64,000 nucleotides of DNA from Neptunitalea chrysea (GTDB lineage: Bacteria > Bacteroidota > Bacteroidia > Flavobacteriales > Flavobacteriaceae), in the NCBI RefSeq assembly GCF_027924145.1, contig NZ_BRVP01000005.1, positions 62,001 through 126,000 of the forward strand. The letters run 5' to 3'. The notes beneath the pieces were generated by a model. It was not told the origin of the DNA. It worked only from the letters and a program-made list of their open reading frames with translations, and did no database searches. Both the position numbers and the translations under genes were made by a program. Shown in pieces: positions 1 to 64,000 of this stretch. Position 1 is the stretch's first letter. Each line of letters starts with the position of its first letter.

Positions 1-1742
1 CTTGTTTAACAGGAACAGATGAGTATACGTATGGTCATGGTGCAGATGGTAATTTTAAGAATATGGATCTTTCAGGTGTAGGTACTTTAACAGCTTCTTC
101 TAGTCGTTCGGATGTCCTTTGGAATAATACATTTTACAATATCAATACAGCTAGTGGAATTATTGAGAATGCTTCTGCTGTAGGAATAACAGAAGACTTA
201 ATCGCAGAAGCTCAGTTTTTTAGAGCATTTGATTATTTCTTATTAGTGCAAACTTTTGGGGGAGTACCTTTAGATTTGGGTGCAGGAGATTTGGCTTTTA
301 ACACTAGTACTGTAAGAACGTCAATCAGAAATACGGTTCCAGAAGTGTATACGCTGGCTGTTTTTCCAGATTTAATTTCTACGGTCAATAATTTACCTAG
401 TAATGGTCGTGTTACAGGGGGAGTTACAAAAACACTTGCAAGATTGTATTTATCAAAGGCCTATCTTACCTATGGTTGGTGGTTAGAAAACCCTAATAAT
501 ATAGCTACCTATCCTGAGGCGAACCGTACGGATCCGGATGGACATGATGCTCAATGGTATTATCAACAAGCATATGATGTTGCAATGGAGGCTATCAATG
601 ATCCAGGACCTTTCGGATTGGAGGATACGTATTACGATGTGAATGTGGGATCGAATGATCGAAATAAAGAAATGTTATTATATGCAGATCATACGGAAGG
701 GAGTGAATATTATGATGGCTCTAGTCATTCCTATAATTCAGGATCATCTCCAGGTAATTTTGCGGTATGGATGGTTACATGGGATTACACCTTCTTACAG
801 AGTGCCGAAGATACTAGTTGGAGCTCTGTGGTTAGATCTGTACAACGAGAAGCGGCTCAGGCTTATGGGCGTCCTTGGAAATGTATGGCTCCCCCTATTG
901 GAGTTTTCACAAATACGTTTGCGGATAAGACTAATGACTCACGATATGATGGAACATTTGTTACTTCTTTTAGAGGAAACTGGAATAAAGGAGGATTGAC
1001 TAATAGTGTATTGTATAATGCCAATGGTTTAGCAGTAGAACCCGGTGACGCTATTCTTACTTTTTTGGATGAAGAGCCTTCCGATGCTATTGATTATTCC
1101 AATTCATCTTATGATAGCAATGTGGGTGCTGGGGTGTTACCAGGACGATCTGATTTTGTGATTTCACCTCATGGAATTAGTCGTTATGCTTGGCCTAATC
1201 TTTGGAAAATAGGAACCTATAGAACGGATAATGGGGATGGACTTGGACAACCTAATGGAGGGATTACAAGACCTTTCCCTATAGCTAAATTCTCTGAGCT
1301 TTATTTTATAGCAGCAGAAGCAGCAGTGAAAGGAGCTTCTGGTAGTATGAGTGCTCGTGAGCTTGTAAATGTTATTAGAGCAAGAGCGGGTGTTTGGAGA
1401 TGGGATAACAATGGAAATATTGAGAAAATAGAAGATGATAGCTCTGAAATGATGGCAGCTACTCCATCTGTAATTGACATTGATTATATTTTGGCAGAAC
1501 GTTCTAGAGAGTATTATGGTGAAGGATATCGTTGGTATGATTTGGTAAGAACTCAAAAGTGGAGTGAGTATGCGGCTTCCTATCAAATATGTGGCCCTGG
1601 TTTAGGGGATCATACCCCTGAGACTTTTACACGAACTATAGAAAACTATATGTATCTAAGACCCATACCTCAAGGTCAGTTAGATGCTATGGAAATGTCG
1701 GAAACTGATATAAGTGCTTATCAAAACCCGGGATATGAATAA
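1..1742 (+). CDS. SusD/RagB family nutrient-binding outer membrane lipoprotein (5' end cut by window)
   Basis: The reading frame is open from the first bases of the window, so the start and lipoprotein signal lie outside. SusD proteins are surface lipoproteins that cap a SusC TonB-dependent transporter and bind glycans or peptides. Visible hallmarks are the helical AEAQFFRAFDYFLLVQTFGG segment near the front, the RARAGV segment, ERSREYYGEGYRWYDLVR near the C-terminus, and the usual ending LRPIPQGQLDAM...NPGY. A susC partner would be expected upstream on the same strand, outside the window. A rho-independent terminator follows about 30 bases after the stop, so the gene ends its operon. The substrate cannot be told from the sequence. 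Confidence 0.93.
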   Translation, partial: CLTGTDEYTYGHGADGNFKNMDLSGVGTLTASSSRSDVLWNNTFYNINTASGIIENASAVGITEDLIAEAQFFRAFDYFLLVQTFGGVPLDLGAGDLAFNTSTVRTSIRNTVPEVYTLAVFPDLISTVNNLPSNGRVTGGVTKTLARLYLSKAYLTYGWWLENPNNIATYPEANRTDPDGHDAQWYYQQAYDVAMEAINDPGPFGLEDTYYDVNVGSNDRNKEMLLYADHTEGSEYYDGSSHSYNSGSSPGNFAVWMVTWDYTFLQSAEDTSWSSVVRSVQREAAQAYGRPWKCMAPPIGVFTNTFADKTNDSRYDGTFVTSFRGNWNKGGLTNSVLYNANGLAVEPGDAILTFLDEEPSDAIDYSNSSYDSNVGAGVLPGRSDFVISPHGISRYAWPNLWKIGTYRTDNGDGLGQPNGGITRPFPIAKFSELYFIAAEAAVKGASGSMSARELVNVIRARAGVWRWDNNGNIEKIEDDSSEMMAATPSVIDIDYILAERSREYYGEGYRWYDLVRTQKWSEYAASYQICGPGLGDHTPETFTRTIENYMYLRPIPQGQLDAMEMSETDISAYQNPGYE

Positions 1743-1771
1743 ATAGGATTCTGTTTTTGAAACTATAAAAA

Positions 1772-1806
1772 AACAGTAAGAGTATTACGTTCTTACTGTT
1801 TTGTTT
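1772..1806 (+). terminator. Rho-independent terminator after the SusD gene
   Basis: Perfect 10-bp stem AACAGTAAGA (1772-1781) with TCTTACTGTT (1791-1800), followed by a T-rich tail. It lies 30 bases past the SusD stop codon. Confidence 0.85.
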
Positions 1807-1937
1807 TATAGAGAAAGAATTTATTTCTCTTTTTTAAGGTAGGTAAGTTTATTTTTTTGGATTGTAATAGACATTCATAGAATTCTACTACTTTGTACTT
1901 AATGAGATACTAATATTGGTAAATATATTATTTACAT

Positions 1938-2648
1938 TTAAGCTTCGCTTTTAATTACTAAACGGAAACCTTCTCCGTGGATATTTAAAATCTCAACGTC
2001 TTCATCTCTTTTTAAGTACTTTCTTAATTTAGCAATGTATACATCCATACTTCTTGAAGTAAAGTAGTTGTCATCTCTCCATATTTTTGTTAATGCTAGC
2101 TCACGTGGCATAAGATCATTTTCATGCAATGCTAATAAACGTAATAATTCGTTTTCTTTTGGAGATAGTTTAATTGGCTCTTCTTCTTCAAATGTAAGGA
2201 AACGTAATTTAGAGTTTAATTTAAATTTACCAATAGTAAATTCAAATTGTTTGCTGTCGGCTATTGAATCAACAGATTTTCTGCTAATAATACTTTGAAT
2301 TTTAGCAAGTAAAACTTCAGAATCGAAAGGTTTATTTAAGTAATCGTCAGCGCCTACTTTATATCCTTTCAAAACATCTTCTTTCATTGTTTTAGCGGTA
2401 AGAAAGACGATTGGCACTGTATCATTTTTTTCTCTAATTTCTTTAGCTAAAGTAAATCCATCTTTATATGGCATCATTACATCTAAAATACAAAGGTCGT
2501 AATTATCTTTCTTAAATTTTTCAAAACCTTCCATTCCGTTTTTAGCCAATACAACATCAAAATCGTTCATAGATAAATAATCTTTTAGAACAATTCCAAA
2601 ATTTGGATCGTCTTCTACTAATAAAATCTTTTTGTTAACTGTCTCCAT
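1938..2648 (-). CDS. OmpR-family response regulator (RprY-like)
   Basis: DNA-binding response regulator of 236 residues. The receiver domain (about 7-120) has the acidic pocket EDD, phospho-acceptor Asp56 in LCILDVMMP, the conserved Thr84 and Lys106 in NKPF. A winged-helix domain (about 138-233) follows, ending RSMDVYIAKLRKYL and the wing GEGFRL. It lies 7 bases downstream of the histidine kinase gene, so the two form a cognate pair. It resembles the RprY type of Bacteroidota, but that subgroup is my inference. Targets cannot be inferred here. No clear terminator is visible between its stop and the SusD terminator. Confidence 0.93.
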   Translation of the reverse strand: METVNKKILLVEDDPNFGIVLKDYLSMNDFDVVLAKNGMEGFEKFKKDNYDLCILDVMMPYKDGFTLAKEIREKNDTVPIVFLTAKTMKEDVLKGYKVGADDYLNKPFDSEVLLAKIQSIISRKSVDSIADSKQFEFTIGKFKLNSKLRFLTFEEEEPIKLSPKENELLRLLALHENDLMPRELALTKIWRDDNYFTSRSMDVYIAKLRKYLKRDEDVEILNIHGEGFRLVIKSEA

Positions 2649-2655
2649 AGTTTTT

Positions 2656-4221
2656 TTAAATTAAAGGTAACTTTATATAAAAGGTACTTCCTTTGCCTTT
2701 TTCGCTTTCAGCATATACCTCTCCTTGATGATCATCTACTATTTTCTTAACATACGCAAGACCTAATCCATGCCCCTTTACGTTGTGTATATCTCCCGTA
2801 TGTTCTCTATAAAACTTTTCAAAAGCTTTTTTCAAAACGGCTTTGTTCATTCCAATTCCGTTATCTTGTATTTTAATAATAACGCTATTATTAACAACTT
2901 CTGTATAGACCTCAATTTGTGGTGGTCCCTCAGAATATTTAACCGCATTATCTAAAATATTAACCAAGACATTCGTGAAGTGAACATCATTTGCAAGAAC
3001 TTCAGTTTTTTCTGCTTGCAGGTGTTCATTAATATATCCTCCACGATCTTCTACAATTAATAGTACATGTGTAATAGCGTCTGTTATAAGATCATGTACA
3101 TCAAGTCTTTCTTTACTAATATTTAGTTCGTTTTTCTCCAAACGAGATATTCTTAACACATTTTCTACTTGCGCATGCATTCTTTTATTTTCTTCTTTAA
3201 TCACATTTAAATAGTGATTTAACTTTTGAGTATCTCCCATTATTTTAGGAGATTTTACAGAGTCTAAAGCCAAGTTTATTGTTGCAATAGGCGTTTTAAA
3301 CTCATGCGTCATATTATTAATAAAGTCGGTCTTTATTTCAGAAATTTGACGCTGTCTCAATAATTGAAGTAAGGCGCTTGAGTATGCAATGATGATAATA
3401 AGTGTAAAGGCTATAGAAAGTACAACCATTACAATTATAGAAGAAATTAAATATTTTTTCTTACTAGGGAAACTTACTATTAAATCGTATTCAATTTTAT
3501 TTTCATTATCTGTAAATAAAGGAGCTGAATATTGACTTCCGTTAGCAATCTCAAAGTTATCAGATCTTATTTTGGTAGCAAGGGCATCACTATAAATACC
3601 ATACTCGAATTTAAGATCTAAATTACGCGCTTTTAATTCCTTTTTTAATAACTCTTTAATTTTCTCTTTAGATGTCCTGCGTGTAATAGGAAACGTTTTT
3701 GCCACATCTTTATAAGCATTTAAATACATTGCCTTATCAAGATCGCTTAACCTTCTTATTTTACTTATATTATCTTGAGGAGATCTAATTCTTTTATTAT
3801 CAATCAACGCTTCATTTTCGGTAGTTATTGTACTAACATTAATGTACCTTTTTAATTGAATAGAATCTAAGCTGTTTTCAAAGAGCGGTGAATACCCAAA
3901 ATTTTCTTCTAAAATTTCATTTGAGTAAATAAACGGTTGATTCGTTTTTTCATCTATTCCTTTTAAGTAAAGTTGTCGAATAGATTTAATAGTTGGTTCA
4001 ATAGAGTCTATGTTATTATTAATAAGTGTCTCAACGAAATGTTTTATTTCTTGGTTTTGGATTTCGTTAGTAACGGCAGTTAATGCCAACGAGACATTCA
4101 TGGAAAATTGATCCTCCTTATCATCCACTGATGTCTTGATCCAATATCCTTGAACAAATATAATTCCAATGAGTGACAGACTCATTAAGATAACTAGCAA
4201 TACGAATAATTTCTTACCCAT
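2656..4221 (-). CDS. Membrane sensor histidine kinase (RprX-like)
   Basis: Sensor kinase of 521 residues. Transmembrane segments at about 4-24 and 258-288 enclose a periplasmic sensor region of about 230 residues with no domain I recognise. The HisKA domain carries His306 in NNMTHEFKTP. The ATPase domain shows the N box NILDNAVKY (421-429), G1 DNGIGM and G2 GHGLGL. It would autophosphorylate His306 and pass the phosphate to Asp56 of the regulator encoded just downstream. A TAnnTTTG promoter core lies only 5 bases before the ATG (4227-4234), so the pair may have its own near-leaderless promoter separate from coaE. Confidence 0.93.
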   Translation of the reverse strand: MGKKLFVLLVILMSLSLIGIIFVQGYWIKTSVDDKEDQFSMNVSLALTAVTNEIQNQEIKHFVETLINNNIDSIEPTIKSIRQLYLKGIDEKTNQPFIYSNEILEENFGYSPLFENSLDSIQLKRYINVSTITTENEALIDNKRIRSPQDNISKIRRLSDLDKAMYLNAYKDVAKTFPITRRTSKEKIKELLKKELKARNLDLKFEYGIYSDALATKIRSDNFEIANGSQYSAPLFTDNENKIEYDLIVSFPSKKKYLISSIIVMVVLSIAFTLIIIIAYSSALLQLLRQRQISEIKTDFINNMTHEFKTPIATINLALDSVKSPKIMGDTQKLNHYLNVIKEENKRMHAQVENVLRISRLEKNELNISKERLDVHDLITDAITHVLLIVEDRGGYINEHLQAEKTEVLANDVHFTNVLVNILDNAVKYSEGPPQIEVYTEVVNNSVIIKIQDNGIGMNKAVLKKAFEKFYREHTGDIHNVKGHGLGLAYVKKIVDDHQGEVYAESEKGKGSTFYIKLPLI

Positions 4222-4226
4222 CGGAT

Positions 4227-4234
4227 CAAAATTA
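4227..4234 (-). promoter_or_regulatory. Possible promoter -7 element for the histidine kinase/regulator pair
   Basis: TAATTTTG on the minus strand matches the Bacteroidota -7 consensus TAnnTTTG and ends 5 bases before the kinase ATG. No TTG-type -33 element is visible at a standard distance. If used, the transcript would have almost no leader. Confidence 0.35.
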
Positions 4235-4305
4235 ACAGTTTAATTTTAACATTTCAGGGCTTTTAACCTAACCTTAACAATAATGTTAAAACTTTAAGTG
4301 GTATG

Positions 4306-4884
4306 CTATTTTTTAGAAAGAATTTGAAGTATTTCATGTACTTGAAGACGCGTGTTTTCTAAATCTTTATTTGTTATAACATAATCAGATTGAGCAGTTT
4401 TTTGTGCATCACTCCACTGATTTTTCATTCTTGCTTCTATGGCTTCTTTAGTAGTATGATCACGCTCTAAAACTCGTTGAATTTTAATTTCTTTAGGAGC
4501 TGTTACCGTAATAATGACATCACAATGTTCATCTCCTCCAGATTCAAATAAAATGGCAGATTCTTTTATAACAAACGGAGTTTTTTGTTCATGATACCAA
4601 TTCTTAAAATCGGCATGCACTTCGGGGTGTACAATGGCGTTCAATTTTTCAAGTAGTTCTTTATTGTGAAATACCTGTTGGGCAATAAAAGGTCTGTTTG
4701 GTTTATTGTCAATAATGGCTTCTTTACCCAAAAGATCAATTAAAGAATTTTTTATTTTTTTAGAGGACTCTATCAAGCTTCTTGCTGCTAAATCTGTAAT
4801 GTATACAGGAACGCCTAATTCTTCAAACATTTTGGCAACTGTAGATTTGCCGCTACCAATACCTCCTGTTAATCCTACTATCAT
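4306..4884 (-). CDS. coaE: Dephospho-CoA kinase
   Basis: Cytoplasmic kinase of the last step of coenzyme A synthesis, phosphorylating the 3'-hydroxyl of dephospho-CoA with ATP. The 192 residues are the normal family length. The Walker A motif GLTGGIGSGKST is at residues 4-15, the substrate-binding region YITDLAARSL follows, then NAIVHPEVHADF and the lid region QRVLERDHTTKEAIEARM. The start is one base after the stop of the YbbR gene, so translation is probably coupled. Confidence 0.96.
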   Translation of the reverse strand: MIVGLTGGIGSGKSTVAKMFEELGVPVYITDLAARSLIESSKKIKNSLIDLLGKEAIIDNKPNRPFIAQQVFHNKELLEKLNAIVHPEVHADFKNWYHEQKTPFVIKESAILFESGGDEHCDVIITVTAPKEIKIQRVLERDHTTKEAIEARMKNQWSDAQKTAQSDYVITNKDLENTRLQVHEILQILSKK

Positions 4885-4885
4885 A

Positions 4886-5842
4886 TTATTTTTTGCGCAT
4901 TAATACCTGAAAGTTACTATCGTTTATTTCTAGAATTTCAATATTATCTGGTTTACTTCTTATAAAAGTTTTAGCAAAAGTGGAGGTAGAGTCTATAGCG
5001 GTGTAATCACAAACCAAATCAAAATCGTTTGTAGACAATGTTTTAAGATTATTTAAACTACCCTTACATAATACTTTTATTTTTTCAGGAAAAGGTTTTA
5101 TAGTAATATTTTTAGGTACGTTTATAAATCTAACAGGTAAACTAATTTCTTTTTCGGAAAAGCGTTCGACTATACCACTAAGTTTTACCTCATTTTCAGA
5201 ATACGATATATCTCCTGAAGGAGGCGTTGCTAACGCTATAGTAAAACTGAAGTCTTTATACACGTTTTCTATACTTTTATAATCAGTATTTACAATTGAA
5301 ATACTATCTAATATTTCAGAAGGGCCATAAGCTGTAATAAATTTAGGTTCTACTGCAATAGCACCTTTTAATTGGTAACCATTTTTATAAATCAACTGAA
5401 TTAATGGTTTTACCAAAAGCCGTTTACTTTTTAGAGTGTCTATTTGAATAGATACAGATTCAGGCGTTACAGCAAGTACATTACTCCTTTTAAATAGTTG
5501 ACGTTCCAAAGCATTTTTGTATCGGCTATTAGATAAGTCAACGGTAATTTTATGTTCTCCTAAATTAGTAACGTCAATATTAAACTCCTTACTAGATAGA
5601 TTGTGTCTTAACAATTGAAAACCGGTAGATTTTACCAGTACATTAACCTTTTCTAACGATTGATCGGAAATTATCTTTTGTTTATCTGTCTCATAAAATT
5701 GTAAGGTCACTGTATAGTTTTGCTCGTATTCTTTAGAAAGCTTAATTAGTAACCATATAATAAAAGAGAATCCAAGAAAAACAAGAAAAGTAATTGTTTT
5801 CTTGTTTCTAAATATTGTTTTTATAGATTTACTTTTACTCAC
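4886..5842 (-). CDS. YbbR-like domain protein, membrane anchored
   Basis: Protein of 318 residues with one N-terminal transmembrane segment (about 15-33) and an extracytoplasmic region of repeated beta-rich YbbR-type domains. In Firmicutes the YbbR protein CdaR controls the diadenylate cyclase CdaA. No cyclase gene is in this window, so that link is untested here. The start is GTG (5842), 7 bases after the glycosyltransferase stop, and the gene ends one base before coaE. The order glycosyltransferase-YbbR-CoaE suggests one transcript. Confidence 0.85.
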   Translation of the reverse strand: MSKSKSIKTIFRNKKTITFLVFLGFSFIIWLLIKLSKEYEQNYTVTLQFYETDKQKIISDQSLEKVNVLVKSTGFQLLRHNLSSKEFNIDVTNLGEHKITVDLSNSRYKNALERQLFKRSNVLAVTPESVSIQIDTLKSKRLLVKPLIQLIYKNGYQLKGAIAVEPKFITAYGPSEILDSISIVNTDYKSIENVYKDFSFTIALATPPSGDISYSENEVKLSGIVERFSEKEISLPVRFINVPKNITIKPFPEKIKVLCKGSLNNLKTLSTNDFDLVCDYTAIDSTSTFAKTFIRSKPDNIEILEINDSNFQVLMRKK

Positions 5843-5849
5843 TTCAATT

Positions 5850-6851
5850 TTATTTAAAGAATACTTGTGGAAACAAATCCTCTGGTTTTTTTTCTGATGT
5901 ATTTAACTTGATAGTTGCCTTTAAAAAGGCATAACCATATCCTGAAAATTGAATTACAACAGCTACTAAAGATAATACAGCTATTTTAAAACTTTTGTTT
6001 TTTAACATACTTTCAGAGAAGATAAGGAGAAAATATAAAATATATCCATAAATAAAGTAATGCATGTTAAATAGTAACATGAATAGGCTAAATAGAAGCC
6101 CGGTAATAAATACCGAAGGAAACCAATACGTTATTTTTTTACTTTCAGGGTGCCAGGTATTTAAAATGGGTCTTGTTAACCCGAACTTGTACACTTGTTT
6201 ATAAAAACTTTTCCATGATATTCTTCTTTTATGATACACAAAAGCACTATCAATATAAGCAGTTTCAAATCCCGCTTTCCATATTCTTAAAGTAAGATCA
6301 GGGTCTTCTCCAGGATGAATTTTACCAAAACCTTGTGTTGTTTCAAAAGCTTTTTTAGAAATACCCATGTTAAAGCTTCTGGGTTGAAACTTATTTATAG
6401 CTTTTTTACTACCTCTTATTCCACCAGTGGTAAAAAAGGAAGTCATACTATAGCTAATGGCTTTTTGTAAAGCAGAAAAGGACTTATGTTCAGCATCTCT
6501 ACCTCCAAAACATTCAACATAGTTTTTTTTTAAGTAAGTGCTCACATTGGTGAGGTAGTCAGGCGGAATAATACAATCGGAATCCAGTATTATAAAATAA
6601 TTTCCCTTTGCCTTTTGCATTCCGTAGTTTCTGGAGTCGCCCGGACCTGAATTTGATTTGTAATAATACGAAATATGAAGTCTATCTGAATAGTTCTCAA
6701 TAACTTCTTTAGCATTAATATCTGAACCATCTTCAATAATTACTATTTCATAATTTTGATGGTATGTTTGAGAAGTCAGACTTTCTAAAAGTTCGTCTAT
6801 TTCATCAGGCCTATTGTATACAGGAATGACTAGTGAAAAATTAAGCTCCAT
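5850..6851 (-). CDS. Glycosyltransferase family 2, membrane associated
   Basis: GT-A fold glycosyltransferase of 333 residues. The N-terminal catalytic domain starts FSLVIPVYNRPDEIDELLES. The metal-binding acidic motif is in IILDSDCIIPPDYL (about 92-105), and GEDPDLTLRIWKAGF (about 179-193) is the usual acceptor/catalytic-base region. The last 95 residues hold two or three hydrophobic membrane segments, so the enzyme sits at the inner membrane. The acceptor is unknown. It heads the minus-strand run through YbbR and CoaE. A TAnnTTTG element lies 4 bases before its ATG. Confidence 0.92.
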   Translation of the reverse strand: MELNFSLVIPVYNRPDEIDELLESLTSQTYHQNYEIVIIEDGSDINAKEVIENYSDRLHISYYYKSNSGPGDSRNYGMQKAKGNYFIILDSDCIIPPDYLTNVSTYLKKNYVECFGGRDAEHKSFSALQKAISYSMTSFFTTGGIRGSKKAINKFQPRSFNMGISKKAFETTQGFGKIHPGEDPDLTLRIWKAGFETAYIDSAFVYHKRRISWKSFYKQVYKFGLTRPILNTWHPESKKITYWFPSVFITGLLFSLFMLLFNMHYFIYGYILYFLLIFSESMLKNKSFKIAVLSLVAVVIQFSGYGYAFLKATIKLNTSEKKPEDLFPQVFFK

Positions 6852-6855
6852 AAAG

Positions 6856-6863
6856 CAAATGTA
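6856..6863 (-). promoter_or_regulatory. Possible promoter -7 element for the glycosyltransferase operon
   Basis: TACATTTG on the minus strand ends 4 bases before the glycosyltransferase ATG. It lies just downstream of the T9SS gene terminator, so a new promoter is needed about here. A leaderless transcript would result. No clear -33 element is seen. Confidence 0.35.
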
Positions 6864-6870
6864 GCTATAT

Positions 6871-6902
6871 TCAAAAAAAAAAGCTACCCATTTGGGTAGC
6901 TT
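6871..6902 (-). terminator. Rho-independent terminator of the T9SS-substrate gene
   Basis: Perfect 9-bp stem AAGCTACCC (6881-6889) with GGGTAGCTT (6894-6902), loop of four, followed on the minus strand by a run of T residues (6871-6880). Confidence 0.9.
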
Positions 6903-6925
6903 TATAGTTGTTTAATTATAAAGAA

Positions 6926-9900
6926 TTAATTCTTTATAATTTTTACAGTTTTTGTTTTATCTCCAATAGTAACATTTACAAAGTAAGTTCCTGTTACTAA
7001 GTTAGACATGTTTACTTCATAAGTGCTAGCTTCTGGAGTAATAGTTAATACCTGTTGACCAACTAAGTTGTAAACAGCTACGTTTTGTATTGTTTCATTT
7101 GCTTTTAAGTTTAAAACACCATTTACAGGGTTAGGGTAATAAGTAAATCCTGTATTATCAAATGTTTCATTACTTAAAGCATCAGGACTCCATACGGCAA
7201 TAGTGAAATCTGTGCTTGAAGGTGTATCATCATAATAGTAATATACACGAATATAATAAGTTTCACCAATTACATAATCATCTCTGTCGATTCTAGGATA
7301 ATAGGTAGAAAAGCTATAATCACTATAGTCAATTGATGTTAAGCTACCACAACTACCAGAGAAAACTTCAATAACACCGTCAAAGTCATCTGTAACATCA
7401 ATAGTAATGTTATTGGTAGTAGCTACAAAGGAATACCAAACGTCATCGTTAGCAGTACCTGCTTGAGCTGTTATACCAGAATCTGTTGCAGAAATAATTG
7501 TACCAGATATTTGAGTAGCATCAGCTAAAGAAGAAATATTATTTTCAACGGTTAACGAAATAGCACCAGAACATTCATCGTTTGCAGGAGGAGGAGGAGG
7601 AGTTCCTACACAAATATCAAAAGTTGTGTATTGAATACCTGTTGTCCATCCGTACACTCTTACATAATAAGTGTTTCCTGCGGTTAAACCAAAAACATCT
7701 AGCGTATCTGTGTCACTATCATTAATTAATGTAAGAGCACTACATCCTCCTGTAGTATCGTATACAGCCATACCCATACTAGTACTTGAATTAATATTTG
7801 TGGCTCCACCACTAACGTCTGCTACGTTGCTTAAACTTACTTTGTGAGAAGTTGTGGTAGCTACAAATGAATACCAAACATCGGTATTAGGAATACCTGT
7901 AATAATGTCTTCTTGTGCAGATGGTGTAGCTCCTTCAATAGACCCTGCAGTTGTTACACCACAATTTAAATCAGCATTTACTGTTAATGCAATTGCATTG
8001 TCGCAATCGTCATTAGGTTGTGTGGTAGTATTGTTGGGTGTACCTACACAAATATCAAAATCAATGTAATTACTACCATCATACCAGCTGTATACTCTAA
8101 CTAAATAAGTGTCTCCAATAGTAAGTGATCCAACATATAATTGATTCGGGTCGCTTGTAGCTAAAAAGGTTAATGCATTACACCCCCCGGTAGCATCATA
8201 AAGTGCCATTCCCATATCGGTAGTCCATCCCCCGTCTACATTTGTTACATTACTTAAGGTAATCAAGTGGTTTGTAGCTGTAGCTTCAAAAGAAAACCAA
8301 ACATCATCGTTAGCAGTACCAGAAACATCTGTAGCATCTTGAGCAGAGGTAGTAGCTGCAGTTGTTGTACCAGTGGTTGTAACACCACATTCTAGGTCAG
8401 CATTTACTGTTAAGGCAGTAGGGTTGTCGCATTCATCATTTGATGGAGGTGGAGCTAGGGTATTAAATGAATAAGGTCCTAACCATATACTTGTATCTGT
8501 GTCATTCATACCGCAATCTGCTCTCACATAGAAATCATAGTCGGTTGAAGCAGATAATCCTTCTAAAAGGTATGGATTATCGGCAGTATCATTTATGTTA
8601 GGAGTACCTGTTGGAGTAAATCCGGTTGTTCCCCATTCAATATCCCAGTTTAAGGAAGATCCATTTTCTGTCCATTCAAGCATTGCGGTAGTAGAAGTTA
8701 TAGTATCTATACCTAAATAAGAAGGAGCAGGACAAGCAGGTAAGTCAGTAATACATACTTCATATGCTTCAGCCGAGTAATCATCTGTCCATACTTGTAA
8801 TAAATAAGTAGTGTTAGGTTGTAAAACAGTAATTACGTTTTCTCCACTTGTGAAATTAGACTGGCAATATACTTCTGAACCTCCACAGCTATCATAAATC
8901 GCAGCCTTTAAATTGCTAACAGTACCCGAAATTACTTCAAAAGTAACCCCTGCAGTAGCGTTAGTAGTAAATGTAAACCATAAATCATTTTCAGTATAGT
9001 CATATAGTTCACAGCTACCTATAACACCACTATCAGATGCATTGTTAGTATCAAATAAAAGGCTGTTACAGTTTCCGTAAGTACCAATAGTAATACTTTC
9101 TGCACCTGCACATGAGTTATTTACGGGAGGCGTACCAACACAAATGTCAAAAGTATTATATTGCTCATCAGAATAGTAACTGTATACTCTAACGTAATAC
9201 ATGTTACCAACAGTTAAACCTGTTAAGTCTAATATATCAGGGTCACTATCATCAAAATAGGTTAATGAACTACATCCGGTAGTACCATCATAAACTGCCA
9301 TTACCATATCTGTACTAGTATAAGTACCTCCAACATAAGTCACATTGTTTAATGATATTCTGTGTTCTGTATTTGTTGCTGTAAAATAGAACCATACATC
9401 ATCATTGGCTGTACCGGCAGCATTACTGTTATCTTGCGCAGACTCTGTTGCACCTACTGTTGTACCGCTTACGGTACTACCACAATTAAAATCGGAATTC
9501 ACTGTAATTTCAATAGCATCAGAACAATCATCATTCATAGCAGGACAGAAATAGCTGTAAGTTCCTAACTCATAATCACATAAAGCATCGGAATGAACCA
9601 TGTTTAAAGTAGCGTAGGTGCCTGTAGCAAAAGGACCTATTTGAGTAACTCCCGTACCTGAGATTGGCCATGTTGTGGTTCCATCAGTAATACCAGTTGC
9701 ATTACCTAAAGTAGTAACGTCAACATCTATATAATACAATTGATCATCACAATCTGGACTTACTACGGCAGCAGTTGCTTCAGCAGATATACATGATAAT
9801 TCATTAACATCTAACGTGTAACTTATGCTTTGAGGATCTGCCCACGTTGAAATTAAAATGTAATATGTAACACCTACTGTTAAGGGCACGTGTAAGCTCA

Positions 9901-10252
9901 TGTCGTCAGTACTGTTTGAGTTTGTTAAAGTGCTTACACATGTGGTAGAGGCGTCATCTATTAGGCCATCTAAAACAATGATTCCTGCGTAGGTGTCGCT
10001 AATATTGGTTAAATCAAAAATAAAGGTTCCATCTATTGATGGAGTAAATGAATACACTACATCATCTCCACTTAAGTAATTAGTAGAGCATGGGCTGTCA
10101 GAATCGACATAAGTGTTGCCGTAATTGGCTGTATTATCGTTAGTTGTGTAGGGTAAGGAAGATATTACAATGGGATTTGAAAAATCATTTCCTTGAGAAA
10201 AACCATACAAACTACAAAGTAATAATAGTAGAATAGTGGTAATTTTCTTCAT
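6926..10252 (-). CDS. Large repetitive exported protein with type IX secretion sorting domain
   Basis: Protein of 1108 residues. Residues 1-20 form a Sec signal peptide ending GFSQ. The body has five related beta-sandwich domains resembling pre-peptidase C-terminal (PPC) domains at about 241-374, 378-503, 604-739, 747-886 and 893-1020. Each has the pattern NDDC..A....V..D.NCG...TANDDVW and most end FDICVGTP. One fibronectin-III-like domain lies at about 507-598. The C-terminal T9SS type A domain (1036-1108) has YYPNPVNGVLNLK and ends KTVKIIKN. The protein should cross the outer membrane and be surface-anchored or released, perhaps as an adhesin. No catalytic domain is seen. It is monocistronic. 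Confidence 0.92.
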   Translation of the reverse strand: MKKITTILLLLLCSLYGFSQGNDFSNPIVISSLPYTTNDNTANYGNTYVDSDSPCSTNYLSGDDVVYSFTPSIDGTFIFDLTNISDTYAGIIVLDGLIDDASTTCVSTLTNSNSTDDMSLHVPLTVGVTYYILISTWADPQSISYTLDVNELSCISAEATAAVVSPDCDDQLYYIDVDVTTLGNATGITDGTTTWPISGTGVTQIGPFATGTYATLNMVHSDALCDYELGTYSYFCPAMNDDCSDAIEITVNSDFNCGSTVSGTTVGATESAQDNSNAAGTANDDVWFYFTATNTEHRISLNNVTYVGGTYTSTDMVMAVYDGTTGCSSLTYFDDSDPDILDLTGLTVGNMYYVRVYSYYSDEQYNTFDICVGTPPVNNSCAGAESITIGTYGNCNSLLFDTNNASDSGVIGSCELYDYTENDLWFTFTTNATAGVTFEVISGTVSNLKAAIYDSCGGSEVYCQSNFTSGENVITVLQPNTTYLLQVWTDDYSAEAYEVCITDLPACPAPSYLGIDTITSTTAMLEWTENGSSLNWDIEWGTTGFTPTGTPNINDTADNPYLLEGLSASTDYDFYVRADCGMNDTDTSIWLGPYSFNTLAPPPSNDECDNPTALTVNADLECGVTTTGTTTAATTSAQDATDVSGTANDDVWFSFEATATNHLITLSNVTNVDGGWTTDMGMALYDATGGCNALTFLATSDPNQLYVGSLTIGDTYLVRVYSWYDGSNYIDFDICVGTPNNTTTQPNDDCDNAIALTVNADLNCGVTTAGSIEGATPSAQEDIITGIPNTDVWYSFVATTTSHKVSLSNVADVSGGATNINSSTSMGMAVYDTTGGCSALTLINDSDTDTLDVFGLTAGNTYYVRVYGWTTGIQYTTFDICVGTPPPPPANDECSGAISLTVENNISSLADATQISGTIISATDSGITAQAGTANDDVWYSFVATTNNITIDVTDDFDGVIEVFSGSCGSLTSIDYSDYSFSTYYPRIDRDDYVIGETYYIRVYYYYDDTPSSTDFTIAVWSPDALSNETFDNTGFTYYPNPVNGVLNLKANETIQNVAVYNLVGQQVLTITPEASTYEVNMSNLVTGTYFVNVTIGDKTKTVKIIKN
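7595..8443 (-). repeat. Two tandem, near-duplicate coding repeats inside the T9SS-substrate gene
   Basis: Residues about 604-739 (bases 8036-8443) and 747-886 (bases 7595-8014) align almost end to end. They share TALTVNADL/IALTVNADL, CGVTT, VWFSF/VWYSF, the GMA-YD motif, TYxVRVY and FDICVGTP. A third copy (residues 241-374, bases 9131-9532) is slightly more diverged. The similarity is also visible in the DNA, suggesting internal duplication. Confidence 0.7.
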
Positions 10253-10479
10253 TTTTTTGTTAAATTAATAATTATAAGCGCGCAAGTTAACTAAATTATA
10301 ACATTTTGATCTGTTAAAATTATAAATTTAACAGAATGTGATTTCTGTAAAATGTTCAAACGTTACCATTAAAAGTAGCTATTCTTTAAGTAGACTATAA
10401 AATATGTGAAGAGTACAATGAGGTGTTTTTATATACCTAAACATAATTTAAATGTAATTGGTAAAACCTCATGGAGTGT

Positions 10480-10511
10480 AAAATAAAAAGGTGGCTTGTA
10501 TAAACCACCTT
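10480..10511 (-). terminator. Terminator of the conserved gene at 10535-11992
   Basis: Stem AAGGTGG (10488-10494) with CCACCTT (10505-10511), followed on the minus strand by a T-rich tract (10480-10488). It lies about 25 bases past the stop codon. Confidence 0.8.
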
Positions 10512-10534
10512 CATATTTTTATGTTATAAGTTTT

Positions 10535-11992
10535 TTAAAGTGTTTGTTCAGTTTTATTTTTTTTAGAAGACCAACCAAATAATCCTTTCTCCATAATTAA
10601 ATCGGCAATACCTTCTGGTAACATATCTTGCCAATCATTTGTACCTTCTTCAATTTTGCTAAGCACAGATCTAGAGAATATATCAAGACCCTTTAAATCA
10701 TAGTTTGTAATGTCAACTACCTTTCCGTTAAATTTAAAGAACTTATAAAGTTCTTTCATTCTTGGATGCACTTTAAGGCTATCGCTATCTATAATTTGCC
10801 CCGTATGTGGATCTTTCATAGGGTGTAGATACACTTTAAGGTCTCTGTAGAATAATTTACCAAATGCTTCTAATATTCCACCGCTTAAATGTCTATAATA
10901 GTTTTCATCAAAAATTTCAACCAAATTGTTAACCCCCATTGCTAATCCCATGCGAGCTTTGGTATAGTTAGAGAAATATTCAACAACTCTATAGTATTCT
11001 TTAAAGTTAGAAATCATTACCGTTTGTCCTAAAGAGCATAGTAAATCAGCTCTATCTATAAAGTCTACTTCGTCGATTTCTCCTAATGATTTAAGATTCG
11101 ATAAAGTAATTTCAAAAATAACTTCTGTTTTATCTCTATCTACTTTGTTTTCAGAAAGAAACATTTCGTATGATTCTTTATACATACTCATATTAACCTT
11201 GGTAACAGGTCTAAAACTACCTCTTAAAGCAAGTACGTTTTTTTTGTAGAGTAGTGCGGCAGCTAATACATTGTTTCCATTTTTATCAAACATTACCGCT
11301 TCTGTCATACCGTTTTTCACTAATTGCAAGCTCATTAAACGGTTATCTACATCTTTAAAACGAGGCCCTGAGAAATTAATGGTATCAATTTCAATGGTAT
11401 CTCTTTCAAGATGATCGTACAAATATTTTAAAAGCTTCTTTGGTTTATTATGTTTGTAAAATGCACCATAGATAAGGTTTACTCCTAGTTTACCTAACGT
11501 TTCTTGTTGTAATCTTGCTTCTGTTTGGTGAAAACGTATGTGTAGAATTATTTCATTATAATCTTCAGACGGGTCTACTTGAAAACGAATACCAACCCAT
11601 CCATGACCTTTATACTTTTTAGCAAAATCGATTGTAGTAACCGTATTAGCATACGAAAAGAAAAGCTTTTCAGGATATTTACCACGTAAACGTTCTTCCA
11701 TTAATCGCATCTCATGACTAAGCATTTTTTTTAGACGCGGTTCCGTTACATAACGGCCATCATTTTCTGCTCCATAAATAGCATCACTAAAATCTTTGTC
11801 GTAAGCACTCATTGCTTTGGCAATGGTTCCTGAAGCACCACCTGCTCTAAAAAAGTTTCGAACGGTTTCCTGACCCGCACCAATCTCAGCAAAAGTACCG
11901 TAGATATCTTTGTTTAAATTAATACGTAAAGACTTAGCTTTTATCGAAGGAATGTTCTCTATCTCTTTATCTCCTTTAAGTATAATAGCCAT
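10535..11992 (-). CDS. Conserved cytoplasmic protein of unknown function (about 485 residues)
   Basis: I recognise this as a strongly conserved bacterial protein, but see no domain that names its function. It has no signal peptide and no membrane segment. Conserved-looking blocks are the start MAIILKGDKEIENIPSIKAK, then YGTFAEIGAGQE, FFRAGGASGTIAKAMSAYDK, a central acidic/basic region, and the near-terminal DMLPEGIADLIMEKGLFGW. As I recall, relatives carry conflicting database names (nicotinate-nucleotide adenylyltransferase, TonB-dependent receptor); neither is supported by motifs here. A longer frame begins at TTG 12016, but that codon lies inside a TAACTTTG promoter core (12014-12021). I therefore prefer ATG 11992. 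The gene diverges from the hydrolase gene. Confidence 0.85.
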   Translation of the reverse strand: MAIILKGDKEIENIPSIKAKSLRINLNKDIYGTFAEIGAGQETVRNFFRAGGASGTIAKAMSAYDKDFSDAIYGAENDGRYVTEPRLKKMLSHEMRLMEERLRGKYPEKLFFSYANTVTTIDFAKKYKGHGWVGIRFQVDPSEDYNEIILHIRFHQTEARLQQETLGKLGVNLIYGAFYKHNKPKKLLKYLYDHLERDTIEIDTINFSGPRFKDVDNRLMSLQLVKNGMTEAVMFDKNGNNVLAAALLYKKNVLALRGSFRPVTKVNMSMYKESYEMFLSENKVDRDKTEVIFEITLSNLKSLGEIDEVDFIDRADLLCSLGQTVMISNFKEYYRVVEYFSNYTKARMGLAMGVNNLVEIFDENYYRHLSGGILEAFGKLFYRDLKVYLHPMKDPHTGQIIDSDSLKVHPRMKELYKFFKFNGKVVDITNYDLKGLDIFSRSVLSKIEEGTNDWQDMLPEGIADLIMEKGLFGWSSKKNKTEQTL

Positions 11993-12013
11993 TTTTATTT
12001 GTTGTGGTTTTGA

Positions 12014-12021
12014 CAAAGTTA
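12014..12021 (-). promoter_or_regulatory. Promoter -7 element of the conserved gene
   Basis: TAACTTTG on the minus strand, matching TAnnTTTG, 21 bases before ATG 11992. It overlaps the alternative TTG start and so argues against it. Confidence 0.5.
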
Positions 12022-12054
12022 AAAAGTTTCATCATGTTTTCATTAAAAAACTCA

Positions 12055-12062
12055 TAAATTTG
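12055..12062 (+). promoter_or_regulatory. Promoter -7 element of the MBL-fold hydrolase gene
   Basis: TAAATTTG matches TAnnTTTG and ends 15 bases before ATG 12078. With the minus-strand core at 12014-12021 it makes a compact divergent promoter region. Confidence 0.5.
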
Positions 12063-12077
12063 AATAAAATTAGCAAT

Positions 12078-12839
12078 ATGCAAGTTACATTTCTTGGAAC
12101 CGGTACTTCACAAGGTATTCCAATAATTGGGAGTAAACATCCTGTATGTTTAAGCACAGATAGTAGAGATAAAAGATTACGTGTTTCGGTCTTAATAGAA
12201 TGGGATGATTACACGTATGTAATTGATTGTGGTCCAGATTTTAGAATGCAAATGCTAACTAATAATATAAGTAAAATAGACGGTATTTTATTTACGCATG
12301 AACATGCAGATCATACCGCTGGATTGGATGATATAAGACCATTTTTTTTTAGACAAGGAGATATTCCTATATATGCACACCAGCGTGTTTTAGAGCAGTT
12401 AAAAGTTAGATTTGCTTATATTTTTGCAACCGAAGACAGGTATCCTGGTGCTCCTGCAGTAAAAGAATTTGAGGTGAAAAATGAAGCTTTTAAATTGGGG
12501 AATACATATGTGACTCCTATAAATGTGTATCATAACAGATTGCAGGTATTTGGGTTTCGTTTTTTTGATTTTGCGTATTTAACAGATGTCAAAACTATTG
12601 AAGAGGAAGAGATGCAAAAATTACAAGGTTTAAAAGTGTTGGTGGTGAATGCTTTACGTATAAAATCTCATCATTCTCATTTTAATCTTGAAGAAGCCCT
12701 TGAATTTGTGGCTAAGGTAAAACCTGAGAAAACATATTTCACGCATATAAGTCATTTGTTAGGTTTTCATGAAGAAGTAGAAAAAAGTCTTCCGGATAAC
12801 GTATTTTTGGCGTACGATAATTTAAAAATATCTATTTAA
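12078..12839 (+). CDS. MBL-fold metallo-hydrolase (PhnP / RNase Z-like)
   Basis: Cytoplasmic metallo-beta-lactamase-fold hydrolase of 253 residues. It opens QVTFLGTGTSQGIP and has the metal-binding motif FTHEHADHTAGLDDIRPF, a further Asp in AYLTDVKTI, and late histidines in THISHLLGFHEEVE. The family resembles PhnP phosphodiesterases and RNase Z, but the substrate is not evident. A longer open frame starts upstream at 11910 inside the divergent gene. The ATG at 12078 fits because family homology starts exactly there and a promoter core lies just before it. The coiled-coil protein gene follows after 12 bases. Confidence 0.9.
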   Translation: MQVTFLGTGTSQGIPIIGSKHPVCLSTDSRDKRLRVSVLIEWDDYTYVIDCGPDFRMQMLTNNISKIDGILFTHEHADHTAGLDDIRPFFFRQGDIPIYAHQRVLEQLKVRFAYIFATEDRYPGAPAVKEFEVKNEAFKLGNTYVTPINVYHNRLQVFGFRFFDFAYLTDVKTIEEEEMQKLQGLKVLVVNALRIKSHHSHFNLEEALEFVAKVKPEKTYFTHISHLLGFHEEVEKSLPDNVFLAYDNLKISI

Positions 12840-12851
12840 CTCCGTAATTGT

Positions 12852-13358
12852 ATGAAAAAGCAAATTTTTCAGTTGCTATTCATATTCGCTATTTTGTTAA
12901 TTATTTTTCAGTTTGTAAGTGCTTCTAAGGCTTATAAAGAAACGAGTAATGTAATTAATGAGTTGAGAATTAAGAATAGAAAACTTAAAGATGAAACCAA
13001 AAAATTAAGTGATTCATTAAAAAATAACCTTATTAAGTTTTCAGATGTAGCCTATTTTACCTTAAAAAATGATAATCAAGCTCTAGATTATTTTAAGGAT
13101 TCTGATATAGGTGACGTTTCAAAGTATGTGACACAAAAATTGTTGGAAACCAATTCTATTAAAGAGAACCCGTTAATTCCTTCTTCTGAGTTAATAGAAG
13201 GATTAAAAATTAACAAGGTAAATGTGATTAACCATAAATGGATTGTTTGCGATTTTACGAATGGTGAATATTGGGGGCAACTATTTTTAGAGTATACACT
13301 TAAAAAGGATAAAACCATATTTTTTGTAACAATATCTGATGTTGTTATATACAAATAA
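12852..13358 (+). CDS. Membrane-anchored coiled-coil protein of unknown function
   Basis: I do not recognise this 168-residue protein. A hydrophobic stretch (about 5-24) forms an uncleaved anchor or signal peptide. A charged heptad-like coiled coil (about 33-62, ELRIKNRKLKDETKKLSDSL) follows, then a mixed alpha/beta C-terminal domain with NHKWIVCDFTNGEYWGQLFL. The C-terminal part would lie in the periplasm. It is probably cotranscribed with the upstream hydrolase (12-base gap) and the downstream TerC gene (40-base gap). Nothing further about its role can be read from the sequence. Confidence 0.75.
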   Translation: MKKQIFQLLFIFAILLIIFQFVSASKAYKETSNVINELRIKNRKLKDETKKLSDSLKNNLIKFSDVAYFTLKNDNQALDYFKDSDIGDVSKYVTQKLLETNSIKENPLIPSSELIEGLKINKVNVINHKWIVCDFTNGEYWGQLFLEYTLKKDKTIFFVTISDVVIYK

Positions 13359-13398
13359 ATAAGGTTCTCATATCTCATTTTGAGAGTAAATAGATTGT

Positions 13399-14358
13399 AT
13401 GATAGTTTGGATTGTTTTTATAGCGCTGATCTTAGTTTTTTTAGCGTTAGATTTGGGTGTGTTTAATAAAAACGCACATGTTGTTTCTAATAAAGAAGCC
13501 GCATTATGGACAGTTGTGTGGGTTTCTGTAGCGTTATTATTTTCTTTAGGGATATTTTTTATCTATAAGTATGAACTGATAAAGAATGTTGAAGGATTGT
13601 CTGCCTCAAGGGCAATGATTAAGTATATTACGGGATATCTAATTGAATTATCTCTTAGTGTAGATAATATCTTTATAATTGCAGTAATCTTTTCGTCTTT
13701 TAAAGTTCCTCATAAATATCAACATAGAGTTTTGTTTTGGGGTATTATAGGAGCCATATTATTTAGGGCTAGTATGATATTATTTGGGGTAACGTTAATT
13801 AATAAGTTTGAATGGTTAACCTATATTTTTGGAGGCTTCTTGTTATATACGGCCATAAAGATGTTGTTTGCTAAAGAAGAAGAAAGCTATAATCCCAAAA
13901 AATCTTTAATTTACAAATGGATTCAAAAGATAATTCCGGTTAGTGATTCGATTGATGGGGAACACTTTTTTATTCATAAAGATCATAAACGAATAGCAAC
14001 TCCTTTATTTATAGCTCTTATTGTAATAGAGTTTACCGATATCTTATTTGCTTTAGACAGTATACCGGCTATTTTAGGTATTACCAGAGATTCATTTTTA
14101 GTGTTTAGCTCTAATATTATGGCTATATTAGGATTACGATCAATGTATTTCTTTTTGGCTAATATGCTCAATAAGTTCAAGAAACTTCACTATAGTTTAG
14201 TGGTGATTCTCTCTTTTGTTGGAGTTAAATTGATTTTAGCAGGTTTTGAAATCGAATTTAAAGAATGGGTTTCACTAACTGTTATTGGAGTCTCTTTATT
14301 AGGAGGTGTATTATTATCGATATTCACAACATCCAATGAAAAACCATCGAGTATGTAA
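13399..14358 (+). CDS. TerC/Alx family integral membrane metal-homeostasis protein
   Basis: Polytopic inner-membrane protein of 319 residues with about eight or nine hydrophobic segments. The family signature is visible as ALDLGVFNKNAH near the N-terminus, ELSLSVDNIFIIAVIF (about 81-96) and IEFTDILFALDSIPAIL (about 212-228). The acidic residues within these membrane segments are thought to bind a metal. Members act in manganese export or tellurite resistance. The specific ion is inference here. The gene converges on the esterase gene with only 4 bases between the stops and no obvious terminator. Confidence 0.92.
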   Translation: MIVWIVFIALILVFLALDLGVFNKNAHVVSNKEAALWTVVWVSVALLFSLGIFFIYKYELIKNVEGLSASRAMIKYITGYLIELSLSVDNIFIIAVIFSSFKVPHKYQHRVLFWGIIGAILFRASMILFGVTLINKFEWLTYIFGGFLLYTAIKMLFAKEEESYNPKKSLIYKWIQKIIPVSDSIDGEHFFIHKDHKRIATPLFIALIVIEFTDILFALDSIPAILGITRDSFLVFSSNIMAILGLRSMYFFLANMLNKFKKLHYSLVVILSFVGVKLILAGFEIEFKEWVSLTVIGVSLLGGVLLSIFTTSNEKPSSM

Positions 14359-14362
14359 ATAA

Positions 14363-15019
14363 TTATATTTTATTGGCAAGCCAATTTTTGAAAGAATAAA
14401 AATTTTGTGGTGCCACACCATGACCTACAGGGTATTCTTCAAAAACATAATTGATATTTAAAGCGTCTAAAACTTTTTTAGAATCTCTTGCCCATTCAAT
14501 AGGTAATACTTGGTCTACGGTACCATGTGATACATAAAAGTTTAAGTTTTTATGGTCTAAACTTTGGTAATCTTCTTGTAAGATATCTTTGTTAATATAA
14601 CCACTTAGCGCAATTACGTTTTTTACCTTTTCAGGGTAGGATAGAGCTACAGCATAACTAAGTATAGTACCTTGACTAAAGCCTAGTAAGGTCACATTAT
14701 CTTTAGTAAGGTTGTAATATTCACAAGCTTCTGTAATAAAGTTAGCCATTAAATCTCTTGAAGCTCTTGCTTGGTTATCATCACTCCATTTAGCCCCATT
14801 AGCATCAAATTCAATCGCATACCAAGCATAACCATAAGGAGGTAGCTGATATGGAGCCTGAACAGATATAACAAAAATATCCTCAGGTAATTCTGAAGCA
14901 AATGAGAATAAATCTTCCTCATTACTCCCATAACCATGAAACATGAATAAAACAGGTGTTTCATTAGTTATGGTGTTAGAAGGTCTTGTAATATGATGTA
15001 ATGATAATGAATTGCTCAT
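14363..15019 (-). CDS. Alpha/beta hydrolase, phospholipase/carboxylesterase family
   Basis: Cytoplasmic serine hydrolase of 218 residues with the normal family length. The oxyanion segment is LFMFHGYGSNEEDLF, the nucleophile elbow LLGFSQGTILSYA, the Asp lies in SHGTVDQVLP, and the catalytic His in PVGHGV. The family cleaves short-chain or acyl-protein esters; the natural substrate is unknown. It is the last gene of the BatA operon, 5 bases after the DUF4870 gene. No signal peptide is present. Confidence 0.93.
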   Translation of the reverse strand: MSNSLSLHHITRPSNTITNETPVLFMFHGYGSNEEDLFSFASELPEDIFVISVQAPYQLPPYGYAWYAIEFDANGAKWSDDNQARASRDLMANFITEACEYYNLTKDNVTLLGFSQGTILSYAVALSYPEKVKNVIALSGYINKDILQEDYQSLDHKNLNFYVSHGTVDQVLPIEWARDSKKVLDALNINYVFEEYPVGHGVAPQNFYSFKNWLANKI

Positions 15020-15024
15020 TTAAT

Positions 15025-15333
15025 TTATTTTACAGCGTGGAACCATTTTTGAAAATACTTACCAATAATTGGTATGGGCTCTTGTTTGTATTGTATAGCG
15101 CTTATTAGCCCAAGTAGCCAACATATAAAAGAAACCACCCAAAATCCTAAGCTCATAATTATATATAATTCTGCAATAACATTACAAATAATAAAAAGAA
15201 TAAATAATCCTAACATTTGTCTGATGTGAAAATATACATATTCACTTTTCTTTTCATCATTCATAAAAAAAGCAAGAATGGTACCTACAAAAGTAATATA
15301 TGCTAATATTCCTAGATTCTTTTCATTATCCAT
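15025..15333 (-). CDS. DUF4870-type small membrane protein
   Basis: Protein of 102 residues with three hydrophobic segments (about 8-23, 42-60, 64-82) and the family pattern of a charged turn YVYFHIRQML before the second membrane segment. The DUF4870 family is related to Tic20-like membrane proteins, and database entries often call it an import component, without functional proof. It starts 2 bases after the dihydroorotase-like stop and precedes the esterase by 5 bases, so it is in the middle of the operon. Confidence 0.8.
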   Translation of the reverse strand: MDNEKNLGILAYITFVGTILAFFMNDEKKSEYVYFHIRQMLGLFILFIICNVIAELYIIMSLGFWVVSFICWLLGLISAIQYKQEPIPIIGKYFQKWFHAVK

Positions 15334-15335
15334 TG

Positions 15336-16586
15336 TTACTCTATAATTAATTGCGATTTATTGTATATGCCATATACATCTCCTAAAAGTTTGCTACCTA
15401 TAAAAGCGCTGTTTTTAGAGGAAGATAAAATATCACTTTCTTTAAAAGTGTACTCCTTTATAGGGTTAAAGAGAGTGATTTCGGCAGTGGAGTTAACATC
15501 AATTGAATTTGTGGTTAATCCAAATCTTTCTTTTCCTTTTAATAATAGTTCTATGGCCTTATCGATTCCAAACAATGTATTCAAGGCACCAAAAGCACTT
15601 TCTAGTCCAATAGTGCCATATTCAGCTAAATCGAACTCCAATTTCTTATTTTCAATAACTATAGGAGTGTGATCTGTAGTAACCATATCAATGGTACCGT
15701 CTAAGATACCTTCTTTTAAAGCGTCAATGTCTTTTAATGTTCTTAATGGAGGGAGTACCTTAAAGTTACTATCAAACCCTTCTAATACATCATCAGAAAA
15801 GAAAAGGTTGTGGATGGCTACACTAGAAGTTACATTTAGTCCTTTTGCTTTTGCCGTTCTAATAAGATCAACCGATGCAGCTGTTGAAATAGTTGGTATG
15901 TGTAGTTTACCTTCTGTATATTCTAATATATATAAATCACGAGCAACCTGTAAAGATTCCGCTAGGGCTGGTATTCCTTTAAGTCCTAGTCTGGTTCCTA
16001 CCACTTCTTCATTAACAACACCTTTGCCGGCAATTTTTTTCTCATTAGCAAAAGATATTATAAGACTATCAAAATTTTGAGCGTATTGTAAAGCAATTTT
16101 TAGCAGGTTAGGATTGCTAACCGGTGTTTTAAAGTCACCAAAAGCAACGGCTCCTTCAGAAGCCATATCGTAAAGTTCTGCCAAATCTATACTTTCACTT
16201 TTCATTGTTAATGCTCCAATAGGATGTACATTAACAGCACTTTCTTTTGTGCGAGCATTAATAAAAGTAATAGCAGATTTGTTATCAATTACTGGCTTAG
16301 CTTTAGGATTTAATAGGATAGAAGTAAAACCACTTTTAGCGGTTGTGTGTATACCGTTGGCAATAGTTTCACATTCTTCTAATCCGGGTTCTCCAAAACA
16401 TACACTACTATCAAACCAGCCTTTAGATATATGCAAATTAGGCAATTCAATTACCTGTGCATTGCTGTCTGTTATCGTGTCTTCAATTTTAGAAAAAATG
16501 CCGTTCTCAATTAAAATATCTTTTTGTTGATGGTGGTATTTACCGGTAGGATCTATTATAGTAGCTGACTTTAAAAGCGTTTTCAT
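15336..16586 (-). CDS. Dihydroorotase-like amidohydrolase lacking metal ligands (probable pseudo-enzyme)
   Basis: Protein of 416 residues with the fold of type I dihydroorotases, the pyrimidine-pathway enzymes that close carbamoyl aspartate to dihydroorotate. The usual DxHxHxREPG motif reads FDSSVCFGEPG (58-68): both metal-binding histidines and the substrate Arg are gone. The next metal His region reads ISFANEKK (177-184), the HxxH region reads LHIPTIST (228-235), and only Asp305 of TDHTP is kept. An active zinc site is unlikely. Such homologues can be structural partners of aspartate carbamoyltransferase, but no pyrB is in view. Its start overlaps the BatA stop by 4 bases (ATGA), and I would not call it pyrC without testing. 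Confidence 0.88.
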   Translation of the reverse strand: MKTLLKSATIIDPTGKYHHQQKDILIENGIFSKIEDTITDSNAQVIELPNLHISKGWFDSSVCFGEPGLEECETIANGIHTTAKSGFTSILLNPKAKPVIDNKSAITFINARTKESAVNVHPIGALTMKSESIDLAELYDMASEGAVAFGDFKTPVSNPNLLKIALQYAQNFDSLIISFANEKKIAGKGVVNEEVVGTRLGLKGIPALAESLQVARDLYILEYTEGKLHIPTISTAASVDLIRTAKAKGLNVTSSVAIHNLFFSDDVLEGFDSNFKVLPPLRTLKDIDALKEGILDGTIDMVTTDHTPIVIENKKLEFDLAEYGTIGLESAFGALNTLFGIDKAIELLLKGKERFGLTTNSIDVNSTAEITLFNPIKEYTFKESDILSSSKNSAFIGSKLLGDVYGIYNKSQLIIE

Positions 16587-18511
16587 TTAAGAAATTTTAT
16601 AATGAACATTTCTATACATAAGCAAATTACTGCAAAAATAATAAACCATTTCCAAAGCTCATTATTATTATTGATAGATTTTAAATCATTAAATAAAGAA
16701 GGTATATTGTCTACTGTATTTATTTGATTTGATTGTAAGTTTTGATAGGTTAAATTACCCTCATCTCGGTTATAGTTATAACTAACTAGGGCAACAGAGG
16801 TATCTTCATAGGTAATAGTGTAGTTACCTGATAATTCAGGTAATTTTTTAGTCGTTATTTTAACCTTGTTAGAAGAAGCTTCCTGCAAAGGAATAAAAGA
16901 TTCGTTATTACCTTTTATTTCTAAAACAGTATCGTCTGGTAATTGAGTTGAAACTTCAATAATATTTGTATTGTTTATTGTGTAATAGAGTGTAGGGAGC
17001 TGAATACTAGCTTTACCAATATTGTATAATGTAGGAACAAATAAGTCTCTAAGTTCAGTGAAATTTGAGTTTTCTTGATTTATAGGAGCCGAAAAAACAA
17101 AATAGCCTTTTGAGGTTGTAAGAAAAGAATTTTCATTTTCTAAAGTTAATGCAGCTGTACCTCCTTGAATACTGTAATATGAATTTATACTTGGATATTG
17201 AAAGTTTGTAACTGACTTTTCAAAAACATCAGCATATAGAGGATGTTCAAATTTTATTGTAGTAATATATTTTTTCTGTGTGAATATCTCTCCAAATCTA
17301 ATACCTGTTGTATGTAGCAATTGATTATATGCATTACTAGAGATTGTAGATGATGGAATAACCATAATATGCCCCCCATTTTTTACAAAAGTTTGTAATG
17401 TAGTAATTAAACCACTACTTAAATCATCAAGCTGATTTAGTATTATTAAATTTTGTTTGGTAAGACTATTAAAATCTAACTGATCTATTTGTTGTTCCTC
17501 GTAATTGAATTCCTCGTCTTTTTCATAAAGCCTTTTTAAAAAATCTGACGAACCATCAGTAATGGTGAGAATATTTATTTTCTTAGGTTTTTGTAGACTA
17601 AAGTATAAACTGTTATCATAAGATAGATTTTCATCTTTTAATGAGATGTATCCGTTAAAATCTGTTTGTTCAGGGATTGTAAAAATTGCTTCGCTTGGTT
17701 TATCTGAATCTAATGAGATAGCTGTTTTACCTATTACTTGATTGTTATTGGTTAACGATACAGTAATGTTGTCTACAGGTTCTAAAGAAGAAATTTCAGA
17801 AGCTAACTCAATATTACCAGCCTCTCTCTTTGAAATACGAATCGTATTGATACTAATGTTTTGTAGATTTTCAGGTGTAAGTTGTACAAAATGATTTTTT
17901 ACTTTAGGATCTTGTATAAGATTAGAGCCCTTTGGTTTTACTTGAAAATCTGAAATAAATATAAAATGCTTTTCAGTATTAACCTTGTTTGTAAAGAAGG
18001 ATAAGCCCTTTAAATAAGCTTGGTTATAATCTAATTGAAAATTACTATAAGGAAGTGTTGTTAACGTATTTCTTACGTTAGACACATTGGTGTCTTTAAA
18101 AGTTTTATCATTTGTGTATAATGTAAAAGTTGATTTACTGTCTATATTACTTAATATGTCTAAAACTGCTCTTTCAAAAAGAGGTCCTTTTTTTCCTTTA
18201 GCCTGCATGCTAAAAGAGTTGTCAAGGTATATTACAGTTTCTTTTTCTAAGGTATGTATAGCAGCATTTTTATCAATAAAGTACGGTTCTGTAAATGCAA
18301 AAATAATAGCTGCAAGTGCTAGTAAACGAGTTAAAAGGATGACCCATTTTTTTAGTTTTTCACTCTTGCGAGTTTGCAATTTTATTTTGCTAAGAAAAGC
18401 TACATTGGTAAACCAAACTTTTTGAAAACGGCGTAGTTGAAATAAATGAATAAGAATAGGGATGATAAGTAATAGTAAAGCCCAAAAAAGTTCCGGATGT
18501 TTAAATTGCAT
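16583..18511 (-). CDS. BatA domain-containing membrane protein (aerotolerance-type)
   Basis: Inner-membrane protein of 642 residues. The N-terminal BatA region (1-78) has HPELFWALLLLIIPILIHLF, the basic FQKVWFTNVAFLSKI stretch and a second membrane segment at about 57-76. A von Willebrand A-like domain follows with a MIDAS-type DNSFS motif in IYLDNSFSMQ (about 94-103). A long beta-rich periplasmic part comes next, and a final membrane segment (about 619-638). Bat proteins were linked to stress tolerance in Bacteroides. This is the stand-alone, longer flavobacterial form rather than a batABCDE cluster member. It heads a four-gene operon with coupled translation into the dihydroorotase-like gene. 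Confidence 0.88.
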   Translation of the reverse strand: MQFKHPELFWALLLLIIPILIHLFQLRRFQKVWFTNVAFLSKIKLQTRKSEKLKKWVILLTRLLALAAIIFAFTEPYFIDKNAAIHTLEKETVIYLDNSFSMQAKGKKGPLFERAVLDILSNIDSKSTFTLYTNDKTFKDTNVSNVRNTLTTLPYSNFQLDYNQAYLKGLSFFTNKVNTEKHFIFISDFQVKPKGSNLIQDPKVKNHFVQLTPENLQNISINTIRISKREAGNIELASEISSLEPVDNITVSLTNNNQVIGKTAISLDSDKPSEAIFTIPEQTDFNGYISLKDENLSYDNSLYFSLQKPKKINILTITDGSSDFLKRLYEKDEEFNYEEQQIDQLDFNSLTKQNLIILNQLDDLSSGLITTLQTFVKNGGHIMVIPSSTISSNAYNQLLHTTGIRFGEIFTQKKYITTIKFEHPLYADVFEKSVTNFQYPSINSYYSIQGGTAALTLENENSFLTTSKGYFVFSAPINQENSNFTELRDLFVPTLYNIGKASIQLPTLYYTINNTNIIEVSTQLPDDTVLEIKGNNESFIPLQEASSNKVKITTKKLPELSGNYTITYEDTSVALVSYNYNRDEGNLTYQNLQSNQINTVDNIPSLFNDLKSINNNNELWKWFIIFAVICLCIEMFIIKFLK

Positions 18512-18629
18512 TCCTAAAGATTAAGTAAGCCAAATATAATTTAATTTTTAGGAAATATAAACAGCACATGCCAAATGTTTCTATATAAAGCTTAATGAGG
18601 TAATTTATTCTATTTATTAAAAGTGAAAA

Positions 18630-19856
18630 TTAAATGACCGTCATTTCGTAAGGTTTCGGAATTTCAAATATGAAATTAGTGCCTTTTCCTAATTTAGACT
18701 CAACTCTAATAGTGCCATCTAAACTATAAACCAATTTTTTAACGGTAGCCAAGCCTATGCCAGTTCCGCGTTTTCCAAATCGGTCTGTAGTATCTAAATT
18801 ATTAAATAGTTCAAATATTTTGCTTTGATCTTCCTTTTTAATCCCTGGTCCATTATCTTCTACAGATAAAATGTAATGTTCTTTATCTTCAGCGAAAGAG
18901 ACGGTTATTTTTGGAGTTTCTTTATCGCAATATTTAATACTATTGGTAATTATATTTAAGAGTATTTGATGTAAAGCATTTTCGTTTGCGTATAGAACGG
19001 TTTCTTTTGGAGGTAGTTTTATTTTATAAGCATGATCTACATCTAAAATATCCATTAACTTTTTAAGTAGTGGTCTAAGCTCTATTTTTTTAACATCGTC
19101 ATTTGCCGTATGATCACTTTTATAATAATCTAAAATACCTTGTATGTAGTTACTCATAGACATAGAGCTACCTTTTAAATATCCTAGGTAGGTGTTTACA
19201 ATTTCATCTTCCAGCTCATATAAATCTAGCTTTTTCTTTAAGGTATCTATGGTAAGTGAAATGTTAGCCAATGGAGATTTCATATCATGTGATACAACAC
19301 CGGCAAATAGCTCTAACTCTTCATATCGTTTTTTAAGCTCTTTTGTTGTATGACTAAGTTCTATATTGGCTTTTCTTAATTCAAAAATTCTGACTACTTG
19401 AGAAGCTAAAATTTTTAAACTCTCTTTCTGTTCTTTGGTAAGCAGCTTGGGTTTATGGTCTATGGTACAAAGTGTACCAATAGCAAACCCTTTTTCACTT
19501 ACTAAGGGAATCCCCGTGTAGGCTATCACAGGGTTTTCACCATGCACTAACGGATTACTGCTAAAGCGGTCATCGTTTAGGGCATTTTCTACTTCTAGAA
19601 TTTCCTCAGGTTTTGCTATAGCATAATTACAAAATGCAACTTCACGTGGAGTTTCAGAAATATCTAACCCTACTTTAGATTTAAACCATTGACGGTCTTT
19701 ATCAATAATAGAAATTAAAGCAACTGGAGTTTCACAAATATGAGAAGCCAGTTTTGTGATTTCATCAAAATCTTGTTCAGGAAGGGTGTCTAATATTTGT
19801 AAACGCTTAATATCCTTTAAGCGGCGGGCTTCATTTTTCTTTAATGTAGTTTTCAT
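18630..19856 (-). CDS. GAF-domain sensor histidine kinase, soluble
   Basis: Kinase of 408 residues with no membrane segment, so probably cytosolic. A GAF domain (about 25-160) has the features of the group seen in many GAF kinases, with DRQWFKSKVGLD and VAFCNYAI. The HisKA domain has His190 in GVVSHDMKSPLANI. The ATPase domain shows NIITNSIKY (301-309), DNGPGI (about 334-339) and GKRGTGIGLATV (about 361-372). There is no receiver domain and no adjacent response regulator, so it is an orphan kinase whose partner is elsewhere. A TACTTTTG promoter-like element lies upstream at 19881-19888. Confidence 0.93.
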   Translation of the reverse strand: MKTTLKKNEARRLKDIKRLQILDTLPEQDFDEITKLASHICETPVALISIIDKDRQWFKSKVGLDISETPREVAFCNYAIAKPEEILEVENALNDDRFSSNPLVHGENPVIAYTGIPLVSEKGFAIGTLCTIDHKPKLLTKEQKESLKILASQVVRIFELRKANIELSHTTKELKKRYEELELFAGVVSHDMKSPLANISLTIDTLKKKLDLYELEDEIVNTYLGYLKGSSMSMSNYIQGILDYYKSDHTANDDVKKIELRPLLKKLMDILDVDHAYKIKLPPKETVLYANENALHQILLNIITNSIKYCDKETPKITVSFAEDKEHYILSVEDNGPGIKKEDQSKIFELFNNLDTTDRFGKRGTGIGLATVKKLVYSLDGTIRVESKLGKGTNFIFEIPKPYEMTVI

Positions 19857-19880
19857 TTTTAGACGTCCTTAGCTTTTTTT

Positions 19881-19888
19881 CAAAAGTA
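19881..19888 (-). promoter_or_regulatory. Possible -7 promoter element of the GAF kinase gene
   Basis: TACTTTTG on the minus strand matches TAnnTTTG, 24 bases before the kinase ATG. No good -33 element is present. Confidence 0.4.
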
Positions 19889-19906
19889 TAAAAAATGTTA
19901 AGGAAA

Positions 19907-20686
19907 TCATAATTTTTCAAATACTCCTAATCCAAAAAGAGCAAAATCATATTTAACAGGGTCTATAGGGTCAAGTTCTCTTAAAGAGGTGTCCAGTAAA
20001 TTCAACGCTTTGGCATCATTCTGTTTTCGGTTTAGTAGTCCTAATTTTCTGGCAACGTTACCCGAGTGCACGTCTAAAGGACAAGATAGGTGAGCGGTAG
20101 GAATAGATTTCCATATACCAAAATCTACACCCGCTGTATCATTTCGTACCATCCAGCGTAAGAACATGTTAATTCTCTTAGCAGCAGAACCTTTTAATGG
20201 GTCACTAACGTGTTTTGTAGTTCTGGATGGATGCTCTAATTCAAAAAATATTTTTTTAAATTCTGAAATTGCCTTCTGAGTTGAACCATTAGCTACATTC
20301 ATAGAAATAACATTTTCAAGCCCTATATAATTTGAATAAATATTCTTCAAACTTTTTATGAAGTAACTTATATCTATACTATTAAAGGTTCTATGTACAA
20401 AAGAATCAAAACGTTCAAGGTCTTCACCTTTATGGCTCATAACAAAGTCATAAGGGGAATTCCCCATTAATTCCATTAGTTTGTTAGCATTGGTAATAAT
20501 ACTTTTTCTGTTTCCCCAAGCTATTGTAGCAGCAAGAAAACCAGCTATTTCAATATCTTCTTTCAAAGCATATTGATGTGGAACCTGAATAGGGTCTGAT
20601 GTTATAAAATCAGGATTGTTGTATAAATGTACTTTCTCGTCTAAGTACTCTTTTAAAAGTGATTTTTCTAAAGGTATGTTGCTCAA
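19907..20686 (-). CDS. TIGR02757 (DUF2400) family protein, HhH-GPD-like
   Basis: Soluble protein of 259 residues of the TIGR02757 family, function not established. The C-terminal half recalls helix-hairpin-helix DNA glycosylases. GSAAKRINMFLRWMVR contains Lys170 where such enzymes place a catalytic Lys, CPLDVHSGNVARKLGL contains Asp205 where they place the catalytic Asp, and DPVKYDFALFGLGV closes the domain. A DNA-repair role is therefore plausible but is inference. No ATG occurs in a sensible position. The start is TTG at 20686, 11 bases after the stop of the ABC ATPase, so translation probably depends on that gene. Confidence 0.85.
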   Translation of the reverse strand: MSNIPLEKSLLKEYLDEKVHLYNNPDFITSDPIQVPHQYALKEDIEIAGFLAATIAWGNRKSIITNANKLMELMGNSPYDFVMSHKGEDLERFDSFVHRTFNSIDISYFIKSLKNIYSNYIGLENVISMNVANGSTQKAISEFKKIFFELEHPSRTTKHVSDPLKGSAAKRINMFLRWMVRNDTAGVDFGIWKSIPTAHLSCPLDVHSGNVARKLGLLNRKQNDAKALNLLDTSLRELDPIDPVKYDFALFGLGVFEKL

Positions 20687-20697
20687 ATCAACTGTTT

Positions 20698-21360
20698 TTA
20701 ACTACTAATAGTGCCATCTTTCATTGTAAGTTTTCTGTCGGCCATATCTGCCAATTCTTTATTGTGAGTTACAATAACAAAGGTTTGCCCAAACTTATCT
20801 CTCAATTCAAAGAATAGGTTGTGTAGTTTGTCGGCAGATTCAGAATCTAAATTTCCGCTAGGTTCGTCGGCAAATACAACATCCGGATTATTAATTAAAG
20901 CTCTGGCAACGGCTACACGTTGTTGTTCGCCTCCAGATAATTCACCGGGTTTGTGATGTGCTCGTTCTTCTAAACCTAAAAAAGTAAGTAATTCCATTGC
21001 CTTTTTATTGGCATCAGATTTAGATGTACCATTAATAAAAGCTGGGATACAAACATTTTCTAAAGCAGTAAATTCGGGTAGTAGTTGATGAAATTGAAAT
21101 ATAAAACCAATGTTTTTATTTCTAAACTTAGAAAGTTGATTGTTTTTTAAATCTACGACAGAAGTGTCGTTTATTAAAATTTCGCTTTCCTTTCTCTTAT
21201 CAGGGTTATCAAGTGTTCCTAAAATTTGCAAAAGGGTAGTTTTACCTGCGCCACTAGAGCCTACTATGGCTACTATTTCACTTTTTTCAATATGGATATC
21301 AACTCCCTTAAGTACTTCCAGTTTATCAAAAGTTTTATAAATATTTTTAGCCTTAATCAT
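20698..21360 (-). CDS. LolD-type ABC transporter ATP-binding protein
   Basis: ATPase subunit of 220 residues. It has Walker [12 protein letters not shown] (about 34-44), Q-loop [16 protein letters not shown], signature [10 protein letters not shown], Walker [13 protein letters not shown] and switch VTHNKE. The sequence is typical of the LolD/MacB group, which powers FtsX-type permeases in lipoprotein release or efflux. No permease is adjacent, so it is an orphan ATPase that must pair with a permease encoded elsewhere. The TIGR02757 gene follows after 11 bases. Confidence 0.92.
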
Positions 21361-21478
21361 ATTTTAAAAAATAGTATTGCTGCAAATGTGCTACATAAAA
21401 TTGGTTTACAAAATAAATACTTACTAATAATACGTTAAAAAGGTAGACAATTATAAGTAATTGTAGTATTTTTATAAT

Positions 21479-22027
21479 ATGAGTAATATGAATGGAATCG
21501 CAATTTTTGCTGGTGGCTGTTTTTGGTGTACTGAGGCTGTATTTAAAAGAGTACAAGGGGTTCTGAAGGTAGTGCCTGGGTACTTAGGTGGTACCATTAA
21601 AAACCCTTGTTATAGAGAGGTAGCAATGGGAGTTACGGGACATGCAGAGGCGGTGAAAATTGAATATGATCCATTAGTCGTTTCCTATGATTTATTATTA
21701 GAAATATTTTTTGCTACACATAACCCTACCACATTAAATCAGCAGGGTAATGACATAGGTACGCAGTATCGTTCTGAAATTTTTTGTACTTCCGATGAGC
21801 AAAAGAAAAAAGCGAGGGAATATATAAAGTTGTTAGAAGCAGAGAATATTTTTAGAAATCCTATTGTAACAGCTATTAGTATAGAGCAGCCATTTTATAG
21901 TGCTGAAGATTACCATCATAACTATTATGACAATAATAGGTTTCAGCCCTATTGTCAAGTTGTGATACACCCAAAACTTAGAAAATTACAAACCATGTAT
22001 TCTCAAAAAATAAAAGTAGAATACTAA
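21479..22027 (+). CDS. msrA: Peptide methionine (S)-S-oxide reductase
   Basis: Repair enzyme of 182 residues that reduces the S-epimer of methionine sulfoxide. Catalytic Cys14 lies in the signature AGGCFWCTEAVF, followed by VVPGYLGG, GHAEAVKIEYDP, GTQYRSEIF and the late QPYCQVVIHPKL holding a probable resolving Cys. There is no signal peptide, so it acts in the cytoplasm, and no MsrB domain is fused. Starts at 21479 or 21488 are both possible; both precede the catalytic motif. The gene is divergent from the LolD-type ATPase. Confidence 0.95.
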   Translation: MSNMNGIAIFAGGCFWCTEAVFKRVQGVLKVVPGYLGGTIKNPCYREVAMGVTGHAEAVKIEYDPLVVSYDLLLEIFFATHNPTTLNQQGNDIGTQYRSEIFCTSDEQKKKAREYIKLLEAENIFRNPIVTAISIEQPFYSAEDYHHNYYDNNRFQPYCQVVIHPKLRKLQTMYSQKIKVEY

Positions 22028-22082
22028 CTAAAGAATAATATCGTTTTGGTATTGTTTTTGAGAGAAAAACAGAAAAGGTTAT

Positions 22083-22391
22083 ATGAGGGAGAAAAAAATA
22101 AAATATCTTATTCTTGGAATAGTGATGGATGGATTGGGAATGTTATCTTATGCATTTCCGTTGTTTGGTGAATTAATTGATATCGTATGGGCTCCTATTT
22201 CGAGTTTAGTAATGAATAAGATGTATAAAGGGATATCGGGTAAAGTGGCTTCTATTATATCGTTGATTGAAGAAGGCTTACCAGGATTGGATTTTATACC
22301 AACATTTACACTAATGTGGGTTTATACCTATATTATTAAATCGGAGGACGAAAATACGGGAAAGTTGATCCCAATTAGGGTACGATCTTAA
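22083..22391 (+). CDS. Small membrane protein of unknown function
   Basis: Protein of 102 residues that I associate with uncharacterised flavobacterial membrane proteins. It has two or three hydrophobic segments (about 8-30, 36-45, 74-90) and the recognisable LPGLDFIPTFTLMWVYTYII near the end. It follows msrA after 55 bases and could share its transcript. A small hairpin with a T run follows its stop. Confidence 0.7.
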   Translation: MREKKIKYLILGIVMDGLGMLSYAFPLFGELIDIVWAPISSLVMNKMYKGISGKVASIISLIEEGLPGLDFIPTFTLMWVYTYIIKSEDENTGKLIPIRVRS

Positions 22392-22416
22392 GTACTTGTT
22401 AAAAGGTGCTTTTTTT
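22390..22416 (+). terminator. Weak rho-independent terminator after the small membrane protein
   Basis: Stem AAGTAC (22390-22395) with GTGCTT (22406-22411, one G-U pair) and a following T run. It overlaps the end of the stop codon region and separates this gene from the ABC operon. Confidence 0.5.
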
Positions 22417-22451
22417 ATAGGGTTGTACTGTAAATGTATTAGTTTTACCAT

Positions 22452-23078
22452 ATGCTTACAACCCAAAATCTATCTTATACCTATGCATCAGGAACTGCAC
22501 TCAAATTTCCTGATATTAGTCTTGAAGAAGATGAAGACTTATTAATTTTGGGGGCTTCTGGTGTAGGGAAAACTACCTTATTACATTTAATGGGCGGACT
22601 TTTAAAACCTGATAGTGGTAGTATTACGCTTGCTAATCAGGGAATTCAAAAGTTAAGCCAGCGAAAAATGGATACTTTTAGAGGTGAACATATTGGTATT
22701 GTTTTTCAGAAAGCCATATTTATTCAATCGTTATCTGTTATTGATAATATAAAGGCTAAATTATTTTTTACAGAGACTACCTTATCTACTGAAGATATAA
22801 CCTCTTTATTAACCACTTTAAATCTTGTTGATAAAAAAGATAGCTTGGTTCAAAAACTAAGTGAAGGTCAAAAGCAACGACTGTCTATAGCTATAGCATT
22901 AAGCAATAAACCAAAACTAATTTTGGCAGATGAGCCAACGGCTAGCCTCGATGATTTAAACGCTAAAAATGTAATAACCTTACTATTGTCTGAAGCTCGT
23001 AAACAAAAAGCGAATTTGGTGGTAATTACACATGATCATAGAATTAAAGAATATTTTAGTAAAACTATAGAACTATGA
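22452..23078 (+). CDS. ABC transporter ATP-binding protein of the putative metal island
   Basis: ATPase of 208 residues with Walker A GASGVGKTTLL (about 35-45), Q-loop IVFQKAIFIQSL, a variant signature LSEGQKQRLS (Glu in place of the second Gly), Walker B LILADEPTASLD and switch ITHDHR. It belongs to the LolD/MacB-like group. The stop overlaps the start of the FtsX-type permease by 4 bases, so the two are made together as one transporter. Its position opposite the TonB receptor operon suggests a joint role in metal handling. Confidence 0.92.
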   Translation: MLTTQNLSYTYASGTALKFPDISLEEDEDLLILGASGVGKTTLLHLMGGLLKPDSGSITLANQGIQKLSQRKMDTFRGEHIGIVFQKAIFIQSLSVIDNIKAKLFFTETTLSTEDITSLLTTLNLVDKKDSLVQKLSEGQKQRLSIAIALSNKPKLILADEPTASLDDLNAKNVITLLLSEARKQKANLVVITHDHRIKEYFSKTIEL

Positions 23079-24256
23079 GTCTTTGGAGGTTAGCAATTAA
23101 GAATATGCTGTTTAAACCCCTTAATACTTTTTTAAGTATATTACTATTGGCTCTTAGTGTAGCTTTAATAAGCGGCTCGTTCCATTTAAAAAAGCTTTAT
23201 GAGAATCAGATAACGGCCAATATTTTAGATATTGATATGGTAATAGGAGCCAAGGGTAGCCCGTTACAATTAGTTTTGTCTTCTGTGTTACATATAGATG
23301 CTCCTACAGGAAATATTAATTATGATAAAGCGAAGCAACTTACACGTAATGTTTATATAAAGAGTGCTGTTCCTATTTCTTATGGAGATAATTATAAGGG
23401 ATACAGAATTATTGGTAGTACTCCAGAATTTTTAAAAGTGTATCATGCTAGCATACTTGAAGGACAATTATTTTCGAAAGTTAAAGAACTTGTGGTAGGC
23501 TATGAATTAGCCAGACAATTACACCTAAAAATTGGGGATAAAATTACTAGTTCTCATGGATTGACAGAGGGGATTGAAGAACATGACGATAAATTAATTA
23601 TTACTGGAATATTAAAGCCAACAGGTACTATTATAGATCAATTATTAATAACGCCTTTGGAGACTGTTTGGCATGTACACGAGCATAAAGGAGAGGAGCT
23701 TGAAGCGCATGAAAAAGAAATTACTGCAATGTTGGTGTCTTTTAAAAACCCAATGGCAATGTTACAAATGCCCAGAAGAGTAAATGCAGTCCCCGGAATG
23801 CAAGCAGCTTTGCCTAAGTTTGAACTAGATAGGCTTTATGGTTTAATGGGAGTTGGTTTCAAGGCAATTTCTATGATAGGGTTAGCTATTTTATTGGTAT
23901 CTGGTCTAAGTATATTTATAAGTTTGTATAGAGTAATTAAAGAACGTAAGTATGAAATAGCTTTAATGAGAACGTATGGAGCTAGTAGATTACAATTGTT
24001 CATAATTGTATTAATAGAGGGGTTTTTGGTTGGTGTTATAGGGGTTCTAGGTGGTTTTATACTTAGTAAATTGGCATTAAATGTTTTGAAAAACTATATA
24101 GAAACAGGGTATAAACTTAACGTTAAAGTATTGTTTTTACTTCCTGAGGAAGGATACGTTATCTTGGGCGTATTTGGTACTATAATACTGGCTACGTTAT
24201 TGGCTGTTATACCAATTTTTAAAATGAATGTATCAAAAGTATTAGCAGATGAATAG
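23075..24256 (+). CDS. FtsX/MacB-type ABC transporter permease
   Basis: Permease of 393 residues with one membrane segment near the N-terminus (about 15-33), a periplasmic domain of about 220 residues rich in His and acidic residues (HVHEHKGEELEAHEKE at about 211-226), and three C-terminal membrane segments (about 257-285, 306-332, 360-382). This is the MacB/LolC fold, which moves substrates within the periplasm rather than across the inner membrane. The His/Glu-rich stretch could bind metal; that is inference. It overlaps the ATPase gene by 4 bases and the next gene by 8. Confidence 0.9.
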   Translation: MSLWRLAIKNMLFKPLNTFLSILLLALSVALISGSFHLKKLYENQITANILDIDMVIGAKGSPLQLVLSSVLHIDAPTGNINYDKAKQLTRNVYIKSAVPISYGDNYKGYRIIGSTPEFLKVYHASILEGQLFSKVKELVVGYELARQLHLKIGDKITSSHGLTEGIEEHDDKLIITGILKPTGTIIDQLLITPLETVWHVHEHKGEELEAHEKEITAMLVSFKNPMAMLQMPRRVNAVPGMQAALPKFELDRLYGLMGVGFKAISMIGLAILLVSGLSIFISLYRVIKERKYEIALMRTYGASRLQLFIIVLIEGFLVGVIGVLGGFILSKLALNVLKNYIETGYKLNVKVLFLLPEEGYVILGVFGTIILATLLAVIPIFKMNVSKVLADE

Positions 24257-24689
24257 TAAGTTATTAGTATTACTTTTTTTTGGAGTTTTCATTGGGGCTT
24301 ATGCGCAACAAGAGATTACTTGGAAAGATTTAGCAAATGTTAAATTCTCAACCAAATATGTAGAAAGTGAAGATGGAGATGTTTTGATTCCGGTTTTTGG
24401 AGATGCCATTAAAAAAATTGAAGGTAAAGAAATTAGTGTAACCGGCTATTTTCTAAATCTAGATGCTAGTACAAAATCCTTTATGCTTTCTAAAAGTCCT
24501 ATGTCTGCGTGTTTTTTTTGTGGAGCCGGTGGTCCTGAAACAGTAATAGAAATTCATTTTGCTAAAAAAGAGGAACAATATAAAACAGATAAAATAATTA
24601 CAATTACAGGAGTTCTGAAGTTAAATCAAACAGATATTAATCATTGTAATTATATTTTAGAAAAGGCGAGGGGTACATCCTTTGATTAA
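24249..24689 (+). CDS. Periplasmic DUF3299-like protein
   Basis: Protein of 146 residues with a cleavable signal peptide ending AYAQ (about 1-19). The mature part is an OB-like small domain with GKEISVTGYFLNL and a CxxC motif in SACFFCGAGGPETVIEI (about 88-104). This pattern matches DUF3299-like proteins, which I recall next to FtsX-type ABC genes in zinc-regulated clusters of proteobacteria. The CxxC could bind metal or be redox-active. It is the last gene of the ABC operon and starts inside the permease gene. Confidence 0.78.
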   Translation: MNSKLLVLLFFGVFIGAYAQQEITWKDLANVKFSTKYVESEDGDVLIPVFGDAIKKIEGKEISVTGYFLNLDASTKSFMLSKSPMSACFFCGAGGPETVIEIHFAKKEEQYKTDKIITITGVLKLNQTDINHCNYILEKARGTSFD

Positions 24690-24694
24690 TATAT

Positions 24695-24734
24695 AATAAG
24701 TATAGCCTTTTTAAAGGCTATACTTATTTATTTT
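24695..24734. terminator. Bidirectional terminator between the convergent metal operons
   Basis: Long perfect stem: arms 24695-24710 and 24713-24728 (core GTATAGCC/GGCTATAC), with T-rich sequence on the plus-strand side. It serves the ABC operon and probably also the converging lipoprotein gene. Confidence 0.9.
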
Positions 24735-24759
24735 TTGGGTATGGACTATTGTAAAATTA

Positions 24760-25323
24760 CTACTCTACGGTAATAGCGTAGGTAGCTGTGAAATCAGTTT
24801 CACCACCGGCATTGGTAATATCACCATCACTAACACCAGACGCATCTTTATCTGGTTGGTGAATTAATGTAATAGTTAATGAAGCAGTACCGGCACTTCC
24901 TGTTACTAATGAAAAATCTATTCCAAGAGGTTTTCCATCGTCATCGGTATCGCTATAACTAGTTGAAGCAATAGCGCTTCCTCCTGTAATAAAAAAGAAT
25001 TGGTGATCTGTATTTTCGTCAGCAACTTCTTCTGTTACATCTTCAGCCGGACTTTCAGTTTCATTTAATAGTTCTATTACTCCGCTGTAAGTTGTATTTG
25101 CAGCTAAGTTTCCTGAAACAGTTAGTACAGGATCATTTGGTCCATCACCATCTAAATCCTGAGATTGTAAAGTAATTACTTGTGAACCATTAGTTAGTGT
25201 TACATTCATAGTGGTAATCACTTCTTCTTCGTTGATTACTTCAGGGGTGTCGTCATCACTTGAACAACTCATGAATGAAAAGGATACAAGTAGTGCTATA
25301 AAAGGATATTTTAAAATTTTCAT
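24760..25323 (-). CDS. Acidic outer-membrane lipoprotein linked to the TonB receptor
   Basis: Lipoprotein of 187 residues. The signal peptide ends in the lipobox FMSC with Cys20, followed by an acidic SSDDDTPE tether typical of surface-exported lipoproteins in Bacteroidota. The mature domain is beta-rich and acidic, with DLDGDGPNDP, ENTDHQFFF, SDTDDDGKPLG and LIHQPDKDASG. Similar proteins are labelled type 1 periplasmic binding fold, a name the sequence does not prove. It lies 21 bases downstream of the TonB receptor gene, so it is a likely substrate-capturing partner. The Asp-rich loops could bind Ca or Zn ions. Confidence 0.8.
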   Translation of the reverse strand: MKILKYPFIALLVSFSFMSCSSDDDTPEVINEEEVITTMNVTLTNGSQVITLQSQDLDGDGPNDPVLTVSGNLAANTTYSGVIELLNETESPAEDVTEEVADENTDHQFFFITGGSAIASTSYSDTDDDGKPLGIDFSLVTGSAGTASLTITLIHQPDKDASGVSDGDITNAGGETDFTATYAITVE

Positions 25324-25344
25324 AATATTTATAATTAATATGTA

Positions 25345-27756
25345 TTAGTATGTAAATGTTAATTGAACTTTGAAATTTCTGCCCAAATCATCTGCATAAT
25401 AGCGTTGTCTGTTCAGATAATCTCTGTAACGTGTATTAAGCAGATTTTGAATACTAAACCCAACTGTAAGATCTGATTTTTTGAACCAGTTAAAGGTACA
25501 CTGTGTATTAAAGTGTAAAAGTCCATACCCTTTAGGAGGTTCACTAAGAGCTACAGTTTTGGTAATAGTTCCATTAGTAGTGGTCGTGTATGAAATATCA
25601 AAGTCGTTATTTGGAAACCTGGTTTGTTTAAAAACGGTTTCATATTTTAAGCCTGCCTCAAATGAATTCCAGTCAGAACGTGTAAATAAGATACTGTTTG
25701 TCCAATTTGTTGCCGGAATATCAATTATCGGCCGATCATTCTCTGTGTCTTGTGCATATATATATGCGGCTTTCGATGAAAAGCTTAGATTAGGTACAAT
25801 TGTATAATCTAATGAAGCATCAATTCCTGTAAATAAGGCATTAATTTGGCTGTATTCCCAAACAGGGAACGCCCCCCTTGTGGTTTGTTCGATACCTGTA
25901 GGTTGTAGCACTATAAAATCTTTAATAAGATTTATATAAGGGTTGATGTCAAATGATATATTATTTGATTGTTTTGAATAATTTAAGCTTAGCTTTTTAG
26001 AAACCTCTTGTTTCATGCGTAAGTCACCTAATTCTATAATGGCAGCCGAGTGATGTAAACCATCACTAAATAGTTCTGAAGCATTAGGTGAACGACTGGC
26101 TAAACTTACGTTAACTAGTAGATTGTTATTGTTTTTTAAAACAGTTTTTAAACCTATTGTTCCAGATATGTTATGGAAATTAAATATAGGATTTGTTAAC
26201 AATTGGGTATCGTACTCATCTACAATAATATCAGCAAATTCTTCATCGTACCCACGTTCTACCCATCTCGATGTTATATAGTATTTTTTAGCATCTATAT
26301 GATTGAAATCATATCGGGCTCCAATATCTAAAATGGTATTTTCAGATAATTGATGATCTAAACTACCAAACACACCCAAATTGAGTTGTTCATAATCAGG
26401 TATTAGTCTTCTTACACCCGTTTCAGGGTTAGGCGTATTTTTTTGATAATTACCCGAAATACCTATAGAAAACTTGTTTGATTGTACTGCGTCAAAATCA
26501 AAAACAGTAGAAAGGGAATGGGTATTTAAAACCATATCCATAGATGGTTTGTCTTTGTCGTCCCCACGTCTTATATCATATTCTTTACGATTGTTTTTCT
26601 GAAAATCGTATTGAAAACTAAGTTTTCCCAACTCTGAAAATCTTCTATAAAAATCAAATTTAGCTAAGTGATGCGTTACATCCTGGTATGGAGCATTAAT
26701 GTTATAAGTAAAATCATTAATAACAGTAGGGGTGTTGCTTTCTAGTGCTTTAACTAAATCACTAACACTACCAATATGCGAGGCTCTTAAAATACCAATT
26801 TGTGTATTGTAATAACTATAATAGGTGTTAAAACCATATTCTAGTTTACGCAATCCGCCACCAATTGAAAAATCTTTTTCTCTAGATCCGGTATTTGATA
26901 ATATATAATCAGGAGCTTCATAGTCACCAAGGTATTTAAAAGTACCTTGCCCTTTTGCATACCAACCACTTTTCTTTGTACTAATAATAGAAGAAGTAAT
27001 ACTTCCGCCACGACCATTACTTACACCGGTTAAAACAGTTTTGCCATATATAGAATCTGCTTTTAGAGGTTGTGTACCATCAATTACAATAGTGCCTCCT
27101 ACAGCATCTCCACCATATCTTAACGCCGAAGCACCTTTAACTACCGTAATACTACTGGCAGTATTAATATCAACGTTAGGAGCATGTTCTACACCCCATT
27201 CTTGGTCTTGCATGCGTACACCATTATTAATAATTAGTACACGACTGCTATGCATACCATTTACAACCGGTTTTACTATAGATCCACCTGTGTTAAGAGA
27301 TGAAATACCACTTATTTCTTTTAAGGCATCACCAATACTACCATTGCTATATTGTTGAATAACCTTTTCTGAAATAGTAGACTCTGCTCCAGAGTTTGTA
27401 GTGCTTTTTAAATGGTTGTCGGTAACTATAACTTCTCCAATTTCTTCAAGGTGATGTTCCAGTTTAATATTTTCTGTAGTATCTCCTTGTATTGCAATAG
27501 TTTTTAAGATACTATCACATTCTGGATGCGAAATTTGTAATTCAATGGTACCTTCACATAAATTTTCGATTTTGAAATTTCCATCAAAATCTGAGTATAC
27601 TTCAACATCAGTTCCAATTATTTGTATAAGAGCTCCAAAAAGTGGAGACCCATCATGATAATCAGTTATTTTTCCTTTAAATGTATAGGAACATTTCTGA
27701 GCTGAAGCAATCATCGAAATTACCACAAAAATTATGGTAACAAATAATTTTTTCAT
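25345..27756 (-). CDS. TonB-dependent outer membrane receptor, ZnuD-like
   Basis: Receptor of 803 residues. A signal peptide MKKLFVTIIFVVISMIASAQ is followed by a carboxypeptidase-regulatory-like domain (about 20-105), a plug (about 120-225, with EIGEVIVTDN and ALRYGGDAVGGTIVIDG) and a 22-strand-type barrel ending LTFTY. The segment SRSPNASELFSDGLHHSAAIIELGD, written here only by its core ELFSDGLHHS, matches the part of ZnuD-type zinc receptors where a His-containing loop occurs. Zinc is therefore the best guess; copper is possible. A longer frame from 27798 would hide the signal peptide, so ATG 27756 is chosen. It lies between a small His/Cys protein and the lipoprotein. Confidence 0.9.
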   Translation of the reverse strand: MKKLFVTIIFVVISMIASAQKCSYTFKGKITDYHDGSPLFGALIQIIGTDVEVYSDFDGNFKIENLCEGTIELQISHPECDSILKTIAIQGDTTENIKLEHHLEEIGEVIVTDNHLKSTTNSGAESTISEKVIQQYSNGSIGDALKEISGISSLNTGGSIVKPVVNGMHSSRVLIINNGVRMQDQEWGVEHAPNVDINTASSITVVKGASALRYGGDAVGGTIVIDGTQPLKADSIYGKTVLTGVSNGRGGSITSSIISTKKSGWYAKGQGTFKYLGDYEAPDYILSNTGSREKDFSIGGGLRKLEYGFNTYYSYYNTQIGILRASHIGSVSDLVKALESNTPTVINDFTYNINAPYQDVTHHLAKFDFYRRFSELGKLSFQYDFQKNNRKEYDIRRGDDKDKPSMDMVLNTHSLSTVFDFDAVQSNKFSIGISGNYQKNTPNPETGVRRLIPDYEQLNLGVFGSLDHQLSENTILDIGARYDFNHIDAKKYYITSRWVERGYDEEFADIIVDEYDTQLLTNPIFNFHNISGTIGLKTVLKNNNNLLVNVSLASRSPNASELFSDGLHHSAAIIELGDLRMKQEVSKKLSLNYSKQSNNISFDINPYINLIKDFIVLQPTGIEQTTRGAFPVWEYSQINALFTGIDASLDYTIVPNLSFSSKAAYIYAQDTENDRPIIDIPATNWTNSILFTRSDWNSFEAGLKYETVFKQTRFPNNDFDISYTTTTNGTITKTVALSEPPKGYGLLHFNTQCTFNWFKKSDLTVGFSIQNLLNTRYRDYLNRQRYYADDLGRNFKVQLTFTY

Positions 27757-27769
27757 ATTAAAAATATAA

Positions 27770-27819
27770 GTTAAGACAGATGATGACTGAGTAGTCATTG
27801 TTAAAAACGATCTGTTAAC
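27770..27819. promoter_or_regulatory. Nested inverted repeats before the TonB receptor gene
   Basis: An inner perfect inverted repeat ATGACT-GAGT-AGTCAT (27783-27798) sits inside an outer imperfect pair, GTTAAGACAGAT (27770-27781) and ATCTGTTAAC (27810-27819). It occupies the 58-base gap between the small protein stop and the receptor ATG. It could be an intercistronic RNA hairpin or a repressor operator. Confidence 0.4.
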
Positions 27820-28123
27820 TTAAAAAAGGAGGAGGCTTGTTGTATAGTGTAAGCGAGTGTAATTTGTTAAAATAAACTGGCACGTACGTTTCCAAATAAT
27901 TATTTGGTAGTTGTACCTGAGGTAGAAATTCGAAACTAAAACTTTCTGCACTTAAAACAGGAGTTACATCTTGCGTTAGTGTAAACTTACAAACATCGCA
28001 ATGCTCTATTTTAGATTTCTCATTCTCTAGAATATGAAAAAAGGCATGTAGGTTCGATAATTTAATCGAAATAAATACGATTAAAAAAAAGTAAACGATG
28101 CTATGTTTTAGTCCTTGTTTCAT
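27815..28123 (-). CDS. Small exported His/Cys protein heading the TonB receptor operon
   Basis: Protein of 102 residues with an N-terminal hydrophobic signal (about 8-24) followed at once by LHAFFHILENEKSKIEHCDV and a CDVC motif (about 25-47). The rest is hydrophobic and proline-rich, ending NKPPPFLS. The cluster of two His, then His-Cys-x-x-Cys, resembles a metal-binding site of DUF2946-like small proteins found beside metal receptors. It is the first gene of the minus-strand operon, with a TAAGTTTG promoter core 10 bases before its ATG. Confidence 0.7.
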   Translation of the reverse strand: MKQGLKHSIVYFFLIVFISIKLSNLHAFFHILENEKSKIEHCDVCKFTLTQDVTPVLSAESFSFEFLPQVQLPNNYLETYVPVYFNKLHSLTLYNKPPPFLS

Positions 28124-28133
28124 AAATTCGGTA

Positions 28134-28141
28134 CAAACTTA
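28134..28141 (-). promoter_or_regulatory. Promoter -7 element of the TonB receptor operon
   Basis: TAAGTTTG on the minus strand matches TAnnTTTG and lies 10 bases before the ATG of the small His/Cys protein. No standard -33 motif is visible, which would fit an activator-dependent or repressed promoter. Confidence 0.45.
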
Positions 28142-28182
28142 CATATAAGAACTCTACTGAGGTGTTAAAAAAAAACAAAAAG

Positions 28183-28503
28183 TTAATTTTTCTTTAGTGA
28201 AGAAAATCCTATTCTTGATAACATCTTTTTTTCAAAATTCCAGAAAAATTTAAACTGCCCAAATACAGTACCTACAAATAATAGTAAAGGGAAGTAAATA
28301 GGTAATATTGCAATGATTTCTATAATAAAATAAACGATACCCCAATACCATTCTACCCCTAAAATATTTCTGGTAAACCCAATAGAGCTAAAAATAGGCC
28401 TAATAATATATGCAGAAGTAGAACCGGTAATAGCAAATACAATTAAAATTAAAGTAAATTGAAGATTAGATTTAACGTTCCAGCGTTCTTTTAAGCTTCC
28501 CAT
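28183..28503 (-). CDS. DUF6787-like small membrane protein
   Basis: Protein of 106 residues with two membrane segments (about 13-35 and 51-80). The flavobacterial family features visible are LKERWNV, TLILIVFAITGSTSAYIIRP and the acidic/aromatic GVEWYWGIVYFIIE. The family has no known function; an older database label (diacylglyceryl transferase) has no support in the sequence. It starts 10 bases after the DUF6146 lipoprotein stop, so the two are cotranscribed. Confidence 0.75.
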   Translation of the reverse strand: MGSLKERWNVKSNLQFTLILIVFAITGSTSAYIIRPIFSSIGFTRNILGVEWYWGIVYFIIEIIAILPIYFPLLLFVGTVFGQFKFFWNFEKKMLSRIGFSSLKKN

Positions 28504-28513
28504 AGGCGATACG

Positions 28514-28972
28514 TCAAATTCTAGGAATGAGTCCGGTTAATCGTTGATTATATTTTCTCTGAAAATAAATAAAGTAATTATACATTTGATAATTAACTTC
28601 ATATCCGTAGTCTATATTAGGTGTATAATTTATTTGTAATTCGTATAAATTAGGATTGTAACGCTGAGGCATTGTAACTCTTCTGTTCCATTCATTAACA
28701 AACAATATATTTCTGTTTTCTAAGAATGTTTGCGAATAAAATCCTCTTGGTCTAGCCATAGACTGAAGCCAAGCATAAAAGCCTGGTTCAATAATAATTA
28801 CTTCATATTCTAATGAGTCATTAGCAATAGTAATGGTATCACTTTCTTTACTATTAAAAATTTCAGTTTCTGTATCTGAAACCGTAGGAGTTTGAGGTTT
28901 ACATGAAACAAAAATAATGAACAGTAAAAGTGCGATGCCTAAAATATGATATGTAAAACGTTTTAAAACCAT
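28514..28972 (-). CDS. DUF6146-like lipoprotein
   Basis: Lipoprotein of 152 residues. The signal peptide ends FVSC with the lipid-accepting Cys at about residue 24. After a Thr/Ser/Glu-rich tether, the domain has YEVIIIEPGFYAWLQSMARP and the C-terminal NYTPNIDYGYEVNYQMYNYF. I associate this with the DUF6146 family of Bacteroidota, function unknown. It precedes the DUF6787-like gene by 10 bases. Confidence 0.78.
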   Translation of the reverse strand: MVLKRFTYHILGIALLLFIIFVSCKPQTPTVSDTETEIFNSKESDTITIANDSLEYEVIIIEPGFYAWLQSMARPRGFYSQTFLENRNILFVNEWNRRVTMPQRYNPNLYELQINYTPNIDYGYEVNYQMYNYFIYFQRKYNQRLTGLIPRI

Positions 28973-29049
28973 ATACGGTAAAAATACAAAATTTTGGGGT
29001 GAGAATTTTAGTGTTTAAATAGTAATTTTTAATTTTTAGAGTAGTTTAA

Positions 29050-29080
29050 CAAAAAAGGCAGTAACCTTTGGGTTACTGCC
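29050..29080 (-). terminator. Terminator of the gene at 29103-30113
   Basis: Perfect 10-bp stem GGCAGTAACC (29057-29066) with GGTTACTGCC (29071-29080), followed on the minus strand by six T residues. A CTAACTAACTAA block (29083-29094) lies between the stop codon and the stem. Confidence 0.92.
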
Positions 29081-29102
29081 TCCTAACTAACTAAAATTAT
29101 AA

Positions 29103-30113
29103 TTATCGTCTGCCTCTAGAAGTAGTTTTTGAGGTACTTCTTTGAGTGTTAGAAGTAGATCGTTTAACAGAGGTAGATCTGTTACTAGTGGTATTTCCGG
29201 TACTAGACTTTACTTTTGGGGTACTTGTTCTAGTAGTAACCCTTGTTTGTTTTGTTCTAGTTTGTGCTTTTGGAGTACTATTAACTTTTCTATTCGTGTT
29301 ATTGTACGTTCTTCTGGTGGTTTGTTGTGCATTTCTTGTAGTGTTACCAGAATTATTACGGGTACTAGTTCTTGTTCTGTTATTTGCTGTATTAGTAGAA
29401 CGTCTTGTAGTAGTTGCTACAGTTCTTCTATTACTTTTATTTGCATAGTATCTGGCACCTTTACTATTGTAATTAGCTCTATGAAATCTACCAACTGCTA
29501 CAGTAGCTCGTCTGTTATTTTTATAAAAAGGACCATAATAGGTATATCTCCTTGGGGTATAATATCTTCTATATGGAGACGTATATACTACATGATATGT
29601 TGGTCTGGCAAAACATCTATAGAATGGTCTGTATATATAGGATCTGTTATAACTATTTATATATCCTGTGCAATGACTAAAATATCCGGTATTATAAAAT
29701 ACATGTAGTCCTCCAATTTGTACTAATCTACCCGTGTTGTACAGTATATTTACAGATCCTATAGCACTAACCCTACCATAATAATCATAGTAAATAGGTA
29801 CATTTTCTATTTGAATGATAGCGCCATAGTCATCATATTGTACATATGAGTCATAATTATACCCTGAATTAAATGATATATTTACAGCACCTAAATTTAC
29901 ATTAGCGCTTACACCTGCATATTGACGTATATAAAAATCAAATTCTCCATTTGGATAAACTGAAAATGTTATTCCGCTTTCATCAAAGATGAATTCATTA
30001 CCGTAACCATTAATATAGTTCGTATTGCTTGCAGTAAGTGTATTTGTATCATTTGCCCTTATAGATAAGGTTCCTAGAAGGGTAATTGCTATAAAAGTGA
30101 TAATCTTTTTCAT
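29103..30113 (-). CDS. Exported protein with very basic Thr/Arg/Asn/Ser-rich tail
   Basis: I do not recognise a named family in this 336-residue protein. Residues 1-21 are a Sec signal peptide (KKIITFIAITLLGTLSIRA). Residues about 30-150 form a Gly/Tyr/Asn-rich beta region with repeated patterns such as NVNLGAVNISFNSGYNYDS. Residues about 160-200 are Tyr/Arg-rich (YRPFYRCFARPTYHVVYTSP). Residues about 200-336 are low complexity: Thr, Arg, Asn, Ser and Lys, with hardly any acidic residue. The tail should be disordered and strongly positive and may bind polyanions such as DNA, LPS or polysaccharide. Its terminator is strong and its promoter core is at 30178-30185. Confidence 0.8.
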   Translation of the reverse strand: MKKIITFIAITLLGTLSIRANDTNTLTASNTNYINGYGNEFIFDESGITFSVYPNGEFDFYIRQYAGVSANVNLGAVNISFNSGYNYDSYVQYDDYGAIIQIENVPIYYDYYGRVSAIGSVNILYNTGRLVQIGGLHVFYNTGYFSHCTGYINSYNRSYIYRPFYRCFARPTYHVVYTSPYRRYYTPRRYTYYGPFYKNNRRATVAVGRFHRANYNSKGARYYANKSNRRTVATTTRRSTNTANNRTRTSTRNNSGNTTRNAQQTTRRTYNNTNRKVNSTPKAQTRTKQTRVTTRTSTPKVKSSTGNTTSNRSTSVKRSTSNTQRSTSKTTSRGRR

Positions 30114-30177
30114 AATTCAAAGTTTTTGAACGTATAGTACGTTGTGATTAACATTTTGAATATTACAAGCACCGTGC

Positions 30178-30185
30178 CAAAGTTA
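30178..30185 (-). promoter_or_regulatory. Promoter -7 element of the basic-tail protein gene
   Basis: TAACTTTG on the minus strand matches TAnnTTTG, 64 bases before the ATG, leaving an untranslated leader of about 60 bases. Confidence 0.45.
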
Positions 30186-30212
30186 TTTCTATATAAAAAT
30201 GAACCGTTACTA

Positions 30213-30254
30213 CAAAAAGAAACCCCTGAAAGCTTATTTGCTTTTAGGGGTTTC
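30213..30254 (-). terminator. Terminator downstream of uvrA
   Basis: Fifteen-base arms GAAACCCCTGAAAGC (30219-30233) and GCTTTTAGGGGTTTC (30240-30254) with one mismatch, followed on the minus strand by CTTTTTG. It lies about 165 bases past the uvrA stop. Confidence 0.85.
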
Positions 30255-30420
30255 CAACTAACTAACCAACCAAAAAAATCTAACTATGAAATTTCTTTAT
30301 ATACTTAGTCGCACTATTTACAAAATAATTACAGACCAGTAGTAAATTTATTTCACAGTATATATTTCAAAACCTATGCCAAACCATACATTATGATGTG
30401 TATAAGGTTATAAAGTTGTG

Positions 30421-33198
30421 TTAAAGCTTATCAACTAGGTATTGAGCTGTGTAGCTTTCCTTGCATGATAGAATTTCTTCAGGGGTACCAGCAAAGATTA
30501 AGTTACCACCTTTTTCACCTCCATCTTTCCCTAAGTCTATTATATAATCTGCACACTTAATAAGATCTATATTGTGTTCTACTACAATAATAGAATGTCC
30601 TCTATCTAATAGAGCATCAAACGATGCCAATAATTTCTTTATATCGTGAAAATGTAACCCCGTTGTAGGTTCATCAAAAATAAATAAGGTTTTTTCCTTT
30701 GAGTTTCCCTTTATAAGGAAAGATGCAAGTTTAATACGTTGCGCTTCACCACCAGAAAGGGTAGAGGATGATTGACCTAAACTTACATATCCTAAACCTA
30801 CATCTTGTAGCGGACTCAGTTTATTAAAAATTTTATGCTGATTATGCTTTTTAAAGAAATCTATAGCATCATCAATAGTTAAATTAAGGATGTCATCAAT
30901 GTTTTTATCTTCAAACTTAACTTCTAGTATTTCTTTTTTAAATCTTTTACCCCCACATGTTTCGCATTTCAAATGCACATCGGCCATAAATTGCATTTCA
31001 ATAGTTACTTCACCTTCTCCTTTACAGGTTTCACATCTTCCACCATCTACATTAAAAGAAAAATGTTTTGGCATATAACCACGTAATTTTGCTACTTTTT
31101 GTTTAGAGAATAAATCTCTGATATCGTCGTAAGCTTTAATATAAGTAACAGGGTTAGAACGTGAAGAACGGCCAATAGGATTTTGATCTACAAATTCTAT
31201 GGTTTTGATATTTGAATACTTTCCGGTGAGTTCTGTGAATTGGCCAGATTTTTCTCCGTACCCACCAAGTTCTTTTAGCATTGCGGGATATACAATTTTT
31301 TTGACCAATGTACTTTTTCCGCTACCGGAAACACCTGTAACCACCGTTAACGTATTTAAAGGAAAAGTTACATCTATGTTTTTAAGGTTATTTTCACGAG
31401 CTCCTATAACCTCAATATAGTTTTTGTAAGGTCTTCTTTTTGAAGGTACTTCAATGGCTAATCGACCACTTAAATATTTACCGGTTAACGTATTTGCCAG
31501 TAACAACTCATCATAGGTGCCAGCACTAACAACTTCTCCACCATACGTACCCGCTTCAGGACCTATATCAATAATTTCATCAGCAGCTTTCATAATATCT
31601 TCATCATGTTCTACTACTATCACTGTATTTCCTAAATCTCTAAGTGATTTTAATACCCCTATAAGTTTTTCTGTATCTTTTGGATGTAAACCAATACTAG
31701 GCTCATCTAAAATATACATAGAGCCTACTAAACTACTTCCTAACGAAGTTGCTAAATTAATGCGCTGACTTTCTCCACCAGATAGCGTGTTAGATTTTCT
31801 ATTTAAAGTAAGGTACTGTAAGCCTACTTCAGATAAAAAGCTAAGACGAGAATTTATTTCTTTTAATAAACGAGAGGCTACTTTTTGGTCGAATTCAGAA
31901 AGTTCTAAATTTTTGAAAAAGATAGTTAGCTTTTCTAATGGCAACTCTACTAGTTCTGTAATAGTTTTATTTGCCACTTTTACATAATTGGCCTCTTCTC
32001 TTAACCGCTTTCCTTTACAAGCACTACATTTTGTTTTACCTCTGTAACGAGATAACATTACTCGGTTTTGAATTTTATAACTTTTTTCTTCTAACTCTTG
32101 AAAAAAGGCATTTAATCCCGTAAAATATTGGTTTCCATCCCAAACTAAACTCTTCTGATCATCTGTAAGTTCAAACCATGGTTTGTGAATAGGGAAGTTG
32201 AATTCATAGGCATTGTTAACAAGTTGATCTCTATAATAGCCCATACTTTCTCCACGCCAAGGAAAAATTGCATTGTCATAGATAGATAGTCCGGTGTTAG
32301 GAATCACTAGATCTTCATCTATACCTATGACATCTCCATAACCTTCACATTTAGGACAAGCTCCGTACGGATTGTTGAAACTAAACAAGTGAACATTAGG
32401 TTCTAGGAACGAAATTCCATCTAATTGAAACTTATTGCTAAAAATTTGGCGGTTACCTGTTTTTAGTTCTTCAACAATGCATTCACCTTTACCTTCAAAA
32501 AAAGCGGTATCTATAGCATCTGCAAGACGATTATTAAAATCTTCGTCATGTTTTACTATAATACGATCTACAACCAACTCAAAGTTATTAGAGAAGCCTT
32601 CAGGTAGTTCATCTATTCTTATCACATCATCCCCAGACTTAATTCTGGCAAACCCTTGTTGCTCAAGAATTTTTATAGTTTCATAAACAGATCTGTTCTC
32701 TGGAATTTGGATTTCAGCTAGGAGTAATAATTTTTCACGTTCTTCAAATGATGCAATGTAGTTCACTGCATCGGTAACTGTGTGCTTTTTAACCTCTTTG
32801 CCTGAGATAGGAGAGTAGGTTTTGCCTATTCTTGCATATAGTAATTTTAGATAGTCATAGATTTCCGTAGTGGTACCTACTGTAGATCTGGGGTTAGTAC
32901 TATTTACTTTTTGTTCAATAGCAATTGCCGGAGCTATACCTTTAATAGCATCTACTTTAGGTTTATCTAGCCTTCCTAAGAACTGACGAGCATAAGAAGA
33001 AAGACTCTCTACATAACGTCTTTGTCCTTCTGCATATAAGGTGTCAAATGCGAGGCTCGATTTTCCTGAACCTGATAGCCCTGTTAATACAACAAGTTTG
33101 TTTCGAGGAATGGCAACCGAAATATTTTTAAGGTTGTGGAGTTTGGCTCCGAGAATTAAAATATTCTCTTTTGTATTTAGATTAGCGATATCTGTCAT
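30421..33198 (-). CDS. uvrA: Excinuclease ABC subunit A
   Basis: DNA damage-recognition ATPase of nucleotide excision repair, 925 residues, close to the usual 940. It has two ABC ATPase modules. The first has Walker [15 protein letters not shown] (near 38) and signature [12 protein letters not shown]. The second has Walker [12 protein letters not shown] and signature [12 protein letters not shown]. Zinc-binding CxxC pairs occur in [26 protein letters not shown] and CETCGGKRF. It acts with UvrB and UvrC, which are not in this window. A TAAATTTG promoter core lies at 33215-33222. An organism may carry a second UvrA-like paralogue; this copy is intact. Confidence 0.97.
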
Positions 33199-33214
33199 AA
33201 TGAATGCAAAACGG

Positions 33215-33222
33215 CAAATTTA
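33215..33222 (-). promoter_or_regulatory. Promoter -7 element of uvrA
   Basis: TAAATTTG on the minus strand, 16 bases before the uvrA ATG. No LexA-like palindrome is evident nearby. Confidence 0.45.
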
Positions 33223-33287
33223 CGAATCAATTATGAGTACTTAAAATAGAAAGAATATTCATTAAATGTTAAATTTTAAGATTTTCT

Positions 33288-33319
33288 TTGCTTTTTTAAA
33301 TTATTAGTAGTTATATTTG
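33288..33319 (+). promoter_or_regulatory. Promoter of the ECF sigma factor gene
   Basis: TTG (-33 type, 33288-33290) and TATATTTG (-7 type, 33312-33319) are separated by 21 bases, a good match to the main Bacteroidota promoter form. It leaves a leader of about 110 bases before the ATG at 33432. Confidence 0.6.
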
Positions 33320-33431
33320 GGACATAACCTCGCAAATTATTAGCCTATTGTTATAAGATTACTTTAAAAATTTAAGTTGAACCAATCTATACGAAGCAAT
33401 TCGTGTACTTAAATTATTTTGGAGTAACAAC

Positions 33432-34013
33432 ATGGGAAATCTACAACAAGACTCGGAATTAGTAAAAGAATACATAAAGGGCAACGAGTATGCTCTTGAG
33501 GTATTAATTGACAGGCATAATCAACGTGTTTTTAGTTTCATCTTTTCTAAAGTAATGGATAAGGACGTTGCCGATGATATTTTTCAGGATACTTTTATCA
33601 AAGTTATTAATACACTGAAAAAAGGAAAATACAATGAAGAAGGTAAATTTTTGCCTTGGGTAATGCGAATAGCTCATAATTTGGTCATAGATCATTTTAG
33701 AAGAAATAAGCGAATGCCAAAATTTGAAGGAAGTGACGACTTTAATATTTTTTCTGTTATAGGCGATTCATCTTTAAATGTAGAAAACCAGATTATAAAA
33801 GATCAGGTAGATACAGACGTTAGAAAATTAATAGATGAGCTGCCTGATGATCAGCGAGAAGTGCTAATTATGAGGATTTATAAGAACATGAGTTTTAAAG
33901 AAATTTCTGAAACAACTGGTGTTAGTATAAATACAGCCTTAGGTAGAATGCGGTATGCTTTAATTAACCTAAGAAAATTAATTGAAAAAAATAACATTGT
34001 TTTGGTAAATTAA
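33432..34013 (+). CDS. ECF-type RNA polymerase sigma factor
   Basis: Sigma-70 family factor of 193 residues with region 2 (about 20-92, DVADDIFQDTFIKVI and FLPWVMRIAHNLVIDHFRRN) and region 4 (about 125-180, LPDDQREVLIMRIYKNMSF and ISETTGVSINTALGRMRYAL). It lacks regions 1 and 3, as ECF factors do. No anti-sigma gene of the usual FecR or zinc-finger type lies beside it. The next gene is a 48-residue protein 58 bases downstream, apparently on the same transcript. The consensus promoter suggests steady expression by the housekeeping polymerase. Confidence 0.93.
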   Translation: MGNLQQDSELVKEYIKGNEYALEVLIDRHNQRVFSFIFSKVMDKDVADDIFQDTFIKVINTLKKGKYNEEGKFLPWVMRIAHNLVIDHFRRNKRMPKFEGSDDFNIFSVIGDSSLNVENQIIKDQVDTDVRKLIDELPDDQREVLIMRIYKNMSFKEISETTGVSINTALGRMRYALINLRKLIEKNNIVLVN

Positions 34014-34071
34014 AACAATAAATGTGTTTTTGCTACGTTATTAAAATATAGTTAATCATACGCTTAATGAT

Positions 34072-34218
34072 ATGGCAAAAATATACTCTAAAGAAGAATC
34101 ATTTCAAATGGAATGTGTGGCACCTAAAAAAGAAACAATTTCTCTTTTATTAAGCTATTCTAAAGCTTTGAGAATAGTAGAACATAAAAACATTCAGTTT
34201 AAATCTGTTTTAAACTAG
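34072..34218 (+). CDS. Conserved-looking 48-residue protein downstream of the ECF sigma factor
   Basis: Short frame from ATG 34072 to TAG 34218: MAKIYSKEESFQMECVAPKK at the start, then a helix ETISLLLSYSKALRIV and a basic end HKNIQFKSVLN. It is cytoplasmic with no membrane segment. Its position right after the sigma gene, ahead of a shared terminator, and the protein-like composition support it as real. I recall similar short proteins after sigma genes in other Flavobacteriaceae but cannot verify that here. A role as sigma regulator is conceivable, not shown. Confidence 0.7.
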   Translation: MAKIYSKEESFQMECVAPKKETISLLLSYSKALRIVEHKNIQFKSVLN

Positions 34219-34227
34219 AAAGAAATT

Positions 34228-34265
34228 AAAAAAGGCATTCAATATTTTATTGAATGCCTTTTTTA
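34228..34265. terminator. Bidirectional terminator between convergent genes
   Basis: Perfect stem AAAGGCATTCAA (34231-34242) with TTGAATGCCTTT (34250-34261), A-rich before and T-rich after on the plus strand. It serves the sigma factor operon and the converging thioredoxin-like gene. Confidence 0.92.
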
Positions 34266-34290
34266 ATATGATAAGCTTATAAATTTTTAT

Positions 34291-35427
34291 TTATTCGCTT
34301 ATTATATTTTTATTTTCTACACCAAGATTTTCAGCAATAAGTGCTTCTAAATCTTTACCATATTTATTTTTCTCAATAATAGCACCTTTACTGTCTAGTA
34401 AAAGAGAGGTAGGCATAAATCTAATTTTATAAGTTTTTGCAGCTTCTTCAGAACGTACTAGAGGGAAAGTTAATTGATCTACGTCAATCGCTCTTTTCCA
34501 AGCTTTTTCGTCTCTATCTGTAGAAATAGAATAAATGGTAAAACCATCTTTTTTATATGCATTATATAACTTTACTAAATTAGGATTTTCTTTTCTACAT
34601 GGTTGGCACCACGAAGCCCAAAAATCAATCATAGTTACCTTTTGCTTCACATCATTAAGAGACAGTGTTTCTCCTGTAGGGGTAATTCCATTAACATTAG
34701 GAGCAATGCTACCCACACCAGTTCTCTTTATTTCGGCTATACTTTCCTGAATTTTTTTCCCTGTAGGAGTTGATTTAACTTCATCAGTTAATCCATTAAA
34801 CATATCAATCATCATTTTCTGATCCTCTGAATTTCCACTTGGTCCAGGTACTAAACGTCGGTCAATTATCATTGCGCTTGCAAATGAGTTTGGATTATTT
34901 TTTATAAAGTCAATATTAAAATCATTTACATTTTTTCTAATACTTGATAATTTTTCTTGCAATTTTTGAAGCCCTAAAGTATCATGCTTTTGGTTTAGAA
35001 TATTAGCAGTATTACTAAGATTTCTAATGCTATCATCGGCAGCATTAGATCTTGTGAATATTTTAAAAAAATCATCGTTGTATGGAGTTCCTCCAAATTT
35101 TGATTGATAAAGAGAGTCTTTTCTAAATTCAATTTTTAGATTACCTGATTTTTCAACAATAATTGGTAAACCGCCTTGAACGCTATCTACCAAAATAAAT
35201 CCCATTTGTGGATATGTTGGGTTCATATCCATTATAAATTTGCCATTACTAACAACGGCAGTGTCTAATGTAATAATTTTATTTAATGTGTCTTTTTGTT
35301 TTAGATAAACGAATGTTCCGTCTGAAACACCTTGAGCATTAGCTTCTATATGAAAGCTTCCGTTATTATTTTTACAGGAAACCATAGTGACTAATGCAAT
35401 TGAAATTACGAATAGAATTTTTCTCAT
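34291..35427 (-). CDS. Thioredoxin-like lipoprotein (DUF4369 + TlpA/AhpC domain)
   Basis: Envelope protein of 378 residues. The lipobox MVSC places the lipid on Cys18. A DUF4369-type N-terminal domain (about 24-120), a helical linker, and a thioredoxin-fold domain (about 240-370) follow. The redox motif WCQPC has Cys274 and Cys277 in DFWASWCQPC, with the cis-Pro region in IRFMPTSLLLD. It should reduce disulfides or peroxides in the periplasm. It is monocistronic, with a TACATTTG promoter core at 35447-35454 and a terminator shared with the sigma factor operon. Confidence 0.92.
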   Translation of the reverse strand: MRKILFVISIALVTMVSCKNNNGSFHIEANAQGVSDGTFVYLKQKDTLNKIITLDTAVVSNGKFIMDMNPTYPQMGFILVDSVQGGLPIIVEKSGNLKIEFRKDSLYQSKFGGTPYNDDFFKIFTRSNAADDSIRNLSNTANILNQKHDTLGLQKLQEKLSSIRKNVNDFNIDFIKNNPNSFASAMIIDRRLVPGPSGNSEDQKMMIDMFNGLTDEVKSTPTGKKIQESIAEIKRTGVGSIAPNVNGITPTGETLSLNDVKQKVTMIDFWASWCQPCRKENPNLVKLYNAYKKDGFTIYSISTDRDEKAWKRAIDVDQLTFPLVRSEEAAKTYKIRFMPTSLLLDSKGAIIEKNKYGKDLEALIAENLGVENKNIISE

Positions 35428-35446
35428 TATTTAGTGAATTAAAGAA

Positions 35447-35454
35447 CAAATGTA
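35447..35454 (-). promoter_or_regulatory. Promoter -7 element of the thioredoxin-like lipoprotein gene
   Basis: TACATTTG on the minus strand matches TAnnTTTG and is 19 bases before the ATG. Confidence 0.45.
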
Positions 35455-35469
35455 TTAGTTAAATGGTAA

Positions 35470-35504
35470 AAAAATGAAAACCCTCTTTTATTTAAGAGGG
35501 TTTT
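35470..35504 (-). terminator. Terminator of the small outer-membrane barrel gene
   Basis: Perfect 11-bp stem AAAACCCTCTT (35477-35487) with AAGAGGGTTTT (35494-35504), followed by a T-rich tract on the minus strand. Confidence 0.92.
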
Positions 35505-35526
35505 AACATTTATATTCAGATTTATT

Positions 35527-36027
35527 TTAGAATTGATATCTAACACCTAAGGCGATATCTGGTCCAAAATTATCATTTCTCCAACTGTCAGAATCAAAGT
35601 AAAGTTCTGGTCTAAAGTCTAATGAAATTAATAATGGAATATCAAAGTTATATTCAATACCTATGTCGCCTGCTAAAAAAGCAAAGGCTCCACTATTATC
35701 TCCGTCGTACCCATCCATTTCATTATCGTATGACCATGATCCTAATCCACCCCCTGCACCTGCATACCAATTAAAGCCATCATCAATATTCCATACCCAT
35801 TGGTATAGCGCTGAAACTTTAATGGCATCTACATAATTACTGTTACGCCATCCTAGATCGGCTTCCAATCTGTTAGTATTCTTTAAGGCTCTTTGGTAAG
35901 AAACTTCCCCTCCAAATCCATCATTATCTCCTAATCTTAAACCTAATGCATTTTTAGATATCTCTTGTGCTTGTCCACTTGTAATTGCTGCAACAGCAAA
36001 TACTAGTAGTAAAACAATTTTTCTCAT
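35527..36027 (-). CDS. Small outer-membrane beta-barrel protein
   Basis: Protein of 166 residues with a signal peptide ending SGQAQ (1-21) and alternating amphipathic strands typical of an eight-strand barrel. Visible features are NALGLRLGDNDGFGGEVSYQ, NWYAGAGGGLGSW and the C-terminal aromatic signature LGVRYQF that directs barrel assembly. There is no enzymatic motif. It is probably an OmpA/OmpW-like structural or adhesion barrel of unknown role. It has its own promoter core (36057-36064) and terminator. Confidence 0.88.
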   Translation of the reverse strand: MRKIVLLLVFAVAAITSGQAQEISKNALGLRLGDNDGFGGEVSYQRALKNTNRLEADLGWRNSNYVDAIKVSALYQWVWNIDDGFNWYAGAGGGLGSWSYDNEMDGYDGDNSGAFAFLAGDIGIEYNFDIPLLISLDFRPELYFDSDSWRNDNFGPDIALGVRYQF

Positions 36028-36056
36028 ACTTTTTTTTTAGTTTTATATTATGACTA

Positions 36057-36064
36057 CAAATTTA
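36057..36064 (-). promoter_or_regulatory. Promoter -7 element of the small barrel gene
   Basis: TAAATTTG on the minus strand matches TAnnTTTG, 29 bases before the ATG. It lies in the 64-base gap between divergent genes. Confidence 0.5.
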
Positions 36065-36091
36065 TGTGGTCTTACTGTAATAAGACGTTAA

Positions 36092-39001
36092 ATGAATCAT
36101 AATACTACACCCAAAAAATCTCAAAATAATCCTGAACCCCTTGTTATTACTGATAATTTGTATAAGTTGATGTATGCAACAGATGCTTCAGTATATGCCG
36201 AAAATCCAGTTGGGGTTTCCTATCCTAAAGATGCAGAAGAGCTTAGAGAGGTTATAAAATATGCGTTAGACAATAAAATAGGCATTATTCCAAGGGCTGC
36301 TGGCACCTCATTAGCAGGACAGTGTGTTGGTAAGGGGATTGTAGTAGATATATCCAAAAATTTCACCAATATTTTAGCTATCGATGAAAAAGCTAAAACT
36401 GTAACTGTAGAACCTGGAGTAGTAAGAGATGAGTTAAATCATGTATTAGAGCCTTATGGTTTATTTTTTGCACCCAATACTTCTACTTCTAATAGATGTA
36501 CCATTGGCGGAATGGTAGGTAATAATTCTAGCGGAACAACTTCTATTCAGTATGGAGTTACGCGCGATAAAGTTCTTGAAATGGAAATTATGTTGTATGA
36601 TGGAAGTACAATGAGATGCCGTCCATTACAGGAAAGTAGGTTACAGCATAAGATGAGTTTATCTACTACCGAAGGTCAAATTTATAAAGGACTAATAGAG
36701 TTATTGAATAATCCGATGGTACAAAGAGAAATTGAAAATCAGTTTCCAAAGGCCTCTATTCATAGAAGAAATACGGGTTATGCCGTTGATGAATTAATAA
36801 AAATGAAACCAATTAATCCTTCGGGGAAGGATTTTGATATATGTAAGCTTTTATCGGGTAGTGAAGGTACATTAGGTTTTACTACTAAAATTACATTACA
36901 ATTAGATGATTTACCTCCTAAGCGAAATGTTATGGTGGCAGCTCATTTTTATAGTATAGCAGACTGTTGTAATGCAGTACAAAAAGTAATGAAACACAAT
37001 TTGTATACCTGCGAAATGATGGATAAGGTAATACTCGATTGTACAAAAAATAATAAACTTCAGGCTGGTAATAGATTTTTTATAGAAGAAGATCCACAGG
37101 CCATTTTAATGATAGAAATTATGGCGGGCTCTAAATTAGAGCTTAGTAAAAAGCTAAGAAGTTTGTTAGATTGTATAGAAGATGAGACAAAAGCATATGC
37201 TTCACCCTGTTTATATGGAGAAGATATAGTAAAAGCCTTTGAGCTTCGAAAGGCTGGTTTAGGGTTACTTGGTAATATGGTAGGAGATAAAAAGGCCGTT
37301 GCATGTATAGAAGATACAGCAGTTGCTATAGAAGACTTGGCAAACTATATTCAAGAGTTTAGTTTGCTTATGAAAAAGTATAATCAACAAGCTGTTTATT
37401 ATGCTCATGCCGGTGCAGGAGAGCTTCATTTACGACCTATCTTGAACTTAAAGAAAGCTTCAGATGTTAAGTTGTTCAGACAAATTACTACCGATGTAGC
37501 GGCCTTAGTGAAAAAATATAACGGATCATTAAGCGGTGAGCATGGTGATGGAAGGGTACGAGCCGAATTTTTGGAGTTTATGATTGGGTCTAAAAATTAT
37601 GAACTTTTAAAAGAGATTAAAAATCTATTTGATCCTCATTTACTATTTAATCCGAATAAAATTATTGAAGGAGCTCCTATGGATACGTCTTTAAGAACTC
37701 AATATGGAAAGGAAGTTTCTGAAGTAAAAACCCTTCTTGACTTTTCTGACTCATTGGGAATTTTAAGAGTGGCAGAAAAATGTAATGGGAGTGGTGATTG
37801 TAGAAAATCTGATCAATTTAATGGGGTTATGTGTCCTAGTTACCATGCTACTAAGGAAGAAAAAAATACGACAAGAGCCAGAGCTAATGTTTTAAGAGAA
37901 ATTTTAATACACAATGAGAACGAAAATAAATTTGATTCACCTGAATTAAAAGAAGTTTTTGATTTATGTATTAGTTGTAAAGCCTGCGGTACCGAATGCC
38001 CAAGTAATGTTGATGCTTCGCTGATGAAAGCAGAATTTTTACATCAATATTATAAAAATCATAAAAGGCCTTTAAGAGATAAAATTTTGGCTCATAATTA
38101 TGATTATAATAAAATAGCTGCTGTTTTACCGGGTATTACAAATTACTTTTTTAAGAGTAAAACTTTTTCATCGGTTATAAAAAAAATATTGGGGGTTGCA
38201 CGTTACAGAAGCTTACCAAAAGTATATTCTTTTAACCTTAATAAGTTTAATGAACAGTTACAAGATACCTCAATAAGTTATAATAAAGTAGTTTTGTTTA
38301 TAGATGAGTTTTCTAGATACAATGATGTACTTGTAGCTAAAGATACGTTAGAAGTATTGTATAGATTAGGGTATTATGTGGAGTTGTACTATGGTGAGAG
38401 TGGAAGAGCACATATATCTAAAGGATATTTACAGGAGGCCAAGGAATTGGCTATAAGGAATGTAAAGAGTCTTAAAAATAAAGTAACTCCTAAAATACCA
38501 TTAATAGGAATAGAGCCTTCTGCAATATTAACATTTAGAGATGAATATATTAGGTTGGTAGAGTATGCTGATGATGCTAAAACATTGGCGGGTAACTGCT
38601 TTTTGATAGAGGAGTTTCTTGCTAAGGAAATCACCAATGGAACCATTAAAACAACAATGTTTACCGAAGAGAAAAAGCGTATTAAAATTCATGCTCACTG
38701 TTATCAAAAAGCATTATCCAATCAAAAAGTAACTTTTGATATGCTTAATATACCTGTTAATTATGAAGTAGCTATTTTAAATACCGGATGTTGTGGTATG
38801 GCAGGTGCTTTTGGATATGAGAAAGAACATTATGACGTTAGTATGAAGATAGGTGGACTTAAGTTGTTTCCGAAAATAAGAAAATCTGCACCGTCTTCAA
38901 TTATTGTAGCAAACGGAACTAGTTGTAGACATCAAATATATGACGGAACCGGAAGAATAGCATTACATCCTATAACAGTGTTTAAAGATGCGCTTTTGTA
39001 A
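36092..39001 (+). CDS. FAD-linked oxidoreductase fused to Fe-S/CCG domain (D-lactate or 2-hydroxyacid dehydrogenase type)
   Basis: Fusion enzyme of 969 residues. The FAD-binding type 4 domain (about 25-225) has IIPRAAGTSLAGQCVGKGIV and GGMVGNNSSGT. The FAD-linked oxidase C-terminal domain runs to about 545 and includes GELHLRPIL and SLSGEHGDGRVRAEFL. Two 4Fe-4S sites follow, one with CNGSGDCRKS/MCPSY (about 567-587) and one with CISCKACGTECP (about 627-638). A CCG domain carries HAHCYQKAL and NTGCCGMAGAFGYE near the end. Such proteins oxidise D-lactate, D-2-hydroxyglutarate or glycolate and pass electrons to the quinone pool. The exact substrate is not readable. Confidence 0.92.
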   Translation: MNHNTTPKKSQNNPEPLVITDNLYKLMYATDASVYAENPVGVSYPKDAEELREVIKYALDNKIGIIPRAAGTSLAGQCVGKGIVVDISKNFTNILAIDEKAKTVTVEPGVVRDELNHVLEPYGLFFAPNTSTSNRCTIGGMVGNNSSGTTSIQYGVTRDKVLEMEIMLYDGSTMRCRPLQESRLQHKMSLSTTEGQIYKGLIELLNNPMVQREIENQFPKASIHRRNTGYAVDELIKMKPINPSGKDFDICKLLSGSEGTLGFTTKITLQLDDLPPKRNVMVAAHFYSIADCCNAVQKVMKHNLYTCEMMDKVILDCTKNNKLQAGNRFFIEEDPQAILMIEIMAGSKLELSKKLRSLLDCIEDETKAYASPCLYGEDIVKAFELRKAGLGLLGNMVGDKKAVACIEDTAVAIEDLANYIQEFSLLMKKYNQQAVYYAHAGAGELHLRPILNLKKASDVKLFRQITTDVAALVKKYNGSLSGEHGDGRVRAEFLEFMIGSKNYELLKEIKNLFDPHLLFNPNKIIEGAPMDTSLRTQYGKEVSEVKTLLDFSDSLGILRVAEKCNGSGDCRKSDQFNGVMCPSYHATKEEKNTTRARANVLREILIHNENENKFDSPELKEVFDLCISCKACGTECPSNVDASLMKAEFLHQYYKNHKRPLRDKILAHNYDYNKIAAVLPGITNYFFKSKTFSSVIKKILGVARYRSLPKVYSFNLNKFNEQLQDTSISYNKVVLFIDEFSRYNDVLVAKDTLEVLYRLGYYVELYYGESGRAHISKGYLQEAKELAIRNVKSLKNKVTPKIPLIGIEPSAILTFRDEYIRLVEYADDAKTLAGNCFLIEEFLAKEITNGTIKTTMFTEEKKRIKIHAHCYQKALSNQKVTFDMLNIPVNYEVAILNTGCCGMAGAFGYEKEHYDVSMKIGGLKLFPKIRKSAPSSIIVANGTSCRHQIYDGTGRIALHPITVFKDALL

Positions 39002-39003
39002 TA

Positions 39004-39834
39004 TTATAATTTTCCGGTAACCGTAATTGCTGCTAGTAAATCTTTGTAATTCATATCTTTAAGTTCATCGTCTGAGTAGAAGGGACTTAACTTGTCTTCA
39101 GAGTAATGGTACAATTTCCATTTTTTATTACTATACTCTAATGCGGTAAGATTTTCAATCCAGTCCCCTGAATTAAGGTATAAGCAAGTACCGTTTTTAT
39201 TTACTTTTCTAACTAATTGTGGTTGATGAATATGGCCACAAATAACATATTTGTATCCATTATCTATAGCTAAATCGGCAGCCACTTTTTCAAAGTCGCC
39301 TACATATTTAACCGCTTTCTTAACACTATTTTTTATCTTTTTAGAAAGGGAGTATTTTTCTCTTCCCATTTTAACCAAACACCAGTTAATTAACTGATTA
39401 AGTAAGATAAGAAAATCATAGCCCCATCCACCTAATTTGGCTATCCATTTGGTATGTTGAATAGAGGCATCAAAAACATCCCCGTGAAAAACCCATGCTT
39501 TTTTTCCGTCTAAATCTAATACAGCTTTGTTAACAATAGAGATGTTCCCCATTTTAACATCAGTAAACTTTCTAAGCATTTCATCATGATTTCCGGTAAT
39601 ATAAATCACTTCGGTTCCTTTGGTTGAAAGATCTATTATCTTTTTAATAACCTGAAGATGTGATTTAGGAAAATATCTTTTTCTAAATTGCCATATATCT
39701 ATAATATCACCGTTCAATATCAGCGTTTTGGCATTAATACTGCTTAAATACGATAATAATTCATTGGCCTGACAACCGAAAGTACCTAGGTGTACATCAG
39801 AAATTACGGCAATATCTACTTTACGTTTTCTCAA
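39004..39834 (-). CDS. Metallophosphoesterase, LpxH-like UDP-2,3-diacylglucosamine diphosphatase
   Basis: Calcineurin-like phosphoesterase of 276 residues with all five metal motifs: ISDVHLGT, LNGDIIDIW, TGNHDE, FHGDVFD and CGHIHQPQ. The pattern fits LpxH-like enzymes that remove UMP from UDP-diacylglucosamine in lipid A synthesis at the inner membrane. A second LpxH-type gene elsewhere in such genomes may be the true one, so I give no symbol. No usable ATG is present before the first motif; the start is TTG at 39834 (or the ATT two codons upstream). Its stop lies 2 bases from the converging oxidoreductase stop. Confidence 0.88.
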   Translation of the reverse strand: MRKRKVDIAVISDVHLGTFGCQANELLSYLSSINAKTLILNGDIIDIWQFRKRYFPKSHLQVIKKIIDLSTKGTEVIYITGNHDEMLRKFTDVKMGNISIVNKAVLDLDGKKAWVFHGDVFDASIQHTKWIAKLGGWGYDFLILLNQLINWCLVKMGREKYSLSKKIKNSVKKAVKYVGDFEKVAADLAIDNGYKYVICGHIHQPQLVRKVNKNGTCLYLNSGDWIENLTALEYSNKKWKLYHYSEDKLSPFYSDDELKDMNYKDLLAAITVTGKL

Positions 39835-40002
39835 TGGAATTTGTTTTCAACAAAATACGGGCTATAATTTAACCAGAACATTAAGCACTAATTAAGAGTA
39901 GATTAGACTTTTGTTAAATTAAGGTGAACTTATTTTGTAAAAAGGTGTTTATGTTAGGTTTTATTTAATTTAAAAAGATTAGGCAAAAAAAATCGGATTC
40001 CT

Positions 40003-40010
40003 TATTTTCG
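40003..40010 (+). promoter_or_regulatory. Weak promoter core before aroC
   Basis: TATTTTCG, one mismatch from TAnnTTTG, 21 bases before the aroC ATG. Confidence 0.3.
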
Positions 40011-40031
40011 CTTACATTACAAATAATTAGC

Positions 40032-41093
40032 ATGGCAGGAAATGTTTTTGGAAACCTTTTTAGGTTGTCTACGTTTGGAGAATCGCACGGAGCTGCATTA
40101 GGAGGAGTAATAGATGGATGTCCACCAAATATAGAAATTGATTTAGAAGCTGTTCAAATAGAAATGAACCGTCGTAAGCCGGGGCAATCTGCTATTGTTA
40201 CACAGCGCAAGGAGCCCGATGAGGTTCGCTTTCTTTCTGGTATTTTTGAAGGTAAAACAACGGGTACACCTATCGGATTTGTTATCGAAAATACCAATCA
40301 AAAATCACATGATTATTCACACATAAAGGATGCTTACAGGCCAAGTCATGCAGACTATGTGTATGATCAGAAATATGGGGTTAGAGACTATAGAGGAGGA
40401 GGGCGTAGTTCTGCCAGAGAAACAGCTTGCAGAGTAGTAGCAGGTGCTATTGCGAAACAGGTATTGAAAGAGGTTAAAATACAAGCGTTTGTGTCTTCCG
40501 TTGGCCATATTACGATGGAAACTCCTTATCAGGAGGTAGATTTTAAATCAATTGAGGAGACGCCGGTGCGTTGTCCTGACATAGAAGTAGCTAAAAAAAT
40601 GGAAAGCTACATTAAAGAAATACGCAAACAAGGAGATACTGTGGGTGGAGTAGTAACCTGTGTGATACAAAATGTACCTGTAGGATTGGGAGAACCTGTT
40701 TTTGATAGATTACATGCAGAATTAGGAAAGTCAATGCTGTCTATAAATGCGGTGAAAGGTTTTGAATATGGTAGTGGCTTTGAAGGTGCTAAAATGAGAG
40801 GTTCTGAACATAATGATATATTTAATACCGATGGAACTACCATGACTAATTTATCAGGTGGTATACAAGGAGGTATTAGCAACGGTATGGACATCTATTT
40901 TAAGGTGGCATTTAAACCCGTAGCTACCATTATGCAAACACAAGATACGATAGATAAAGATGGAAATATAGTAGAAATGCAAGGTAAAGGTCGTCATGAT
41001 CCTTGTGTGGTACCACGTGCCGTGCCTATCGTGGAAGCAATGGCGGCATTGGTATTAGCCGATTACTACTTGCTTAATAAAACGTATAAATAA
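40032..41093 (+). CDS. aroC: Chorismate synthase
   Basis: Last enzyme of the shikimate pathway, converting EPSP to chorismate with reduced FMN, cytoplasmic. The 353 residues are the normal length. The three family signatures are visible: [17 protein letters not shown] (about 17-33), [20 protein letters not shown] (about 121-140) and the late [17 protein letters not shown] (about 319-335). No other aro gene is adjacent. The symporter gene follows after 36 bases and may be read from the same transcript. Confidence 0.97.
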
Positions 41094-41129
41094 CCAACAA
41101 ATAACCAACACTAAATCAAATCATTATAC

Positions 41130-42434
41130 ATGAAGAAGCTCGCTTTACATTGGCAAATATTATTAGGAATGTTATTCGGGGTGCTTTTTGCACTTGGAAT
41201 GGTTCAATTTTCCTGGGGTCCTGATTTTGTAAAAGACTGGATAAAACCATTTGGAAGTATTTTTATCAATTCCTTAAAGTTGATAGCAGTTCCTTTAATA
41301 TTAGCTTCTTTAATTAAAGGAGTTTCTGATTTGAAAGATATTTCAAAGCTTTCTAAAATGGGGGGCAGAACGATTATTACCTACATAGTAACTACTGTTA
41401 TTGCCGTGTCTATTGGTTTGGCTATAGTAAATGTGGTAAAACCAGGAAGAACCATTACGGAAGAGACAAGGAATGAATTGTTAGAAAATTATAAGGGAGA
41501 TGCGGACAAAAAAATTGCAGATGCTGAAAAACAGAAGGAAACTGGCCCATTACAGGCATTAGAAGATTTAGTTCCGAGCAATATTTTTAAAGCTGCTACA
41601 GATAATGGTAATATGTTACAGGTTATCTTTTTTGCGATTTTCTTTGGTATAGGTTTAATTTTAATTCCGGAAGAACAGGCAAAACCTGTAAAAGCATTTT
41701 TTGACGGATTTAATGCGGTTATTCTCAAACTCATAGATGTTATAATGTTAGCGGCTCCTTATGGGGTTTTTGCGCTATTAGCTGCATTAATTGTAGAGTC
41801 ACCTAGTGCAGATTTATTTGTTTCGCTATTTTATTATGCCCTTTGCGTTGTGGGGGGTCTTTCTATTATGTTGGGGATATATGCAATCATTGTTTGGATA
41901 TTTACAGGTAAATCACCAGCATATTTCTTTAAAGGGATTTCACCAGCACAATTATTAGCTTTTTCTACAAGTTCTAGTGCTGCAACATTACCTGTAACGA
42001 TGGAGCGTGTAGAAGAGCATTTAGGAGTAGATGAAGAGGTGACTAGTTTTGTGTTGCCAATTGGTGCTACAATTAATATGGATGGAACTAGTTTGTATCA
42101 AGCGGTTGCCGCAGTATTTATAGCTCAAGCATTTGGTATGGATTTAGATTTTACTACGCAGTTAGGTATAATTGCTACAGCTACATTAGCTTCTATAGGC
42201 TCGGCGGCTGTGCCTGGAGCAGGTATGGTAATGTTGGTAATTGTTTTAGGACAGGCAGGTATACCAGCAGCTGGTTTAGCTCTTATTTTTGCTATAGACA
42301 GACCTTTAGATATGTGTAGAACAACCGTAAATGTTACAGGGGATGCTGCAGTGTCTATGTTAGTGGCAAAATCGGTAGGTAAACTACATACACCCAAGCC
42401 TAAAGAATGGGACGATAATTATCATCAGAAATAA
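41130..42434 (+). CDS. Dicarboxylate/amino acid:cation symporter (DAACS family)
   Basis: Integral inner-membrane transporter of 434 residues with the GltPh/DctA fold. Markers are the serine-rich hairpin STSSSAATLPVTMERVEEHL, the substrate motif GATINMDGTSLYQAVAAVFI, a second hairpin GSAAVPGAGMVMLVIVLGQA, and DRPLDMCRTTVNVTGDA, where the final Asp/Arg region sets substrate specificity. It couples uptake of glutamate, aspartate or C4-dicarboxylates to sodium or protons. An insertion of charged residues after the third membrane segment (about 110-140) is loop-like. Aspartate/glutamate versus C4-acid specificity is not decided. Confidence 0.94.
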   Translation: MKKLALHWQILLGMLFGVLFALGMVQFSWGPDFVKDWIKPFGSIFINSLKLIAVPLILASLIKGVSDLKDISKLSKMGGRTIITYIVTTVIAVSIGLAIVNVVKPGRTITEETRNELLENYKGDADKKIADAEKQKETGPLQALEDLVPSNIFKAATDNGNMLQVIFFAIFFGIGLILIPEEQAKPVKAFFDGFNAVILKLIDVIMLAAPYGVFALLAALIVESPSADLFVSLFYYALCVVGGLSIMLGIYAIIVWIFTGKSPAYFFKGISPAQLLAFSTSSSAATLPVTMERVEEHLGVDEEVTSFVLPIGATINMDGTSLYQAVAAVFIAQAFGMDLDFTTQLGIIATATLASIGSAAVPGAGMVMLVIVLGQAGIPAAGLALIFAIDRPLDMCRTTVNVTGDAAVSMLVAKSVGKLHTPKPKEWDDNYHQK

Positions 42435-42555
42435 TAAGCTGTATTTTGGGAATGAGATCTTTAATCTCTATAATCGATTATTGTGATGGTAGCAGAGAGT
42501 TATGTTAACAATGAAGTATCGCCTAATTTAGAATAAATAAAGATGGTTTTATATT

Positions 42556-42592
42556 AAAAAGAAACAAGAGGATGCCTTTTAGACATCCTCTT
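42556..42592 (-). terminator. Terminator of the DUF4139 gene
   Basis: Perfect 9-bp stem AAGAGGATG (42566-42574) with CATCCTCTT (42584-42592), then T-rich sequence on the minus strand, directly after the stop codon. Confidence 0.85.
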
Positions 42593-42597
42593 ACCTT

Positions 42598-44691
42598 TTA
42601 ATTTAAATTTATGTTACTTCCTCTTGGATGCTTAATTTGGTAGGATACATGTTTTTCTAAATGTTCACCAGCATTTATAGGAATCCTCCATTCCAGTATG
42701 CCTTTTTCTTCATCATAGGTGTCAGCATCATAATTCGATTCACTAACCTTGATTTCTTTATTTTGAGAGATAGGAATTCTATCTAAGAGTTTTACGGTAA
42801 TTTTTTTATTTCCTGTGTTTTGTAAAGAAATGGTGTAGGCTCTGTCTACTATACGAGTATTACCAATAAATGGAGTCGATTTATAATTATTATCTAAGGT
42901 TCTTTTTACGGTGATAGCTGGTGCAACCCCTAAAGATACAACCATATCTTTTCTGGTTTGTAACGGATTTATAAACGTTTTACCAACATATAGTCCTGAA
43001 AAATAGACATTACATTCTCCCGGGAGTAGTTTAAGATCTTTCCAGTTTTCTAATGTAGCTGTTAAAAATACATTTTCGTTTAGTACTGGTGCTGTTACAT
43101 ATTCGTATGTTGCCTTTACAGACATTTGATCAATATCTACTACCGTAACATCCATTACAGACGAGATATTTTGATGTTTCTTTATTTTGTATTCTACGGA
43201 TGTAATATTTTGTTTTTCAAAAACTTCTTTAGTGGTAATAACTATAACACCATTAGCTGCTTTAGATCCATATAAAGATGTAGATGTTTTGCTACTATTT
43301 TTTAACACTTGCATGGATTTTATGGAATTAGGATCAAGACTGTTAAAATAATCACTTGTTTGTGGTGTACCATCTATAATATAAACTGGAGGTTGGTTTT
43401 CATTGGTACTTACAAGTCCTCTTATTCTAATGTTGTCACTACTTCTAGGTGCTCCGTTTGTAGTAACAACATTAATACCACCAACATAACCACTTAAAGC
43501 ATCGTTTACAGAAGACTTATTTTTTTTATCGATAAGTACCATATCATCTAATGTATAAATATCTGGTTGTAATGTTAGATTAATAAGTGAATTATAAACA
43601 GGTATTTTTTCAGGAATAAAACCAACGTATGAGATATTTAGATTTCTACCATTACCCACTTTAATTTTATATTTACCATTCACATCTGTAGTTGTACTAT
43701 TAGATGTTTCTTCAATAGTAACTGTAGCTCCCTGAAGTGATTTTCCTTTTGAGTCGGTTACTATCCCTATGATTTCTTTTACAAAAGGATTGTACTTATA
43801 AGAAGTGTTTTTGCCACTGCTGTTTACCGAGTAATTTGTATTGTATGAGAAATTAAGATAATGAGGTGTTAGTTTGGGATTTTCAGTATTTACGGTAGGG
43901 TCTGCAGTAGAAAGGGTAACGGCTACATCATCCCAATTTTCTCCAGTATCCTGATACACATGTGCTTTGAAGAATATATCGAGATTACTATCGGTAGAGG
44001 CGGTTTTAATATCATATACAGGAAACCATCCGGCATTAGTAACATTATAGTTGATGTGTAAATCTAATTGAATGGGCTTATTGGTATTAAGAGTTACAGT
44101 AAGGACTCCTTTTTGCTCTTTGTTTTTAGAACCAAGTACGTTTAATTCATTTTGGTAGGTTTCTAACAACTCGGCAATACTATCTTTAGCTAAGGAGTGA
44201 TGATATTTTTCATCTGCAATTTGATGCGTACGCTCTCTAAAATAGGTAGCAAATTGTTTTAGCTTATCTAAAGAAGCATTCTCTTCAGAAAGTACTTTTC
44301 TATTGTTTAATAGCAGTGTTTCCTCCTCATTTAGTCCTTTAACCATGTTATCAATAAGTGCAATCTCTTTTTGGTTGGCTTTCATGAACTGCTGTAGTTG
44401 CTTAGTTCTTTCAGTACCTGTTTTCGCAAAGATATATGTAGTATTAAAGTTCATGGCTGAAATAGCAGCTTTACTTAGACCACTTATCTGAATTGAGTTT
44501 TCATCAATAAAAGGAGAAAGGTTTGTGAATCTAAAGACGGTTTCTCCTGTTGGAAGATAGCATTTTGCAGTTCTTTCTATATGTGCACCCGATAGATATA
44601 CGGTAGCATTGGTAATGGTAGACGGAGTTTCTTTTATGGGGTTATTAGCAAACACCCAAAAAGGAATAAAAATTAGTAATAGCTTTTTCAT
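42598..44691 (-). CDS. MuiA-like DUF4140/DUF4139 protein with inserted carboxypeptidase-like and TonB-plug-like module
   Basis: Exported protein of 697 residues (signal peptide about 1-16, FIPFWVFA). The DUF4140 domain (about 24-110) has TNATVYLSGAHIERTA. A coiled coil (about 95-185) comes next. DUF4139 begins about 190 with NYNVTNAGWFPVYDIKTAS and resumes after about 500 with SVEYKIKKHQNISS, ending at 697. Between them (about 306-487) lie a carboxypeptidase-regulatory-like domain (GIVTDSKGKSLQGATVTIEE) and a plug-like segment with IRIRG and PPVYIIDGTP, ending AANGVIVITTK, all without a barrel. DUF4139 proteins have no established biochemical role; relatives were named for mucoidy inhibition. 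The reading frame is continuous, so this is a true fusion. Confidence 0.88.
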   Translation of the reverse strand: MKKLLLIFIPFWVFANNPIKETPSTITNATVYLSGAHIERTAKCYLPTGETVFRFTNLSPFIDENSIQISGLSKAAISAMNFNTTYIFAKTGTERTKQLQQFMKANQKEIALIDNMVKGLNEEETLLLNNRKVLSEENASLDKLKQFATYFRERTHQIADEKYHHSLAKDSIAELLETYQNELNVLGSKNKEQKGVLTVTLNTNKPIQLDLHINYNVTNAGWFPVYDIKTASTDSNLDIFFKAHVYQDTGENWDDVAVTLSTADPTVNTENPKLTPHYLNFSYNTNYSVNSSGKNTSYKYNPFVKEIIGIVTDSKGKSLQGATVTIEETSNSTTTDVNGKYKIKVGNGRNLNISYVGFIPEKIPVYNSLINLTLQPDIYTLDDMVLIDKKNKSSVNDALSGYVGGINVVTTNGAPRSSDNIRIRGLVSTNENQPPVYIIDGTPQTSDYFNSLDPNSIKSMQVLKNSSKTSTSLYGSKAANGVIVITTKEVFEKQNITSVEYKIKKHQNISSVMDVTVVDIDQMSVKATYEYVTAPVLNENVFLTATLENWKDLKLLPGECNVYFSGLYVGKTFINPLQTRKDMVVSLGVAPAITVKRTLDNNYKSTPFIGNTRIVDRAYTISLQNTGNKKITVKLLDRIPISQNKEIKVSESNYDADTYDEEKGILEWRIPINAGEHLEKHVSYQIKHPRGSNINLN

Positions 44692-44693
44692 AA

Positions 44694-44752
44694 TACCTTG
44701 TTTTATATGATAAAGCCAAGGTAGTGGAGGTTTGTATTTTGTAAAACCTCCA
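44694..44752. promoter_or_regulatory. Two inverted repeats upstream of the DUF4139 gene
   Basis: TACCTTG (44694-44700) pairs with CAAGGTA (44717-44723), and TGGAGGTTT (44725-44733) pairs with AAACCTCCA (44744-44752). Both lie within 61 bases of the ATG. Neither has a T tract, so they may be leader hairpins or operator sites. Confidence 0.35.
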
Positions 44753-44833
44753 TTTAGGGAAGTAGCAGTTTATGCTTGTAAAGTATACCGCTGGTTTAGG
44801 CTAAGATAATCGTATGTAAGAAGCACATGTTTA

Positions 44834-44871
44834 AAAGAAAAATCCGGAGCATGTATTATCATACCCCGGAT
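44834..44871 (-). terminator. Terminator of fumC
   Basis: On the minus strand, arms at 44860-44871 and 44842-44853 pair over 12 bp using two G-U pairs (core ATCCGG/CCGGAT), followed by a T-rich tract. The plus strand has two mismatches, so it acts on the fumC transcript. Confidence 0.8.
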
Positions 44872-44896
44872 CTATTTATGCAACTTAATATAGTTA

Positions 44897-46297
44897 TTAA
44901 GATTTTAAAGAACCAACCATGTCTTCAGGTTTTACCCATTCGTCAAATTCTTCTGGGGTTACATAACCTAAATTAACAGCTTCTTCTTTTAATGTTGTTC
45001 CGTTCTTATGAGCGGTATTTGCTATTTCAGCAGCTTTGTAATAACCAATTTTAGTATTTAAAGCAGTAACTAACATTAAACTGTTACTTACTAACTCCTT
45101 AATTCTTGTGTGGTTTGGTTCAATACCAGCAGCACAGTGTTCTTCAAAGCTAACACAAGCATCACCAATTAAACGAGCAGACTGTAATACGTTAGCAGCC
45201 ATAACAGGTTTAAATACGTTTAATTCATAATGTCCTTGAGTACCACCAACAGTTACAGCAACGTCGTTACCCATTACCTGAGCACAAACCATTGTCATAG
45301 CCTCACATTGTGTTGGGTTTACTTTACCTGGCATAATAGAACTACCAGGCTCGTTTGCAGGAATAATAATTTCACCAATACCACTTCTTGGTCCTGATGC
45401 CATCATACGAATATCGTTCGCTATCTTGTTTAAAGAAACCGCTAGCTGTTTTAAAGCTCCGTGAGTTTCTACTAAAGCATCGTGAGCAGCAAGTGCTTCA
45501 AACTTGTTTGCGGCAGAAGAAAAAGGAAGTCCTGTAAACTGAGCAATATATTGAGCCACACGAACAGCGTATCCTTCAGGAGTATTAATACCTGTTCCTA
45601 CAGCTGTACCACCTAACGCTAACTCAGCTAAGTGTTCTAATGTGTTTCTTAGTGCTTTTAATCCGTGATCTAATTGAGATACATAACCAGAGAATTCCTG
45701 ACCTAAAGTTAATGGTGTTGCATCCATAAGATGCGTTCTACCAATTTTAACTACGTCTTTAAACTCTTCAGATTTTGCTTTTAAGGTATTTCTAAGTTGT
45801 TCAACACCCGGAATTGTAGTTTCTACAATTCTTTTGTAAGCAGCAATGTGCATTCCCGTAGGGAAGGTGTCGTTAGATGATTGAGACTTGTTTGCATCAT
45901 CGTTTGGTTGTAATGTTTTATCTCCTTCACCAATAACTTTACCAGCTAATTGATGTGCACGATTAGCAATAACCTCATTAACGTTCATGTTAGATTGTGT
46001 ACCAGAACCGGTTTGCCAAATAACTAAAGGAAATTGATCGTCATGTTTACCCTCAAGAATTTCATCACAAACAGCGGCAATTAAATCTCTTTTTTCAACA
46101 GGTAAAACCCCAGCTTCATGATTTGTATAGGCAGCAGCTTTTTTTAAGTAAGCAAAACCTTCAATAATTTCTTTTGGCATTGAAGCAGAAGGACCAATCT
46201 TAAAGTTGTTTCTTGAGCGTTCTGTTTGGGCTCCCCATAGCTTGTCAGCAGGAACCTGAACTTCACCCATCGTGTCTTTTTCTATTCTATATTCCAT
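44897..46297 (-). CDS. fumC: Fumarate hydratase class II
   Basis: Cytoplasmic TCA-cycle enzyme of 466 residues that interconverts fumarate and malate without an iron-sulfur cluster. Typical motifs are [20 protein letters not shown] at the start, [46 protein letters not shown] and the family signature [18 protein letters not shown] longer frame begins at TTG 46348, but a promoter core (46336-46343) overlaps that extension. The ATG at 46297 matches the family N-terminus. No class I fumarase is nearby. Confidence 0.97.
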
Positions 46298-46335
46298 AAG
46301 AATGTGTGTTGTTATTAATACAATAAATATACTAA

Positions 46336-46343
46336 CAAATTTA
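46336..46343 (-). promoter_or_regulatory. Promoter -7 element of fumC
   Basis: TAAATTTG on the minus strand, 38 bases before ATG 46297. It overlaps the alternative TTG start and so fixes the shorter protein. Confidence 0.5.
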
Positions 46344-46469
46344 CGCAATATAGCCCATTTCAGACGTGTAAAAATGTAAATATTTGAATAGAAAAGTTTT
46401 TAAATAAACGTTTTAAAAACTAAGAAATAAAACTATATTTGTAATCAAATTCGAAAATTTCCGGAAATT

Positions 46470-46643
46470 ATGTTTGAATTTCAACAGTATCTAGGCTTCT
46501 TAGCTTTTTTAACTATCCTTACAATGGGATTTTGGTTAATGATTTTCTTGCTAACCTTTGTAGTTCCTTACTGGGTTGGCGGAGGACTTATGGAGTTCCT
46601 AAAAGAAAAGAGAGATGCTAAAAGAGCTAAATTAGAAGAATAA
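46470..46643 (+). CDS. Small membrane protein of 57 residues
   Basis: Open frame from ATG 46470 to TAA 46643: a short N-terminal MFEFQQYLG, one or two hydrophobic segments (about 8-33, LAFLTILTMGFWLMIFLLTF), then VVPYWVGGGLMEFLKEKRDA and a highly charged tail KRAKLEE. The clear membrane segment followed by a basic/acidic cytoplasmic tail, and a perfect terminator starting right after the stop, support a real gene. Function unknown. It is divergent from fumC. Confidence 0.72.
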   Translation: MFEFQQYLGFLAFLTILTMGFWLMIFLLTFVVPYWVGGGLMEFLKEKRDAKRAKLEE

Positions 46644-46672
46644 AAAAAGAAGCCATATGGCTTCTTTTTTTT
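46644..46672. terminator. Bidirectional terminator after the 57-residue gene
   Basis: Perfect palindromic stem AAAGAAGCCATATGGCTTCTTT within 46644-46672, flanked by A and T runs. It serves both the small protein gene and the converging TonB-type gene. Confidence 0.9.
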
Positions 46673-46694
46673 ATCTATTATTTTAAGGCGTTGT

Positions 46695-49169
46695 CTATCC
46701 TTCATATTGCATGCCTCCGCCTTCATTATTACCTCTGTTTCCGCGTTCCTCTTTTTTCATGTTAAAACGGTAGGTAAAGTTTAAAGTTATTTGACGCTTC
46801 CTCCACTGAAATTCATTGTACGTATTTACATTGTCTGTAATAGTAGTAGCTTTTCTTATACGTGTGTTAAAAAGGTCGCTTACATTTAAAGATATCGTAG
46901 CATTTTCTTTGAATACATCTTTACTAAATGCAAGGTTGGTATGGAATTGTCCTTTATTTTCTCTCTGAGCCGATTTGTTAGGACCTCTATACATCATATT
47001 TGTTTGGAAGTCGATAGCCGCAGGTAAAGTTAATTTAGAGCTTATACGAGCAAACCAACTGAAGTTTTCAGAATCAAAATTCTGCGTAACCTCATCTCCT
47101 AAATAGTCGGTATATACAAAATCTCCTTCCTGAGTTTGTTGGAATATGTTTATATTACTTGATAATCTCCATTTTTTAAACGGATTATAGGTTGTTGTAA
47201 ATTCAACTCCCCAACGGTCTTCTGTAGCTAAGTTAATGGGGTAACGTAGCATTACGGGAACCTGTGTACCTTCTACGTCTACAAATTCACCAGATTCCTG
47301 ACTAACAAATTGGAATACTTGTGTGGAGTGATTGTAATAGGCAGAAGTGTTTAAGGTAAACTTATCCCATCTTTTAATAAGTCCTAAATCAAATGCATTG
47401 GTAAAAGTGGGATCTAAATCTGGATTACCCTGAAAGAAATTCGTATTACTAGATCGGGTAGGGAATGGGTTAATAAATCGTGACCATGGTCTTCTTAAAC
47501 GTCTACTATAGCTAATAGTAGCTTGTGTTTTTTCTGAAAATTCATACCCTAAAAATACAGAAGGGAAAAGATTGGTATATTTTTTATTAGAAGTTTCATT
47601 AGTGTTAACTAAAGTTATATCTATGTCTGTAGATTCCATACGTAAACCACCTAATAAATTCCATTTACCTAACTTGGTTCCTAATTGAGCGTAGGCTGCG
47701 TTAATGTTTTCACGGTAATCTAAAACATTTGTGTAATCGTAATTTAATGTAAAAGTACCATCGTCTTCCATAATACCGTATTGGTAATCGGTTAGATACT
47801 TATTAAAGTTTCCTCTATATCCTGCTTCTAACTGACTTTGAAATTCTTTGCCAAATGGAAGTACATAATCTGCTTGAAGTAGACTTTTTTTCTGATTCTG
47901 ATCATTTACGGTACGTTCCGTATCTTCTTGAGTACTGGTTGTTAAGTTGGTCTCATCTATGGTAGAGTCTTCTATTTCGTCACTTTCAGAGTATTGATAA
48001 TCCACTGTTAGTTTATGGCCATCGGTTTTAAATCTTTTCTCATAATTAAATGAATATTGAATACTCTTTTCATCTTCACCCTCTACAGTAAATCGGTTTC
48101 TTTTGGCAACGAGGTCTCTGTTTTCATCATAGTTCAAGAAATCAATATTGGTATGATCTTCTCCATCTCCTTTAGAATATACAAATGAATTGGTAAATGA
48201 ACTGGTAGAATCTATAAATACTTCAATTCCTATGTTGTTATTCCAGTTTTTACCCATACGGTCATAGTCCCTATATTCGTTCTGATAACTTTCAATAGTA
48301 CCATCATCATTATAGTTTTCCTGTTCAAAAAGAGCTTCTCCTGGTCCTTTTCTATATCTATATGATGAATTGGTAAAAATATTAAAATGTTTGGTTCTGA
48401 AGTTAAGGTTAAATCCACCACCAAAATTATCCGGATTTCCTGCAAAGGCATTAACAGACCCGTTAACCCCAAGAGCTTTTCCTTGTTTTAATATAATGTT
48501 AATAATACCGGCAGTACCTTCTGCATCATATCGGGAAGAAGGGTTAGTGATAACTTCTACTTTTTCAATAGCATCTGCTGGTAGTTGTTGTAATGCAGCA
48601 TTATCTAAACCTGAAAGTGCTGATGGTTTTCCATTTATAAGAATACGCACATTATCATTACCTCTTAAAGATATTCCTCCTTCAACGTCTACCGATACCG
48701 ATGGTACATTATCTAGTACATCTGTAATAGCACCACCTTTTACGGTCATATCAGATCCTACGTTATAAACTTTTTTATCTAAACGTAGTTCAACAGTGGT
48801 TTTGTCTGCGGTAACTTCTACTGCATCTAACTGTGCAACATCTAAAGCTAGGGTAATAGTTCCCATATCTTTATCTGTGGTTAAGTTTTGATTGGATAGT
48901 TGATATGATTTATAGGAAATAAATTCTAATCTAATATTATAGGTTCCTGCGGGAGCTTCTACATTAAATTTTCCATTCATATCTGTAACTCCACCAGTTA
49001 CATTGTTTGTTGCTACATTTTGTAAAACTAAAGTTGCATATTCCAGTGGTTCTTTAGTGTCTTTGTCTACAACAGTTCCATAGACTTTAATTGATTTGCT
49101 TTGTTGGGAGTACCCCATAAAAAAAATAAGCATGCTACAAAGGCATGTTAAAAATTTGAGTTTTTTCAT
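46695..49169 (-). CDS. TonB-dependent-receptor-like outer membrane beta-barrel protein
   Basis: Outer-membrane protein of 824 residues. It has a signal peptide (1-22, ending MGYSQ), a carboxypeptidase-regulatory-like domain (about 27-112, YGTVVDKDTKEPLEYATLVL), a plug (about 130-225, IRILINGKPSALSGL-type with ILINGKPSAL and IEKVEVITNPSSRYDAEGTA) and a barrel of the OMP_b-brl_3 type. There is a short extension KKEERGNRGNNEGGG past the last strand. The substrate is unknown. This group often lacks a lipoprotein partner, and none is adjacent. It is monocistronic; no clear -33/-7 pair is visible, although CATCTTTG is near the expected place. Confidence 0.9.
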   Translation of the reverse strand: MKKLKFLTCLCSMLIFFMGYSQQSKSIKVYGTVVDKDTKEPLEYATLVLQNVATNNVTGGVTDMNGKFNVEAPAGTYNIRLEFISYKSYQLSNQNLTTDKDMGTITLALDVAQLDAVEVTADKTTVELRLDKKVYNVGSDMTVKGGAITDVLDNVPSVSVDVEGGISLRGNDNVRILINGKPSALSGLDNAALQQLPADAIEKVEVITNPSSRYDAEGTAGIINIILKQGKALGVNGSVNAFAGNPDNFGGGFNLNFRTKHFNIFTNSSYRYRKGPGEALFEQENYNDDGTIESYQNEYRDYDRMGKNWNNNIGIEVFIDSTSSFTNSFVYSKGDGEDHTNIDFLNYDENRDLVAKRNRFTVEGEDEKSIQYSFNYEKRFKTDGHKLTVDYQYSESDEIEDSTIDETNLTTSTQEDTERTVNDQNQKKSLLQADYVLPFGKEFQSQLEAGYRGNFNKYLTDYQYGIMEDDGTFTLNYDYTNVLDYRENINAAYAQLGTKLGKWNLLGGLRMESTDIDITLVNTNETSNKKYTNLFPSVFLGYEFSEKTQATISYSRRLRRPWSRFINPFPTRSSNTNFFQGNPDLDPTFTNAFDLGLIKRWDKFTLNTSAYYNHSTQVFQFVSQESGEFVDVEGTQVPVMLRYPINLATEDRWGVEFTTTYNPFKKWRLSSNINIFQQTQEGDFVYTDYLGDEVTQNFDSENFSWFARISSKLTLPAAIDFQTNMMYRGPNKSAQRENKGQFHTNLAFSKDVFKENATISLNVSDLFNTRIRKATTITDNVNTYNEFQWRKRQITLNFTYRFNMKKEERGNRGNNEGGGMQYEG

Positions 49170-49270
49170 AATGTGTTAATGGTTCATACAACGCTTAGGA
49201 TTGCAAAGATGTCCTTAGGTTTAATGATTGTTGGTTAAAACTTTGTTAAAACACAAATGGATGGGATGTT

Positions 49271-49309
49271 AAAAAAAAACAGTCCTGAAATTTCAGGACT
49301 GTTTTTTAT
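49271..49309. terminator. Terminator of the serC-serA operon
   Basis: Perfect 13-bp palindrome AACAGTCCTGAAA/TTTCAGGACTGTT (within 49276-49306) with A and T runs on both sides, about 25 bases past the serA stop. Confidence 0.93.
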
Positions 49310-49333
49310 AATTGAACAATATTTGTACGAATA

Positions 49334-50290
49334 CTATTGTAGTTGCAGAATACTAATAATTTGTTCTGCTAGCTCAACTCCAATTCTATCTTGGGCTTCA
49401 TTAGTTGCAGCACCGATATGAGGAGTTAACGAAATTTTAGGGTTCATTAAAACTTTAATTGCTGGAGTTGGTTCGTTTTCAAAAACGTCTAATCCAGCAA
49501 ATGCAACTTTATCACTTTCTATAGCATCAATTAAAGCAACTTCATCAATTACCCCGCCACGTGCAGCATTTACAATACCTACACCATCTTTTAATAGGGC
49601 AAATTCTTTAGAGCTTAATACATATCCGTCCTGAGCAGGAACGTGTAATGTAATAAAGTCAGCTAATTTAAAGATGTCTTCTAAAGGTTGTGTTTCAATC
49701 TCAACATTAATGAATTGACCATTGTAGAAATCTACTCTAACTTCAGATTTGTCTACAAACTTATCGGCAGCAATAACTTTCATTCCTAATCCTAGGGCGA
49801 TTTTAGCAACTGCTCTACCAATACGTCCAAAGCCAACAATACCAATGGTTTTACCTCTAAGTTCTGTACCCTTTGCATACGCTTTTTTAAGTGCAGCAAA
49901 ATTAGTTTCACCTTCTAAAGGCATGTTTCTGTTTGCATCGTGCAAGAAACGAACTCCTGTAAATAAATGTGCAAAAACAAGTTCTGCTACAGATTCTGAA
50001 GAAGCTCCAGGGGTGTTAATAACATGTAACCCTTTTTCACGTGCATAAGCAACGTCAATGTTGTCCATACCAACACCACCACGACCAATAATTTTTACTG
50101 ATGGGCAAGTGTCAATAACATCTTTACGTACCTTGGTAGCAGAACGCACCAAGATTACATCAATTTGATGTTCGTTCACATAGTTAATTAATTGTTCTTG
50201 TGCTACTTTGGTTGTAATAACTTCAACTCCAACTTTTTCTAAGGCATCAATTCCACTTTGTGAAATTCCATCATTAGCTAAAACTTTCAT
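49334..50290 (-). CDS. serA: D-3-phosphoglycerate dehydrogenase (short form, no ACT domain)
   Basis: NAD-dependent D-2-hydroxyacid dehydrogenase of 318 residues. It has the substrate-domain GRGGVGMDNIDVAYAREKGL and NTPGASSESVAELVFAH, the Rossmann motif GIVGFGRIGRAVAK (about 149-162), ARGGVIDE and the catalytic His region SLTPHIGAATNEAQ. The gene sits 17 bases downstream of serC, which makes serine synthesis the likely role. It lacks the C-terminal ACT domain that gives serine feedback in longer SerA proteins. A different hydroxyacid substrate is less likely because of the operon. Confidence 0.9.
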   Translation of the reverse strand: MKVLANDGISQSGIDALEKVGVEVITTKVAQEQLINYVNEHQIDVILVRSATKVRKDVIDTCPSVKIIGRGGVGMDNIDVAYAREKGLHVINTPGASSESVAELVFAHLFTGVRFLHDANRNMPLEGETNFAALKKAYAKGTELRGKTIGIVGFGRIGRAVAKIALGLGMKVIAADKFVDKSEVRVDFYNGQFINVEIETQPLEDIFKLADFITLHVPAQDGYVLSSKEFALLKDGVGIVNAARGGVIDEVALIDAIESDKVAFAGLDVFENEPTPAIKVLMNPKISLTPHIGAATNEAQDRIGVELAEQIISILQLQ

Positions 50291-50307
50291 TTTTTTGACT
50301 TATCTAA

Positions 50308-51372
50308 TTATATTGTGTTTTCAAACTTTTTCATGGTTTCAACAAGTACTTCTACGCTTTCCAATGTTAATCCATTGTACATAGACGCTCTGTATCCACC
50401 TACACTTCTATGTCCGTTTAATCCATTAATGTTTGCTTCTTTCCACATTTTGTCAAATACTTCCTTATGACTTTCATCTACTAAGTTAAAGGTAGCATTC
50501 ATAACAGAACGGTCTTCTTTAGTCGCAAAACCTGTAAATAATGGGTTTCTATCAATTTCGGTGTATAATAAATCAGCCTTTTGGTTATTCAATTTTTCAA
50601 TTTCCTGAATACCGCCAAGGTTTTGTAACCAATCTAAATTAAGCATAGAAACATAAACAGCAAACACAGGAGGAGTGTTAAACATGCTATCCTTGTCTAA
50701 ATGTACTTTATAATCTAGCATAGAAGGAATTGTTCTTGAAACTTTTTCTAAAACATCTTCTTTAACTACTACTAATGAAGTACCAGCAGGGCCTATATTT
50801 TTTTGTGCTCCGGCATATATTAAGTCGAACTTAGAAAAATCAAGTTGACGAGAAAAAATATCAGAACTCATATCACAAACTAACGGAATGTTAGTTTCGG
50901 GAAACTCTTTGTATTGAGTACCAAAAATAGTATTGTTAGAAGTACAATGGAAATAATCTGCATCTGAAGGTACAGCGTATCCTTTTGGTATGTAATTGTA
51001 GTTTTTATCTTTAGAAGAAGCTATTACTTCAATTTCACCAAATAATTTAGCTTCTTTAATAGCCTTTGAAGACCATGAACCTGTATCAGCGTAAACCGCT
51101 TTGTTTTCTAGAAGGTTGTAAGCAGCCATTAGGAATTGCATGCTAGCTCCTCCTTGTAAAAATAGTGCTTTATATCCTTTATCATTTAATCCTAAAAGTT
51201 CTAAGGCTAAAGCCTGCGCTTTATCCATTACCGCAATAAAATTCTTATCTCTATGCGAAATTTCAATAATAGATAAGCCCATATTATTAAAGTTAATCAA
51301 GGCCTCAGAGGCTTTTTGAAAAACTTCCTGCGGTAAAACACATGGTCCTGCACTAAAATTATGCTTTTTCAT
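50308..51372 (-). CDS. serC: Phosphoserine aminotransferase
   Basis: PLP-dependent aminotransferase of 354 residues for the second step of serine synthesis. Motifs: HNFSAGPCVLPQEV at the start, the cofactor pocket LFLQGGASMQFLMAAYNLL, SDIFSRQLDFSKFDLIYAGA with the PLP-binding Lys in GAQKNIGPAGTSLV (about 193-206), and GHRSVGGYRASMYNGL near the end. It is the first gene of a two-gene operon with serA. The LuxC-like reductase gene ends 92 bases upstream on the same strand and may be separate. Confidence 0.96.
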   Translation of the reverse strand: MKKHNFSAGPCVLPQEVFQKASEALINFNNMGLSIIEISHRDKNFIAVMDKAQALALELLGLNDKGYKALFLQGGASMQFLMAAYNLLENKAVYADTGSWSSKAIKEAKLFGEIEVIASSKDKNYNYIPKGYAVPSDADYFHCTSNNTIFGTQYKEFPETNIPLVCDMSSDIFSRQLDFSKFDLIYAGAQKNIGPAGTSLVVVKEDVLEKVSRTIPSMLDYKVHLDKDSMFNTPPVFAVYVSMLNLDWLQNLGGIQEIEKLNNQKADLLYTEIDRNPLFTGFATKEDRSVMNATFNLVDESHKEVFDKMWKEANINGLNGHRSVGGYRASMYNGLTLESVEVLVETMKKFENTI

Positions 51373-51463
51373 AAATCGTAACTTAAAATAAAAGTATTTG
51401 TGTTAATCAAACTGCAAAGGTGCTAAATATTGTTTTAATTAGTAATATAAAAACGATATTTTT

Positions 51464-52534
51464 CTAATATATTTTTAACAAGAAATCAACAGTGTCTATA
51501 TTATCAGCGTATTCCCATAATTGCGGTTTTTGTGTTAATCCAAATCTCACTGTGGTTATTACAGAAACATTTCCAACCAAACACTGAATTTGATCTTTTT
51601 TGTTTGATAGATAGTTTCTTAGCTTGTTTAAGTCCTCGTATTCTTCATAAAAAAGTGTGGCTATAGGAGAGGAGAAGCTTTCGTCTTTTTTAAGCATTAA
51701 AAAGCCATTCTCAATCAATTTAAACAGACTCATTAAAAAAATAGCTTTGTTATAATCGTAATTATTAGCATATTTTTTCTCTTCAATAATTTCTTTATAC
51801 GCATAAATAGCTTTAAAGAAAATATCGAAGTCATAATCTTTTGGAACAAATAGTTTCGAAACATTTCTGCATCCTAAACCATAATATCTAAAAATGTCTT
51901 CTCCCAGAGCTAGTAATTCTTCATTTGTTTCATGCCCCGTTAAAACTGCGGCCGAATTTCTATTTTTTCTAATGATACTAGGCTTGTCTTTAAAATAGTA
52001 TTCAAAATAACGTGCTGTATTGTTACTTCCGGTAGCAATAACTGCATCAAAATGAGGAATACGTTCTGTTGTGAATTCAATCTTACCTTTAAATTCAGCT
52101 TCAATTTCCATTAGGTATTTTGCTAGAATAGGTAATAAGATGTTGTCACTTGTAGACTGTTTTATAATTGCCTTATGACCACTTATTAAAACAGATAAAA
52201 AATCGTGAAAACCAACTAATGGAATGTTACCCGCCATAATAATAGCGACACTCTTAGGCGTTTTGGTATTGACATCTTCTAAATTGTAGTTAGCAAGCCA
52301 TTTAGTGATGTTTTCTTTAGTTAATACAGTAGACCAACTTTCACATGCAAATAGTACTTGCTCTTTGGTAAACCATGAGTTGTGTATATAAGCCATGTTG
52401 ATTTGATCTGAGAACAAATCAAAAAATATTTCATTTTTTTCAATATTATTTTTTTTAATAATTCCTTTGTTAGAAAACTGACTTAAAAAGTTTCCTAATG
52501 TTGTAAAAGCATTGATCCTTGCATTAAAGTCCAT
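51464..52534 (-). CDS. Acyl-CoA reductase (LuxC-like)
   Basis: NADPH-dependent acyl-CoA reductase family protein of 356 residues. It has the Rossmann-side IIMAGNIPLVGFHDFLSVLI (about 95-114), AVIATGSNNTARYFEYYF, and RKNRNSAAVLTGHE followed by the probable catalytic Cys in YGLGCRNVSKLF (about 226-237). The C-terminus keeps LRFGLTQKPQLWE-like sequence (TTVRFGLTQKPQLWEYAD). Family members reduce acyl-CoA to aldehyde. The flavobacterial role is unclear and no luxD/luxE partner is present. It is divergent from the ferredoxin gene, sharing a 62-base promoter region. Confidence 0.88.
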   Translation of the reverse strand: MDFNARINAFTTLGNFLSQFSNKGIIKKNNIEKNEIFFDLFSDQINMAYIHNSWFTKEQVLFACESWSTVLTKENITKWLANYNLEDVNTKTPKSVAIIMAGNIPLVGFHDFLSVLISGHKAIIKQSTSDNILLPILAKYLMEIEAEFKGKIEFTTERIPHFDAVIATGSNNTARYFEYYFKDKPSIIRKNRNSAAVLTGHETNEELLALGEDIFRYYGLGCRNVSKLFVPKDYDFDIFFKAIYAYKEIIEEKKYANNYDYNKAIFLMSLFKLIENGFLMLKKDESFSSPIATLFYEEYEDLNKLRNYLSNKKDQIQCLVGNVSVITTVRFGLTQKPQLWEYADNIDTVDFLLKIY

Positions 52535-52540
52535 AAAGGT

Positions 52541-52947
<407 letters not shown>

Positions 52948-52962
52948 TTTGGTGTAATGAGA

Positions 52963-53169
52963 TTATATAAAAAAATACATAGGTAAGCCGCTTAACATTT
53001 CTGTTAAAGCGGCTTTTTTAATAACAAACCAACCATTTTCAGGTATTCTATTTTTAGATTTATAAAAAACAATTGTGTCTTGTTTCTCTAAGGTAACTTC
53101 TTTAGTTTTTTTTCAACCATTGTTAATTTCAATAGTAGTAACAGTGGTTTTTTCTGCAGTATTCTTTTT
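52963..53169 (-). pseudogene. Possible remnant of a small minus-strand gene
   Basis: One minus-strand frame reads NTAEKTTVTTIEINNG, then a TGA (53113-53115) next to a run of eight A residues, then KKTKEVTLEKQDTIVFY and KNRIPENGWFVIKKAALTEM before a stop at 52963. The residues look protein-like on both sides. Its 3' part runs through the ferredoxin terminator stem, which argues against it. This is a weak call. Confidence 0.22.
52985..53019 (+). terminator. Terminator of the ferredoxin gene
   Basis: Stem of AAGCCGCTTAACA (52985-52997) with TGTTAAAGCGGCTT (53002-53015), one bulged base, followed by a T run. Confidence 0.88.
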
Positions 53170-53304
53170 TTATGTTACTTAAAATTATTGAATCTCACAT
53201 TTTTAGGCTTTTAAAACCATGTTAATAATGCTTACATGTATGTTAATGATTGTGGTTTGGTAAGTTAGCTTATTTTGGTTAGTACATTTTTTAATAAAGA
53301 AATG

Positions 53305-53312
53305 TATATTTG
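53305..53312 (+). promoter_or_regulatory. Promoter -7 element of ychF
   Basis: TATATTTG matches TAnnTTTG exactly and lies 20 bases before the ychF ATG. A TTG lies at 53275-53277, which is 27 bases away and slightly long for the usual spacing. Confidence 0.5.
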
Positions 53313-53332
53313 CGGCGACAAAAATTAAAAAC

Positions 53333-54424
53333 ATGAAAGCCGGAATCGTAGGATTACCAAATGTTGGTAAATCAACATTATTTAATTGTTTATCGAGTGC
53401 AAAGGCACAGAGTGCTAATTTCCCGTTTTGTACTATAGAACCAAACTTAGGAGTGGTAAATGTACCTGACGAGCGTTTGGAAAAACTAGAAGAATTAGTT
53501 GACCCAGAGAGAGTACAACCAGCTACAGTGGAAATTGTTGATATTGCAGGGTTGGTTCGTGGGGCAAGTAAAGGAGAAGGTTTAGGAAATCAGTTTTTAG
53601 GAAATATTAGGGAATGTAATGCTATAATACATGTATTACGTTGTTTTGAGAATGATAATATTGTACACGTAGACGGAAATGTGAATCCTATTAGAGATAA
53701 GGAGACTATTGATATTGAATTACAATTAAAAGATCTTGAAACTGTTGACAAGAGATTAGAAAAAGTTAACAGAGCTGCTAAGACAGGAGATAAAGATGCT
53801 CAAAAAGAGCAGGCTATTTTACTAAAGTTTAAAACAGCCTTAGAAAGTGGTATTTCTGCTCGTTCTGTAGAAGTAGATGAGGATGAAGCATTATTAATGA
53901 AAGGGTTTCAATTACTTACGGCGAAACCTATTTTATATGTTTGTAATGTAGATGAGGCTTCCGCTAAAGATGGAAACGATTATGTAGATCAGGTGAAAGA
54001 GGCAGTAAAAGATGAAAATGCCGAGGTTATTGTATTAGCTGTAGCTACAGAGGCAGATATAACCGAGCTCGAAACTTATGAGGAAAGACAAATCTTTTTA
54101 GAAGATATAGGACTGGATGAGCCAGGTGTTTCTCGTTTAGTTAGGGCAGCGTATAAATTACTTAATTTACAAACGTACTTTACAGCCGGTGTAAAAGAGG
54201 TTAGAGCTTGGACGGTAGAAGTTGGGGCAACGGCACCACAAGCTGCAGGAGTTATTCATACCGATTTTGAAAAAGGGTTTATTAGAGCAGAAGTAATAGC
54301 CTATAATGATTATGTTGCTTATGGTAGTGAAGCAAAGGTGAAAGAGGGTGGAAAAATGCGTGTAGAAGGTAAAGAATACATAGTTAAAGACGGAGACATT
54401 ATGCATTTTAGGTTTAATGTTTAA
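53333..54424 (+). CDS. ychF: Redox-regulated ATPase YchF (Obg-like)
   Basis: Universally conserved Obg-family P-loop protein of 363 residues that binds ribosomes and prefers ATP. P-loop GLPNVGKSTLFNCL (about 7-20), G2-type ANFPFCTIEPNLG, G3 DIAGLVRGASKGEGLGNQFL, and a NVDE-type motif (CNVDEAS) in place of NKxD, which explains ATP rather than GTP use. The C-terminal TGS-like domain has TDFEKGFIRAEVIAYNDY and ends KDGDIMHFRFNV. A terminator follows. It is a single gene. Confidence 0.97.
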   Translation: MKAGIVGLPNVGKSTLFNCLSSAKAQSANFPFCTIEPNLGVVNVPDERLEKLEELVDPERVQPATVEIVDIAGLVRGASKGEGLGNQFLGNIRECNAIIHVLRCFENDNIVHVDGNVNPIRDKETIDIELQLKDLETVDKRLEKVNRAAKTGDKDAQKEQAILLKFKTALESGISARSVEVDEDEALLMKGFQLLTAKPILYVCNVDEASAKDGNDYVDQVKEAVKDENAEVIVLAVATEADITELETYEERQIFLEDIGLDEPGVSRLVRAAYKLLNLQTYFTAGVKEVRAWTVEVGATAPQAAGVIHTDFEKGFIRAEVIAYNDYVAYGSEAKVKEGGKMRVEGKEYIVKDGDIMHFRFNV

Positions 54425-54441
54425 ATAACATAAGATTATTA

Positions 54442-54470
54442 AAATCGCCTATAAGGCGATTTTTTTTTAC
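54442..54470 (+). terminator. Terminator of ychF
   Basis: Perfect 9-bp stem AAATCGCCT (54442-54450) with AGGCGATTT (54454-54462), followed by eight T residues. Confidence 0.93.
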
Positions 54471-54575
54471 CCTGATATTAAATTAGCATTTAAATAATTA
54501 TTACTAATATTGGCTTTGTTTCTATTGTAAATGATTGAAAGTTAAAGTTTTGTATTCTTTTAAGACACAGGGTGT

Positions 54576-56774
54576 ATGAATAAACTCTATAATATTATAT
54601 TTATCTTTTTTTTACTTTTTATAAGTACAACTTCTCTTGCAAATACATACCCAAAAGATTCTTTGAAAGTTTTATTAAACAAAGGGTATTATGAGTTTAG
54701 TCATAACGATTATCCTGAGTCTGTTAGGTTAGGTCGATTACTATTACAAAGATCATATGATAGTAATGATTTAGAATATGAGGCAGAAGCACTCTATTTA
54801 TTAGCAATTAATGATGAGGCAGTTGAAGAATACGCAAGAGCTAAAGAAAAATATAATAAGGTTATTGAGATTGCAGAAAAACTTCGCGATACCTTATTTG
54901 TTATAGATGTGTACAATGGTTTAGGGAATATTGCTGCCGTTTATGATAATGACCATCAAAAATCTAGAGAGTATTATTTAAAGGCTCTTGAATTAAGCGA
55001 TAAAATAAATAATACAGATAGAATAACTTTTATAATTAATCTGTGTTGGGAATATTTAGATGCAAAGGAATATAAGGAAGTACCTGCTTATTTAAAAGAT
55101 TTACAGCAATATTTAGACGGTAATAAAACGGTTACAGACCCTTCTGATGCAGGGGATAAGTGTCATGTTTTTTATATTTTAGGAAGATATTATGCTGGTA
55201 TTAAAGAGTTTGATAAAGGATCAGACTATTTAGATAAGGCTGTTGCCATTGCCAAGGAATTTGATTTGGACGAAGAAGAAGCTGATGCTTATAAAGCGAG
55301 AGCGGAGTTGTATATTGGATTGAATCGACCTGATAAGGCTTACAAGGCTTTGGAGGATTATATTTCGGCTTACAAGAAAAATTCAAAGCTTGCTATGTTA
55401 AATAAAATGCAGATTGAAGAAGTAAAGTACAAGCTGCAGGAATATGAGCGGACATTGGAGGTTGCTGAGAAGGAAAAGAAGTTAGCAGATTCTGTTGCAG
55501 CCTCAAAAAGTAAATTAAATACGGTTTATTTAGTTGTATCCTTTTTACTATTATTAAGCTTAGTTTTTATTTATAGAGAGAATCTGAGCAAGAAAAAATT
55601 AATCAAAAGTCTTCACAAAAACAATCAAGAGCTAGCTCTTGCTAAAAAACAAGCCTCTAAGGCGGCAGAAGCAAAAACTAATTTTGTATCTAATGTAAGT
55701 CATGAATTAAGAACTCCGTTACACGGTGTTATTGGTATAACCTCGTTGTTATTAGGAGAAAAAGAAATATCTGAAAAAAATAAGAGACTTTTAAAATCAC
55801 TTAAGTTTTCTGGAGATTATCTCTTAAGTTTAATTAATAATGTGCTATTAATTAGCAAAATAGACAACAATAAAATTAAAATAATACCTAAGCCTTTTAA
55901 GGTTTCTTTTTTCTTTGAAAATTTAAAACATTCTGTTGAATATTCAGCAGTTAAAAAGAACGTAAAGCTCAATTTTTTAATTGGTAAAGATGTTCCTAAA
56001 GTAATTGTTTTAGATGAAAACATACTTTCTGAAGTATTAATAAATCTTATGGAAAACGCAATAAAATTTTCTCATAATGGGAATGTTTCTGTAGGTATAG
56101 AAAAGATCAGGAATAATGAAGATACCGTTGTTTTAAGATTTACGGTTTTGGATGATGGTATAGGAATACCTGAAGAACAAAAGAAACAGATTTTTCAAAA
56201 ATTTTCCCAGCTTATAGAAAACCAAAGTATCATGGAAGGAGCTGGTTTAGGTTTATCAATAGTTAAAAGTCTTTTGGAACAGATGAATAGTGAAATTCAT
56301 TTAGAGAGTAAGCCAAATCAAGGGGCTCGGTTTTATTTTGATGTAACTACAGATTTGGTAGCGGATACTAAAGAAGTAGATATAGATGATTTACAGGAAA
56401 AAAACGTAAACTTTAAAGGGAAAAAAATTATTTTAGTAGAAGATAATGAAATTAATAAACTTGTTTTAAAAAAGTTTTTAGATTGTTATGAAGTACAACT
56501 CGAAGTTTTTTCTGATGGTGATTCAGGATTTGAATCTATTTCAAGTAATAAGTATGATCTAGCACTTTTAGACATAAATATCCCCGGATTAAATGGTTAC
56601 GAAATCACAGAAAGAGTAAGGAAGTTTGATAAGGAATTGCCAATAGTGGCTGTTACTGCATCTGAACTCACTGAAATAGAGGATTTTGCCTTTGAGGCGG
56701 GTATGAATGATATTCTTATAAAACCGTTCAATAAATCAAAATTATTGGAAATACTGAACAAATACCTATCTTAA
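54576..56774 (+). CDS. Hybrid sensor histidine kinase with periplasmic TPR sensor
   Basis: Hybrid kinase of 732 residues. A signal peptide (1-22) is followed by a TPR-rich helical region (about 30-300; for example YLKALELSDKINNTDRITFI) in the periplasm, one membrane segment (about 314-332) and a short coiled coil. The HisKA domain follows, with the His in FVSNVSHELRTPLHG (about 371-385), then an ATPase domain with LMENAIKFS, DDGIGIPEEQ and GAGLGLSIV. A C-terminal receiver domain (about 615-730) has Asp in LALLDINIPG and Lys in ILIKPF. It phosphorylates its own receiver, then presumably a separate output protein. No DNA-binding domain and no adjacent regulator are present. Confidence 0.93.
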   Translation: MNKLYNIIFIFFLLFISTTSLANTYPKDSLKVLLNKGYYEFSHNDYPESVRLGRLLLQRSYDSNDLEYEAEALYLLAINDEAVEEYARAKEKYNKVIEIAEKLRDTLFVIDVYNGLGNIAAVYDNDHQKSREYYLKALELSDKINNTDRITFIINLCWEYLDAKEYKEVPAYLKDLQQYLDGNKTVTDPSDAGDKCHVFYILGRYYAGIKEFDKGSDYLDKAVAIAKEFDLDEEEADAYKARAELYIGLNRPDKAYKALEDYISAYKKNSKLAMLNKMQIEEVKYKLQEYERTLEVAEKEKKLADSVAASKSKLNTVYLVVSFLLLLSLVFIYRENLSKKKLIKSLHKNNQELALAKKQASKAAEAKTNFVSNVSHELRTPLHGVIGITSLLLGEKEISEKNKRLLKSLKFSGDYLLSLINNVLLISKIDNNKIKIIPKPFKVSFFFENLKHSVEYSAVKKNVKLNFLIGKDVPKVIVLDENILSEVLINLMENAIKFSHNGNVSVGIEKIRNNEDTVVLRFTVLDDGIGIPEEQKKQIFQKFSQLIENQSIMEGAGLGLSIVKSLLEQMNSEIHLESKPNQGARFYFDVTTDLVADTKEVDIDDLQEKNVNFKGKKIILVEDNEINKLVLKKFLDCYEVQLEVFSDGDSGFESISSNKYDLALLDINIPGLNGYEITERVRKFDKELPIVAVTASELTEIEDFAFEAGMNDILIKPFNKSKLLEILNKYLS

Positions 56775-56875
56775 AAGATATAAATTTGTTAATTATTTTG
56801 CTGCCAGTATACTTTTAATAGTAATTCATAAATAGTATATTAGCAACGCACATCCACAAAATCTCTACATTATTT

Positions 56876-58729
56876 ATGGCGGAAACTAAGTATACAGAAG
56901 ATAATATACGTTCGTTAGACTGGAAAGAACATATTAGAATGCGTCCTGGTATGTATATTGGGAAGTTAGGAGATGGATCTTCTGCTGATGATGGTATTTA
57001 TATCCTTCTAAAAGAAGTACTTGACAACAGTATTGACGAATTTGTTATGGGAGCCGGAAAAACGATTGAAATTTCGGTTCAGGAAAGTAAAGTTACAGTA
57101 AGGGATTATGGTAGGGGTATTCCATTAGGAAAAGTAGTGGATGTTGTTTCTAAAATGAATACGGGAGGTAAGTATGATACTCGTGCCTTTAAAAAGTCTG
57201 TTGGATTAAATGGTGTTGGTACTAAAGCGGTCAATGCGCTTTCTAACTTTTTTAGAGTAGAATCTGTTAGAGATGGCCAGACAAAAGGTGCAGAATTTGA
57301 ACAAGGAAATCTAATTAATGAAGAGGTAGTAACTGAAAGTAGTAAAAGAAAAGGAACTAAGGTAACGTTTATCCCAGATCCGCAAATCTTCAAAAATTAT
57401 AGATTCAGACATGAATATATAGAGCGCATGCTTAAAAATTATGTCTATCTTAATCCTGGGTTAACTATTGTATTCAATGGTAAGAAATTTTATTCTGAAA
57501 ATGGTTTAAAAGATTTATTACTGGATAATAACAATGAAGAAGATTTCTTATATCCTATAGTACATTTAAGAGGAAATGATATAGAGGTTGCCATAACGCA
57601 TAGCAGGTCTCAATATTCTGAGGAGTATTACTCGTTTGTGAACGGACAAAATACCACACAGGGAGGAACACATTTAACAGCGTTTAGAGAGGCTTTGGTA
57701 AAAACTATTAGAGAGTTTTATGGTAAAGCTTACGATGCCTCAGATATTAGAAAGTCGGTAATTGCGGCTATTTCCATTAAAGTGATGGAACCTGTTTTTG
57801 AAAGTCAGACCAAAACTAAGTTAGGTTCTACAGATATGGGTGGTAAACTACCAACCGTACGAACTTATATTAATGACTTTGTAAAAACCTATTTAGACAA
57901 CTTTTTACATAAGAACCCTGAAACTGCTGAAAAATTACAGCGAAAAATAATTCAGGCGGAGAAAGAACGTAAAGAGTTATCAGGAATTAGAAAATTGGCT
58001 AAAGAACGAGCTAAAAAAGCAAGTTTACACAATAAAAAATTAAGAGATTGTAGGGTTCATTTACCAGACTCTAAAAAAGATAGATATTTAGAATCTACTT
58101 TGTTTATAACAGAGGGAGATTCCGCATCTGGTAGTATTACTAAATCTAGAGATGTGAATACGCAAGCGGTGTTTAGTTTACGTGGTAAACCTTTAAATAC
58201 CTATGGTATGTCTAAAAAGATTGTGTATGAGAATGAAGAGTTCAATTTACTACAGGCAGCATTGAATATAGAAGAGTCTATGGAAGATCTTCGATATAAT
58301 AATATTGTTATAGCAACCGATGCCGATGTAGATGGTATGCACATTAGATTATTATTAATAACGTTCTTTTTGCAGTTCTTTCCTGAAATTATAAAAGAAG
58401 GGCATTTGTATATTTTACAAACACCTTTGTTTAGAGTTCGGAATAAAAAGGAAACCTATTATTGTTATAGTGAAGAAGAAAAGCAAGAGGCTATGAATAA
58501 ATTAAGAGGGAAACCTGAAATAACCCGATTTAAAGGTTTGGGAGAAATTTCGCCAGATGAGTTTAAGAACTTTATTGGTGAGAATATAAGGTTAGATCCG
58601 GTGATGTTGGATAAGGCAACCACAACAGAAGAGTTGTTAAGTTTTTATATGGGGAAAAATACTCCAGACCGACAAGAATTTATTATTAACAACCTGAAGG
58701 TAGAACTTGATATCATTGAAAAATCATAA
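56876..58729 (+). CDS. parE: DNA topoisomerase IV subunit B
   Basis: ATPase subunit of topoisomerase IV, 617 residues, which separates daughter chromosomes after replication. The GHKL ATPase domain has [33 protein letters not shown] and [14 protein letters not shown]. The transducer has [13 protein letters not shown]. The TOPRIM domain has [18 protein letters not shown] and [19 protein letters not shown]. It stands directly upstream of parC, which supports ParE rather than GyrB, whose gene is usually elsewhere. The gap to parC is 91 bases, and both probably share one transcript. Confidence 0.95.
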
Positions 58730-58820
58730 TAAGTAAACCCTTTAAGGGTGTTTTAAGTCCTAAAAAAGAATCGATCATAAATATTGTTTATACTACTAAA
58801 AATCCTTTTGAAAGTAACCA

Positions 58821-61397
58821 ATGAGTAACGACCAACCTGAAGAATTAAATCCTGAAGAGAATTCTAATAAAGAGGAACAGCAAGATGTTATAAAACGTAT
58901 TACCGGTATGTATAAAGACTGGTTTTTGGATTATGCTTCTTATGTAATTCTGGAACGTGCTGTACCCGCTATAGAAGATGGTTTTAAGCCTGTACAACGT
59001 AGAATTATGCATTCCTTAAAAGAGTTAGATGATGGTAGGTACAATAAGGTAGCAAATATTGTTGGGCACACTATGCAATATCACCCTCACGGGGATGCTA
59101 GTATTGCCGATGCTATGGTACAAATTGGTCAGAAAGATTTATTGATTGATACTCAGGGAAACTGGGGTAATATTCTAACGGGTGATGGTGCTGCAGCATC
59201 GAGATATATTGAAGCAAGACTGTCTAAGTTTGCTTTAGAGGTTGTGTATAGTCCTAAAATTACCGAATGGCAGTCTAGCTATGATGGTAGAAAAAAGGAG
59301 CCTATTAACTTACCTGTGAAATTTCCATTATTGCTAGCGCAAGGAGCAGAAGGAATTGCCGTAGGTTTGTCTACTAAAATACTACCACATAATTTTAATG
59401 AATTAATAGAGGCCTCTATTAAACATTTAAAAGGAAGAAGTTTTGAGTTGTATCCCGATTTTCCTACAGGAGGAGTAATAGATGTGTCTAATTATAACGA
59501 TGGTGTACGTGGCGGAAAAGTTAGGGTACGTGCAAAAATTAATCAGTTAGATAAAACCACATTGGTTATTAATGAGATTCCGTTTTCTACAACAACAACA
59601 TCATTAATAGATTCTATTCTTAAGGCAAATGATAAAGGAAAAATAAAGATTAAGAAGATAGAAGATAACACTGCTGCAGAAGTTGAAATTTTAGTGCATT
59701 TGCCTAATGGAATATCTCCAGATAAAACGATTGATGCGTTATATGCCTTCACAGCATGTGAAAGCCCTATTTCTCCGTTGGGTTGTATTATTGATGATAA
59801 TAAGCCATTGTTTACAGGGGTATCTGAGATTCTGAGAAGATCAACTGATAATACCGTTCTACTACTGAAACAGGAATTGGAGTTTCAGTTAGGGGAGTTT
59901 GAAGATCAATGGCATTTTGCTTCTTTAGAACGTATTTTCATAGAAAATAAAATATATCGATTAATTGAAGAAGAAGAAACTTGGGAAGGTGTTATAACTG
60001 CTATTGATACTGGTTTAAAACCTCATATTGCTCACTTAAAAAGAGCAGTAACCGCAGACGATATTGTAAAACTTACCGAGATTAGAATTAAGAGAATTTC
60101 GAAGTTTGATATTAATAAGGCACAACAAATCATTGAAGCTTTAGAGGCTAAGATTGCTGAAGTAAAATATCATTTGGAGCATCTTATAGACTTTGCTATA
60201 GATTATTTTAAAAATCTTAAGAAAACCTATGGAGCCGATAAAGACCGTAAAACCGAGATAAAACCTTTTGATAATATTGAAGCTACAAAAGTAGTTATTA
60301 GAAATAATAAGCTATATGTTAATAGAGAAGAGGGCTTTATAGGAACCTCTTTAAAACGAAATGAATACGTTACCGATTGTAGTGATATTGATGACGTAAT
60401 TGTATTTACCGAAGATGGTAAAATGCAAGTGACCAAAGTAGCTGACAAAACCTATATTGGAAAAAACATTATACACGTAGCTGTATTTAAGAAAGGTGAT
60501 AAACGTACTACTTATAACATGATTTATAAGGATGGTAAAAACGGAGCCTCTTTTATAAAACGCTTCAATGTAACAAGTGTTACTAGAGATAGAGAATACG
60601 ATTTAACGCAGGGTAAACCAGTAAGTAGAGTGTTGCACTTTACGGCAAATCCTAACGGAGAAGCTGAAATAGTAACAGTGCACTTGAGAGCAGTGAGTAC
60701 TGTTAGATCGTTAAAATGGGATGTAGATTTTTCAGATATTTTAATTAAAGGAAGAAGTTCTAAAGGAAACATAGTATCTAAGCACAATGTAAAAAGGGTA
60801 GACTTTAAAGAAAAAGGGATATCTACGTTACAACCTAGAAAAATTTGGTTTGACTCAATTGTGAAGCGTTTGAATGTAGATGGCAGAGGAAAATTATTAG
60901 GTGAGTTTAAGGGAGAAGACAAGTTACTAATTATGAGAAAGAATGGACTAGTCAAAACTGTATCTCCTGAGTTGACACTGCACTTTGATAATAATATGGT
61001 TATTCTTGAAAAATGGGTGAAAAATAAGCCCGTTTCTGTGATTTATTTTGATGGAGAAAAGGAACGTTACTATCTGAAACGTTTTTTAATTGAGAATGAA
61101 AATAAAGAAGAGCTTGTAATTACAGAGCATCCTAAATCTACCATGGAAAAGGTTTCTACGGATTGGAGACCAATGGCTGATATAGAATTCTATAAGCCTA
61201 GAGGAAAAGATCCTAAGCCTAATCTTACGGTAGATATGGAAGACTTTATTGCTGTAAAAGGTATTAAGGCATTGGGGAATCAATTGACCTTAGATAAAAT
61301 AAAAACCATAAATATGTTGGATCCGTTACCTTATGAGGAGCCGGAGGAAAAAGAAGAAGAAAAAGATACTGATGACGGACAGGTTGATTTGTTTTAA
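58821..61397 (+). CDS. parC: DNA topoisomerase IV subunit A
   Basis: DNA-cleaving subunit of topoisomerase IV, 858 residues. It has YASYVILERAVPAIEDGFKP near the front, the quinolone-determining region HTMQYHPHGDASIADAMVQ, and the catalytic Tyr in AAASRYIEARLSKFA (about 133). Linker and coiled-coil helices follow, then a degenerate beta-pinwheel C-terminal domain (about 500-820) and an acidic tail EEPEEKEEEKDTDDGQ. The HPHGD motif is followed by Ala-Ser rather than Ser-Ala or Ser-Val, where other bacteria carry the quinolone-resistance Ser. It pairs with ParE immediately upstream. Confidence 0.95.
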   Translation: MSNDQPEELNPEENSNKEEQQDVIKRITGMYKDWFLDYASYVILERAVPAIEDGFKPVQRRIMHSLKELDDGRYNKVANIVGHTMQYHPHGDASIADAMVQIGQKDLLIDTQGNWGNILTGDGAAASRYIEARLSKFALEVVYSPKITEWQSSYDGRKKEPINLPVKFPLLLAQGAEGIAVGLSTKILPHNFNELIEASIKHLKGRSFELYPDFPTGGVIDVSNYNDGVRGGKVRVRAKINQLDKTTLVINEIPFSTTTTSLIDSILKANDKGKIKIKKIEDNTAAEVEILVHLPNGISPDKTIDALYAFTACESPISPLGCIIDDNKPLFTGVSEILRRSTDNTVLLLKQELEFQLGEFEDQWHFASLERIFIENKIYRLIEEEETWEGVITAIDTGLKPHIAHLKRAVTADDIVKLTEIRIKRISKFDINKAQQIIEALEAKIAEVKYHLEHLIDFAIDYFKNLKKTYGADKDRKTEIKPFDNIEATKVVIRNNKLYVNREEGFIGTSLKRNEYVTDCSDIDDVIVFTEDGKMQVTKVADKTYIGKNIIHVAVFKKGDKRTTYNMIYKDGKNGASFIKRFNVTSVTRDREYDLTQGKPVSRVLHFTANPNGEAEIVTVHLRAVSTVRSLKWDVDFSDILIKGRSSKGNIVSKHNVKRVDFKEKGISTLQPRKIWFDSIVKRLNVDGRGKLLGEFKGEDKLLIMRKNGLVKTVSPELTLHFDNNMVILEKWVKNKPVSVIYFDGEKERYYLKRFLIENENKEELVITEHPKSTMEKVSTDWRPMADIEFYKPRGKDPKPNLTVDMEDFIAVKGIKALGNQLTLDKIKTINMLDPLPYEEPEEKEEEKDTDDGQVDLF

Positions 61398-61453
61398 TTC
61401 GATAAATTAAATGTAGTACTTAGAAACCCTGTCTATAAATAAAATGAAGCTTC

Positions 61454-61497
61454 ATAAACTACTTCTTGTAAGAAACGGGAAGTAGTTTATAGTTTTA
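61454..61497. terminator. Terminator between parC and the converging gene
   Basis: Perfect 12-bp stem ATAAACTACTTC (61454-61465) with GAAGTAGTTTAT (61479-61490), loop of 13, with a short T stretch after it on the plus strand. Confidence 0.75.
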
Positions 61498-61501
61498 ACG
61501 T

Positions 61502-62407
61502 TTAGTTAGATAGATTGTAGATACAGCTAAATCTTAGTGAAGTATACTCAAAATCTCTTAACCCTTTTTGAAATCTGACATCAAAATTAAACCTTGAATT
61601 AAAGGTACTAGTAAGGGTAGCTCTATAGACCATCGGATGATCGTCATTTCCTATATATCCTTGATAACCTCCTAAGGCATTTGTAAACTTAACTTTTTTC
61701 ATATTGGTATCTAAACCAATTCCATAGAGTAAACAATCGTTTTGTCTAAAAACAGTATGAAAGGTTTGGTATACATATAACCCTGTAATACCATGGGGTC
61801 TGATACTTTCTATAAAGCCATTAGTTTGGTATGTTTTTCCTAAAGAAAAATAAAACGAATATCCTGGAGTATCGGTATATCTCATTCCTCTTAAGTTAGA
61901 CCCCGAAGCCGTTTTAAGATTTATAGATAAAACAACGTCAGGCCAAAATTTATGGTTTTCCAACAGCTGAATATTGGTTGCTATGTGTACATCGCCAGTA
62001 GCAGTTCCTTGAGCGTCATAATCCATTGCTTTTCTAAGATCTCGGGTAATGGTATCCATTTTGTAGTGTTCGTAAGGTACCATATTAATACGTAAACCAG
62101 CTTTTTTACTAAACAAGGGAACATATACTTCTAAATAACCATTTTGTGTATCATCACCTTTGCTAAAATGAACTTCTGAACCAGCTTTAATATAACTTTT
62201 TTCGGGTAATTTACCATTTAATATTTTTGGCACAGGTAATGCATTAGGTCCCATATAAGCGGGCGAAATAGGCAATAACTTTGTATAATCACCAGAATAG
62301 TTGTACTGATCATACCACCATTGGTATTCACCGTGTTGAGCATACATTTTTAAAGAGCATAGTAACAATAAGAAAGCAATTATAAATTGTTTAAAAATTG
62401 TATTCAT
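61502..62407 (-). CDS. Exported protein of unknown function, probable outer-membrane barrel
   Basis: Protein of 301 residues with a signal peptide (1-23, LLLLCSLKMYAQ). I do not recognise the family. Front features are WWYDQYNYSGDYTKLLPISP and AYMGPNALPVPKI. The rest alternates amphipathic strands with aromatic residues, and the C-terminus is FDVRFQKGLRDFEY...FSCIYNLSN. The strand pattern suggests an outer-membrane barrel, though the end lacks a clean terminal Phe signal. It lies between the parE-parC terminator and the glycosyltransferase and has no obvious partner. Confidence 0.75.
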   Translation of the reverse strand: MNTIFKQFIIAFLLLLCSLKMYAQHGEYQWWYDQYNYSGDYTKLLPISPAYMGPNALPVPKILNGKLPEKSYIKAGSEVHFSKGDDTQNGYLEVYVPLFSKKAGLRINMVPYEHYKMDTITRDLRKAMDYDAQGTATGDVHIATNIQLLENHKFWPDVVLSINLKTASGSNLRGMRYTDTPGYSFYFSLGKTYQTNGFIESIRPHGITGLYVYQTFHTVFRQNDCLLYGIGLDTNMKKVKFTNALGGYQGYIGNDDHPMVYRATLTSTFNSRFNFDVRFQKGLRDFEYTSLRFSCIYNLSN

Positions 62408-62586
62408 AGATTATTTTAGAATAGGTTAGGTAACTCGAAGATAGTAAAACAAGAAATGCCGTGCTATATAAATTAGAAAAAACGCTAGTTACTAGATAAT
62501 ATCTATATGAAATGTAATGAGACTTATCTCGAAATAGAAATGCAATGCTTACTAAAAATGTTTCGTGTGGCTTGCCTCGAAGTAGT

Positions 62587-64000
62587 TTACTCATCATCTA
62601 ATTGCAATAATTTGTGCTTTATTCTATCGTTAATATTAACTTTTGAGTTTTCAAAAACAAAGATTGTTGTACCAGATTCTCTCGCATATGGATTGGTTAT
62701 TGAATCGGCTATATATGATTTTTCGAAAAAAGGACTTGTCTCTTCAAATTCATTGCCTTTATTCTGTGCACTTTTTATTCTTATAAAATGATGATACTTG
62801 GTTTCAAGATTAAACCAATTAATGTAATCGGCTTCAAATGAATTAGCTATAACTCTGTGTTTAGTATAATAGTTTATGGCTCCTGCCTGTCCATAATTGT
62901 CACATAGGATTAAAGTAGTCTTTGGGTTTGGCATTTGGTTATAAACTTTTTCAACTTTATTTGCTAATTCTTTCCATCCAAGCATGTCTGCGTAATCTTG
63001 TGGAATGTCATGATCTTTTCCGTCTTCCCAACGTAGCATACCATAGTTTTTGTATACATCTTTATGTTGTTTTATATAGGAAGCAGGTTTATTAGGAAAA
63101 GCAATGGAGTACATAGGAATAAAAAGTAGTATTGGGCATGCTATTAATATGGGTATTGCTAGTTTAAATCTTGTTTCTTGTAATACATTAACTAAATAAA
63201 CAGATCCAAATGCAATATAAATAGGGTATAGACCTATAGCATAGTAATCTTTCGCTTTTAAATAGGTGAATAGAGCTAACGTAAATACAAATGAGAAAAA
63301 TAAAAACCTATATTTTTTAAATGGATGATATAGTATTAATGCAATTAATCCGGCTAGTAGAACAATAGTAGAGCCGAGAAAGAAAAAAAGTTGACCAGAC
63401 AAGAAGTCAAATCTATTCACATGAATTAGTTGTGTTGAGGCTAAAATTTTCATGTGAGTAATGACCGGAAAGTTATTTACGTATTGCCAATAAATATTGG
63501 GTGCAATTAATATTATGACTATTATAGCTGCAAAATATATTTCCTTTTTGGTGAATATAATTCTTGTTTTAGTTAATACTAAGGCAGGTATTAAAGCAAT
63601 TACTAAAAACAAAATATTATATTTATTTAGTAAGCCTATAGAAAATACTATAGCAGCAAAATAAATGTATTTTACTCGTTCTGTTTTAACATAAGAAATG
63701 ATAAAGTAAAATAAAGCTGTCCAGCTTAAAACATCTAAAGAGTTTGGTTGGTATAATGTGTTAAGTCTTAATAAAGCAGAGAATAGAACACAGCTAGCCC
63801 CTAGTACCATGGCATAGATAGTACCATTAAGCTTTTTAATGGTTTTCCATACAACTACTATTGTTAAAGCTCCAAAAAGTGCAGGAAAGAACTTTACCCA
63901 CAACTCGCCATTACCTAACCAACTAATAAGTAAAGATATTATTGAAGTTATTGGGGGTACAGATGCAAACCCTAAGGCTAGATGATTGGCTTGGTCTAGA
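62587..64000 (-). CDS. Glycosyltransferase family 39-like membrane protein (5' end cut by window)
   Basis: Polytopic membrane protein; the frame stays open to the right edge, so its N-terminus lies outside. Residues encoded at the edge read LALGFASVPPITS followed by WVKFFPALFGALTIVVVWK, the usual position of the first periplasmic loop and next membrane segment of ArnT/PMT-like (GT39) enzymes that use lipid-linked sugars. About eight further hydrophobic segments follow, then a C-terminal soluble part with LCDNYGQAGAINYYTKHRVI. Acceptor and sugar are unknown. The catalytic Asp/Glu of the first loop is outside the window. Confidence 0.85.
   Translation of the reverse strand, partial: LDQANHLALGFASVPPITSIISLLISWLGNGELWVKFFPALFGALTIVVVWKTIKKLNGTIYAMVLGASCVLFSALLRLNTLYQPNSLDVLSWTALFYFIISYVKTERVKYIYFAAIVFSIGLLNKYNILFLVIALIPALVLTKTRIIFTKKEIYFAAIIVIILIAPNIYWQYVNNFPVITHMKILASTQLIHVNRFDFLSGQLFFFLGSTIVLLAGLIALILYHPFKKYRFLFFSFVFTLALFTYLKAKDYYAIGLYPIYIAFGSVYLVNVLQETRFKLAIPILIACPILLFIPMYSIAFPNKPASYIKQHKDVYKNYGMLRWEDGKDHDIPQDYADMLGWKELANKVEKVYNQMPNPKTTLILCDNYGQAGAINYYTKHRVIANSFEADYINWFNLETKYHHFIRIKSAQNKGNEFEETSPFFEKSYIADSITNPYARESGTTIFVFENSKVNINDRIKHKLLQLDDE

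Follow-up and report, generated by a model that had tools for sequence, protein, structure and literature searches.

In a 64,000-nucleotide stretch of the 3.78 Mb genome of Neptunitalea chrysea (the window), six adjacent genes probably represent two independent units sharing one chromosomal place, A-B-C and F-E-D. The latter is probably a metal-uptake operon that is controlled after transcription by F, the leader protein encoded by its first gene. We give this explanation, taken as a whole, a probability of about two in three.

All six ORFs were found at the coordinates and on the strands given by the initial annotation (Table 1). The features it had pointed out are also present, namely the His/Glu stretch of permease B (WHVHEHKGEELEAHEKEI), a CxxC in protein C (as CFFCG), DGLHHS in receptor E (with H582 and H583 conserved in at least 90% of 41 sequences), the His/Cys character of the small exported protein F (as HCDVC), and an acidic lipoprotein D with a near-invariant lipobox Cys. 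Its DUF3299-like label for C held as a weak match, at 19.1 bits under the Pfam cut-off of 22. Likewise, the DUF4861 score of D is sub-threshold (19.7 against 22.3 bits), and F had no Pfam match in a scan of the window proteins. A-B-C is operon-like, since the ends of its ORFs overlap. For E, a start at 27756 (ATGAAAAAA) is more likely than one at 27798, while the neighbours d1 and d2 may lie on one transcript with F-E-D.

Table 1. Features of the locus in window coordinates
Feature	Position	Strand	Support
A: ABC ATPase, ZrgC/PA4064-like	22452..23078	+	Pfam ABC_tran
B: FtsX/MacB-type permease, periplasmic His/Glu loop, ZrgB/PA4065-like	23075..24256	+	Pfam MacB_PCD, FtsX
C: exported CFFCG protein, ZrgE/PA4066-like	24249..24689	+	sub-threshold DUF3299
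D: acidic lipoprotein, partner of E	24760..25323	-	Ig-like model, pLDDT 89
E: TonB-dependent receptor, N-terminal CarbopepD domain	25345..27756 (longest ORF from 27798)	-	Pfam Plug, barrel, CarbopepD
F: small leader protein of 102 aa, exported, with HCDVC and a KPPPFLS C-terminus; putative arrest peptide sensing metal	27815..28123	-	
d1 (DUF6787) and d2: conserved neighbours upstream of F-E-D	28183..28972	-	each in 53/111 loci
5' arm of junction stem: end of the F reading frame including its stop, TAAGTTAA	27815..27822	-	
3' arm of junction stem: TTAACTTA, ends 10 nt before E start	27767..27774	-	

The six genes had been read as one joined zinc acquisition island. That they are neighbours in both the window and Neptunitalea sp. 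Y10, and that A-B-C has zinc links at other loci, is in keeping with this idea, which is contradicted by the distribution of the two operons. Among 149 Flavobacteriaceae genomes, C and E were distributed independently: C was present in 16, E in 64 and D in 61, and C and E occurred together in 10 (Fisher p=0.08). Apart from the window, D has A-B(-C) next to it at two of the 111 distinct F-E-D loci (120 loci, less nine whose D protein was repeated from another locus): in Neptunitalea sp. Y10 and in the MAG IP29b_bin.102, where C is missing. When 40 F-E-D loci were mapped, the common order was d2-d1-F-E-D facing u2 and MsrA, with A-B-C between D and u2 in these two loci and the window only. Two further genomes (G094 and G086) have A-B-C near the same u2 place and F-E-D at other sites. 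Because these genomes separate the sets and adjacency is rare, we regard the adjacency as incidental and the neighbourhood as one that the two sets share without forming a joint system. An unrooted tree of B gave no indication of whether the MsrA/u2 place is ancestral. Moreover, the regulatory box of zinc islands described below is absent at both window operons, and the zinc-island copy of A-B-C sits elsewhere in the same genome. Given the independent distribution and the missing box, we rejected the single zinc island, which is scarcely credible. Neighbouring metal genes should accordingly be read with caution, and not as one pathway.

The claim that A-B-C is an FtsX/DUF3299-like trio of the kind found in zinc-regulated clusters fared better. 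At 13 of 17 loci, at least one gene for a Fur-family regulator, COG0523, FolE, a MerC-like protein or alkaline phosphatase was found near A-B-C or a remnant of it, and examples of these zinc-island neighbours were confirmed by Pfam. The box TGCAACNNNGTTGCA, counted where intergenic and with at most one mismatch, occurs in 10 of the 17 island loci, a count that is partly circular because the box was derived from promoters of the islands. This derivation does not affect its frequency among F-E-D loci (1/120, on the same terms) or the result for the window. There, no Zur-type site was found at 22380-22451 or upstream of F, and a scan allowing three mismatches returned 15 matches against 21 expected by chance. 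Meanwhile, the second A-B-C set of this genome has two boxes beside a Fur-family gene (G000:C21:38227). Our search of the literature on Zur and COG0523 in Bacteroidetes found nothing useful.

The A-B-C unit resembles a type VII ABC system of the ZrgCBE/PA4064-66 kind with a periplasmic partner protein, which in Flavobacteriaceae is usually under a Zur-like regulator. Its order of ATPase, FtsX permease and DUF3299-like gene matches ZrgCBE/PA4064-66, and it is from this order and the sub-threshold DUF3299 score that C is assigned as ZrgE; the profile of C reached no PA4066 structure (4hsp), and a structure of C predicted from two sequences had a pLDDT of 38. No match to the ABC-3 (ZnuB) permease was found in the genome, the control search being positive in 13 of 14 genomes. 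The complete metal import route that had been suggested is unsupported, since FtsX-type ABC systems are mechanotransmission machines and export is the activity reported for the Pseudomonas homologue. The available text of PMC11481552 presents this homologue, PA4064-PA4066, as an exporter of the MacB type that acts on pyochelin-cobalt, and that of PMC9817125 presents ZrgCBE as strongly induced by zinc limitation. Rather than importing zinc, A-B-C would probably move either a lipoprotein or a metal-loaded molecule, whether inside the envelope or out of it. Going by the accessible parts of PMC9817125, PMC11481552 and PMC8561739, ZrgABCDE of Vibrio and PA4063-PA4066 of Pseudomonas are likewise operons that encode an ATPase, a permease of the FtsX/MacB type and a DUF3299-like protein, with a tie to Zur in relatives, whereas the window copy has no Zur-type box and its C falls under the family cut-off. 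It also differs from them in having a His-rich loop within the permease and no separate His-rich zinc-binding protein (ZrgA/PA4063), to which no family match was found among the neighbouring ORFs scanned. The loop, for which up to 20 His in a 63-residue stretch are listed in one relative, perhaps replaces that protein.

In the F-E-D unit, F lies directly before E on the same strand at nearly all loci; the order is F-D-E in L173 and L214, and L186 is without any E found. L137 was left out of the F set (a wrong ORF had been picked) and the contig of L150 has no F. The F sequences are divergent, with a mean column identity of 26%, and what is kept is one His, one Cys and a C-terminal proline pair. 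The C-terminus displays [RK]xPP in 101 of 103 distinct homologues (RGPP in 57, RAPP in 26, RPPP in 14; KPPP in the window), followed by exactly three residues in 65 of the 103. Before de-duplication, 72 of 112 F sequences had been picked with a PP filter; the 40 picked without it have P98 in 40/40 and P99 in 39/40. The 137 loci surveyed contain 625 ORFs of 75-150 aa; 120 of these carry [RK]xPP within their last 14 residues, all of them F-type. A CxxC is present in 54 of the 103 homologues, and its first Cys alone is invariant in the 40-sequence alignment. Together, the Cys/His motif and the arrest-type [R/K]xPP end suggest that F is built like CruR and CutF, nascent-chain regulators that respond to copper. 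The spacing between CxxC and the C-terminal motif is 43-45 in 34 of 54 sequences and 49-52 in the other 20 (50 in the window); in CruR it is 45, and an insertion of +5 is reported to have weakened the copper response (PMC9426467, seen in part). A search with the CruR family DUF2946 (Pfam, E up to 1) matched 5 of 40 F sequences, the best at E 0.0074, and not the window F. We kept F out of DUF2946 because the curated score failed, and the matches in 198 genomes of the phylum (17 weak, 2 above cut-off) were not used as a bridge. Promoter k-mers upstream of F consisted mostly of A-rich words, along with coding sequence from the end of d1.

The junction between F and E has a structure of its own. 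The stop codon and last codons of F pair with the sequence directly upstream of the E start, which for this analysis was placed at the last Met that precedes K/R within the first 30 residues. When the window leader was folded up to the E start, pairing probabilities were 0.84-1.0 for seven of the eight pairs. Compared with shuffled sequences, the mean fold z was -2.05 at 102 F-E junctions, against +1.27 at E-D junctions and -0.13 at the F start. Other same-strand junctions are mildly structured (mean z -0.70, 200 of 295 folded), and z fell below -1.5 at 64% of F-E junctions versus 28% of these. The mean duplex energy of the F-E arms (one of the 102 junctions being excluded by a gap filter) was -7.58 kcal/mol for own arms against -4.05 for permuted ones, the own-arm mean being reached in 0 of 5000 permutations. 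The result was retained with one locus per cluster (60 loci; -6.57 against -3.99 kcal/mol, 0/5000), while the 295 other same-strand junctions gave -4.05 own against -4.07 permuted. Stems of at least 7 bp occur at 72 of 101 F-E junctions, so not every junction is perfectly paired. Since at least nine perfect pairs are found in 37% of F-E loci but in 7% of dissimilar swaps, and 65 different sequences occur among the stems with at least seven pairs, the arms covary. A strong stem is mostly absent from the leaders of other units (F', found before ABC-2 genes or before the zinc-island receptors E').

Flavobacteria initiate translation without Shine-Dalgarno pairing and favour unstructured starts, as far as the consulted part of PMC9976891 goes, and a stem at the E start should matter for this reason. 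A transcription attenuator or terminator, instead of a translational switch, would have a precedent in CruR, which is described as working by Rho-dependent transcription termination in the region that separates the leader from the receptor (PMC9426467, in part). The junction stems, however, are rich in A+T, and in 56 of the 72 loci with at least seven pairs the stem stops 4-13 nt short of the E start; this fits a lock on the start codon better, and we hold attenuation to be quite unlikely. It is also very unlikely that F is a periplasmic metal chaperone working in trans, with the stem an ordinary translational coupling or RNA-processing element. Its Cys/His ligands, its export signal-like N-terminus and its translation immediately before E would suit such a role, but conservation limited to single ligands and an xPP end is the reverse of what a folded chaperone would display, and no such structure is present at the E-D junctions of the same operons.

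Based on these findings, we postulate that F acts as a switch. Conservation of the motif, gene order and stem, as well as the covariation of the stem, were computed here; we infer the stalling, the release by metal, the sign of the switch and the identity of the metal. F would act as a short-lived sensor that is translated and exported. With its Cys/His motif empty, the ribosome would stall at the C-terminal [R/K]xPP and cover the 5' arm of the stem, leaving the start of E open, so that E and then D would be made. Binding of metal by nascent F would relieve the stall, F would be completed, and the stem would close over the initiation region of E, stopping uptake. The receptor would carry the metal or a chelate across the outer membrane, with the surface lipoprotein D as its partner. 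Closing upon metal binding is proposed because it suits an uptake receptor; the sign of the switch would be that of CruR and the opposite of CutF.

Leaders of this type have been described in other bacteria, and the comparisons that follow draw on partial texts of the papers cited. The small exported protein CruR of Bordetella pertussis, with a CxxC and a RAPP three residues from its end, puts a TonB transporter under copper-responsive control (PMC9426467). CruR-CrtA(BfrG)-bp2921 (PMC9426467, PMC12914433) has in common with F-E-D that such a protein is encoded by the first gene, before a TonB-dependent transporter, and that an RxPP lies three residues from its C-terminus. The F family differs in falling outside Pfam DUF2946, in a third gene for a lipoprotein and not PepSY_TM, and in a short F-E junction with a covarying stem where CruR has a 162-bp Rho-dependent junction; CrtA orthologues, moreover, are mostly from beta- and gamma-Proteobacteria. 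CutF-CutO of Rhodobacter capsulatus (PMC9973294) likewise displays an exported sensor with a metal motif and a proline C-terminus, and a stem-loop covers the start of the gene that follows. Copper, however, switches CutO on, where the opposite response would be expected of an uptake receptor, and the F-E stem differs in including the stop codon of F. The arrest peptides ApdA, ApdP, ApcA and SecM (PMC12992588, PMC10951233) also regulate the next gene and have a C-terminal RGPP/RAPP near the stop, but these, CruR apart, monitor Sec/YidC export and not metal. RGPP is given as the strongest arrest motif, the arrest of CruR was shown by toeprinting, and a TonB-related class of RAPP/RGPP-type leaders is recorded across Gram-negatives (PMC12992588). 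A survey of 5,334 CutF-like proteins included many from Bacteroidota and with TonB-type neighbours, the phylum making up 40% after normalisation (PMC9973294). That Bacteroidota have CutF-like proteins, and that leaders precede TonB genes, is already known from such surveys. In the portions of the literature on such leaders that we consulted, no worked-out case from Bacteroidota and no stop-codon stem was found.

As initially annotated, the TonB receptor operon very probably concerns a metal; copper is somewhat likelier than zinc. E scored far under every NCBIfam cut-off, zinc and copper alike: 93.1 against 950 bits for the ZnuD zinc receptor (NF038289), and 96.9 against 472.45 bits for the OprC/NosA-type copper receptor (TIGR01778). 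By profile, ZnuD and OprC are its nearest characterised metal receptors among solved relatives, from which E differs in these scores, in its N-terminal CarbopepD domain and in its lipoprotein partner. The same leader switch could serve zinc (or nickel/cobalt) and not copper, a reading that we consider somewhat unlikely. In favour of it, ZnuD tops the solved relatives of the E profile (7.3e-24, with OprC scoring slightly lower), F is rich in His, and zinc islands contain related F'-E' receptors, which in L026 have boxes upstream. Yet these E' receptors are a separate group, 25-26% identical to E. The island boxes are missing from F-E-D loci (the 1/120 above), a narrower box with up to three mismatches was found in 3 of 103 F promoters, always just inside the F start, and the characterised leaders of this build, CruR and CutF, sense copper in what we consulted of PMC9426467 and PMC9973294.

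No PDB entry matched the model of D with an E of at most 0.001, and CopC, at ranks 18 and 22, was not significant. A literature search under its name, which we take to be 'type 1 periplasmic binding fold superfamily', yielded nothing useful. MbnP/MbnH-type di-haem peroxidase neighbours, found beside F-E-D in 6 of 111 loci, seemed promising at first as a copper marker. The family-wide count gave no strong link between MbnP and E, which were near each other only in G143, and close MbnP homologues are without copper data according to one paper.

Taken at its fullest, the proposal is of a widespread Flavobacteriaceae receptor for a metal, probably copper, that is controlled by a metal-gated arrest peptide. 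The stalled ribosome would keep open a stem between the leader stop codon and a receptor start without Shine-Dalgarno pairing, replacing a metalloregulator and its promoter site. To this tentative version we give somewhat less than even odds. If true, it would be a Bacteroidota form of co-translational metal sensing. Metal uptake in this phylum is usually sought through Fur/Zur-type operators, and F-E-D would be missed by such searches because the zinc-island site is absent. A leader switch with a covarying stem also provides a precise prediction, of one motif and two arms, in ribosomes that work without Shine-Dalgarno pairing. Finally, it offers a likely function and a regulator for a receptor-lipoprotein pair present in about 40% of the sampled Flavobacteriaceae genomes.

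The leader that heads the minus-strand operon, a small exported protein (F) followed by a TonB receptor (E) and an acidic lipoprotein (D), also occurs in other gene contexts. F-type leaders ending in RGPP, RPPP or KPPP head units of an ABC-2 type ATPase and permease at five loci (L023, L107, L140, L186 and L211), and most of these lack the strong junction stem, the pairing of the F stop region with the start region of the next gene. The gene order F-D-E was found at L173 and L214, while at L186 (Poritiphilus flavus) F and D are present and E was not detected at the locus. Among solved structures, a search of the PDB with the E profile placed the TonB-linked outer membrane receptor 9gbc second (E-value 3.4e-20).

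The lipoprotein D of genome G094 carries 11 histidines, against 2-3 in the other 110 distinct D proteins. Its HDHDHEGEGTHDEDDHDHEG insertion is a hint, read from sequence, that D might bind metal. Histidines also accumulate in the FtsX permease B of the plus-strand operon, in which the loop following W..H.H is expanded and very His-rich at L021, L025, L028, L032 and other loci, with up to 20 histidines in the listed stretch of 63 residues. The L032 permease contains 51 in total.

Features located at the fetched loci
Feature	Locus	Positions	Description
Two tandem leader-receptor pairs	L112	5314-14446	F-E-D, then related pair F'-E' and further lipoproteins; MbnP/MbnH-type genes on opposite side
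Lipoprotein D of G094	L104	8044-8661	HDHDHEGEGTHDEDDHDHEG insertion at position of DLDGDG in other D proteins
Zinc island	L020 (G000:C21)	8260-13675	Alkaline phosphatase and C2-B2-A2 (second A-B-C set); genes for a COG0523 GTPase and a Fur-family protein; pair of near-palindromic boxes
Zur-type box, one mismatch	L231 (G000:C12:90614)	1501-1515	TGCAACACAATTGCA; ~90 bp upstream of gene for His-rich protein

The His-rich protein encoded after the L231 box is, judging by the look of its sequence, a candidate CDF-type zinc transporter. The N. chrysea genome holds two ZrgCBE-like sets. Since an ABC-3 (ZnuB-type) permease had no match across this whole genome, zinc may enter the cytoplasm of this bacterium by another route.

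Follow-up and report, generated by a model that had tools for sequence, protein, structure and literature searches.

An MuiA-family protein interrupted by a SusC front end

The muiA gene of Neptunitalea chrysea raises the question of what a SusC-type plug can do in an envelope protein that has no barrel. The gene lies in a 64,000-nucleotide stretch of the genome, which is called the window here. It forms a single open frame and was found once in its own genome, the other matches there being SusC-like front ends. Domain searches confirmed that the encoded product is an MuiA-family protein interrupted by a SusC NTE and a SusC plug, with the following parts.

42598..44691, minus strand: MuiA-family (DUF4140/DUF4139) protein with SusC-derived module, 697 aa (Pfam, NCBIfam)
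44641..44691, minus strand: Sec-type signal peptide, ~aa 1-17, without lipobox cysteine (read from the sequence; homologues have the same kind of N-terminus)
44311..44607, minus strand: DUF4140 domain, aa 29-127 (Pfam)
43882..44061, minus strand: first part of DUF4139, aa 211-270 (Pfam, AlphaFold2 model)
43552..43779, minus strand: SusC NTE domain (CarbopepD_reg_2, Ig-like), aa 305-380 (Pfam; fold match to 9hfj, Z 12.9)
43525..43551, minus strand: TonB-box position, aa 381-389, LDDMVLIDK, degenerate here and DEVVV in nearly all relatives (alignment, BT1763 comparison)
43225..43524, minus strand: SusC-type plug, aa 390-489 (IRIRG, VYIIDGTP, LYGSKAANGVIVITTK), with no barrel after it (Pfam, fold matches)
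42622..43209, minus strand: second part of DUF4139, aa 495-690 (Pfam, AlphaFold2 model)

In the Pfam analysis of the window ORF, DUF4140 matched aa 29-127 (E 1e-15, profile positions 1-98/98), and one DUF4139 match was stretched over aa 211-690 with all 205 profile positions (1-205/205, E 3e-48). Both CarbopepD_reg_2 (PF13715; aa 309-383, E 3e-11) and Plug (PF07715; aa 387-482, E 2e-14, 54.6 bits versus a cut-off of 23.9) fell inside the DUF4139 span. A first-pass annotation had described a DUF4139 protein interrupted at 43231-43776 by a CarboxypepD_reg-like domain and a plug without a barrel; these coordinates equal aa 306-487, and the Pfam and structure matches confirmed the domains, with the insert at aa ~305-490. 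Neither the Pfam search nor the structural model showed a 22-strand β-barrel after the plug: no barrel family was matched, and DUF4139 resumes at aa ~495. In the NCBIfam comparison, the protein scored over the curated cut-off of the MuiA model TIGR02231 (258.9 bits versus 112.6) and was sub-threshold for the SusC/RagA model TIGR04056 (159.6 bits versus 368.25).

The order of NTE, TonB-box position, and plug is that of SusC/RagA transporters (TIGR04056), and the insert matched BT1763 and RagA in both fold and sequence. Unlike these transporters, the MuiA fusion has no β-barrel, and its module sits inside another domain. As in the MuiA family (TIGR02231), DUF4140 and DUF4139 are both present at full length, whereas compared with the ~530-aa MuiA relatives that have no module, the window protein has ~185 extra residues in one DUF4139 loop. 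Since the N-terminus reads as a Sec-type signal peptide without a lipobox, the periplasm is most likely the default place of the fusion protein. The surface location that had also been considered gained no support, as the N-terminus is of this kind and the sequence reads without any sign of a C-terminal sorting domain. A dicarboxylate symporter gene (window 41130-42434) adjoins muiA, and the same neighbor was observed at loci L044, L047, L048, and L073. Among the loci compared, muiA had no conserved operon partner and only a partly shared chromosomal context.

Predicted structure of the insert

The whole window protein was predicted with AlphaFold2 on a 32-sequence alignment, and the plug piece was predicted separately with 72 relatives. 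In the whole-protein model, the body and the NTE were ordered, aa 381-431 were disordered, and the plug core was moderately confident; the plug core (~aa 431-487) had pLDDT values of 86-94 when predicted apart. The NTE (aa 303-383) matched the crystal structure of a SusC NTE (9hfj; Z 12.9, rmsd 1.9, 79 residues), and the TonB-box-plus-plug piece matched the SusC protein BT1763 (6zlt; Z 9.0, rmsd 2.9, 104 residues). All significant Foldseek matches of the plug piece were TonB-dependent transporters. The plug-like folding earlier proposed for residues 306-487 is thus borne out, with both inserted parts matching SusC folds in the PDB. A fold search with the DUF4139 body returned ranked matches, none of them a clear relative. 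Chain E of PDB 9n2d, the extended Flavobacterium johnsoniae BAM complex, was NTE-like when compared with aa 302-388 (Z 8.1), in a non-transporter setting.

Family distribution and fixed insertion point

Among 249 Flavobacteriaceae genomes sampled, 59 had DUF4139, and 34 of these carried an intact plug-bearing DUF4139 copy with the plug at the same loop. The 34 comprise 30 genomes whose copies align over their full length with the window protein and four further loci with a plug (L049, L050, L059, and L060). The congener has the same domain layout, with 58% identity to the window protein. An assembly error, which had been named as a possible source of the fusion, is ruled out by the single open frame, the congener, and the 30 end-to-end alignments, and intact copies in 34 of the 59 family genomes speak equally against it. 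In all plug-bearing family copies, the insertion point in DUF4139 was identical by alignment and loop reading; across the Bacteroidota fusions, the same two approaches place it in one DUF4139 loop, which settles in the affirmative the earlier question of whether it is fixed. A restriction of plug-bearing forms to the family, read from ORF length, proved to be wrong, as class-mates L087, L098, and L101 carry them. In one further muiA copy, that of L073 (G118:C28:76946-78951), the plug is broken by one TAG and two TAA codons, and neighboring genomes have intact copies.

Loop states across Bacteroidota

In a phylum sample of 345 genomes, ~120 DUF4139 loops were read. The loops showed all mixtures of NTE, box, and plug: all three together; NTE and box with the plug shortened or gone; a plug without an NTE (L059, L084, L087, L098, and L101); a TonB-box-like motif without an NTE (L062, L064, and L067-L069); and, in some short loops, just a box-like or LxGxxxG piece. 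Approximately 30% of the loops had none of the motifs, indicating that the MuiA body works without the module, which counts against a TonB-related function of the module. On the tree of the flanking domains, plug presence changed at least 11 times, a rough figure because some degenerate plugs escape the search pattern. In the clade of the window copy, at least four branches (L042/L045/L047, L044, L046, and L048) have apparently lost the plug, and each retains the NTE and box. The NTE was kept throughout large clades, the plug was the part most often lost or shortened, and many copies were without strands of the plug N-terminal half. In L101, L103, L111, and L057, SusC front-end motifs were permuted in the DUF4139 loop, an arrangement that simple erosion of one insert does not explain. 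The first-pass annotation had treated the fusion as a lone oddity; the loop instead gains SusC pieces again and again and lets them decay, and the fusion is one of its states.

A TonB-box stretch between the NTE and the plug, conserved in the family

The segment between the two inserted domains, which the first-pass annotation missed, occupies the TonB-box position of SusC. In BT1763, the TonB box VDEVVV directly follows the NTE (PF13715), and deleting or mutating the box impairs growth on levan (PMC7782687). At this stretch, the MuiA relatives read LDEVVVxGYG. Among 32 aligned sequences, the TonB-box columns had a mean pairwise identity of 0.76, the highest of any segment, whereas all others lay between 0.36 and 0.55 (NTE, 0.54; plug core, 0.49; DUF4139, 0.52-0.55). 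The window sequence LDDMVLID was the sole clear departure from the box in this set, which counts against a TonB reading. A TonB-box-like motif was present in 73 of 116 loops (shuffled loops, 2.4) and, among the 60 loops without an NTE, in 18 (shuffled, 0.9); the shuffling in both comparisons ignores common descent. It was also present in 38 of the 41 loops that have an NTE but no plug. The stretch following the NTE is flexible in BT1763 (PMC7782687), so folding of the NTE does not explain the conservation of the box.

Three partners had been suggested for the barrel-less plug: a barrel made elsewhere, TonB, or another surface protein. The described anatomy, the absence of a barrel, and the suspected non-transport role all hold, but the surface part of the proposal is not supported. 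Because the box is the most conserved segment and persists after plug loss, TonB appears to be the best supported of the three, and a barrel made elsewhere is still conceivable as a partner of the plug. A TonB box in a periplasmic protein is well known for a single use: by strand addition, it docks on the TonB C-terminal domain. Since the NTE and box persist and this is the known use of the box, we tentatively favor, at somewhat less than even probability, an MuiA envelope protein with a non-transport, TonB-addressed SusC front end in one fixed loop, TonB binding being the inferred part. The presence of a seemingly complete front end (NTE, box, and plug) in the right order also speaks for TonB.

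Under this proposal, the module would offer the TonB box, beside the NTE, to the TonB C-terminal domain; MuiA would be a non-transporting client of TonB, and its body would do the acting. TonB force or availability would be passed to this body and could, for example, report on envelope or import status. The plug would be the less constrained, dispensable part, and the NTE and TonB box would be the part that stays. MuiA of Pseudomonas aeruginosa belongs to a regulon linked to cell-envelope stress, that of sigma-SbrI (PMC10418997), in keeping with such a status-sensing role.

Origin of the inserts and selection on the module

Several inserts were closest to SusC proteins of their own genomes. 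The whole L041 insert matched a same-genome SusC at 61% over 225 aa, with the next SusC at 41%; the L059 insert matched an own-genome SusC at 72%; the L084 insert reached 58%, with others at 36-40%; and the L087 insert reached 77% with a SusC and 72% with a VWA protein, both from its own genome. A same-genome SusC was likewise the best match of L026 (64%) and L019 (66%), which were picked since their plugs are closer to SusC than to the plugs of other MuiA proteins, so the six same-genome cases are partly selected. The donor comparisons covered the SusC genes retrieved, a subset of those in each genome; no same-genome donor was seen for L014 and L060 among the SusC genes compared, or for the window copy among its own SusC matches (≤44% over the whole insert). 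One SusC orthologue as the donor for all lineages was not supported, as the donors examined fall in several SusC groups. These sequence relationships are most simply read as repeated capture from, or gene conversion by, SusC genes resident in the genome; lineages would gain or renew the module through intragenomic recombination with such genes.

In the close pair L037/L040 (dS 0.5-0.7), dN/dS was 0.09-0.10 for the body, 0.15 for the NTE, and 0.21 (CI 0.11-0.37) for the TonB box and plug, indicating purifying selection. Between the window copy and its congener, dN/dS for the box and plug was 1.14 (CI 0.69-1.83) at a high dS, a value that misalignment or plug replacement may inflate, and constraint on the window plug was not detectable. 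The window copy appears to be a member with a drifted TonB box and a poorly constrained plug.

For this copy above all, passive capture is the main and serious rival, in which front-end pieces enter a tolerant loop by illegitimate recombination or gene conversion and then erode, leaving a functionless module. Such a process fits the same-genome donors, the 20-100 plug genes that each genome holds, the fragments in every erosion state and in permuted order, and the plug of the window without detectable constraint. However, it accords poorly with a TonB box that is the best conserved segment and stays after plug loss, with an NTE held through large clades, and with a dN/dS well under 1 in the close pair, and it leaves unexplained why the loop is always the same one and the front end is in frame. 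On balance, we consider passive capture unlikely.

The likeness of the inserts to same-genome SusC could also mean that the module is a plug mimic or adaptor that binds SusC barrels, SusCD complexes, or BAM, for instance by standing in for a plug or by acting as a checkpoint in assembly; it would then have to resemble the local SusC plugs. The plug core is predicted to fold as a SusC plug, and the NTE-like chain in the extended BAM structure 9n2d (Z 8.1) is consistent with this role, but it is the plug that is most often lost or shortened while the NTE and TonB box stay, strands of the plug N-terminal half are missing in many copies, and the examined donors belong to several SusC groups, making a mimic quite improbable. 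Least probable is that the NTE serves MuiA as an Ig-like spacer or interaction domain, with the box and plug having come along and mattering little: although the NTE is the best ordered inserted part in the model and is common to most inserted forms in the phylum, the plug without NTE in L059, L084, L087, L098, and L101, the TonB-box-like motif without NTE in L062, L064, and L067-L069, and the greater conservation of the box than of the NTE all argue against it.

Implications and other barrel-less plugs

In the literature searched, no paper linking DUF4139 with TonB was found, nor, with the phrases tried, any on barrel-less plugs or the reuse of SusC front ends; two papers that mention DUF4139 were unrelated. 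Deletion of the NTE in Bacteroides thetaiotaomicron BT1763 abolished growth on levan, and the authors suggest that the effect may not involve transport itself (PMC7782687). A small, apparently soluble natural NTE-box-plug protein would separate the study of TonB and NTE interactions from that of transport. Should TonB act on the MuiA fusion, its energy would serve purposes other than uptake, and the presence of multiple TonB paralogues might then make sense. The barrel-less SusC front end in MuiA, which several lineages appear to have retaken from SusC genes of their own, suggests that non-transporter proteins may also be targets of the TonB energy system. Its repeated origin within the same genome clearly exemplifies how a domain of a large paralogous family is captured by an unrelated host protein.

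The MuiA case seems to be part of a broader habit of reusing SusC front ends. M56 BlaR1-like, YfbK-like VWA, and small secreted proteins likewise have a SusC plug or plug half without a barrel in an envelope context; they differ from MuiA in their host domains, and the M56 forms have the plug C-terminal half alone. No evident TonB box was found in the M56 plug halves, which counts against the TonB reading. Among the plug ORFs listed for the genome of the window, none was short (the smallest being 611 aa), and the three longer ones inspected reach a barrel. It is possible, if doubtful, that Bacteroidota have a class of non-transporter TonB-addressed proteins (MuiA and perhaps some of the M56, VWA, and small secreted proteins) that took front ends from their own genomes, with TonB/ExbBD serving as a line of signaling or force to periplasmic proteins.

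M56 BlaR1-like peptidases ending in SusC plug C-terminal halves were observed at L173:1488-3203 and L174:1245-2978, with two tandem copies in L173. The small secreted proteins at L175:1983-2453 (156 aa) and L176:4306-4836 (176 aa) have little beyond a SusC plug, and the N-terminus of the former is lipoprotein-like. The YfbK-like VWA protein at L176:936-4131, encoded next to a likely ECF sigma factor, has an inserted NTE and plug, the latter sharing 72% identity with the plug in the MuiA of the same genome (L087).
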